Origin: Deltaproteobacteria bacterium
Lineage (GTDB): Bacteria > Desulfobacterota > Binatia > UBA9968
Length of the DNA: 32,323 nt
Direction of reading: 5' to 3'
NCBI GenBank assembly: GCA_016180805.1
Contig: JACPAM010000111.1
Coordinates: 1-32,323, forward strand
How positions within the stretch are numbered: position 1 is the stretch's first letter; each line of letters begins with the position of its first letter. The position numbers were made by a program, and so were the translations under genes. The notes under the pieces were generated by a model. That model was not told where the DNA came from. It ran no database searches and was given only the letters and a program-made list of their open reading frames with translations. Positions 1 to 32,323 of the stretch are shown in pieces.

Positions 1-93
1 GTAATTGTAACCGAAAGGGTGTTTCTCTTTGCGGAATTTGATGATCTCCCGAGCCAGGCTTACCGGGTTCGGCTTTTTCGGTTCTGCTTTCAT
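1..93 (-). CDS. 5' end of a CDS running off the left edge (MKAEPKKPNPVSLAREIIKFRKEKHPFGYNY...)
   Basis: Open frame on the minus strand from ATG at 93 to the window edge; no family recognised. Confidence 0.4.
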   Translation of the reverse strand, partial: MKAEPKKPNPVSLAREIIKFRKEKHPFGYNY

Positions 94-398
94 ATCTTTA
101 GCCTCGGCCAAAAGGCCTGCCGTGCTTCCCTTTGAAGCCGGAGGGGGGGCGAGGAGAAAAGCCGCGGCGGCGCAGGGGGCTTCGGGACTCCCTTCGCTCC
201 ACGGGACTACGCCACGCGACCCACCGGGCCTGCGCTCGGACGAAGCTTCCGGAATTCCCTGCGAAGTAGCCCTGAAAGCTGTCAGTTCCGGCTTTCATCC
301 GGCGCAGTCCTCGGTCGGTACCCGCTGCTCCGTCCCACAGCCTGCTTGCAGGCGGTTAAGATGGTTTCGCTCGGGGAGCCCGCTCAGCCCACAGCGCC

Positions 399-501
399 CG
401 AGGGGAGCGCGAGCGAGGCTGCGGACGTCCGATTACAAGCGATTCGACTCACGCCACAAACCCATCGGCCGCAGCCGAAAGCACGCTCCCCGAGGGAGCT
501 T
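399..501. repeat. Dispersed palindromic element A, copy 1 (103 bp)
   Basis: cgaggggagcgcgagcgaggctgcggacgtccgattacaa...cccatcggccgcagccgaaagcacgctccccgagggagctt; same length and arrangement as 23578-23680. Confidence 0.85.
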
Positions 502-507
502 AGTGAC

Positions 508-537
508 GGGGACAGGCACGCAAGCGAGCCAGTCCCC
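508..537. repeat. REP-like hairpin B1
   Basis: GGGGAC-A-GGC-A-CGC-AA-GCG-A-GCC-A-GTCCCC: symmetric stem with A.A mismatches. Confidence 0.85.
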
Positions 538-557
538 TCCCGAGGGAGCTTAGTGAC

Positions 558-587
558 GGGGACAGGCACGCAAGCGAGCCAGTCCCC
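558..587. repeat. REP-like hairpin B2
   Basis: Identical to 508-537. Confidence 0.85.
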
Positions 588-637
588 TTGCCACGGCCTG
601 ATGCTCGGCCTCCGTTGAGCTTTCGGAGGAATTCGAG

Positions 638-1519
638 CTAGGCCAGCATCTCTACCCGCGACTCCACCACGCGGGTCGAAACGATGTGCCGTTTTAGTTG
701 CATCTCCTCCGGGTCGAAACCGAGCGCCAGCCCGACGAATTGCGGCAGGTGGATAATCGGCAGGTCGATTTTTTCGCCCCTGACAGCCTGCGCCCTGGGC
801 TGGTTCCCATCCAAATTCAGGTGGCACAGGGGGCAGGGGGTGACCATGCAGTCAGCCCCTTTTTCCTTACTCTCACCGGTGTGTTTCGCCACCATGGCCA
901 GTGAATTCTCCTCGCTGGCCGTGAGGATGGGAAAGCCGCAGCACTTTCCCTTGCCGCTGATGTCGACCAAGTCGGCTCCCAAAATTTCGATCAGCTCATC
1001 GAGATAGTTCTTTCGCCTCGACAACTCCTTGGTCGGCGTAATCGCTTCCGGGGGCCGGCGCAGAAAACAGCCGTAAAAGGGTGAGACTTTGAGGCCCTTC
1101 AAAGGCCTGCGGATCAACGATTTCAGGCGGTCCAGCCCGTAATCTTCGAATAGAATCCACAGAAGATGCTTGACCTCCGTGGTCCCCCTGTATTCCAACC
1201 CCTCCTCCGCGAGATACTCCCGGTTGATCTTCTCCCGATACGCCGGATCGCTCTTCAGCCTGTAATTGGCTTGGGCCATTACCCCCTGGCAGGTACTGCA
1301 GATGGTCATGATGGGGAGGCCGAGCCCTTCCGCCTTGGCGAAGGTGCGGGCGTTGATCGGGTCGGAAAGATACTGCGGCAGAACCCCCGCGCCCGTGCAG
1401 CCCACGTCCTTTAATTCTTCGAGCTCAACTTCGAGCTTTTGAGCAACCTTGACCGCCGATGGGTAAAGTTCGGGACAGCCGCCCCGGGAGACGCATCCTG
1501 GGTAGAAGGCGTATTTCAT
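638..1519 (-). CDS. HdrB/SdhE-like CCG-domain protein (putative third subunit of fumarate reductase/succinate dehydrogenase)
   Basis: YPGC...CTGAG...CSTC and FYGC...KCCGFP...CPLC motifs; start overlaps the stop of the Fe-S subunit gene by 4 bp. Confidence 0.85.
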   Translation of the reverse strand: MKYAFYPGCVSRGGCPELYPSAVKVAQKLEVELEELKDVGCTGAGVLPQYLSDPINARTFAKAEGLGLPIMTICSTCQGVMAQANYRLKSDPAYREKINREYLAEEGLEYRGTTEVKHLLWILFEDYGLDRLKSLIRRPLKGLKVSPFYGCFLRRPPEAITPTKELSRRKNYLDELIEILGADLVDISGKGKCCGFPILTASEENSLAMVAKHTGESKEKGADCMVTPCPLCHLNLDGNQPRAQAVRGEKIDLPIIHLPQFVGLALGFDPEEMQLKRHIVSTRVVESRVEMLA

Positions 1520-2475
1520 TTTCTCTCGCGCTCTCCTTTCTCGAATATCTTTTTGATCCTGTCCGCGCCGGGGCGCTTTGAGTGCACGTACGGAAGCGGC
1601 GCTTTGCCCCGCACGAGGGCCTTGGCCGCCGTGGGAAGAAGCTTCATCAGCCCCTTGATGTTGGTTAAGCCTTCGGACTCCACAGCAAGCCTCCCCTCAT
1701 CCACCCACCCGCTCTCTTTGACCGAGGCGGCAAAACTTTGGTGGTGGCGGGCGACCTTCTCGTGCGAGATGCCCATTTGAAATGCTTTGTCGCGCAGCGC
1801 CACGATTCGCTCAGTAGGCGCTATGCCGCGCGGGCAATGCTCGCTTGCCTCGAAGCAGTGAACGCAGTCCCAGACTCCCTTGGGCTGCTCCGCGATGCGC
1901 AGCCGCTCTTTTCCGTCGCGATCGCGGGGATCGAAAGCGACGCGATAGGCCTTGGTCAGAGCGGCGGGGCCGAGGAAGTCGAAGTCCACGGGCAATACGG
2001 TGCAGCCCTCGTCGCAAAGGCCGCAGTAGTAGCAGCTCATGACCTGGCGCAGGTCTTTCATGACCGCGTCGGGCAGGCGATGTTCCTCGTTTGCAGGCCC
2101 TTCGCGCGGCTCGAGCCACGGCTTGACCGCTTTGATCTTGTTCCACAAAAAGGCGTCCCAATCGAAAACCAGGTCCTTGATGACCGGAATATTTCGGATC
2201 GGGTCGAGGGCGATCTCCGGCCCTTTCTTGGTAAAGGCGGAGACCTTGGCCGTGCAGGCAAACGTGCTCTTGCCGCTGATTCGCATCGTGCACTCGCCGC
2301 AGTAACCTCTAAGACAAGAGGCGCGAAAGGCGAGCGTTCCATCCAGCTCATCCCGGATCTTGAGCAGGCCATCCATCACGGTGGCGTCGTCGGAAAGATC
2401 CACGGTGTATTCCGAACGGCCCGGTTTGCCGTTGCCCTCCGGGTCCTTGCGGTAAACCTTGAACGTGATTTGCAT
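1516..2475 (-). CDS. sdhB: Succinate dehydrogenase/fumarate reductase iron-sulfur subunit
   Basis: 2Fe-2S motif CLRGYCGEC...C plus CYYCGLCDEGC and CVHCFEASEHCPRGI cluster motifs. Confidence 0.9.
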   Translation of the reverse strand: MQITFKVYRKDPEGNGKPGRSEYTVDLSDDATVMDGLLKIRDELDGTLAFRASCLRGYCGECTMRISGKSTFACTAKVSAFTKKGPEIALDPIRNIPVIKDLVFDWDAFLWNKIKAVKPWLEPREGPANEEHRLPDAVMKDLRQVMSCYYCGLCDEGCTVLPVDFDFLGPAALTKAYRVAFDPRDRDGKERLRIAEQPKGVWDCVHCFEASEHCPRGIAPTERIVALRDKAFQMGISHEKVARHHQSFAASVKESGWVDEGRLAVESEGLTNIKGLMKLLPTAAKALVRGKAPLPYVHSKRPGADRIKKIFEKGERERK

Positions 2476-2497
2476 CGGTAATTCCTCCCGCGATTCT

Positions 2498-4123
2498 TCA
2501 CCCTGGGATGCCGACCGGTTTATGCTGTAACTTCGGCCCGCCGTCGACGAGGCTTACCGAGATATGGCGCCTCCAGTTTTCGTCGTTGCGCTCGGGAAAA
2601 TCAGTCCGCCGATGCGCGCCGCGGCTTTCGGTGCGCGCCTGGGCCGCCAGGACGACTACCTCGGCCAAGCTCAGCATGGAGCCGAGTTCGAGGTAAGCGG
2701 TGAGCTGGTAATTATAGATCCGAGACGTGTCGCCCACTCGGAGCCTCTGGTGGCGCTCCTTCAAGTGCTGAAGCCGGTCCTGTGCCTCCTTCAGCCCGGT
2801 CTGGTTGCGCGCCAGGCCGACCTTCTCGTTCATGAGCCGTCCGAGCTCGCCGTGAATCTTCCCCAAGGAGTCGCTGGCTGAATTTTTCGAGGTCAATGCG
2901 CCGAGGCGCCTTTCCTCGTCGGAGAGCTTCGGCGCTGGGAAGCTTCGCTTCGGTGCGCTTGCCGCGTAGCGCGCCGCCGCCTCTCCGACTCTCCGGCCAA
3001 ACACGACCGCCTCGGTTAGCGTGTTTCCCGCCAGTCGTCCGGCGCCGTGAACTCCGCTCGAGGCGCACTCTCCGACCGCGAAAAGTCCCGCAAGGGCGGT
3101 TTCACCCTGGCCATTGATCTCGATCCCTCCCATCGGGCGATGCGCGGCCGGCTGGATCGCAATGGGATCCTTCGCGGCGTCTAGCCCCGCGACGGTTCGA
3201 AGCAATTCACAGGTCTGCGGGAAGCGAGAAGAGAGCTTCTCCTTCCCGATGGGTCTCAAGTCGAGAAAGACCGAGCCCCCGCCGTTTTCGATTGTATCCA
3301 TGATGGAGCCGCAGAGCTTTTCTCGAGGCACCGCCTTAGAGCCGGCAATTGTTCCTCCGTTGGCGTCGACCAACTCTGCCCCTTCACCAAGCACCGCTTC
3401 GGTTATCAGCAACCCGGGATTTTTCGGCACAACGGTCGGGTGAAACTGGACCATCTCCATATCCCTCAAGCGCCCGCCGGCGCTCAAGGCGAGACTAAGA
3501 CCGTCTCCAGTGGTTCCCAGCGACGCGGTGGAGGGGAGGTACAGACGCGTGAAACCGCCGGTAGCGAGGATCACCGCCCGCGCCGCAAAGCCTTCGAGCT
3601 TTCCGCTTCTCATGCCGAGACCGATCACCCCGAGACAGGTTCCGTCCTCGACAGCTAACGAGGTCACGTACCATTCTTCAAACGAGGGGATTTCCGCGCG
3701 CAGGAACTGCTCGTGCAAGACCTGAAGCACGATATGTCCGGTTCGATCGTCGGCATAGCAGGTTCGAGGCTGGCTGTTGGCGCCAAAGCGGCGCCGGTCG
3801 AGCCGTCCCTCGCCGTCGCGGTTGAAGGGAACGCCCATGCGCTCAAGCCAGACAGCTTCCTCAGCGGCTCCTTGGGTCAGGATTCGGACGAGTTCCGGCT
3901 CGCTAAGCCCGTCCCCTGCAAGGAGCGTGTCTTCGGCAAAGCGCTCGGAGGAATCCTCCTTGCCGAAAGGCGCGTTGAGCCCGCCCTGAGCCACCCCCGT
4001 GTTGGTTCTCAACGGATGGACCTTCGTGACGAGAGCAACGGCGGCACCCGCGCGCTTGGCGGCGATCGCAGCCCTGAGTCCCGAAGCTCCTCCGCCGATT
4101 ACCAAGACGTCAAATTCTTGCAT
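2498..4123 (-). CDS. sdhA: FAD-binding fumarate reductase/succinate dehydrogenase flavoprotein subunit
   Basis: N-terminal GGGASGLRAA dinucleotide-binding motif, AQGGLNAPFG, RTCYADDRTGH, FHPT, GAGRLAGNTLTEAVVFGRRVG. Confidence 0.9.
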   Translation of the reverse strand: MQEFDVLVIGGGASGLRAAIAAKRAGAAVALVTKVHPLRTNTGVAQGGLNAPFGKEDSSERFAEDTLLAGDGLSEPELVRILTQGAAEEAVWLERMGVPFNRDGEGRLDRRRFGANSQPRTCYADDRTGHIVLQVLHEQFLRAEIPSFEEWYVTSLAVEDGTCLGVIGLGMRSGKLEGFAARAVILATGGFTRLYLPSTASLGTTGDGLSLALSAGGRLRDMEMVQFHPTVVPKNPGLLITEAVLGEGAELVDANGGTIAGSKAVPREKLCGSIMDTIENGGGSVFLDLRPIGKEKLSSRFPQTCELLRTVAGLDAAKDPIAIQPAAHRPMGGIEINGQGETALAGLFAVGECASSGVHGAGRLAGNTLTEAVVFGRRVGEAAARYAASAPKRSFPAPKLSDEERRLGALTSKNSASDSLGKIHGELGRLMNEKVGLARNQTGLKEAQDRLQHLKERHQRLRVGDTSRIYNYQLTAYLELGSMLSLAEVVVLAAQARTESRGAHRRTDFPERNDENWRRHISVSLVDGGPKLQHKPVGIPG

Positions 4124-4206
4124 TTAAAACCCTAATCATGTTGGGGTGCGCTTCTTATAACAGATGGCCCCTGGAGGGTCAAGAAAGCAGGCTTTGCCCG
4201 CGCAAT

Positions 4207-4276
4207 TGCAAAATGAAAACTGCAAAATGCAAAGTTCAAAATTTTTCCTTTTGAATTTTTCAATTTGCATTTTGCA
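4207..4276. repeat. 7-nt-phased inverted repeat, locus 1
   Basis: tgcaaaa tgaaaac tgcaaaa tgcaaag ttcaaaa tttttcc ttttgaa tttttca atttgca ttttgca: ten in-phase heptamers; the right arm is complementary to the left. Confidence 0.85.
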
Positions 4277-4282
4277 TTGAAG

Positions 4283-5692
4283 TTACTCTTTTTCCGGGAT
4301 TCCCGGCTCGGTCATGCGCCATGGATCGAGAATTTTGTTTAGCCTGTCTTCCGGGAGAACCTTGTGCGCCAGCGAAACCTCCCGCACGGTCTTTCCGGTG
4401 GTAAAGGATTCTTTGGCGATCTTGGCGGCTGCGTCGTAGCCGATGACCGGCGCCAGAGCGGTCACCATCGCCAGGCTCTTTTCGATCATCTCTTCGCAGC
4501 GCTCCTGGTTAGCCTGGATTCCAACCACGCACCTCTCGGTAAAGGCGCGCACGGCGCTGGCGGTGAACGTGATCGCTTCCAGGAGCCTTAGCGCCATGAT
4601 CGGCATCATGACGTTGAGCTCGAAATTCCCCGCCTGACCACAGATCGTGATCGTGGCGTCGCAGCCGATAACATGGGCGGCGACCTGGAGGACCGACTCG
4701 CACATCACGGGGTTGACTTTTCCCGGCATGATCGAGGAGCCCGGCTGGGTATCCGGGAGCCCGATCTCCCCGATCCCGCATCTCGGCCCCGAGCTTAGCC
4801 AGCGCAGGTCGTTGGCGATCTTGGTCAGGCTTGCGGCCAGTGTTTTCAGGCTGCCGCTCAACTCCACGACCGCGTCCTTGGCGGCCTGAGCCTCAAAGTG
4901 ATTTTTCGCCTCACGAAAATTGACGCCGGTCATTTCGGAGATCTTTTTGATGGCTTTGGCGGGAAAGTCGGGGTGGGTGTTGATGCCCGTTCCGACCGCC
5001 GTGCCGCCGAGCGCGAGCTCTTCCAGGCCGGCCGAGGCGCGGCGGATTCGCTCTGCCCCGAGCTCGATCTGCCGCGCGTAGCCGCCAAACTCCTGGCCCA
5101 GGCGGATCGGCGTGGCGTCGGCCAGATGGGTGCGGCCGATTTTGACGATCCGGTCGAACTCCTGCGCCTTCTCTTTGAGGGCGAGATGGAGTTCGTCGAG
5201 GGCCGGCAAAAGCTCTCTTTGAATCGCCTCCAAGGCCGAAACATGAATGGCGGTGGGGATGACGTCATTGCTCGATTGGCTCATGTTTACATGGTCATTC
5301 GGGTGAACCTCCCTGCTCCCGCGCTGCTTGCCCAAAAGCTCGAGGGCGCGGTTGGCGATCACCTCGTTGGCGTTCATGTTCGTGGACGTTCCGGAACCCG
5401 TCTGAAAAATATCGACGACGAATTCTTTATCGAGTTTACCTTCTATGACCTCCGTTGCGGCCCGGCGGATGACGTCCGCAGTCTTGGGGTCGAGCAGCTT
5501 CAGCTCTTCGTTGGCGCTCGCGGCCGCGTGTTTGATGATGGCCAGGGCGCGGGTGAAACGGGGTGGAAAGCCGATACCGCTGATCGGGAAGTTGTCCACG
5601 GCGCGCTGGGTTTGGGCGCCGTAATAGGCGCTTTTCGGCACCTTGACTTCCCCCATGGAGTCCTTTTCGATCCGGTATTCCTGCACAGCCAT
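4283..5692 (-). CDS. fumC: Class II fumarate hydratase
   Basis: Full-length FumC with GSSIMPGKVNPV signature, TGSGTSTNMNANEVIANRA and SQSSNDVIPTA. Confidence 0.97.
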   Translation of the reverse strand: MAVQEYRIEKDSMGEVKVPKSAYYGAQTQRAVDNFPISGIGFPPRFTRALAIIKHAAASANEELKLLDPKTADVIRRAATEVIEGKLDKEFVVDIFQTGSGTSTNMNANEVIANRALELLGKQRGSREVHPNDHVNMSQSSNDVIPTAIHVSALEAIQRELLPALDELHLALKEKAQEFDRIVKIGRTHLADATPIRLGQEFGGYARQIELGAERIRRASAGLEELALGGTAVGTGINTHPDFPAKAIKKISEMTGVNFREAKNHFEAQAAKDAVVELSGSLKTLAASLTKIANDLRWLSSGPRCGIGEIGLPDTQPGSSIMPGKVNPVMCESVLQVAAHVIGCDATITICGQAGNFELNVMMPIMALRLLEAITFTASAVRAFTERCVVGIQANQERCEEMIEKSLAMVTALAPVIGYDAAAKIAKESFTTGKTVREVSLAHKVLPEDRLNKILDPWRMTEPGIPEKE

Positions 5693-5882
5693 GGTTGACT
5701 CTCCTTTATGAATTTCTTTTTAGCTTTTAGCGGTTTCTCGGTTCTAAGTCTAGCTCCGCCTCGACCCGCGCACGGGGGTAGTTCACCGGTCTCGGGGACA
5801 AGCCGCTCCGGTCGAGGGCAATAACAAAATAAAAATCGCGACTCGCCCCCTCGACCGGTTGTGCGACCGAGGGGAGCGCGAG

Positions 5883-5944
5883 CCCCGTTGAGTAACTGCA
5901 CGGTCGAGGAACCACCCCCGTGGTCAAGACCACACTCCACGGGG
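5883..5944. mobile_element. 62-bp insertion with terminal inverted repeats in element A copy 2
   Basis: CCCCGTTGAG...CTCCACGGGG termini (9/10 complementary), flanked by CGAG at 5879-5882 and 5945-5948; absent from copies 1 and 3. Confidence 0.65.
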
Positions 5945-6017
5945 CGAGCGAGGCTGCGGAGACGTCCGATTACAAACGGCACGACTCATGGCACGAACCC
6001 ATCGGCCGCAGAGTTAC

Positions 6018-6047
6018 GGGGACAGGCACGCAAGCGAGCCAGTCCCC
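6018..6047. repeat. REP-like hairpin B3, inserted in element A copy 2
   Basis: ggggacaggcacgcaagcgagccagtcccc, identical to B1/B2; insert 6012-6050 is flanked by (G)CCGCAG repeats at 6005-6011 and 6050-6056. Confidence 0.85.
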
Positions 6048-6105
6048 TCGCCGCAGCCGAGAGCGCGCTTCCCGAGGGAGCTTGGTCCATCGGCTGAATG
6101 CGAGC

Positions 6106-6138
6106 GGGGACAGGCACCGCTTCGCGGAGCCTGTCCCC
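6106..6138. repeat. REP-like hairpin B4
   Basis: GGGGACAGGC-A-CCGC-TTC-GCGG-A-GCCTGTCCCC; flanked by GAGC at 6102-6105 and 6140-6143. Confidence 0.85.
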
Positions 6139-6220
6139 TGAGCCGCGCGCTGACGGCTCGGCCCCCGAGGAGCCTTCAGAGGAATGCAGGCTAGGTACCG
6201 GAGCAGGTATTGCGGCGATG

Positions 6221-7930
6221 CTAACTTCCGCAGGGGATCGTGACCGTGAAGGTGGAACCCTTGCCCGGCTCGCTCGTCACCGCGACGGTTCCGCCGAGCA
6301 TGTCGGTAAACTTCTTCACGATGTAGAGGCCGAGCCCGATGCCGCCGCGCGTTCGGCGGGCCGAGCTATCGCCCTGGTGAAAGATCCTGAAGATGGACGC
6401 CACGGACTCATGGCGGATGCCGATGCCAGTGTCCGTCACCTTGAACTCGACAGAGGCTTGAGGCGGGAGACGTGAGGCATCAGTTAAATCTTCTTCCGTT
6501 GACTGTTGCCCGTTGCCCGTTGCCTCATGCCTGGCGCCTTCTACCAGCCGGGCGGAAACCCGCACCTCTCCACGATCGGTGAATTTGATCGCATTGTTGA
6601 TGAGATTTTGCAGAATCTGCCTGAGCTTCACGCCATCGGTATGGATGGTTGGCAGGTCTGGAGGGTAATCCCACTTCAGCGCGAGGTCTTTGTCCGGAGG
6701 GTAGTCGTAGTCCGTTCGAAGCTCGTCTAAAAAATGGCTCAATCTCACCGGGCGCGAGTTGACCTTGATCGCGTGGGACTCGAGCCTGGTTGCATCGAGG
6801 ATGCTGCTGACCATACTCAGCAACTCATTGGAGCGACTGAGAATTTTGCCGATGACCTTTTCTTGCTCGGAGCTTGTTGCTCCCACCACTTTTTCCTGAA
6901 TCATCCGCGCGTAGCCGTTGATGACGGTGATCGGAGTCTTCAGCTCGTGTGACATAATACTCAGGAATTCGTCTTTCACCTTGTTCGCTCTCTCCAGGTC
7001 CGCTGCTTGTCTTTTCGTTTGTTCGAAGAGCCGGGAATTGTGGATCGCGATCGCCGCCTGTCCGGCAAGCGTCGAGAGAAATTCGATCTCGTCGTCGACG
7101 AAAAGGTGCTCCTCTTTCGTGTAGAAAGAGAGGACCCCCAAAGCCTCCCCTTTGGCGATCAACGGGACACCCAGAAAGGAGACCAGCCCCCGCTTGCGGA
7201 AGGACTCGGGCTCGCTGACCTGCGGGTCGGTATGCAGGTCAGACGACACCAGGGGGGTTTTCGTGTCGAACACGCGACGAGCCAGGTTGCCGCCAGAGTC
7301 CGAGAGCTCTGACTCCGTTTGGTCCTCATCGACATTCCGACTGACGATGGCCTCTAAGGCCTGGGTTTCTTTGTTGTATAACCGAACCGTTGTGGCGGAA
7401 TAGGGGAGAAGCTGATCGATTTTTGCCAGCAGCAACGTCAAGACTTTATGGAGCTCCAGGGTTGAGGTAATGGCCAGGTTGATATCATGCAGACCCGCCT
7501 GGCGCCGCCGATGGTGCTGAACCTGTTCTTCGGCCCGCCGCCGCTCCCGGCGCACTTTGGACTCCCCCAATTCCCGTTCGATGGCGGGAATGAGGCGGGC
7601 GAGGTTCCCCTTCATGATGTAGTCCTGGGCGCCCGCTTTCATCGCCGCCACGGCTGTGTCCTCGCCGATCGTTCCGGAGACGAAGATGAAGGGGATATCG
7701 AGCCCGCTCTTTTTGAGCAACGCCAACGCTCCGGTCCCGGTAAAGTTGGGCATGCTGTAGTCTGACACCACGATGTCCCAACTGTGTCGGGCAAGCGCCG
7801 CCATCATGTCCTCGGCGGTATCCACCCGTTCGTGGATGACATCGTAACCGGCGCGCTGCAGCGCCCGCACCAGAAGCAGCGCGTCGTCTTCCATGTCTTC
7901 GACGATGAGCACCCGCAGCGCTTGGCTCAT
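6221..7930 (-). CDS. Receiver-GAF-histidine kinase hybrid protein
   Basis: N-terminal receiver (IVEDMEDDALLL...VVSDYSMP...VSGT), GAF-like region, HisKA FLSIMSHELKTPITVI, HATPase N box and DTGIGI/GGIGLGLYIVKK. Confidence 0.93.
   Translation of the reverse strand: MSQALRVLIVEDMEDDALLLVRALQRAGYDVIHERVDTAEDMMAALARHSWDIVVSDYSMPNFTGTGALALLKKSGLDIPFIFVSGTIGEDTAVAAMKAGAQDYIMKGNLARLIPAIERELGESKVRRERRRAEEQVQHHRRRQAGLHDINLAITSTLELHKVLTLLLAKIDQLLPYSATTVRLYNKETQALEAIVSRNVDEDQTESELSDSGGNLARRVFDTKTPLVSSDLHTDPQVSEPESFRKRGLVSFLGVPLIAKGEALGVLSFYTKEEHLFVDDEIEFLSTLAGQAAIAIHNSRLFEQTKRQAADLERANKVKDEFLSIMSHELKTPITVINGYARMIQEKVVGATSSEQEKVIGKILSRSNELLSMVSSILDATRLESHAIKVNSRPVRLSHFLDELRTDYDYPPDKDLALKWDYPPDLPTIHTDGVKLRQILQNLINNAIKFTDRGEVRVSARLVEGARHEATGNGQQSTEEDLTDASRLPPQASVEFKVTDTGIGIRHESVASIFRIFHQGDSSARRTRGGIGLGLYIVKKFTDMLGGTVAVTSEPGKGSTFTVTIPCGS
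6453..6536. repeat. 7-nt-phased inverted repeat, locus 2, inside a CDS
   Basis: gaggctt gaggcgg gagacgt gaggcat cagttaa atcttct tccgttg actgttg cccgttg cccgttg cctcatg cctggcg: twelve in-phase heptamers; lies in frame in the kinase ATPase domain. Confidence 0.8.
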
Positions 7931-8379
7931 AACGCGGGTCTTCCCACAGGCGGCGGCTCGTTAAGGAGAAGCCAATAGAGACCGAGCTGTCTTACCGCCT
8001 CTGTGAATTGGGCAAAGTCCACTGGCTTTCGAATGTAGCTGTTGGCGCCCAGGCTATACCCGTTGAGGATGTCCTGCTCCTCTTGGGAGGAGGTGAGGAT
8101 CACTACGGGGAGGAGCTTGGTGCGTTCGTGCGCCCGGATTCGGCGCAGGACCTCCAGACCGTCGACCTTGGGCAGTTTTAAGTCGAGGAGGATGAGCGCC
8201 GGCATGACGTCTTGGTCGCGGGAGGCGCGGGCTTCGGTGCCAAAGAGATAGTCCAGGGCTTCCGCACCATCATGCGCGACCACGACCCGATTCTGGATGT
8301 TGTTTTTTTTCAGGGCCCGGAGCGTCAAAGCTTCGTCGTCCGCATTGTCCTCGACCAGCAAGATGCTTTTCTGCTGCAT
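7927..8379 (-). CDS. Single-domain response regulator (Rcp1/CheY-like)
   Basis: MQQKSILLVEDNADDEALTLRAL...LILLDLKLPKVDG...VVILTSS...IRKPVDF; start placed at the ATG at 8379 rather than the longer ORF start at 8448. Confidence 0.9.
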   Translation of the reverse strand: MQQKSILLVEDNADDEALTLRALKKNNIQNRVVVAHDGAEALDYLFGTEARASRDQDVMPALILLDLKLPKVDGLEVLRRIRAHERTKLLPVVILTSSQEEQDILNGYSLGANSYIRKPVDFAQFTEAVRQLGLYWLLLNEPPPVGRPAL

Positions 8380-8396
8380 GGCATTGCCCTCCTTCA

Positions 8397-9563
8397 TCAG
8401 AGGGTAAAGTAAAAGGTAGCGCCTTTTTCCACCTCCGCCTCTGCCCAAATCTCCCCCCCGTGGCGGCGGATAATTCGTTGCACCGTGGCCAGGCCGACGC
8501 CGGTTCCATCAAACTCCGTTGCTTTATGGAGTCGCTGAAACGCGCCAAACAGCTTGGCTTTGTAGGCCATATCAAAGCCTGCCCCATCATCACGAACGAA
8601 ATAGGTCGGCTTGCCATTGTGCTGGGCGGCGCCGAACTCGATGCGAGCGCGCGGGTGTCTCGACGTGAACTTCCAGGCGTTGCTGAAGAGGTTCTCCAGG
8701 ACGACCCGCAGCAATCGCGGGTCTCCCTTGACCTCCAGGCCGTCCTGAATCTGGAACGCCACTTGGCGCTGAGGCTCGCGTTGCTTAAGCTCGGCCGCCA
8801 GGCTTTTCGCCATCTCGCTCAGGTTGACCGGTTCCGGGCGCATCTCGGCCCGGGTGACACGGGACAGATTTAACAGATCGTCAATCAAGTGGCCCATCCG
8901 CTGACTGGCCGTGCGGATGCGCGTGAGGTAGTCCTTCCCCTGCTCGTCGAGCTGCTCGACGTAATCTTCCAGCAAAGCCTGGCTGAAACCGTCGATGCTC
9001 CTGAGAGGTGCCCGCAGGTCGTGGGAGACGGAGTAGCTGAACGCCTCGAGCTCCTTGTTGGCAGCTTCCAGGGCGGCGCTCCGTTCGGCGAGCGCCTCTT
9101 CCGCGCGCTTGCGCTCGCTCACTTCCTCACCCAGGTTCTTATTGGTCAGTTGTAGATTCTCGACGAGCCGCTGATTTTCCAGCAGTAGCCTTTGCTGCCG
9201 GATGGCGTTCCGGATGGTGGCGTGGACCTCGTCCATGTTGAAGGGTTTGCTGATGTAGGCGTAGGCGCCCTGGTTCAGCGCGGCCACCGCAGTCTCCAGG
9301 CTGGCGTAGCCGGTGACCAGGATGAAGCTCGCTTCGGGCTTGATCTCCTTGAGGCTCTCCAGAATCTCAAGCCCGCTCCCGTCCGGCAGCCTCAAGTCCG
9401 CGATCACCACGTCCGGGGCGTCGTTCTCCACGTAGCGCATAGCATCCCTGCCTCGGTTACAGCCGATCACTCGGTAGCCGGCCTCCTCCAGATTGGCGAC
9501 CAGAGTCGTACGCATCCCGCTCTCGTCCTCCACCACCAGGATCTTTGCCGGATCCAGAGTCAT
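8397..9563 (-). CDS. Receiver-histidine kinase hybrid (phytochrome-type HisKA)
   Basis: [14 protein letters not shown]...[11 protein letters not shown] receiver, [20 protein letters not shown] box, HATPase DDGAGFDM and [13 protein letters not shown]. Confidence 0.93.
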
Positions 9564-10294
9564 GGCGTCGGTTCGGATACGGTTTGCTCCACCAGAGTCA
9601 AGAGGTTCTCCAGGTCGAGGGGCTTATAGGCTACGGGATAGGCTCCGGCTTCCAACGCTTGTCTGATGGAGTCTTCCAGAACAAATCCCGTGATGAAGAT
9701 GACCCTGGCGTCGGGATCGATCGCTTTGATCTCCTGGAAGATAGAGACCCCGTCCCTGCCGGGAAGCTTGATATCCATGAAGATGACGTCATAGTGGCGG
9801 TCTTTGACCATCCGGATGGCTTTATCTCCGTCGTCAGCTTCGGACACGCGGTATCCTTTGGTTTTCAGAATCTCGCTCAGCACCGCTCGATCCGAAGTGC
9901 GGTCATCCACGACCAGAATGAGCACGGTCTTAAGCACCGACTGGACGAGACTGATCACCTTTTCCAGGTCGAAGGGCTTGTAGATGACTGAAGAGGCCCC
10001 CTCCTCCAGGGCTTCCTTCACCAGGTCTTCGACAGCGAAGCCCGTCATCATCACCACCACCGATCCCGGACTGATCTTTTTGACCTCCCTGAATGTCTGC
10101 ACTCCGTTGATCCCAGGCATCTTGATGTCCATGAAGATCAGGTCGAAATGCGCTTTCTTAACGGCATCGATGGCCTGGTAACCGTCTTCCACCCCGGTGA
10201 CGTCATAACCCATCTCCTCGATGGTCACCGCCAGGGTAAGGCGCATGCCTTTCATATCATCTACGACGAGAATCTTAGCTTTCTTAGCGGTCAT
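9560..10294 (-). CDS. Tandem double-receiver protein without output domain
   Basis: Two receiver repeats: [11 protein letters not shown]...[13 protein letters not shown] and [11 protein letters not shown]...[13 protein letters not shown]. Confidence 0.92.
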
Positions 10295-11753
10295 AGCTTG
10301 TGCCTTTGTTCGCAGAGTTGTTTGTTTGCGCGGTTTGCTCGCGGTTTAGCGGCAGCCGGACCGTGAAGGTCGTGCCCTTCCCCGGCTGGCTGCTTACATC
10401 CAGCGCCCCTTTGTGCCTCTCGACGATTTGTTTGACGATCGCCAAGCCCATCCCGATGCCTCTGGGCTTGGTCGTAAACAGGGGATCAAAGATCTTGGCC
10501 AGGTCCTGTTCGGAGATCCCGTGCCCTGAATCCCGAATTTTTACCTCGCCAAGGCCGTCGGCGGGCCTGGCCGAGATGGTGAGCGTGCCGCCTTCGGGCA
10601 TGGCCTCGTCGGCGTTCTTGATCAAGTTAGCAAAGGCGCGGCGCATTTGGTCGCTGTCGACCACGACCTCGGGCAAGGCGGGCGCAAAGTCCTTGATGAC
10701 TTTGACGTTCTTTTTGACTTCCAAGCGGGATAGAGCATTTTCCAGGACCGTATCCAGCTTGGTGGGGGAGACTTTGGGAGGGTTCACACGCGCGAAGTCC
10801 ATCAGGTCGGTGATGATCCGGTTGCACGCCTCCACCTCCTCGTCCATCAGACCAAGAAACTCCCGGACCCTTGGATTCTCTTTGACTACTTCGGAGCCGT
10901 CTACCTTGCCTTTGATGTAGTAGGTAGCGTTCTTGATGGCCCCCAGGGGATTTCTAAGCTCATGGGCAACGCCCGCCGAGAGCTCCCCGATGGCTGCCAG
11001 TCTCTCCGTTCGGATCAATTTTTCCTGAGCCTCGCGGAGTTCTGCCGTCCTTTCCTCGACTTGCTTCTCCAGTCGCACGTTGAAGGACTCGAGCTGATCT
11101 TGCTGCCTGACGATTGTCCTCCAGCCGCGCCATACAATGGAGACCAAGCACCCATACAACACCGCAAATCCCACAGCTATCCAGCCAAAGAGCCAGCGAC
11201 GCAACTCATTGATCCGTTGTGCCGTCGGCAGGTAATACTGGTAGATCTCGAGGACTCCTTGCGGCTCAGTAGTGCCTGGAAAGATGATAGGGGTGTAGAC
11301 CTCTATCAGGGTGCCGAGATGTCTTTCGTGGACACTTTCCACGTCTTTGGACAGCTTGATCTCGATCGCTTTCTCCCCTCGCAGTCCCTTTAGGAAACTC
11401 GCGTTGTTCGGGAATTTTTCCCCGACGCCGGCGGGGTTGTTGGAGTAAGTTACCGTGCCATCCTTTGCCCACAGCTTTACCCGCGCAGTTCGGTCCGAAA
11501 CAATATATTGCTGCACGAACTCATGGAACTCTTTGTACCTCTCTCCGGTCATCGGGGTTTCTAGATCCGCTGGGGTGATTGCACGCAGAAGGCGGCCTGA
11601 AGAGGCGCCCTTAGCTTCTTCAGCCAGCGCATCAATCGCATCCGATTGAATTTTGTTTGATAGGAATACGGCCAGGACCACCGCCAGGGCTGCCATGACG
11701 ATGAAGCCGGCGAGGGAAAACTGGAGCAATAGATTGTCTTTCAGTTTTCTCAT
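10284..11753 (-). CDS. Membrane sensor histidine kinase (NtrB-like transmitter)
   Basis: N-terminal TM segment, extracytoplasmic sensor, second TM, coiled coil, AAIGELSAGVAHELRNPLGAIKNA H box, DSGHGISEQDL, GIGMGLAIVKQI. Confidence 0.93.
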   Translation of the reverse strand: MRKLKDNLLLQFSLAGFIVMAALAVVLAVFLSNKIQSDAIDALAEEAKGASSGRLLRAITPADLETPMTGERYKEFHEFVQQYIVSDRTARVKLWAKDGTVTYSNNPAGVGEKFPNNASFLKGLRGEKAIEIKLSKDVESVHERHLGTLIEVYTPIIFPGTTEPQGVLEIYQYYLPTAQRINELRRWLFGWIAVGFAVLYGCLVSIVWRGWRTIVRQQDQLESFNVRLEKQVEERTAELREAQEKLIRTERLAAIGELSAGVAHELRNPLGAIKNATYYIKGKVDGSEVVKENPRVREFLGLMDEEVEACNRIITDLMDFARVNPPKVSPTKLDTVLENALSRLEVKKNVKVIKDFAPALPEVVVDSDQMRRAFANLIKNADEAMPEGGTLTISARPADGLGEVKIRDSGHGISEQDLAKIFDPLFTTKPRGIGMGLAIVKQIVERHKGALDVSSQPGKGTTFTVRLPLNREQTAQTNNSANKGTSYDR

Positions 11754-11890
11754 CTTACTTTACCCTCCATGGTTCTGTGGCTAGAGAAAGTTTCTAGTCT
11801 GCGGTTAACCCGCCTAGATCGTCCGGCGTGCCTTGAGCGGGCGGGAAGATAGTATATAAAAACGGCTATCAAAAGGATAAATTAATCTCC

Positions 11891-11919
11891 ATTATGCACG
11901 CCTAGAAGGCGGCAGTCAA
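11891..11919 (-). promoter_or_regulatory. Putative sigma70-type promoter for the signalling operon
   Basis: Minus strand TTGACT (11919-11914), 17-nt spacer, CATAAT (11896-11891). Confidence 0.5.
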
Positions 11920-12033
11920 GGCGTAAATTTTCATAATTCGCAAGGAATACGGAGGGTTACGAAAAGAGAACTTGGAAAATAAGCGTGGCTGCCCCGGCAA
12001 TTATAGGATGCGCGGGGAATAATGTGCTAAAGG

Positions 12034-12741
12034 ATGGGGCGTGTGCGTAGCCTCGGGGAACTAAACAAGGCTATCGTTGGGTGCGCAAGATGCCCGCGCT
12101 TGGTCAGGTGGCGAGGGGCGGTGGCTAGAAAACCGCCGCGACGATACCAGGGGGAGACTTACTGGTCCAAACCCCTTCCGGGATTCGGGGATCCGGACGC
12201 GCGTCTGCTCATCGTGGGGCTGGCGCCGGCGGCGCATGGTGGGAACCGGACTGGACGGATCTTTACCGGGGATCGAAGCGGTGATTGGCTTTACGGGACT
12301 CTCCACGCCTTCGGTTTTTCCAATCACGCTACATCAGTTCGCCGCGACGATGGTCTAAGGCTCCGTAGCTGCTACGTGACTGCTGCCGTGCGCTGCGCGC
12401 CCCCGGCGAACAAACCCGCCAAAAGAGAGTTTGACAATTGCCGGCCTTATCTCGTGCGCGAGCTGGGGCTTCTGGGGAATCTCCGTGTGGTCGTCGCGCT
12501 GGGTAAAATCGCTTTTGATTCGTTTCTGAAAGCGTATGAGGAAAGCGGAGGTGTCGTTCCGAAGCCCCGGCCTAAGTTTCGGCATGGTGCTCTATATCGG
12601 CTTTCGGACGCTTTGAGCCTTTTGGCATCTTATCATCCCAGCCAGCAGAACACGTTCACCGGCAAGCTCACTCGCCCGATGTTTCAGGCTGTCTTTGAGA
12701 AGGCGAGGGCGATTCTGGAAGGAGGCGCTAGTCAGTTTTAA
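12034..12741 (+). CDS. Family 5-type uracil-DNA glycosylase (UdgB-like)
   Basis: CARCPRLV, GFGDPDARLLIVGLAPAAHGGNRTGRIFTGDRSG, CYVTAAVRCAPP, ASYHPSQQNTFTGKL. Confidence 0.92.
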   Translation: MGRVRSLGELNKAIVGCARCPRLVRWRGAVARKPPRRYQGETYWSKPLPGFGDPDARLLIVGLAPAAHGGNRTGRIFTGDRSGDWLYGTLHAFGFSNHATSVRRDDGLRLRSCYVTAAVRCAPPANKPAKREFDNCRPYLVRELGLLGNLRVVVALGKIAFDSFLKAYEESGGVVPKPRPKFRHGALYRLSDALSLLASYHPSQQNTFTGKLTRPMFQAVFEKARAILEGGASQF

Positions 12742-12817
12742 GTTTTTAGTTCTTAGTTTTGAGTTGAAGGAGTTTTCTGATTAACTAAAAACCCAAAATT
12801 CAAAACTAAAAACTGAC
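12731..12817. repeat. 7-nt-phased inverted repeat, locus 3
   Basis: gtcagtt ttaagtt tttagtt cttagtt ttgagtt gaaggag ttttctg attaact aaaaacc caaaatt caaaact aaaaact gac; outer arms GTCAGTTTT/AAAACTGAC (the 3' arm reads aaaaactgac). Confidence 0.88.
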
Positions 12818-12834
12818 GTGGTATAAGGCTTTCC

Positions 12835-15738
12835 ATGGAATCCATTATGGGCGGAAACTACCGGGAGATCGAGGCCGCGCTCAAGAAGCGGGTCGAAGGG
12901 GAGGTGCGCTTCGACCGCTACACGCGCTTCCTTTATGCCACGGACGCCTCGATGTACGAGATCGAGCCGATCGGCGTGGTGCTGCCGCGCCACAAAGGGG
13001 ACGTCCAAGCGGCGATCGAGGTTGCCAATCGCTTCGGCGCACCGATTCTTCCCCGAGGCGGCGGCACTTCGCTTGCCGGACAAACCGTAGGGCATGCTAT
13101 CGTGCTCGATTTTTCCAAGTACATGAACCGTGTCCTGGAGGTTAACCAGGAGGAGCTCTGGTGCCGGGTAGAGCCCGGTCTGGTCCAGGACGAGCTGAAT
13201 GCTTATGTGAGACCGATCGGGCTCCAATTTGGCCCCGATACTTCCACGTCCAACCGGGCAACCATCGGCGGGATGATCGGGAACAATTCAGCCGGCGCTC
13301 ACTCGCTCACTTATGGGAAGACCCTGGATCACGTTTTGGAGCTGACGGTCTTGCTCGCGGATGGGAGCGAGGTCGTTCTAAAGGATCTTTCGCCGCAGGC
13401 TCTGGATAGCAAGAGCAGGGCGAATGGTCTGGAAGGGCGAATTTACCGCGACATTTTGCGGCTGGCGCAAGAGCACAAAAATGAGATTCTGGCGCGCTAT
13501 CCGAAGATCATGCGCCGCGTCTCGGGCTACAATCTGGATGAATTCGTCAAGTCGCAGCCGTTCAACCTCTCGCGCATGATCGTCGGCTCGGAAGGGACGC
13601 TGGCTTGCGTGGTCGAAGCCAAGATGCGCCTGGTTCCCAAACCCAAGTGGACCGCGCTCGACGTCATCCACTTTCACGATGACCTGGAGGCGCTGGAAGC
13701 GTCCCAAGCCATTTTGGAAACCGCGCCGTACGCTGTGGAGTCGACCGATAAAATGATTCTCGATCTCGCCCGGGGCAACATCGTGCAATCCAGGCGGCTG
13801 GGGTTCGTCCAGGGAAATCCGAATTCATTGCTCATGGTCGAGTACGCCGGCGAGACCGAAGCTGCGGTGACAGAACAGGTCTACGGACTCGAAAGGCTGC
13901 GCCAGGCCCGTGGCATCGGATACGCGGCGACCCAGGCTTTCAAGCCGGAAGAAGTGAGGGCGATTTGGGGTGTCCGTAAGGCCGGTCTCGGTTTGCTTCT
14001 TGGCACCAAGGGCGACAAGAAGCCCGTTGCTTTCGTCGAAGACACCGCCGTGGAGCCGGCCAAGCTGCCGCAATTCATCAAGCGGTTTAGAGAGGTTATC
14101 ACACGCCACGACGCCATTGCCGGCTACTACGGCCACTGCTCTGTGGGCTGCATGCATATTCGCCCGTTGATCAACCTCAAAGAGCAGAGCGAAGTCAAAA
14201 AGATGGTGTCGATTGCAAATGAGATCTCGGATCTGGTGCTGGAGTTCCATGGCGCGCTTTCGGGAGAGCACGGGGACGGATTGGCACGCAGCCACTTCAA
14301 CAACAAGCTGTATGGCCCGACCCTTTACGAAGCGTTCCGGCAGATCAAGCGGGCCTTCGATCCGAAAAATCTTATGAATCCAGGGAAGATTGTCGATGCC
14401 CCAGCGATGACTGAATCTCTGCGCATCGGGCCGTCTTACAAAACTTGGCAACCCGAGACGATCCTGGACTTCAGCAGCCAGGGGGGTTTTGCGGCGGCCG
14501 TGGAGATGTGCAGCGGCATGGGAGAATGCCGCAAGAAGCTGGACGGGACCATGTGCCCGTCCTATATGGCGACGCTGGACGAAGAGCACTCCACGCGCGG
14601 CCGGGCCAACGCGCTCCGCGCGGTCTTATCGGGAAAGGTGCCGAAGGAGGAGTTTGCCGGGAAGCGGCTGTACGCAGTTTTGGACTTGTGTCTCGAATGC
14701 AAGGCATGCAAGGCGGAGTGTCCTTCCAATGTCGACATGGCGAAGCTCAAGTACGAGTTTCTCCACCATTACTACAAAGCGAACGGGCTCCCGCTGCGCA
14801 ACCGAATCTTCGGCCGGATTGAAAAATTGAATCGCTTGGGCTCGCGCCTGGCGCCGCTTTCCAATTGGTTTTTGAATTCTCGGCCCAACCGCTGGCTGCT
14901 GGATCACCTTGCCGGGATCGATCGCCGCCGCCCACTGCCCCGCTTCGCAGAGGAGACTTTTGCGGACTGGTTTCGCTACCGCCCGCGGACGGACGGTGCC
15001 GCGAAAGGGGAGGTTATCCTCTTCCACGACACCTTCAATAACTTCAACACGCCTTCGGTGGCGATCGCGGCGACACGGGTTTTGGAGCGCGCGGGCTACC
15101 GGGTGAAGATCGTGGACAAGAAATGTTGCGGCCGGCCCTTAATCTCGAAGGGAATGCTCGAGGAAGCAAGAGCCAACGCGGCATGGAACGTCGACCGGCT
15201 CGCGGCGGCGTCCAATAGCGGGGCGGCCATCGTAGGCCTTGAGCCTTCGTGCCTGCTGACGCTACGGGACGAGTACCCGGAGCTCCTTAGGACAGACGCA
15301 TCCCGGCAGGTGGCGCGGCAGAGTTTTCTCTTCGAGGAGTTTCTCTTAGGCGAGCGCGAGGCAGGGCGGATCTCGCTCAACTTCGAGGAGAACGGACGCA
15401 AAGCTCTCCTTCACGGCCATTGCCATCAGAAAGCGCTGGTGGGAACGGCGCCGACGGTTTCGATGCTCAAGTGGGCCGGCTTCCAGGTTAGCGAAGTCGA
15501 CTCCGGCTGTTGCGGGATGGCAGGGTCGTTTGGCTTCGAGCGGGAGCACTACGATCTATCGCTCGCGATCGCCAATCGCCGTCTCATTCCTGCCGTCAAG
15601 GCGGCGGGAGAGGATGTCGAGGTGGTCGCGTCAGGTATCTCTTGCCGCCAGCAGATCGAACACCTGACAGGCCGAAAAGCGAAACACCCCGCCGAGCTGT
15701 TGTGGGAAACTATCTTGCATCTAGATCGTGGCTCGTGA
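12835..15738 (+). CDS. FAD-linked oxidase fused to Fe-S/CCG domains (GlcD-GlcF / D-lactate dehydrogenase type)
   Basis: FAD_binding_4 region (PRGGGTSLAGQTVG, IGGMIGNNSAGAHS), FAD-oxidase C domain (GEHGDGLARS), CLECKACKAECPSNVDM cluster, C-terminal CCGRPL, GHCHQKAL and CCGMAGSFG. The ATG at 12847 is an alternative start. Confidence 0.92.
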   Translation: MESIMGGNYREIEAALKKRVEGEVRFDRYTRFLYATDASMYEIEPIGVVLPRHKGDVQAAIEVANRFGAPILPRGGGTSLAGQTVGHAIVLDFSKYMNRVLEVNQEELWCRVEPGLVQDELNAYVRPIGLQFGPDTSTSNRATIGGMIGNNSAGAHSLTYGKTLDHVLELTVLLADGSEVVLKDLSPQALDSKSRANGLEGRIYRDILRLAQEHKNEILARYPKIMRRVSGYNLDEFVKSQPFNLSRMIVGSEGTLACVVEAKMRLVPKPKWTALDVIHFHDDLEALEASQAILETAPYAVESTDKMILDLARGNIVQSRRLGFVQGNPNSLLMVEYAGETEAAVTEQVYGLERLRQARGIGYAATQAFKPEEVRAIWGVRKAGLGLLLGTKGDKKPVAFVEDTAVEPAKLPQFIKRFREVITRHDAIAGYYGHCSVGCMHIRPLINLKEQSEVKKMVSIANEISDLVLEFHGALSGEHGDGLARSHFNNKLYGPTLYEAFRQIKRAFDPKNLMNPGKIVDAPAMTESLRIGPSYKTWQPETILDFSSQGGFAAAVEMCSGMGECRKKLDGTMCPSYMATLDEEHSTRGRANALRAVLSGKVPKEEFAGKRLYAVLDLCLECKACKAECPSNVDMAKLKYEFLHHYYKANGLPLRNRIFGRIEKLNRLGSRLAPLSNWFLNSRPNRWLLDHLAGIDRRRPLPRFAEETFADWFRYRPRTDGAAKGEVILFHDTFNNFNTPSVAIAATRVLERAGYRVKIVDKKCCGRPLISKGMLEEARANAAWNVDRLAAASNSGAAIVGLEPSCLLTLRDEYPELLRTDASRQVARQSFLFEEFLLGEREAGRISLNFEENGRKALLHGHCHQKALVGTAPTVSMLKWAGFQVSEVDSGCCGMAGSFGFEREHYDLSLAIANRRLIPAVKAAGEDVEVVASGISCRQQIEHLTGRKAKHPAELLWETILHLDRGS

Positions 15739-15768
15739 TTGTGGGCGCCAAGGCTTTTTCAAATGCGG

Positions 15769-15787
15769 TCCCTTGAACTCCAAGGGA
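15769..15787. terminator. Small hairpin between convergent genes, possible terminator
   Basis: TCCCTTG-aactc-CAAGGGA perfect 7-bp stem; no clear T tract follows. Confidence 0.3.
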
Positions 15788-15804
15788 ATGCCCGATTCCC
15801 CCCA

Positions 15805-16791
15805 CTAGATTCTTGACCTCACAAGGGTGGACGGCGCGAAAATCTCATCGATTCTGAAGCGTCGTGCGGAAAGGCCTTGATCGAAGTGATAGCGAAGAAA
15901 AGCTTCGAGCGTTTTTCGGTTTTCCTCAACCCCGTATGGCCAGAAGTCCCTCCCCATTAGCTCCTGCGCCTCCCGGACAACCCCATCGATCCAGGGGTAG
16001 GTGGCCATCGGTTCGTTTTCCTCCAATAGCCGCTTGATCGCTATGTCCTTGGCCGTCTCGAAGGCCTTGAACAGGCTCGCCGGCAACCAGGGCAGCTCCC
16101 TGATCTTTTTCTTGTGCACGGCCAGGAGATGCATGATGGGGAAGATTCCCGTGCGCCGATAGTAATCCTTCTCCCTTTCGATGTAGTCCGGGAAAAGGCG
16201 CACGATGTCGGGATGCCCTTCGTGAAAACAACTCGGCGCCCGAGGCCCGATCAGGGCATCGATCTCACCGTCCGCAAGCATCTTGGAAAGCGTCTTGCCC
16301 GGCCCGATGCGTTCGAGTTCAACTCCATTGGGCGGTGAGAAGGTCACCTTTTCCGTCCGGCTGGCTTCATACAGTCCGCCTGCGCGCCATCGGATATCGG
16401 ACGGTTTTACTTTATACTCGTCCTCCAGAATGCCGCGGATCCACACCGACGCCGTGACCTGATATTCCGGCGATCCGACGAGCCGTCCCTTGAGGTCTTC
16501 AGGCTTGCGGATGCCGCTTCGGGTGTTGAGGTAAATGCCCGAATGCCGGAATCGCCTGCCCGGGAACACGGGAATTGCAAGGTAAGGGCAGTTGTCGCGC
16601 GCAGTCAGAGTGAGATAGTTGGAAAACGATAGCTCCGTGACGTCGAACTCTTCAAAATGCAGGGCGCGGTGAAACATTTCCTCCGGTTCCAGATCCAGGA
16701 AGGTCACGTCGCAGCCCTCGATCTTCACCTGGCCACTTTCGATCGGCTTGATCCGGTCATAGCTCCAGCAGGCGATGGTGATCGGTTGCAT
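15805..16791 (-). CDS. Solute-binding-fold protein of the 4,5-dihydroxyphthalate decarboxylase-like/NMT1-like group
   Basis: ITIACWSYDRIKPIESGQVKIEGCDV...MFHRALHFEEFDVTELSFSNY...PVFPGRRFRHSGIY...RKPEDLKGRLVGSPEY; no signal peptide. Confidence 0.8.
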   Translation of the reverse strand: MQPITIACWSYDRIKPIESGQVKIEGCDVTFLDLEPEEMFHRALHFEEFDVTELSFSNYLTLTARDNCPYLAIPVFPGRRFRHSGIYLNTRSGIRKPEDLKGRLVGSPEYQVTASVWIRGILEDEYKVKPSDIRWRAGGLYEASRTEKVTFSPPNGVELERIGPGKTLSKMLADGEIDALIGPRAPSCFHEGHPDIVRLFPDYIEREKDYYRRTGIFPIMHLLAVHKKKIRELPWLPASLFKAFETAKDIAIKRLLEENEPMATYPWIDGVVREAQELMGRDFWPYGVEENRKTLEAFLRYHFDQGLSARRFRIDEIFAPSTLVRSRI

Positions 16792-16978
16792 GGCTCGGCT
16801 GGTTCTAGGTCATCAGGAAACAGAGTAGGCTCGCCGCACGTTGTGCACTGCCTAAAGTTCTGGGAACGGGTAGTTGTCGCGCGGTGAGTAGATAAAGGGC
16901 GTCATCGTGCACGCGGTGCTCGCAATACGGGTCTCAATTCGCTGGATTTTTTATAAGAATTCTCTTTCAATCAAAAAC

Positions 16979-17007
16979 CATATACTGAAAGGTAGGCGCG
17001 TTGTCAA
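16979..17007 (-). promoter_or_regulatory. Putative sigma70-type promoter upstream of 15805-16791
   Basis: Minus strand TTGACA (17007-17002), 17-nt spacer, TATATG (16984-16979). Confidence 0.5.
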
Positions 17008-17042
17008 TGATCCAATGGCAGCGCTGCCAGAGCACAAACGTT

Positions 17043-17954
17043 CTACAGACAATGCTTCTTGACCCAATTCACGATATCGATTCTCCTGGTAAACCAGACA
17101 TCGGGAAACGACTTTGCGTATTTGATGCATTCATCGTACACCTTCCCCGTTGCCGGGAACGCCATCTGGCAGTGCATCGCCAAAGTCAGCATCTTGGGCT
17201 CAGTAGCGGATTCCTCGTAGAGGATATCAAACTCATCTTTGAATGACTGGTAGATGTCGCGCGCTATGATTCCCCGCCGGTACATGCCGGTATCGTTTAG
17301 CCCGCTGATGGCATTTTTATAGGGAACGATGATCATCGTCTTGCCCTTGAGCTCAACGGGATAGGGATTATCGTCATTGACCGAGTCGCCATGCCAGAGA
17401 AAACCTTCCTCTGCCAGTATACCGAGCGTGCGCTCGGTGTGCCGCATGCCGGAAGTCAGCCAACCCGTGGGCCTCACGCCGATAAAGTCTTGAAACATCT
17501 TGGCACAGGTGCGGATCTCTTCGCGCTCTTCCTCTTCGGTCAAATGAATTAACTGCAGATCCTCGGCGTAAGAATGACCGACGATTTCGTGGCCGCGTTC
17601 GTGGATAGCCTTGACCGCCTCGGGGTAGCGATGGATGCACAGAGCATTGGTATTAAAAGAAGCCTTCACTCCGTACTTGTCCAAGATACGCAAGATACGC
17701 CACACGCCGGTCCGGCCGCCGTAATCGTTTTCACTGGCGGTGCGGCAGTCGTACAGAGAAACAACATCATCTTCCTTGATGGGGTTCGACCCGCCGACAT
17801 GATGGGTACGCCGATGCTTCGGACTGGGTGTTTCAGTCCAAGCTTCCAGGTTACCTGCTAAAGCAATCGCCATCCTGGCGTTGTTTGGCCAATGAATTTT
17901 GATTTTCTTGGCTTTGGAGTAGATGTCATAAAAATTGTCGTGTTTGGGTATCAT
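17043..17954 (-). CDS. Polysaccharide deacetylase family protein (PuuE/allantoinase-like NodB fold)
   Basis: GGRTGVWRILRILDKYGVKASFNTNALCIHRYPEAVKAIHERGHEIVGHSYAED, GVRPTGWLTSGMRHTERTLGIL. Confidence 0.85.
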   Translation of the reverse strand: MIPKHDNFYDIYSKAKKIKIHWPNNARMAIALAGNLEAWTETPSPKHRRTHHVGGSNPIKEDDVVSLYDCRTASENDYGGRTGVWRILRILDKYGVKASFNTNALCIHRYPEAVKAIHERGHEIVGHSYAEDLQLIHLTEEEEREEIRTCAKMFQDFIGVRPTGWLTSGMRHTERTLGILAEEGFLWHGDSVNDDNPYPVELKGKTMIIVPYKNAISGLNDTGMYRRGIIARDIYQSFKDEFDILYEESATEPKMLTLAMHCQMAFPATGKVYDECIKYAKSFPDVWFTRRIDIVNWVKKHCL

Positions 17955-18040
17955 AAGCCTATTCCCTCCTTTTCAACGGCCTGCCAAGGCAGGAACATAA
18001 AGAATGACGCCTCTACTGTCAACGATTGGACAACGGCTTC

Positions 18041-18082
18041 GGGGATCCGGACCCACGTCTGGGCCCAGTATCCCCATTTTTT
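18041..18082 (+). terminator. Strong hairpin followed by a T run
   Basis: GGGGATccGGACCCAcgtcTGGGCCCagtATCCCC then aTTTTTT; no plus-strand gene lies directly upstream, so a leader/attenuator role is possible. Confidence 0.4.
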
Positions 18083-18203
18083 GGGGGAGAGACCGTCCGA
18101 TAATGAGCTCTTTGTCAAGCTGAGGTCGGCTTGCGAGCAGGGATGTCAAAAATGGGTAGTGACTCGTCATTTGCGTGGTTTTAATTCATGCTAGAATGCG
18201 ATT

Positions 18204-18731
18204 GTGGGGTCATCCATCGAACGCGCTAGGGGGAAGGTGAGCGAGTGGCTAGAGCGGCATCGCCAAGCCGTGCTTTACGATGAGGAGAGTTCGACACTTC
18301 TCGATGTGGCATCGGGTAAGTCGGTGCATCTTCCCTGGAGCGAGTTGAAAGCTTACGAAGAGAAAATCCACCCCGAGACCCGGGATGCCTACCTTGTCCT
18401 GCTTTTCGAAAATGGCAATCAGATCGCTTTGGTCGATCCCGGGGGGATCGCTTTTTCTCCATCCGAGGCCAGCACGGGGCCTGTGCGCGATCTCCCGCCC
18501 GTGGTCTGCCTGAAGGATTTTCTGACACTGAAGCAGCGCGTCGACCATTACCTTTATGCGCATCAGGAGGAGGCTCCCCCGCGGGAATGTTTGGTTCTCG
18601 TGACGGTCTGCATCGCGATCCTCGACGGGGCGCGGTTGGTTGGGTTCGATGTCGGCGACCTGGAAGAAGAACTGGACCGTTCTCTTCGCGAGATCGAAAA
18701 GCGGGCCGGATCGGGAGGCAGTAAGCAGTAA
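18204..18731 (+). CDS. Hypothetical protein (175 aa, GTG start)
   Basis: Open frame of 175 codons in an otherwise intergenic region; no family recognised; the last codons lie in a 7-nt repeat locus. Confidence 0.6.
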   Translation: MGSSIERARGKVSEWLERHRQAVLYDEESSTLLDVASGKSVHLPWSELKAYEEKIHPETRDAYLVLLFENGNQIALVDPGGIAFSPSEASTGPVRDLPPVVCLKDFLTLKQRVDHYLYAHQEEAPPRECLVLVTVCIAILDGARLVGFDVGDLEEELDRSLREIEKRAGSGGSKQ

Positions 18732-18804
18732 GCAATAGTGGCCCCGAAACTCGAAACTCCTCTCCGAACTAATGCCTGTCGCCTATTGCATTTTGCCTAA
18801 TTTT
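18714..18804. repeat. 7-nt-phased inverted repeat, locus 4, between convergent genes
   Basis: ggaggca gtaagca gtaagca atagtgg ccccgaa actcgaa actcctc tccgaac taatgcc tgtcgcc tattgca ttttgcc taatttt: thirteen in-phase heptamers. Confidence 0.75.
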
Positions 18805-20431
18805 ACAGGCGGAGTTGAAACGGCGGCGGGAGGGTAGGCATGGGCACTTCGATCACTGTCGGCCGCTTGATTTCCAAGGCCTCCTCCAGGGCTTTGCCTA
18901 TGTTCTCCGGCTCGGCCTTTATTCCCTTTGCCCCAAACACCTCCGCGACTCGGACAAAACTCGGATTGTAGAGCTCCGTACCCACCACCCGGCTCTGGAA
19001 TCGGCTTCGCTGGTCGTTCAATGATGCGCCGAAAGCATTGTCGACGAACAACAAGACGATTACGTTGATGCCGTACTTTACCGCGGTTGCCAGCTCCGGC
19101 AGCGCGTACATGAACCCGCCGTCTCCGCAGATGGCTATCACCGGCCTTTCCGGCGCTCCCACCTTCGCGCCCAGAGCCGTCGGAAATGCATACCCTAAGG
19201 TGGCGAAGTAGGAAGCCGTGAGATAGCTATTCGGCCGCCGCACGCGATACGCCAGATGGCTCCAGTATCCCACATTGGTGATGCCGCTTACGATGACGGC
19301 ATCGTCATCCAGCACCTTTCGGATCTCGCTTATGATCGCGCATTGAAAGGGAGCATGCTGTTCCAACTGCCGCTCAAGGGTCTTGCGGATCTCGTCGAGT
19401 TCCGGCTCCGGCCATTTGTTCCTGGGGTATTCGGTGCGCTCGAGCTCTTCGACTAATGCTTGCAAAGTTGCCTTGGCGTCGGCGACGATTCCGATCTCTA
19501 CCGGGTAGGTTTTTCCAATTACGGTCGGATCCACATCGATCTGGATCAGCTTCCAGCGGGCTTCCGAGCTCGTCGCCCCCAAAATCTGCGGGTTGAAACG
19601 GGTTCCCACGGCAAGAACCACATCCGCCGTCGGCATTGCCAACGACGGGGCCCCAAAGCCATGGTATCCGGTACCAAGAGAGAGGTAGTGATCTTCCGGG
19701 ATGGCTCCTTTCCCCTCGTGCGTGGTTGCTACCGGAGCGCCAAGACTTTCCGCCAGTCGAACGAGCTCGGTTGAAGCGCCGGAAAGCTGCACTCCCCCAC
19801 CGGCAAAGATGAGAGGTTTCTTGGCCGCCATCAGAAGCTCGGCTGCGCTGCGCACATCGTCGCGTCTGGGAAGGGCAGGCGGACTTGTTTCGGGCGGCAT
19901 AAATTCCACGTCCGCGCTCCAGGACAAGACATCCGGCGGTATCTCGACCTCTGTGGGACGGGGTCGCCCGGTTTGCATCTGCCTCATCGCCTCACGGATC
20001 GCCTCGGGGATGTCTTGAACTCTCATGACTCTCTGTCGCCACTTGGTGATCGGCCTTACGAGTTCGAGTTGGTCGTTGACCTCGTGCAAAGCTCCGTGGT
20101 CTTTCCCGATCATGGGGCTTTCCACCTGCCCGGCCAAAAGTAGGACGGGCGTTGAGGCAGCGTAGGCCGTGCCGAGACCTGCGGAGGCATTTTGCACGCC
20201 CGGTCCCGGAGAGACCAGCGCCACGCCCGGCTTTCCCTTGACTCTTGCGTAGCCATACGCCATGTAAGTGGTTGTTTGCTCGTGGCGTACAGTGATCAAG
20301 CGGATCTCGGGATGGTCGTAGAACGCATCGAAGATTCTCATGATCTGGACTCCAGGCAAGCCGAAGACAACCTCCACGCCCTCTCGTATCAGAGATTGCA
20401 CGACCGCTTGCCCGCCCGTTGTGAGTGCCAT
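18803..20431 (-). CDS. ThDP-dependent enzyme, acetolactate synthase large subunit-like
   Basis: VRHEQTTTYMAYGYAR catalytic Glu region, central domain, GDGGFMYALPELATAVKYGINVIVLLFVDN ThDP-Mg motif. Confidence 0.92.
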   Translation of the reverse strand: MALTTGGQAVVQSLIREGVEVVFGLPGVQIMRIFDAFYDHPEIRLITVRHEQTTTYMAYGYARVKGKPGVALVSPGPGVQNASAGLGTAYAASTPVLLLAGQVESPMIGKDHGALHEVNDQLELVRPITKWRQRVMRVQDIPEAIREAMRQMQTGRPRPTEVEIPPDVLSWSADVEFMPPETSPPALPRRDDVRSAAELLMAAKKPLIFAGGGVQLSGASTELVRLAESLGAPVATTHEGKGAIPEDHYLSLGTGYHGFGAPSLAMPTADVVLAVGTRFNPQILGATSSEARWKLIQIDVDPTVIGKTYPVEIGIVADAKATLQALVEELERTEYPRNKWPEPELDEIRKTLERQLEQHAPFQCAIISEIRKVLDDDAVIVSGITNVGYWSHLAYRVRRPNSYLTASYFATLGYAFPTALGAKVGAPERPVIAICGDGGFMYALPELATAVKYGINVIVLLFVDNAFGASLNDQRSRFQSRVVGTELYNPSFVRVAEVFGAKGIKAEPENIGKALEEALEIKRPTVIEVPMPTLPPPFQLRL

Positions 20432-20547
20432 AGTCGCCTCCGAGGTTTGAGTCTGAGAGAGTATTTTGCCGCCGTGATTCGCCTAACCCGCAGCCCGAGT
20501 ATAAGGATTTAGCTAAAGCTTCTCAACAGAAAAAGAGGGGCAGAACG

Positions 20548-21804
20548 ATGGGCATCGTAAGCTCGCTCAGTTGTCCGAAATGCGGGTGGAAAGCGCCTTC
20601 GAGCCGCGTATTTCAATGCACAACCTGCGCTGTCGTTCTCGAAGCCTGTGTTGAGATCAAACATCTTACTCGGTCCCACCTGCTGGACATTCGCAAGCGG
20701 CCGGATGCGACCATCTGGCGCTGGTTCGAGTTCTTTCCGATCGCGGGGCGGTCGGCCATCGTTTCCCTGGGCGAGGGTTATACGCCGCTCTTGCGCGCGG
20801 GCCGCCTGGGTGAGGAGATCGGGCTTTCTCGCCTTTACCTCAAAAACGACACGGTTTTGCCAACGGGCTCCTTGAAAGATCGGAGCAACGCCGTGGGCAT
20901 TTCACGAGGTCGGGAGCTGGGATTCAAAACCGCCGCGGTCATCTCGACCGGAAACGCCGCCGCATCCGTGGCCGCCTATGCGGCAGCAGCCGGCTTGCAG
21001 AGCGTTGTCATCGTGCCCGCGGGGATATCTCCGGCCAAGGTCATCCAGGCGCGCGCCTACGGGGCAAAGGTGGTGGTGATCAAGGGGAATTTCGAGGAGG
21101 CGGCGCGGCTCTACAAAACAGCCGTTCAGGAGTACGGTTGGTATGATTGTCTTTCGACGAATCCGTACCGCAACGAAGGCAAGAAATCATATGCGTTCGA
21201 GCTTTTCGATCAACTGGATGAGCATGTCCCGCATTGGATCATTCACCCAACCGCCGGGGGAACTGGTTTATATGCGATGTGGAAAGGCTACAGCGAGCTT
21301 GTGAGCCTGGGATGGGCTCATCGTCTGCCGCGGCTCGTGGCCGCGCAGAGCGAAGCCGCGGCGCCCATAGTCAGCGCTTTCGAAAAGGGGCTCGCTCACG
21401 TCGAACCCGTCACGGCGCGGGCTACGGTGGCGGAAAGCATCCAGGTCGGAAATCCCAGCTCCATGGGCTGGCGCGGCCTGGAGGCGCTGAGAAGCTCAAA
21501 AGGAGCGGCGGCGGCGCTCAGTGAGCGGGAGATTCTCGAAGCCCAGTCCCTGTTAGCCTGCTTGACGGGTATCTTCGCCGAGCCCGCCGGGTCGATCTCG
21601 GTCGCGGCCGCGCGCCGCCTGAGGACTCAAGGAACGATCGCACAGGGCGATCTCGTCGTCTGCAACATCACCGGCCACGGCCTGAAGCAACCCTCCGCCA
21701 TAACGATCAGCGATGAGGAGCTTCGTCCGATTGCGCCGGACCTTAGCGCCTTGCAAGGTCGGTTGCAGAAAGCCGAGTCGAGCGCAAGGGGCGGGAAGGT
21801 CTAA
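20548..21804 (+). CDS. thrC: Threonine synthase (zinc-ribbon N-terminus, PLP fold II)
   Basis: CPKCGWKAPSSRVFQCTTC, LGEGYTPLL, PTGSLKDRSNAVGIS PLP-lysine motif, STGNAAASVAAYAA. Confidence 0.88.
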   Translation: MGIVSSLSCPKCGWKAPSSRVFQCTTCAVVLEACVEIKHLTRSHLLDIRKRPDATIWRWFEFFPIAGRSAIVSLGEGYTPLLRAGRLGEEIGLSRLYLKNDTVLPTGSLKDRSNAVGISRGRELGFKTAAVISTGNAAASVAAYAAAAGLQSVVIVPAGISPAKVIQARAYGAKVVVIKGNFEEAARLYKTAVQEYGWYDCLSTNPYRNEGKKSYAFELFDQLDEHVPHWIIHPTAGGTGLYAMWKGYSELVSLGWAHRLPRLVAAQSEAAAPIVSAFEKGLAHVEPVTARATVAESIQVGNPSSMGWRGLEALRSSKGAAAALSEREILEAQSLLACLTGIFAEPAGSISVAAARRLRTQGTIAQGDLVVCNITGHGLKQPSAITISDEELRPIAPDLSALQGRLQKAESSARGGKV

Positions 21805-21829
21805 AAACGGTCCCAGCAGCTTTGCGGCG

Positions 21830-22327
21830 CTAAGGGACGACGGTTCCCGGGCGCTGCGGGACCTTGCCCGCGAGTTCGTCCTCGATGTCGCCGAACGATC
21901 CGAACTCATTGGGCACGCTTTTGCGATAGACCTCGGGCGGCACGTTGCAGTAGACCTCGAGCATGTTCCCATCAGGATCAAAAAAATAGATGCTCTTGGT
22001 CACTCCGTGGAAGACCGTGTGGTGAATGCGCACGCCGTTTTCCTTGAAGATCCGGTAGGCTTCCTGAAGCTCGGCAAAGGAGCCCAATTCATAGGCGACG
22101 TGCTCCATCCCCAACTGCTCCGGATTGGGCATGGCGGCGCTCTCTTTGGCCTGGCGGATCGCCAGCACGTGATGGTTGTCTTTCGTGTCGGCGCTGAAGA
22201 AGAGCATGCCTACATCGTTTTCCCCCACGAGGGGAAGGCCCAGGATCTCGGTGAAAAAACGCTTCGAGCGCTGTAGGTCTTTGACCCGCAATACGAGATG
22301 ACCCGTTCGCTTTATCCTGATCGGCAT
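21830..22327 (-). CDS. VOC/glyoxalase superfamily protein
   Basis: GHLVLRVKDLQRSKRFFTEILGLPLVGE...MEHVAYELGSFAELQEAYRIFKENGV...YFFDPDGNMLEVYC. Confidence 0.92.
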   Translation of the reverse strand: MPIRIKRTGHLVLRVKDLQRSKRFFTEILGLPLVGENDVGMLFFSADTKDNHHVLAIRQAKESAAMPNPEQLGMEHVAYELGSFAELQEAYRIFKENGVRIHHTVFHGVTKSIYFFDPDGNMLEVYCNVPPEVYRKSVPNEFGSFGDIEDELAGKVPQRPGTVVP

Positions 22328-22404
22328 CGTTAGTGCCCCCCTTTTCCCAAGGCTTCAGGCGGATGCCTTTTAAGCGCAATTATAGGAAGCTGGCTTCAGA
22401 TATC

Positions 22405-23358
22405 CTAACCGTGCTCTCGGTACCACCGGGCAGCGCCGGGATGGAGCGGTACATCCATCGGCGTGGCATCGGTATCCTGCCCGAGCTGGCCGACCCCCGT
22501 ATACGAGGACTCCCAAAAGATCTCGTCCTTGCGCGCTTCGATAGCCTCGACCACCTTATAAGCGTCCTCATCGGGGAGCGAAGCGCGGGTGTAGAGCGGC
22601 CAGCCGCTATAGTCGAGGCATGCGTGATCTTGCTTCAAGTGGGGGTAGCGACCCGCCGGGATGACGACGCGCCGCCAGCCGATCGCTTCCATCTGGCGAA
22701 AGATCGGCTCTTCTAGCGTGATGGGCTGCATACCGGCGGCGAGCGCTTCGTCGAACCACTGCACTATGCCCTCGTCGAAGATGGCGTCGATCGTGCCGTC
22801 GTGCAAGGCTTTCATCCTGCGCTTGTCACCCGGGGGGCCGTTGAGCTGAAAGCTTCCGCCCCACGATTCGATATCCGAAAGGCTGAAGCCATAGGCCGCA
22901 AGCGCCTGGTCGGTCAGCACCCGCGTCGAGTGGGTTGTGTCCTCACGGATCGAAAGGCGCAGCGGATAACGTTTTTCTTTGATTTCTGCGACGGACTTGA
23001 GGCCCGTGCGCGGATGGACCATAAAGACGAAGCGATCCCAGGAGGGGTAGACAGCCAAAATCCGAACCGGCAGCGGCTCGCTGAACAAGCCGGTGCCCCG
23101 ATAAGCCTGGGTGAGTAGCCCAGATGGATTGACCATGGCCATCTCAAGCTCACCGCGCGCGACCGCATGGGCCAGAATCGGCGAGCCCGTGGACATGCGC
23201 AGCCACGGGCGATACGTCTCTGCGGAGCCGCTCCCTACGACAATGCACATGTCCCGGTTGCCGTAGTAGGGGGTTTCGGGGTTTCCTGCGACGTGAAGAC
23301 CGATTTCCCAGAGAAACTTGGCACGCTGAAAGTTGGCTCCTCGCGGAAGTGGTTCCAT
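22405..23358 (-). CDS. TAXI-family TRAP-type solute-binding protein-like
   Basis: VVGSGSAETYRPWLRMSTGSPILAHAVARGELEMAMVNPSGLLTQAYRGTGLF; no signal peptide visible. Confidence 0.7.
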   Translation of the reverse strand: MEPLPRGANFQRAKFLWEIGLHVAGNPETPYYGNRDMCIVVGSGSAETYRPWLRMSTGSPILAHAVARGELEMAMVNPSGLLTQAYRGTGLFSEPLPVRILAVYPSWDRFVFMVHPRTGLKSVAEIKEKRYPLRLSIREDTTHSTRVLTDQALAAYGFSLSDIESWGGSFQLNGPPGDKRRMKALHDGTIDAIFDEGIVQWFDEALAAGMQPITLEEPIFRQMEAIGWRRVVIPAGRYPHLKQDHACLDYSGWPLYTRASLPDEDAYKVVEAIEARKDEIFWESSYTGVGQLGQDTDATPMDVPLHPGAARWYREHG

Positions 23359-23577
23359 GATCGACCTCCTGGATAAAATGGCTGGCCCGGAACCCTTTTT
23401 ATGTTTAGTTGGGTGCAGTTGTCAAACAGGCTGGCGAAGGAAGCGGGAGCTCCGTTCGGGGACCCGCCTCTCGCACCGAAGGCGATGGGCCTGCGCTTTT
23501 GCCGAACCGTTCAGTCTCGGCGCCTTCGGCTTGCTCGGCAGGCCCCCTCACTCTGAGACGGAGTAGCCGGAAGCGAC

Positions 23578-23680
23578 CGAGGGAAGCGCGAGCGAAGCTG
23601 CGGACGTCCGATTACAAACGCTATGACTCATGGCACAGGCCCATCGGCCGCAGCCGAGAGCGCGCTTCCCGAGGGAGCTT
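23578..23680. repeat. Dispersed palindromic element A, copy 3 (103 bp)
   Basis: GGGAAGCGCGagcgaagCTGCGG...CCGCAGccgagagCGCGCTTCCC arms around acgtccgattacaaacgctatgactcatggcacaggcccatcgg. Confidence 0.87.
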
Positions 23681-23935
23681 ATTCCACCGACCGCGGCCCG
23701 ACGGCTCGGTCGCTTCCAGGCAGCACGATGGCTCACCGGTCTCGGCGGCAAGCCTCTCTGTCCGAGGGCAATGCGCCTCTACCTTGAGGAGGCCTTCAAA
23801 CGAAACAATCGGTGTGAGCACCGATGAAGAAACGCGCTACGATCTGCCAAGCACCACAGACGTCATTGGAGCTTCACGTCCGGTGCCCTCGTCCGTCGCG
23901 GCTCGCCCCCTCGACCGCGACTTTTTCCTTCGAAG

Positions 23936-23968
23936 CCCGAAGGGAAGCGCGAGCGAAGCTGCGGACAA
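23936..23968. repeat. Element A, partial copy 4 (left arm only)
   Basis: cccgaagggaagcgcgagcgaagctgcggacaa; matches the left arm of copy 3, then diverges. Confidence 0.7.
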
Positions 23969-23979
23969 GCCCTTCGGGA

Positions 23980-24042
23980 TTTCAAATGGCAAATTTCAGA
24001 TCTCAGATTTGAGATATGAGATCTGCGATCTGAGATTCCGAG
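23980..24042. repeat. 7-nt-phased inverted repeat, locus 5
   Basis: tttcaaa tggcaaa tttcaga tctcaga tttgaga tatgaga tctgcga tctgaga ttccgag: nine in-phase heptamers. Confidence 0.82.
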
Positions 24043-24143
24043 CCAGGCGAGGACAGCCTATCGGCCGCCCTTCGATTTTACTCAGGGTGGTGAGTTTATC
24101 GAACCACGGCCTGATGGATCGGCCCCCGTAGAAGAAAATTCTC

Positions 24144-24173
24144 TTGACAACTGTCCCGGTGGGGTCGGAGAAT
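24144..24173 (+). promoter_or_regulatory. Putative sigma70-type promoter for the 24201 gene
   Basis: TTGACA (24144-24149), 18-nt spacer, GAGAAT (24168-24173). Confidence 0.4.
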
Positions 24174-24200
24174 CGCCTGGTGGAAAGGAAGGAGCTTCCA

Positions 24201-25208
24201 ATGTCACACTCCCGCGCCGCGTATCCAGTAGTGTTCGGTTGTCTTTTGGCTTCACTCCTTTTTCCGGCTGCATGGGCCGATGCTGCCGCTCCCATGGAAA
24301 AAGTCGTCATCGCCTTTGCCGGTTTTAATGAGAGGAGCGGATTTCTCTTCGTTGCCAAGGACCAGCGCTTTTTTGAAGAGCAGGGATTGGATGCCCAGAT
24401 CGTGCAGGTGCGCAGCGGGCCTATCGCCATATCGGCGCTGGCGGCTGGCGACGCTCAATTCTACGCTGCCTCCGCCACGGGCGCCACCCTTGGGGCGATG
24501 GCCGGGGGATTGGATGTGGTCTTCCTCGCCGGCATAGTCAATAAACTTGACGGGGATTTCGTCGTCTCACCCAAGATCAAGAGCCCATCTGACCTCAAAG
24601 GCAAGATCCTGGGCGTGCAGAGTCTGGGCGGTGGGATTTGGATGTTTACGATGTTGGCCCTCGACCACTGGGGCCTGGTACCGGAGCGAGACAAAATACA
24701 GTTCAGGGTCGTCGGAGATCAGGCGGTCATAGCCCAATCTATTTTAACCGGGACGGTGGATGCTGCCTATTTGGGTTATACGTTCAGTAAAGTGGTGCAG
24801 CGCCAGGGATACCACGTACTGGCCGATCTTGCCAAACTCGACATTCCATATCAAGGGATTGGCGTTCTAGCCCGCAGGGGGTTTATCGCTCAGTCCCCTG
24901 AGGTTGCGGAAAAAACGCTCAGGGCATTGGTGAAAGCGATCGTCTATTTTCAGGATCCGGCAAACAAAAAGTCGGTGACGGGGATTCTGGCCAGGTGGCT
25001 GCGGTTGCAGCGTATGGAGGATGCTGAAGCAGGATACGAGATGATCAAGGGTCTCTATGACCGTCGCATCTTTCCCACCAGGGAGGGGCTGCTGAATACC
25101 CAACGCGTCCTCAGCAGAGTCGATCAAAAATTCTCGCGCCTTAAGGTAGAAGATATTGCCGATGATCGGATTGTGCGCAAGCTCGAAAGAGAAGGGGTCT
25201 TTAAATAA
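24201..25208 (+). CDS. NMT1/THI5-like ABC transporter substrate-binding protein
   Basis: Signal peptide (MSHSRAAYPVVFGCLLASLLFPAAWADA), FLFVAKDQRFFEEQGLDAQIVQVRSG, SPSDLKGKILGVQSLGG; start chosen at 24201 after ggaaggag. Confidence 0.88.
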   Translation: MSHSRAAYPVVFGCLLASLLFPAAWADAAAPMEKVVIAFAGFNERSGFLFVAKDQRFFEEQGLDAQIVQVRSGPIAISALAAGDAQFYAASATGATLGAMAGGLDVVFLAGIVNKLDGDFVVSPKIKSPSDLKGKILGVQSLGGGIWMFTMLALDHWGLVPERDKIQFRVVGDQAVIAQSILTGTVDAAYLGYTFSKVVQRQGYHVLADLAKLDIPYQGIGVLARRGFIAQSPEVAEKTLRALVKAIVYFQDPANKKSVTGILARWLRLQRMEDAEAGYEMIKGLYDRRIFPTREGLLNTQRVLSRVDQKFSRLKVEDIADDRIVRKLEREGVFK

Positions 25209-25282
25209 GACGAACTTTGCCACCGCGTTGTGCTCGCCGATTTAACGACGCTGACGCTCAGAAAAAACAGGGCCGCGCGAGC

Positions 25283-26539
25283 CTAAGGTTTCTCCCCACC
25301 GCAGAGCGACGCGGCGGTGAGGGCGTAGACTTTCGTTGCGGTCACCAGATCGGAAATCTTCATGGCGCGGTTTCCCGCCCCGCTCAGCGCCTCTCTCTGC
25401 CGCGGCGGCCCGTAGCAAACCGACGGTATTCCGACTTCGTTAAAGACATTGAGGTCGCGCCACATGCTAAGTTCCGCCGAAGGCGGTGCGGGAGGATCGC
25501 TCCGGAAAATCTCCCGGTGGGCCGCTTCGAGCGCGTGGATCAGGGGCTCGGCGTTCTTCGCGATGTAGCCACGTGAGTACTGGTACGTCGTGACTTCACA
25601 GTCGAGCTCCAAGCGGCGGGTGAGCCCCATGATTTCTCTCATGACGGCCCGGGGATTCTTGCCTGGGACGATTCTCGCATCTAGGTAAATGTCGCACTGC
25701 CCGCCCGAGCCGCGGACTTGGATGACCTGTGCCTTGGGAATGATCGTGCCGCCGTCAAACTCGCACTTTTCCTTTTGCTCGTAGTTCTTAGCCCACTCTT
25801 CCAGCGCGAGCACGACATGGGCCATTTTCACAAACGCGTTCGGGTGCTCTTTGACATTCATGCCCCGCTCGAGCCTCGGCGTGTAGACCTCTTTCCCCTG
25901 CACCCGTATCTTGAACCACGCGGCGCCGCATTCGGCCTTGACGATGCCGAAGCCCGAGGTCTCACCGACCAGCGCGTAGTCGGCGGTCACGCCGCGGTCG
26001 ACCAGCCATTTGGTGCCGAATCCTTCGCCCGGGTAGTTGATCCCTTGGTGTTCATCGACCGAAGGAGCTCCGGTCTCAAAGGCAACTCCGGTGATCGTAA
26101 GATCGCCCCTGAGCCGGAAGCCCGCCCGTTTGATGGCCCTGGCCGCGATCATGAAGGCGCAAAGCTGCGCCTTATCGTTGATGACGCCCTTGCCGAAGAT
26201 GAGATCCCCCTCCACCCACGCCCCTTCGATTTTTCGCTCCGCCTCCGTTGCCTCCGGTCCTAACTCCTTTCCGGTATCCGTGTGGGCGTTGAGGATGAGA
26301 CTTGTGCCGTTGCCGGTTCCGGGGATCGTGCCCACCGCGTTCACGCTCTGCTCGGTGATCGATTGGAGCCCTGCATCCATACCGTTTTTCTTCAGCCACG
26401 CAACAACCTCCTCTCCAACCTTCCGTTCCTTGCCGTGGGGACTCGGCGTATTGCCGAGATGGAGGCAGAGTTCGACAAGATCTTCGCGGTCCGCGTCGAT
26501 CATGGTCAAGAGCGCTTCACGGTCTTTTTCGTTCCGCAT
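25283..26539 (-). CDS. M20 family peptidase (ArgE/DapE-like)
   Basis: LILNAHTDTG metal motif, GKGVINDKAQLCAFMIAARAIKRAG, GGQCDIYLDARIVPG, YGPP. Confidence 0.9.
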   Translation of the reverse strand: MRNEKDREALLTMIDADREDLVELCLHLGNTPSPHGKERKVGEEVVAWLKKNGMDAGLQSITEQSVNAVGTIPGTGNGTSLILNAHTDTGKELGPEATEAERKIEGAWVEGDLIFGKGVINDKAQLCAFMIAARAIKRAGFRLRGDLTITGVAFETGAPSVDEHQGINYPGEGFGTKWLVDRGVTADYALVGETSGFGIVKAECGAAWFKIRVQGKEVYTPRLERGMNVKEHPNAFVKMAHVVLALEEWAKNYEQKEKCEFDGGTIIPKAQVIQVRGSGGQCDIYLDARIVPGKNPRAVMREIMGLTRRLELDCEVTTYQYSRGYIAKNAEPLIHALEAAHREIFRSDPPAPPSAELSMWRDLNVFNEVGIPSVCYGPPRQREALSGAGNRAMKISDLVTATKVYALTAASLCGGEKP

Positions 26540-26669
26540 AACTGTCCTCCTCGTGCATGCCTAGCTTACTTTGCCCTATCGCACGGGTCAACGTGTGTAT
26601 TGAAAGCGGCTCCAGGACACTGATTTGCAGCGACCAAAAGACTCCACTATGCTACAGGGACTTTAATTT

Positions 26670-27095
26670 ATGGCGGCCGCAGGACAACCGGAAAAGAGTG
26701 TGGTAAGCGTTGTGGCGGAGCTGCTTCGCGAGGTGACCTCTCTTCCCGATATGCTCTTCGTCATGGGCAAGGGGCCGCAAGCCGTGATGGAGGCCTGGGT
26801 CGATAGCGCGAAAACACGGGTGGGCGCTGAGCGAGATTGGGTGGCGGTCGAGTGCGAAGCCTGGCACTGCCATCTCGATGTTTCCTCGATCGCTTGCCTC
26901 CGTTTCGTCGAAGAGAAAGACGTCCACGATCCCACGCGGAAAGCTTTCAGCGTCCGCTTTCTTGGCAGTGATGGTGAACCTTATCTGATGGTCTTTTTCG
27001 GCAAGATGTATGATGACGCGGGCGCGTTGCGGTCTGACAAGCTTGCTCTGTTTCGATCGCTGCAGAAAAAGTACGAGTTGACCGAGGCCGACTAG
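26670..27095 (+). CDS. Small hypothetical protein, possibly ChuX/HutX-like
   Basis: Complete 141-aa frame; its stop TAG directly abuts the ATG of the next gene (27096). CHLDVSSIACLRFVEE...FSVRFLGSDGEPYLMVFFGKMYD is reminiscent of heme-utilisation ChuX/HutX proteins; weak assignment. Confidence 0.6.
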   Translation: MAAAGQPEKSVVSVVAELLREVTSLPDMLFVMGKGPQAVMEAWVDSAKTRVGAERDWVAVECEAWHCHLDVSSIACLRFVEEKDVHDPTRKAFSVRFLGSDGEPYLMVFFGKMYDDAGALRSDKLALFRSLQKKYELTEAD

Positions 27096-28349
27096 ATGGC
27101 TCAGCCGACGACCTCTTCGTTCAAGCGATATGGCCTGGTCGGTCTCGGGTTTGCCCACCTCGGAGTCAGCCGCGGGGTTCATGGCACGTTCAGCGTGTTC
27201 TATGTCGCTTTTATCGAAGCCTTTGGCTGGTCGCGAGCCGCGGCTGCCGGGGCGCTCTCGCTCGCGGTCATCACCGAGGGCCTTTCCTTACCCCTGGTCG
27301 GCTCCTTCACGGATCGCCTCGGCCCGCGGCGGACCTTGCTGCTCGGCGGGGTCACCCTAGCTCTGGGCTTGGGATTCACTGCAACGGTTTCATCCCTCTG
27401 GGAGCTCTACTTTTGGCTCGGATTGGTGACCGCGTTGGGATTGGGGTTGATCGGAATGGTCCCTCACATCGCCATTCTGTCGCGCGAATTCTCCGCGCGG
27501 CGTGGAACGGCTTTGGGGCTCGCCTTTGCGGGCGGCGGATTCGGTATCATGATCTTGGTCCCGCTCTCCCAGGTGCTTATCAGCCGATGGGGATGGCCTA
27601 CGGCGTACGTGGGCCTCGCTGTCCTGGCCGCGGCACTGGTGATCCCGCCGGTCCTGCTCTTTTTTCCTGCAGCGCCCTCGGCAGCTCCTGCGGCTCGGGC
27701 GCACGGATCGGTGAATGGAAAAGACTGGACTGTGGCCCAGGCGCTTAGAAGCTTGGTCTTCTGGCTGCTTTTTGGTGCGCGTGTTTTGGCCAGCATGGGG
27801 AACCAGATCATCGTTACCCACCAGATTGCCTACGCCGTGGATGTTGGATTCTCCAAGCTGTTTGCTGCCTCGATTTTCGGACTTATGGGTATCTCCAGCA
27901 TCTTTGGCAGGATTTTTTTCGGCTATCTTACCGACCGGATCAAGGGAGAAGCCGCGTTCACTTGGGTTCAGGTGGTCTCTGTGCTTGGCATTGTCGCGCT
28001 CCTGCTTCTCAAAGACGATTCCCTTCCGGAGCTCCTGTACGCCTACGCGATTTTCTACGGTCTCGGACAGGGTTCGCGGGCGCTGGTGCTTTCCGCAATC
28101 TCCGCGGACATCTTTTTGGGCAGGAGCTTTGGCGCGATCCTGGGATATTTCACCCTTAGCATCGGGATCGGGGGAGCCATGGGATCGTGGTTGGGAGGCT
28201 TCATTCACGATGTGACCGGGAGCTATACCAGTGCCTTTGCAATTGCCGTTCTCTGTTTTATCGTTTCCGTGGTCGCGGTCTGGGTGACCCGGCGAATGAT
28301 TATTGCGCAGGCCAAAGGTCAGGAGATGGCCTCTTGCGGCGGGCGCTGA
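27096..28349 (+). CDS. MFS transporter (oxalate/formate or monocarboxylate transporter-like)
   Basis: About 12 hydrophobic segments, GSFTDRLGPRRTLLLGG and GYLTDRIKG loops. Confidence 0.9.
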   Translation: MAQPTTSSFKRYGLVGLGFAHLGVSRGVHGTFSVFYVAFIEAFGWSRAAAAGALSLAVITEGLSLPLVGSFTDRLGPRRTLLLGGVTLALGLGFTATVSSLWELYFWLGLVTALGLGLIGMVPHIAILSREFSARRGTALGLAFAGGGFGIMILVPLSQVLISRWGWPTAYVGLAVLAAALVIPPVLLFFPAAPSAAPAARAHGSVNGKDWTVAQALRSLVFWLLFGARVLASMGNQIIVTHQIAYAVDVGFSKLFAASIFGLMGISSIFGRIFFGYLTDRIKGEAAFTWVQVVSVLGIVALLLLKDDSLPELLYAYAIFYGLGQGSRALVLSAISADIFLGRSFGAILGYFTLSIGIGGAMGSWLGGFIHDVTGSYTSAFAIAVLCFIVSVVAVWVTRRMIIAQAKGQEMASCGGR

Positions 28350-28407
28350 GTTGGACTATGTTTCCGATGAATTTATTCGTAGGGTTTTATTCGGAAAGGA
28401 GTAAGTC

Positions 28408-30222
28408 ATGAGCAAACCCGCAAGAGTCGCCGAGAAGCCTAGAGCGGAGTATGGGTCGGATGTGGTCGTGGATGTGATAAAGGCGTTTGAGATCGAGTAT
28501 ATCGCCATCAATCCCGGGGCCACGTTCCGCGGACTTCACGATTCTTTGGTGAACTACGGCGGCAATCACATGCCTGAAATCATTCTGTGCCCACATGAAG
28601 AGATCACCGTGGCCCTGGCCCAGGGCTACGCGCGCGCGAAGGGAAAGCCGATGGCCGCTGCGGTCCATAACATCGTCGGGCTGCAGCACGCCGCGATGGC
28701 GATTTACAACGCCTGGTGTGATCGCCTGCCCGTGATCGTCCTGGGCGGCACCGGACCCATGGATACGGCGCAGCGCCGTCCCTGGATCGACTGGGTCCAC
28801 ACGGCTCTCGTGCAGGGAAATCTGGTGCGGGACTTTGTGAAATGGGACGATCAGCCCGGCAGCGTGGAGGCCGTGCCCGATTCCTTCATCCGGGCCTACC
28901 GGCTGGCCACTACAGACCCGATGGGTCCTGTCTACATCTGCTACGACGGCGAGGTGCAGGAGAAAAAACTGAGCGGCGAGATTTCGTTCCCGCCGCCGGA
29001 TCGCTATCCGGCCCCGCTGCCCATGCAGGCCCCGGAAGAAGGATTCGATAAAACGATTCGCTTGCTCCTTGAGGCGAAGACGCCGGTGATCATCGCCGAC
29101 TGGGTAGGGAGAAGGGAAGCGGGGTTCAACGCCCTGTTGGAACTGGCGGAGCTTCTCGCCATACCGGTCTTTGACCAGTTGGGCCGTTTCAATTTCCCGG
29201 TCGACCATCCATTGAACCTTACGGGAATGCAGGAGAAGGTGCTGGGGCAGGCGGACCTGGTTGTGGTCTTGGATGTGCCGGACTTGGAAGGATCGGTTTC
29301 GAAAAGAGCTCAAGAGAAGGGGCAGCGGCGGGCGATTCCCCTGCTTTCGTCCAAGGCCAAGATCGTGAACGTCGGCCTCGACGATCTCCTGGTGCGGGCC
29401 TGGTCGCATGACTTTAACAAACTGAGAGAAGCGGATCTTGCCATCTTGGCAGACACTTCGGTCTTCCTTCCCGAATTGGTGCGCCGCTTGAGAAGCGAGA
29501 AGGAAGCGCTCAAAAAGAAGGCGAGCGAGATCGAAAAGAGGCGCGGTGAGTGGGCAAAGCTCCACAGCGAGAGAGTCGAGGCGCAGGACAAACAGACCAA
29601 GGCCAAATGGGATGAGAAGCCGATTGCAACCAGCCGGTTTTACACGGAGCTGGCCGAGGCGCTCAAGAACGAGGATTGGGTCCTGACCAACGGGACCTCG
29701 TCAGGGAAGGAAAACCTCTTCCTGCCGGCGAGCAAGTTCAACCAGATCCTCGGCAAATACAAAGGCGGTGGTCTCGGCTACGGCCTGCCAGCTTCTTTGG
29801 GGGCGGCCCTGGCGCTTAAGGGGTCAGGCAAGATCTGCGTCGATCTGCAGCCCGATGGCGATTTTCTCTTCACCATCAGCGGCCTCTGGACTGCGGCGCA
29901 TTACAAGATCCCGCTGCTCATCGTCGTCTGCAGCAACCGCTCCTATTACAACGACGAAGAGCATCAGGAGAGGATGGCCGTGCTCAGGGGAAGACCGGTG
30001 GAGAACAAGACCATCGGGATCCGGATCGACGATCCCGCAGTGGACTTTGCCACCAACGCCCGTTCCTACGGCGTCTGGAGCACGGGACCGGTCACCGAGC
30101 CAAAGGATCTCGGCAAGGCGCTACGTGACGCGCTTAAGGTAGTCAAGGAAGGAAAGCCTGCGCTGGTCGACGTGGTCTGCCAGTTCCGCTTGTTAACGGA
30201 TCGTATGAAGCGGCAACGTTAG
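28408..30222 (+). CDS. ThDP-requiring enzyme of the acetolactate synthase/benzoylformate decarboxylase superfamily
   Basis: CPHEEITVALAQGYARAKGKP, NGTSSGKENLF, GGGLGYGLPASLGAALAL, QPDGDFLFTISGLWTAAHYKIPLLIVVCSNRSY. Confidence 0.88.
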   Translation: MSKPARVAEKPRAEYGSDVVVDVIKAFEIEYIAINPGATFRGLHDSLVNYGGNHMPEIILCPHEEITVALAQGYARAKGKPMAAAVHNIVGLQHAAMAIYNAWCDRLPVIVLGGTGPMDTAQRRPWIDWVHTALVQGNLVRDFVKWDDQPGSVEAVPDSFIRAYRLATTDPMGPVYICYDGEVQEKKLSGEISFPPPDRYPAPLPMQAPEEGFDKTIRLLLEAKTPVIIADWVGRREAGFNALLELAELLAIPVFDQLGRFNFPVDHPLNLTGMQEKVLGQADLVVVLDVPDLEGSVSKRAQEKGQRRAIPLLSSKAKIVNVGLDDLLVRAWSHDFNKLREADLAILADTSVFLPELVRRLRSEKEALKKKASEIEKRRGEWAKLHSERVEAQDKQTKAKWDEKPIATSRFYTELAEALKNEDWVLTNGTSSGKENLFLPASKFNQILGKYKGGGLGYGLPASLGAALALKGSGKICVDLQPDGDFLFTISGLWTAAHYKIPLLIVVCSNRSYYNDEEHQERMAVLRGRPVENKTIGIRIDDPAVDFATNARSYGVWSTGPVTEPKDLGKALRDALKVVKEGKPALVDVVCQFRLLTDRMKRQR

Positions 30223-30426
30223 GCAAGAAAGTGCATTACCTCAGGCCTGACAGCGCGACCTGATGCCGGACGCCATGACGACGTAGGTTAACCAGTTGAC
30301 GGGGCGTGAGCTTCTAAATTGCGTACACCCAAACAGGCCGTTTTCAAATTCTCCATGTGGATCGCGCTGGAAACGGGGTTGCCTAGTCATCCCACGGCTC
30401 GGGGAAAGTCCGAGAGGAGGTGATTC

Positions 30427-31317
30427 ATGATAGGCTTTTACTTGACGCTACTCAGCCTGTTCGCATGGGTCGGTCTTTGGAAGGCCACGGTCCAGGCACA
30501 GGACAAGGCTCTACTAGCCGAACTGGTCTCAGCAGCTAAAAAGGAGGGAGTTATAGAGTACTACGGTCCTGGCACTATGACCCCCATGGACGCCCAACGC
30601 TTGGCCGCGCCCTTCAATAAGAAGTACGGACTCGATATCAAGCTAAATTTCCACCCCGCTGGGAACATGGTGAGGGACGCCGGTAGGGTAGTATCCCTGG
30701 CTGCTGCCGGGCTACCTCCCGAATGGGACCTCATGGTCATGAGCGACGGTATTCACGCGACGCTCTGGCTGAGAAACTTGCACCAGAGGTTCGACTATAG
30801 AAAGTTAGGTGTAGGTTCACAACTCATCGAGTTCGATGGGGGCGTGGTCTCCTTCGCCAACCAGTACGTGCTTCCCGCCTATAACACCAAGGTGCTGCCG
30901 GCCAAGGACGTGCCTAAGAGCCTGGGAACTCCGGCCGAAGTTGACACGAGACTTCAGATCGGTGAGATCCTTGTCTTTGTCAATCAAATTGATAGCTATA
31001 TCCACACAGCAAAAAAGTCAGGGGCACCACTGGCCGTTGCCGGAGGGGTAGAGCCGGTGATCTCGCCTGCTTTCCAGGCCGGGGTACCCAAGGGGGCCAA
31101 GCACCCCAACGTGAGTCATCTTTTTGCTGCCTTTCTTGCCACCCCCGAGGCGCAAGGACTTTGGGAACAGTTTGTCGGCCAGAGCTCACCGTTCATTCCC
31201 GGCACGACGATGCACAAATTTGCCCAGGGGAAAAAGATGCTGTATTTGAGGGCAGACGAAGCCAAGCTGGTAGACCGGCTCGCTCGGGAATACGCCAAGA
31301 TTCTAGGATTTCGGTAG
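30427..31317 (+). CDS. Extracellular solute-binding protein (Fe3+-type ABC SBP), apparently with an internal in-frame deletion
   Basis: Signal peptide; LLAELVSAAKKEGVIEYYGPG, FNKKYGLDIKLNFHPAG, AGRVVSLAAAGLPPEWDL, VLPAYNTKVLPAKDVPKS then abruptly LGTPAEVDTRLQIGEI; strong gagaggaggtgattcATG ribosome-binding site. Confidence 0.82.
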   Translation: MIGFYLTLLSLFAWVGLWKATVQAQDKALLAELVSAAKKEGVIEYYGPGTMTPMDAQRLAAPFNKKYGLDIKLNFHPAGNMVRDAGRVVSLAAAGLPPEWDLMVMSDGIHATLWLRNLHQRFDYRKLGVGSQLIEFDGGVVSFANQYVLPAYNTKVLPAKDVPKSLGTPAEVDTRLQIGEILVFVNQIDSYIHTAKKSGAPLAVAGGVEPVISPAFQAGVPKGAKHPNVSHLFAAFLATPEAQGLWEQFVGQSSPFIPGTTMHKFAQGKKMLYLRADEAKLVDRLAREYAKILGFR

Positions 31318-31439
31318 GAAGAAGCCGGTGCGAGCCACGGATGACGATGTTTCCGTTTGCGAAACTGGCGAAGCAGGGAGTGTGACGATTCAACGCGAGA
31401 TGAGGGTTTAACCCGAGCGGCTTCGCGGGAGGTAACAAA

Positions 31440-32069
31440 ATGATTTCGCAAGTGGAATCCGAGCTCTTTTCGCTCTTGGCTCCAGAACGCACCTTGCTTT
31501 TAGTTGTGGATGTGCAGAACGACTTTTGCCACGACGAAGGCGTTCTTGGCCGGGCTGGAGTTCCGCTCGGTGCTATCCAGGCTGCCGCCGAAACGCTTCT
31601 GCAGTTCACTGAGGTGGCACGGCGCGCACGAGTGCCGATCGTGTTTATCAAAACGCATCACGATCCCTCGAATAACTCCCCCGCCTGGTTGAGCAAGATG
31701 CGTGGCAGAGCGGCGTGCACCACCGGCAGTTGGGGCGCGGACTTCTATCGGCTCCGCCCTACGGATGCGGACGCGGTGGTCGTGAAACACCGCTACAGCG
31801 GCTTTGTCGGTACAAACCTGGAGGTCATCCTGAGAAGCCTTGGCCGGCCCACGCTCCTCCTCACGGGAATAACGACGAATGTCTGCGTGGAGTCCACTGC
31901 GCGTGATGCCTTCATGCGCGACTACCACGTTTTTCTCGTAGAAGATTGCGCCGCTGCCCCCACTAAGGAGGAGCACCAATCGACCGTCTACAATATCCGC
32001 ACATGCTTTGGTTACGTGCTTGACTCGTCAACCGTCGCGGCCTTCTGGGGGGAGGCCAAAGCGCCATAG
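31440..32069 (+). CDS. Cysteine hydrolase of the isochorismatase superfamily
   Basis: LLLVVDVQNDFCHDEG (Asp), VVKHRYSGFVGTNLEVILRSLGRPTLLLTGITTNVCVESTARDAFMRDYHVFLVEDC. Confidence 0.93.
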   Translation: MISQVESELFSLLAPERTLLLVVDVQNDFCHDEGVLGRAGVPLGAIQAAAETLLQFTEVARRARVPIVFIKTHHDPSNNSPAWLSKMRGRAACTTGSWGADFYRLRPTDADAVVVKHRYSGFVGTNLEVILRSLGRPTLLLTGITTNVCVESTARDAFMRDYHVFLVEDCAAAPTKEEHQSTVYNIRTCFGYVLDSSTVAAFWGEAKAP

Positions 32070-32132
32070 GAACACGCCGAAGACTTTCAATCCCGGGACG
32101 TGCGGCCCACACGTCCCCACACAAACCGGGCT

Positions 32133-32323
32133 CTACGCCAGGAACGCTGACGCTATCGGCACCGGGTGCGGCAGGGTGCCCATTTCTACGAACATGTTCA
32201 TCTCGGACTCGGCGATCTTCCGCTCGGTCTCGGTAAAGGTGAACTCGATCCTGGGGTAGCGAGCGGAAGCGAGCAGGGCCTCCTTGTTCCCGCCGTAGCG
32301 CTCGATGAACTTGTCCGCGATCT
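32133..32323 (-). CDS. 3' end of a CDS running off the right edge (possibly another solute-binding protein)
   Basis: Minus-strand frame ...IADKFIERYGGNKEALLASARYPRIEFTFTETERKIAESEMNMFVEMGTLPHPVPIASAFLA*; family uncertain. Confidence 0.5.
   Translation of the reverse strand, partial: IADKFIERYGGNKEALLASARYPRIEFTFTETERKIAESEMNMFVEMGTLPHPVPIASAFLA

Follow-up and report, generated by a model that had tools for sequence, protein, structure and literature searches.

What kind of genetic element preserves a seven-nucleotide phase and an inverted symmetry while the sequence of its repeating unit varies? The question is raised by the DNA at the 3' side of fumC in the stretch analyzed here, a window of 32,323 nucleotides. 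This window corresponds to contig 24 among the 339 that make up a genome of 4.46 Mb, the nearest named relative of which, as judged from fumC (87% identical), is the metagenome genome of Deltaproteobacteria bacterium RIFCSPLOWO2_02_56_12. At this locus five TGCAAAA-like units are followed by complementary TTTTGCA-like units, and the initial annotation had joined it with four other loci of the window into a family, each member of which was held to have a unit of its own. Much of the DNA analyzed below comes from metagenome assemblies.

Five heptamer-phased loci in the window

The five loci, none of which is assigned to a strand, are the following:

Locus 1, 4204-4278: heptamer-phased class A palindrome (TGCAAAA / TTTTGCA), flanked by fumC and by the gene for the SDH/fumarate reductase flavoprotein
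Locus 2, 6453-6539: AGGCNNN/NNNGCCT-type element, in frame within a hybrid histidine kinase gene, in its HATPase_c domain
Locus 3, 12731-12817: class C palindrome (AGTTTTT / AACTAAA) in the gap separating the genes for a uracil-DNA-glycosylase and an FAD-oxidase, both on the + strand
Locus 4, 18714-18804: phased array of GCAGTAA- and GAAACTC-type units with convergent genes on either side and weak inverted symmetry
Locus 5, 23979-24041: class D (TTTCAGATCTCAGAT) palindrome

Automatic scoring preferred period 7 over all other periods from 4 to 13 at five of the five loci, and against 300 local shuffles the 7-nt phase was significant at each of them (p ≤ 0.003), which bears out the common register that had been described. 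The inverted symmetry attributed to all five reaches significance at four loci (p ≤ 0.003 for loci 1, 3 and 5, p ≤ 0.02 for locus 2), but is weak at locus 4 (p ≤ 0.076). Both genes flanking locus 1 lie on the - strand, with the fumC stop 4 nt away, and the element is absent from the 3' side of fumC in two relatives. The histidine kinase ORF hosting locus 2 spans 6221-7930 on the - strand, and its ortholog in a congener (G001) does not carry the element. Locus 5 and an element on another contig (L121:4439-4577) have flanks (GCGGACAAGCCCTTCGGG) in common which reach past the heptamer arms (23960-24060 in the window), so that class D seems to be embedded in a longer dispersed palindromic repeat. 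An Rfam scan of the window returned 0 matches, and the window contains no rRNA, its elements lying between or inside protein genes.

Abundance, unit classes and location of the elements

To place these loci in their genomic context we used a 267-kb sample of the genome, drawn regardless of hits except that the window was included. Autocorrelation of its intergenic DNA is raised at lags 7, 14 and 21 relative to dinucleotide shuffles (z 7.4, 5.6 and 6.5, respectively), while its coding DNA has no excess at lag 7. Eighteen period-7 segments score above 13 in this sample as against 0 in shuffled DNA, and periods other than multiples of 7 yield at most two such segments each. Since the lag-7 excess over the shuffles is accompanied by a common register at all five loci, the family withstands both of the comparisons on which the initial annotation had staked it. 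The sample holds 16 elements, from which we estimate a genome total of about 270.

The notion that every locus has its own unit holds only in part: the unit does vary among loci, but units fall into classes, each common to many dispersed copies. These include A (TGCAAAA), B (GTCAATG), C (AGTTTTT), D (TTTCAGATCT), E (AGGCAAT) and G (TCAGCTA), along with others, in proportions that are biased because some contig sets were picked for holding class A hits. A family that retains phase and palindromy while its unit varies is therefore real, genome-wide and present in relatives.

Class A, for which 58 two-arm elements from three genomes were available, reveals a constrained anatomy. TGCAAAA comes first in 58/58 of these elements, 27/58 have exactly 5+5 units, and exactly five units make up 122 of 200 class A core chains. 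The number of units per arm peaks at five in classes A and C and at four in classes B and E, and a fixed arm polarity is seen in class B as well as class A. Adjacent identical units are depleted in class A (16 observed, 37.5 expected). On inspection, class A arms at distant loci have their order of units in common, which makes them appear homologous and not independently invented; as class A copies are related, the count of five may in part represent shared inheritance. An arm is less complementary to its own partner than to the arms of different elements (z -7.3, 58 class A elements), the longest perfect complementary run being 14 nt between own arms and up to 34 nt between arms of different elements. 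An RNA stem kept by compensatory change is unsupported, as own arms pair no better than foreign ones. This shunning of perfect pairing could reflect that hairpins with perfect stems are unstable or that cutting by RNase III is avoided. The arms are usually degenerate; a near-perfect tandem GAGTTTT array occurs at a gene end on another contig (L135:2894-2967).

The elements are strongly biased in location: 159/763 gaps between co-oriented genes are occupied, compared with 5/96 convergent and 7/146 divergent gaps (12/242 together; p 5e-10). Within co-oriented gaps the median distance to the preceding stop is 2 nt and that to the next start 15 nt, values that are approximate because the genes were called with a simple hexamer model. 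A few elements interrupt genes, as locus 2 does in the histidine kinase. Arm pairs with long loops enclosing other genes are merely unremarkable pairs of neighboring elements.

Comparison between species shows that such gaps may change their class of array. The gap of locus 3 holds other phased classes in relatives, other genera included (TCAGCTA, TTGCCTA, TTTCGAA, GCAGTAG and others), and no array in some of them. In another 20-kb region, three congeners differ at one gap, the first carrying class A, another a TTTTCAG-type arm and the third a 9-phase GTTCAA array, whereas two further gaps of that region retain the same class among congeners. When eight sites of the window genome were matched with those of the congener G001, the class agreed at two, a different phased array was present at four, and two had none. 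In this small sample, gaps tend to stay occupied while the class switches. No movement of an element was observed, and no target-site duplication was established at the orthologous sites compared, which were strongly diverged.

S23p genes and their phased borders

S23p (PF05635), the 23S rRNA intervening-sequence protein, is best known from inserts in rRNA genes. In one relative (G010) an S23p gene lies between class C arms in the very gap that holds the ORF-less class C locus 3 in the window, and this prompted a test of S23p genes in general. Based on the 57 S23p loci with enough flanking sequence (29 from this family and 28 from other families of the phylum, all best-scoring hits rather than a random sample), we found 7-phase arrays on both flanks at 31/57 loci as against 10/313 size-matched control genes, 8-phase arrays at 6/57 as against 1/313, and 9-phase arrays at 6/57 as against 0/313 (Fisher 5e-21 for the comparison of borders). 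The upstream and downstream flanks of S23p genes have an inverted-repeat score of 42.2, which falls to 18.8 when flanks are swapped. The association extends to cyanobacterial plasmids, on which phased-array borders accompany 9/11 S23p genes and 2/123 control genes, phased arrays being otherwise rare there (0.05 per kb). Two S23p genes accompanied by heptamer arrays, on Anabaena sp. 90 pANA02 (L361) and Pseudanabaena galeata pPg_01 (L369), are situated between cas6 and cas4.

Arm units are the more alike the closer their S23p proteins are: the similarity is 0.19 at 35-45% protein identity and climbs to 0.65 at 70-85% (Mantel test, 0/2000 permutations). The phase, too, is clustered on the tree of S23p, where it changes 19 times versus 25.3 times when shuffled (0/200), the 9-nt arrays occurring in one part of this tree; closely related S23p rows and the shared descent of whole elements feed into both results. 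In either case arms and S23p gene travel together. Moreover, ORF-bearing and ORF-less elements have the same arm polarity in classes B, C, E and G. At eight S23p loci with GTTCAA or GTTCCA cores (L250, L255, L257, L260, L262, L277, L278 and L302) the core is constant while the spacing varies from 8 to 10 nt.

Other observations delimit this association. Clear arrays are wanting at 11/60 S23p loci, class A arms were found at none of about 90, and the number of units is more variable around S23p genes. None of 20 S23p loci of this phylum scanned lies within LSU rRNA. Borders of 9-nt phase flank the sole intact S23p gene that turned up in this genome, as well as one relic, the ~270 elements being 7-phase; contigs of this genome and its relatives, about 1.65 Mb in all, gave one S23p relic only, and no relic was found in the loops of 7-phase elements. 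Since the S23p genes found in the host are of 9-phase type and no class A S23p was seen, present-day mobilization in trans in this genome is unsupported. The S23p proteins examined match PF05635/TIGR02436 and more weakly resemble Avd, an accessory protein of retroelements. Five chains are listed in each of the PDB entries 2gsc and 2rld, which are solved S23p relatives, and Xcc0516 (2gsc) is an assembly of five four-helix bundles according to a paper to which PMC3936711 refers.

Origin of the elements and relation to known systems

In light of the architecture that they have in common with the borders of S23p genes, the elements are most readily understood as relatives, lacking an ORF, of the S23p palindromic elements. 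We consider it probable that the window loci, themselves without an ORF, belong to or are closely derived from a family of S23p elements which resembles intervening sequences and resides mainly outside rRNA in intercistronic positions. The five loci are dispersed palindromes with arms of about four to five seven-nucleotide units in opposite orientation. A ring of S23p, with five chains as in the solved relatives, might recognize the phased array that belongs to it, either in RNA or in single-stranded DNA; such recognition would preserve the spacing even as the sequence of the unit and the protein co-evolve, and the elements could spread into gaps via a copying step that perhaps needs a partner enzyme. 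As the number of units depends on the class and is more variable around S23p genes, the match to a pentamer is only suggestive. We put forward, as a tentative and still doubtful generalization, that S23p forms a pentameric ring which reads phased repeats, with one protomer per unit, and that the heptanucleotide repeats of many bacteria are the borders and solitary relics of a single widespread class of S23p-dependent selfish elements. If so, spacing would be set by the geometry of the ring while the unit drifts with the protein, cyanobacterial heptanucleotide repeats would be included, and the elements would settle in gaps inside operons.

The arrays might instead be dispersed regulator sites on polycistronic mRNA or operon DNA, kept for their function and bound by S23p or another protein that also regulates itself. 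This reading, which we judge to have a minor but appreciable chance, would suit the excess in co-oriented gaps, where elements are wedged between a stop and the following start, the continued occupancy of several gaps despite a change of class, and the annotation of paired sites in Geobacter metallireducens as putative global-regulator sites (PMC2700814). However, three classes at one gap in three congeners are hard to accommodate in a sequence-specific regulon, some copies interrupt coding genes, and some sites are empty in relatives. S23p genes and heptamer palindromes might also be independent, the former inserting into or beside existing palindromes as hot spots; the great numerical preponderance of ORF-less elements and the lack of an S23p member in class A would fit, but we hold this to be unlikely given that unit class and phase track S23p phylogeny over genera and families, and that the link persists on cyanobacterial plasmids despite the rarity of phased arrays there.

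An origin by mutation only, with slippage and template switching (the latter suggested initially) generating tandem heptamers and then fold-back palindromes without any protein, does not fare well. Such events do yield tandem phase together with inverted symmetry, and the near-perfect array at L135:2894-2967 is of the kind expected, but a recent fold-back or template switch would leave own arms highly complementary and the opposite is found. The narrow number of units, the fixed polarity, the depletion of identical neighbors and the location bias likewise argue against expansion, and neither the order of units common to arms at distant loci nor the S23p linkage would be explained; we therefore regard this origin as very improbable. 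Least plausible to us is a derivation from REP/REPIN or insertion-sequence-derived miniature elements mobilized by a host transposase. These too are dispersed intergenic palindromes with presence or absence at orthologous sites, but many unit classes of phased array are ill-suited to the end of one transposase, inspection found no GTAG/CGTC-tagged REP core at the five loci, and no target-site duplication was established at the diverged orthologous sites.

The preferred reading may be set against repeats already known. Cyanobacterial STRRs are tandem arrays of a fixed heptanucleotide; the window elements have the 7-nt tandem period between genes in common with them, but their units are degenerate, of many classes, inverted and paired, and we do not equate the 7-phase borders of S23p genes on cyanobacterial plasmids with the named STRRs. 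Rickettsia palindromic elements can sit in frame within genes and by description resemble locus 2 in this respect, and we know of no heptamer phase in them. Both S23p and the heptanucleotide repeats of bacteria were recognized decades ago, neither, to our knowledge, with a settled function; if the arrays are S23p borders and targets, one binding assay would test both puzzles, and many unexplained intergenic repeats would be relics of one element family.

Closer parallels are on record separately, which limits the suggestion that the family is undescribed. In the 23S rRNA intervening sequences of Coxiella and Leptospira (PMC4990558) a palindromic stem surrounds the S23p/IVP ORF with tandem heptamers (GACAGAT), variable in number among strains, adjoining it; in Coxiella these precede the ORF. 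Inverted-repeat borders of this sort are found at loci 1, 2, 3 and 5, whereas no window locus has an S23p ORF inside the element or lies in 23S rRNA, the elements occurring instead in hundreds of copies between protein genes. In Geobacter metallireducens, the available text of PMC2700814 annotates dispersed paired arrays of 4-5 units of 7 or 8 nt on opposite strands, with a class-specific unit as here; they differ in being treated as putative global-regulator sites, and that text reports no S23p link. The TAACTGA repeats of Beggiatoaceae (PMC4679880) are likewise abundant intergenic heptamers, but consist of one fixed unit in nearly always direct orientation, with S23p unmentioned. What appears new here is the tying of S23p borders to heptamer-phased palindromes. 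We found no paper joining paired hepta/octamer arrays with S23p in the open-access literature, and earlier notice elsewhere is possible. The occurrence of S23p genes inside cas operons (PMC3936711) may be a case of element insertion, for which the S23p element reading could account.

The window also contains another dispersed repeat of ~110-190 bp (134-632 and 5852-6182), with dozens of copies in the genome and a congener that are mostly 80-97% identical, and with a perfect 50-bp tandem duplication at 489-588. One copy (L125:8268-8483) is missing from the corresponding site of the congener (L333, ~5202-5215), where the flanking alignments overlap by 14 bp, which may represent a target-site duplication of this repeat.

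Follow-up and report, generated by a model that had tools for sequence, protein, structure and literature searches.

An optional 62-bp hairpin module at one fixed site of a dispersed palindromic intergenic repeat

BOX elements of Streptococcus pneumoniae have the structure boxA-[boxB]n-boxC and occur in more than 100 copies, and repeat families nest within one another (PMC3049150). In yeast mitochondria, the GC clusters (GC42 and relatives) are short GC-rich palindromes with putative short target duplications; their stems are conserved, their loops are variable, and the units merge and shuffle (PMC4478555). Palindromic REP sequences are the targets of several insertion sequences, among them IS1397, IS621 and ISPsy8 (PMC1525189). 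Prokaryotic MITEs, such as Correia and RUP, are short multicopy elements with inverted-repeat ends and a direct duplication (PMC10969869). How composite repeats that lack an enzyme acquire and share their modules is poorly understood.

Here we describe a 62-bp insert in a palindromic intergenic repeat, element A. Judged by analogy, the nearest known kinds appear to be BOX-type composite small repeats and, by behaviour, the yeast mitochondrial GC clusters. As in BOX, a composite small intergenic repeat carries an internal module at a set place, possibly in varying number; this is an analogy, and sequence homology would not be expected. Unlike in BOX, a short direct repeat lies on either side of the module, which is mostly present in zero or one copy and forms a hairpin of its own with inverted-repeat ends. 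The short GC-rich palindrome, the putative short target duplication, the conserved stem with a variable loop and the shuffling of units are shared with the GC clusters, whereas GC42 is organellar and occupies many independent positions and the 62-bp module a single target. Element A resembles the targets of IS1397, IS621 and ISPsy8 in that it is a palindromic repeat between genes and offers insertions a dispersed landing site, but those elements encode a transposase and no coding parent with the ends of the insert was found here. With MITEs such as Correia and RUP the insert shares its short, non-coding, multicopy nature, its terminal inverted repeats and a direct duplication. Duplications at independent targets, insertion in either orientation and an autonomous parent with the same ends, which are three defining features of MITEs, were looked for and not found, and we therefore class the unit with the composite small repeats. 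Our best explanation, held with moderate confidence, is that the 62 bp are an optional hairpin module of composite repeat A, passed on chiefly when short tracts were copied non-reciprocally from one A copy to another, and to a lesser extent by co-amplification.

The window, i.e. the whole stretch of 32,323 nucleotides that was analysed, contains the insert in copy 2 of element A (Table 1). The locus is intergenic: on one side lies a gene (4283-5692, minus strand) for a lyase of the fumarase/aspartase family, on the other a gene (6221-7930, minus strand) for a histidine kinase. A sequence-only reading had proposed a 62-bp insertion here, with inverted-repeat ends, an internal palindrome and a 4-bp target duplication, and too small for a transposase. 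The insertion and its flanking CGAG repeats were confirmed, and the 62 bp encode nothing. The ends, CCCCGTTGAG and CTCCACGGGG, have the inverted match of 9/10 that was noted earlier, and can alternatively be read as CCCCGTNGAGT across 11 positions. The palindrome GTGGTCaaGACCAC is indeed present at 5920-5933, but it is kept in some subtypes of the insert only; given this partial conservation it was dropped as a candidate functional core. In the uninterrupted copies of the window the site reads gcgcgagcgaggctg (407-421, copy 1) and gcgcgagcgaagctg (23586-23600, copy 3). The empty site in other A copies is GCGCGAGCGAGG, in which two tandem CGAGs are already present, and the insert sits between them. 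The duplication stands as CGAG on both sides, but its exact length is ambiguous, at 4-6 bp (GCGAGC in the 6-bp reading), because the insert starts with C and finishes with G.

Table 1. Features of element A and its modules in the window
Feature	Position	Strand	Sequence or remark
Element A copy 1, without 62-bp module	395..502	+	z -3.7
Left stem, element A copy 2	5865..5882	+	GACCGAGGGGAGCGCGAG
Flanking direct repeat, left CGAG	5879..5882	+	
62-bp hairpin module, subtype a	5883..5944	+	ends CCCCGTTGAGT / ACTCCACGGGG
Flanking direct repeat, right CGAG	5945..5948	+	
Inner stem and loop, element A copy 2	5949..6011	+	CGAGGCTGCGG...GGCCGCAG
Nested hairpin module B1 (second)	6018..6047	+	GGGGACAGGCACGCAAGCGAGCCAGTCCCC; between GCCGCAG repeats 6005-6011 / 6050-6056
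Right stem, element A copy 2	6057..6083	+	CCGAGAGCGCGCTTCCCGAGGGAGCTT
Nested hairpin module B2 (third)	6106..6138	+	GGGGACAGGCACCGCTTCGCGGAGCCTGTCCCC
Element A copy 3, without 62-bp module	23574..23689	+	z -5.4, a stronger hairpin than in copy 1

Element A is predicted to fold into a long hairpin (z values in Table 1), in which the insertion point corresponds to the internal loop that joins the outer and inner stem segments. In the predicted fold of one insert-bearing copy (L015) the A stem is kept and the insert becomes an extra side arm; other insert-bearing copies fold variously. The window had no match to Rfam models at gathering thresholds. Ten Y1_Tnp matches were found in the genome, and element A, the B modules and the insert were absent within ~1.5 kb of all of them. 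The idea that A is a REP element mobilised by an adjacent RAYT transposase was rejected, because no RAYT gene adjoins A.

We searched the genome (4.46 Mb; a fragmented assembly of 339 contigs, 91% complete) for further units. The head of the insert had 33 exact matches, and a search for both ends in register gave 18 matches versus none for the reversed control. Hence, the insert is not unique and is not a chance sequence. After merging of overlaps, the matches comprised 31 complete inserts, one extra unit in tandem and one insert ended by a contig edge. Partial inserts were represented by a right part only (L227) and by a unit that stops at a contig end (L228). Inverted-repeat units with CCCCGTNGAGT at both ends were short and non-coding, with lengths of 55-62 bp. 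One near-complete tandem duplication of the module was found (L022), as well as two partial ones (L005, L011). A pattern scan of the genome_contigs set gave two matches that were both discarded as chance similarity to the insert head in unrelated sequence. Uninterrupted A cores numbered 243 (at most 3 mismatches), which may include a few matches spanning the right junction of an insert. With ~31 insert-bearing versus more than 240 uninterrupted copies, the insert is an optional internal module at a fixed place in a dispersed repeat. All complete inserts retain the flanking duplication, with CGGG on the right side in L020. About 8 of the 33 insert heads lie at most 150 bp from a contig end, as is expected when repeats interrupt assembly. 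Some contigs may therefore join a left arm to the wrong right arm, which does not affect arm diversity per side.

The insert pattern matched only one of 57 related genomes (G003, at L137), with a single mismatch, and blastn of that genome with the whole insert gave nothing above chance. The same search of seven relatives gave only chance matches of 14-20 bp. No match was found in viral contigs searched with the insert pattern, in plasmids searched with window positions 5850-6000 (A plus insert), or in phages searched with uninterrupted A. Of the genomes searched, only this one has the insert. Uninterrupted A, by contrast, is also found in relatives: the sister genome G001 has 99 cores, and further copies occur in G002, G007, G009, G014, G019 and G022, which belong to the family and include other genera. 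Because these relatives carry uninterrupted A alone, uninterrupted A is the ancestral form and the 62 bp are a derived state, a true insertion. A hairpin flanked by direct repeats favours precise slippage deletion, and the long form might accordingly be thought ancestral, with uninterrupted copies arising by deletion between the CGAG repeats. The sister genomes and the other genera of the family refute this as a general explanation, and we consider it very improbable, while single reversions may have occurred. The abundance of A is patchy, with one core (at most 2 mismatches) in G002 versus 99 in G001; the G002 assembly is small and 71% complete. As an empty-site check we also examined L020, but the orthologous place in G001 is without any A and is therefore uninformative on the gain of the insert alone.

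All 31 complete inserts share an identical insertion point, at the internal loop of A and always at the same nucleotide, and an identical orientation relative to A. They are flanked by GCGCGAG (at minimum CGAG) on the left and by CGAGCGAGGCTGCG on the right, the latter being only partly visible in three copies at contig ends. No insert was found in the genome outside A-derived sequence. Since all copies share one target, their common CGAG duplication is not repeated evidence of transposition; where only one target is shared, terminal inverted repeats together with a short duplication are not in themselves evidence for transposition. Of the transposition-type event proposed in the sequence-only reading, we retain a true, non-coding, multiplied insertion with inverted-repeat ends and a short duplication, but not independent transposition.

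The main rival of copying is nevertheless transposition in trans with strict specificity for site and orientation. The 62 bp would then be a tiny non-autonomous transposon (MITE), moved by a transposase with the A hairpin as its target. This would agree with the conserved inverted-repeat ends and the direct duplication of 4-6 bp that every complete copy has, with the presence of inserts in A copies that have diverse or truncated arms, and with the targeting of REP sequences by IS elements of several families (PMC1525189). A single orientation would, however, be unusual for near-symmetric ends, and the many other CGAG sites are all without an insert. Excision footprints were absent from 89 uninterrupted copies in this genome and from 60 in G001. 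Moreover, a transposase with matching ends, as the sequence-only reading envisaged, was not found: the assembly, fragmented and 91% complete, holds no coding element bounded by CCCCGTNGAGT, nor any longer element with this sequence at both ends on one contig. Lone CCCCGTNGAGT ends were dismissed as chance matches in unrelated sequence or as the truncated inserts L227 and L228. We regard transposition in trans as possible but rather unlikely.

The inserts fall into five subtypes with nearly invariant members. Pairwise differences among subtypes a-d amount to 4-12 positions; inserts of subtype e are shorter by one base. Such near-identical members with conserved ends resemble the successive bursts that transposition in trans could produce. 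Conservation is higher in the outer 12 bp of either end, which contain 2 of the 13 variable sites, than in between (p 0.048), a pattern that would also fit transposase-binding ends. The A arms flanking the inserts, in contrast, vary as much as between any two A copies. Among copies whose arms are intact, within-subtype variation affected 47 of 344 arm sites versus 2 of 248 insert sites, a difference found for subtypes b, c and d each (p<0.003). Right arms of insert-bearing copies were no closer within subtypes than between them (permutation p 0.78), and the nearest arms were mostly those of empty A copies. The arms around the inserts are drawn from the entire A population. Private changes were also ~sixfold commoner per base in arms (8/1290) than in inserts (2/1856; p 0.02). 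As the inserts are near-identical and the arms diverse, the module probably entered many existing A copies separately, and pure co-amplification is inadequate unless the arms were scrambled later.

Such scrambling is part of another explanation, in which a single insertion occurred, the insert-bearing A multiplied as a unit, and conversion with the ~eightfold commoner empty copies later scrambled the arms. The shared site and orientation agree with it, as do two pairs that look jointly amplified: L014/L017, in which 1 of 86 arm sites differs, and L025/L026, which share a rare left-arm base. The A SNPs also agree, being close to linkage equilibrium. In the right arm of 84 empty copies, all four gametes were present in 123 of 171 common-SNP pairs, and r2 was 0.075 at distances below 5 bp and ~0.016, near baseline, past 15 bp. 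This fits short-tract exchange between dispersed copies, and could alternatively reflect recurrent transitions at unconstrained or saturated loop sites. Against this explanation, the excess of private mutations in the arms cannot be supplied by conversion, and residual clustering of arms by subtype is absent. We judge it unlikely.

For the preferred reading, copying between A copies, we infer the following mechanism. In this lineage, one or a few founding insertions would have brought the hairpin into an A copy, between its two tandem CGAGs. Replication or repair may then stall at the hairpin base, GCGCGAG|CCCC, and a template switch to an insert-bearing A copy and back would add the module; short-tract ectopic conversion would be equivalent. 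Further copies may arise by ordinary multiplication of insert-bearing A units. Copying of this kind would not require a dedicated transposase for the 62 bp. It is supported by the common base and orientation inside A-derived sequence, the absence of the insert from relatives with uninterrupted A, the contrast between inserts and arms, the apparent signal of exchange, clustered breakpoints, the A stem kept in the L015 fold, and the presence of two further modules at recurrent A sites. Against it, four left-truncated copies (L014, L017, L019, L021) retain too short a remnant of A left of the insert for ordinary homologous conversion, unless truncation came later: CGAG alone in L014 and L017, and AGCGCGAG alone in L019 and L021. 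No clear co-conversion tract was seen, with left-arm diversity continuing to position -9. A literature search on conversion and template switching among short bacterial palindromic repeats found nothing. A stronger version, which is tentative and probably not correct, is that an enzyme-less 62-bp hairpin homes into one internal-loop site of another dispersed hairpin repeat by DNA-structure-driven template switching, always in a single orientation and accompanied by a duplication of 4-6 bp, and would thus be a secondary parasite of a primary repeat family. Because the polarity is known from relatives, and five near-invariant subtypes reside in an A population with variable arms, modules that were transposed, co-amplified or copied can be separated with strain-level data.

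Breakpoints concentrate 0-9 nt left of the insert, where the tandem duplications in L005, L011 and L022 also lie and where the four left-truncated copies break off. One such case is L017 (also L276; contig C234 of this genome, G000, ~10773-10882), where an insert-bearing, left-truncated A lies in a gene for a transporter substrate-binding protein. Its orthologs in G001 and G002 continue as CAAGATCAGGCGG, versus CAAGATC|GAG-insert-A here, so that this copy starts at the boundary of the left repeat and the insert. This start point fits a switch or break at the base of the predicted hairpin. The last ~twenty codons are replaced and the reading frame is extended by A and insert, while G001 and G002 retain the normal C-terminus and have no A at this locus. 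The right half of A plus the insert at a place that is empty in both relatives implies that insert-bearing A units do reach new sites, which also agrees with co-amplification. Ortholog identity of this gene to G000 is 92% in G002 and 85% in G001. For comparison, the Rickettsia palindromic element inserts in frame within genes. Here the window copy proved intergenic, and two copies, L014 and L017, continue the frame of an ORF upstream of them. As 65 bp are added by subtype e, the reading frame is not conserved among copies. Elsewhere in the window, a gene for a substrate-binding protein like that at L017 (30415-31257) seems broken, with a two-piece match and an internal TGA in the first piece. 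An AT-rich inverted repeat with 35-bp arms, 80% complementary and 17 bp apart, lies at 12731-12817, close to where the ORF at 12034-12741 ends.

Element A carries other modules besides the 62-bp unit. Two GGGGACAGGC hairpins, B1 and B2, recur at fixed positions of A copies, namely in the window (6005-6056 and 6106-6138) and in L020, L021, L023, L054, L121, L123, L128, L131, L132 and L241. GCCGCAG repeats flank one GGGGACAGGC module in the window copy and in L021. Because B1 and B2 likewise recur at set positions, A can be regarded as a modular platform. In copy 1 of the window, a perfect 50-bp tandem duplication containing the GGGGACAGGC hairpin was observed at 489-588. In L129 (contig C43 of G000, ~18019), the loop of A is swapped for another hairpin, GGGGGTCGGGAGTC...GACTCCCGACCCC.

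Follow-up and report, generated by a model that had tools for sequence, protein, structure and literature searches.

Structure of the insertion in the window

At positions 6005-6056 of the window, the 32,323-nt stretch of DNA analysed here (contig C24 of the 4.46-Mb assembly G000), a short hairpin interrupts one arm of a repeat, element A, between two exact copies of the same motif. This raises the question of how such a palindrome came to be integrated there, and how much its junctions can tell us about the reaction. On the forward strand, element A runs up to the insertion point (5998-6011) as CCCATCG and a first GCCGCAG (6005-6011). The inserted unit follows, comprising a head of the GTKAC type, AGTTAC (6012-6017), which is not found in intact element A; the 30-nt hairpin GGGGACAGGCACGCAAGCGAGCCAGTCCCC (6018-6047), with arms GGGGACAGGC...GCCAGTCCCC, an A-A mismatch and a DNA fold of -10 kcal/mol (z -3.67); and a tail, TC (6048-6049). 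A second GCCGCAG (6050-6056), continuing into CCGAGAG, opens the intact right arm of element A and constitutes the fixed joint discussed below, with the remainder of the arm at 6057-6084. Read through, the junction is GCCGCAG-AGTTAC-hairpin-TC-GCCGCAG, an exact 7-bp direct repeat on both sides of a 38-nt unit that splits the element.

The genes on either side of this composite, both on the minus strand, are a lyase/fumarase-like gene (4283-5692) and a histidine-kinase gene (6221-7930); the counterpart of this intergenic region in the congeneric genome G001 lacks the composite, containing a different repeat instead. A second hairpin, of loop variant 2, is found in this composite too, at its second motif site (6106-6138, plus strand), where it is followed by the tail TGA and then GCCGCG. 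Elsewhere on the plus strand of the window, copy 3 (23640-23679) retains the uninterrupted site CCCATCGGCCGCAGCCGAGAG..., the empty form, and copy 1 (489-587) carries two hairpins (508-537 and 558-587) in two exact 49-bp units of CCCGAGGGAGCTTAGTGAC-hairpin with one T between them, an arrangement to be explained either by a 14-bp target duplication plus another hairpin, or by local tandem duplication.

A first-pass annotation of the window had described a hairpin inserted, with a direct duplication, into the arm of a pre-existing element. Both parts hold: the duplication is the exact 7-bp GCCGCAG, and uninterrupted CATCG-GCCGCAG-CCGAGAG is the usual form of element A. The GA duplication it reported (GCGGAGACGTCC) is likewise present in the composite. 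Its total of 45 added bp is correct, whereas its division into 39 + 6 should read 38 nt for the unit and 7 bp for the duplicate.

The hairpin family and element A

The element-A seed CCCATCGGCCGCAG occurs 192 times in the G000 genome, and the hairpin pattern yields 63 rows that represent 62 distinct places, one palindromic copy being counted on both strands; the reversed controls gave 0 in each case. Among 77 element-A right arms in this genome, 59 are intact, 15 have a hairpin immediately to their left, and 3 are of other form. Type 1 hairpins (n = 43) have the heads GTGAC (20), CTGAC (10) and GTTAC (2), the others being singletons; the head ends in AC in 40 of the 43 copies, and a T directly follows the hairpin in 39. 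Type 2 hairpins (n = 32) most often have GAGCC or CGAGC (9 each). The mobile unit consists of an unpaired GTKAC head, the GGGGACAGGC...GCCAGTCCCC hairpin and a T tail, and the sequences show it moving as that whole.

At 30-33 nt, capable of folding and present at 62 places, the palindrome falls within the 20-40 nt multicopy imperfect palindromes that define GTAG REPs, and the GTAG/GTGG tetranucleotide expected 5′ of such a palindrome does not characterise the 43 type 1 and 32 type 2 copies. The foot of the hairpin, GGGGACAG, fits GGGGWSAS, the terminal-repeat motif of TIRYT transposases. Because of this fit, together with the absence of a GTAG head, we place the hairpin nearer to the TIR repeats than to the GTAG REPs.

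Nesting of palindromes is encountered repeatedly around this family. One family hairpin (L048, G000:C127:22603-22637 and beyond) has a further palindrome, GGGGACAGTCCCC...GGGGACTGTCCCC, in its loop, with a possible 3-bp AGC repeat at the edges, as in a nested insertion. Around element A there is often a further inverted pair, GAAGCCCGAGGGGGACGAGG...GGCCGCGG / CCGCGGCC... (e.g. L001, L085), so that element and frame form palindromes nested in one another. In G001, another hairpin, CGTCCGCCTGAGGCGGATCAGCCTCAGGCTGAAG, sits in the element-A right arm directly after GCCGCAGCC (L137, L281), and in G008 longer-loop hairpins lie inserted in the loop of another member of their family (L193, L201).

Joints within element A

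We mapped hairpin joints in the fetched loci of G000 and G001 onto the element-A/B consensus, scanning 74 hairpins and keeping 49, the remaining 25 having flanks that did not both match the consensus. The exact junction of the window, with the 5′ flank ending at 75 and the 3′ flank starting at 68, occurs in 5 of the 49, window included; other junctions at the same element-A site have 5′ flanks ending at 68, 69 or 72 and 3′ flanks starting at 65-68. In 48 of 49 cases across the whole set, the 3′ joint is confined to 65-68 (17 hairpins) or 108-112 (31 hairpins), where the two GGCCGCRG motifs have their 5′ edges; the lone exception is the tandem pair of window copy 1. The 5′ joint ranges from 32 to 113, and the overlaps between flanks extend from deletions through +38, with duplications of 1-7 at site 1. 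At this joint some bases are common to both sides (G at site 1, AGT at site 2). Where orientation was assessed beside the motif (n = 26), the 3′ side of the hairpin lies at the motif in 25 cases, one is unclear and none is reversed.

Insertions in element A are joined on their 3′ side at the 5′ edge of GCCGCRG, in a single orientation and with a variable 5′ side. These 49 hairpins are related by descent or conversion and are not 49 independent events, and the fixed 3′ joint may partly reflect common descent. The longest overlaps (L060, L072, L079, L135) were considered as target duplications and rejected as such, since we read them, like the deletions of L045 and L073, as hairpin-hairpin recombination. 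For element A itself, none of the 10 copies whose flanks are not B has a duplication, though its unsure ends make the test a weak one.

The window junction is real and useful, but it is one of a set: the 7-bp case at an element-A hot spot, possibly acquired through the copying of an element A that already contained it. Four other copies have the same junction, so that it is not unique, and a fresh insertion in the window is not required. Taken alone, the window copy says little on mechanism; the set across three congeneric genomes says more.

Duplications at unique sites

Since the element-A copies are not independent, we analysed hairpins outside element A. This set comprises 18 unique-site hairpins (11 in G000, 4 in G001 and 3 in G002), leaving out those within element A/B and the G001:C518 copy, which represents the same locus as G000:C133. 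Direct repeats were scored with the left copy ending at most 10 nt from the hairpin and the right copy starting at most 5 nt from it. A score of at least 6 is reached by 10 of the 18 hairpins, compared with 4.2% of 306 mismatched flank pairs, and a score of at least 8 by 5 of 18, compared with 0.33% of mismatched pairs. When the position constraint is lifted, 5/18 score at least 10; the corresponding fractions are 1.3% among mismatched pairs and 2.3% among 600 random sites. Adding four degenerate copies, none of which has a duplication (0/4), gives 10/22 versus 5.1% of 800 random sites.

The direct duplications at unique sites span 6-37 bp, with lengths including 6, 7, 21, 32 and 37. Eight of the 18 hairpins have no clear duplication; one of the ten that do, a 6-bp match on C68 (L041), may be due to chance, and some doubt attaches to G001:C732 (19-27 bp), whose duplicated sequence is a palindrome in its own right after GTTAC. 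At unique sites the presence of the hairpin is accompanied by target duplications of variable length. Target duplication is thus genuine, as the first-pass annotation supposed, and recurrent beyond the window, but a fixed size of 6-7 bp does not hold, given deletions to +38 in element A and duplications of 6-37 bp elsewhere. It had also named variable deletions as the finding that would count against duplication; these do occur at element-A site 2, yet the unique sites have clear duplications.

In the sister genus g7 and in G005, 0 of 8 related-arm, longer-loop hairpins at unique sites score at least 5 (the other hairpins there, most of them within another palindromic repeat or a second hairpin, were left uncounted), and we therefore restrict the claim to genus g1. 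A second hairpin family, GGGGTCAG...CTGACCCC, in G005, G008 and G015 reaches a score of at least 6 at 3 of 16 loci against 8.3% by chance, which is unconvincing.

Empty sites in related genomes

Several of these duplications can be compared with an uninterrupted ortholog. The sequence duplicated around the hairpin is present as a single copy in both G001 and G002 for the 21-bp case on G000:C6, in G001 for the 32-bp case on G000:C270, and in both G000 and G002 for the 37-bp case on G001:C789. A 6-bp case, G000:C71, is also single-copy in G001, but this is weak, as a lone 6-bp repeat could be chance. The copies of the long duplications differ at several bases, indicating that the insertions are not recent.

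Other loci were less informative. The insertions at G000:C133, which has a 7-bp duplication, and at G000:C225 are common to G001, leaving no empty site for the former. G001:C634 compared with G000:C237 gives a duplication of at most 3 bp with some local change; the orthologous sites of C82 and C256 are not clean; the ortholog of G001:C244 is interrupted by another insertion; and that of G001:C732 has no matching left flank. For G002:C2 and G002:C154 no usable ortholog was found, and at G000:C333, the ortholog of G002:C99, the same duplication surrounds a different hairpin. Around the hairpin common to G000:C133 (L049) and G001:C518, approximately 100 bp are near-identical while the flanks are about 88% alike, and this stretch is possibly a conserved regulatory region.

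Candidate enzymes

G000 contains 10 matches to Y1 transposases, among which L011-L018 are flanked by inverted repeats of 10-26 bp, mostly GGGGTCAG-like. When seven proteins were tested against NCBIfam, REP_Tyr_transpos (NF047646) was the best match in six, with one above and five below the cut-off, and three of these six also match DnaA in their C-terminal half; L010, the remaining protein, is an IS200 transposase. We consider a Y1/HUH protein of the RAYT/TIRYT kind to be the most likely enzyme. The first-pass annotation had labelled the hairpin a REP moved by a RAYT and proposed a check for such a gene. RAYT-like genes do exist in the genome, which sustains part of the label; the head GTGAC/GTTAC in place of GTAG does not fit it. 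Nor do the loci support the pairing of a GTAG-type REP with a RAYT: arms with GGGGACAGGC-type ends were found at 0 of 17 Y1 loci in G000, G001 and G002 (assemblies 91, 84 and 71% complete, some loci being cut by contig ends), the TIRYT-like genes of G000 having other TIRs. Similarly, Y1 elements of about 1 kb with inverted repeats reach a target duplication score of at least 6 in 0 of 22 cases, for a null of 4.8%.

Possible routes of integration

Our main reading, to which we assign a probability of roughly 0.4, is that the hairpin is a mobile TIR-like palindrome integrated at a strand-specific nick, its 3′ side being joined first, the target end then extended or trimmed, and its 5′ side joined last. 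One target strand would be nicked, and the 3′ end of the single-stranded hairpin would be joined to the 5′ side of the nick, making the fixed joint. The exposed target 3′ end could then be lengthened by strand displacement, resulting in a duplication, or trimmed instead, resulting in a deletion, before being joined to the 5′ side of the hairpin at the variable joint. We know of no description of such a nick-extend-join route for HUH transposases, and the wider proposal, that palindromes of the TIR/REP kind integrate in this manner, with synthesis before the second joining yielding duplications of 0-37 bp, is one we advance only tentatively.

For the window copy in particular, the chances are about even that the junction was made elsewhere, and that an element-A copy already bearing its hairpin spread by transposition or gene conversion; this concerns the window copy only, and the main reading can stand beside it where the family is concerned. 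The sharing of one exact junction by five copies and the absence of the composite at the G001 locus both fit such spread, as do L060, L072, L079, L135 and L073, in which a 5′ joint at site 2 is combined with a 3′ joint at site 1 in a way that resembles hairpin-hairpin recombination. On the other hand, several positions vary among the five right arms, the left half is a different one in two of these copies, and neighbouring junctions at this element-A site differ in both joints, implying that the site was used more than once. The same mixture of variable duplications and deletions, with the bases common to both sides of the 5′ joint noted above, could arise if freed hairpin fragments were captured by end joining at staggered breaks, where fill-in duplicates and chewing back deletes; but random breaks would not be expected to give a constant head, hairpin and tail, a single orientation and a 3′ joint fixed at GCCGCRG, and we regard such capture as unlikely, although it and retroposition are both still serious competitors of the main reading.

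Retroposition, with reverse transcription of the unit's RNA at a nick and variable cleavage of the second strand producing variable duplications, deserves mention because one fixed and one variable joint with duplications of 6-37 bp are reminiscent of target-primed insertion; with both a 5′ truncated series at unique sites and a poly-A-like tail absent, we find it improbable. It is more improbable still that the empty sites are secondary, an older hairpin with its duplication having been lost from relatives by precise deletion between direct repeats. Direct repeats flanking a palindrome do favour precise deletion, and the insertions at C133 and C225 are common to G001, but two sites are each empty in two relatives, requiring two losses, and the duplication would still have had to arise once. 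We give hardly any credence to the idea that the hairpin is simply a REP of the GTAG type, mobilised by a RAYT in the IS200/IS605 style, its 7-bp repeat being chance or target-derived: the NF047646 matches (six of seven proteins, one over the cut-off) speak for it, whereas the head is not GTAG, no gene has matching ends, and the target duplications at empty sites contradict it.

Comparison with known systems

The closest resemblance is to the self-complementary TIR repeats of TIRtrons and TIRYTs, which, in the available text of Di Nocera 2013 (PMC3733652) and Quentin 2018 (PMC6006769), share GGGGWSAS in their TIRs, the motif fitted by the foot of the hairpin, and are, like the hairpin, palindromic and dispersed. 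The setting is also alike, as the Y1 genes of G000 carry inverted repeats of the GGGG type and C-termini resembling DnaA. The hairpin departs from them in its GTKAC head, in that no gene with the same ends was found, and in its variable target duplications, the stem "duplicat" occurring 0 times in the available text of PMC3733652. With GTAG REPs and REPINs, as portrayed in the accessible portions of PMC2817692, PMC3116915 and PMC8266576, it shares an unpaired head on an imperfect palindrome of 20-40 nt and a large number of intergenic copies, some of them lying inside other palindromes, a nesting already known for REPs (PMC3733652, in the text available). It differs from those associated with a RAYT (TnpAREP) in having GTGAC/GTTAC rather than GTAG/GTGG as its head, in duplicating its targets and in the lack of any RAYT flanked by the hairpin at the 17 Y1 loci.

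IS200/IS605 elements, according to the accessible part of PMC2817692, produce no larger target duplications. The hairpin is like these single-strand transposition systems in its hairpin unit, its strand-specific target and a likely enzyme of the HUH family, and unlike them in duplications of up to 37 bp (21, 32 and 37 bp against empty sites). MITEs of DDE transposons are also short, non-autonomous palindromes with a target duplication, but theirs has one fixed length while that of the hairpin varies. Among the open-access titles and abstract openings listed in our searches, none names target duplications of variable length in connection with REP or TIR repeats. A natural junction that can be set against its empty site is a direct record of the integration reaction, and the joints described here make a concrete biochemical test of the spread of REP-like palindromes possible, as variable-length duplications combined with one fixed joint are not predicted by plain IS200/IS605 chemistry.
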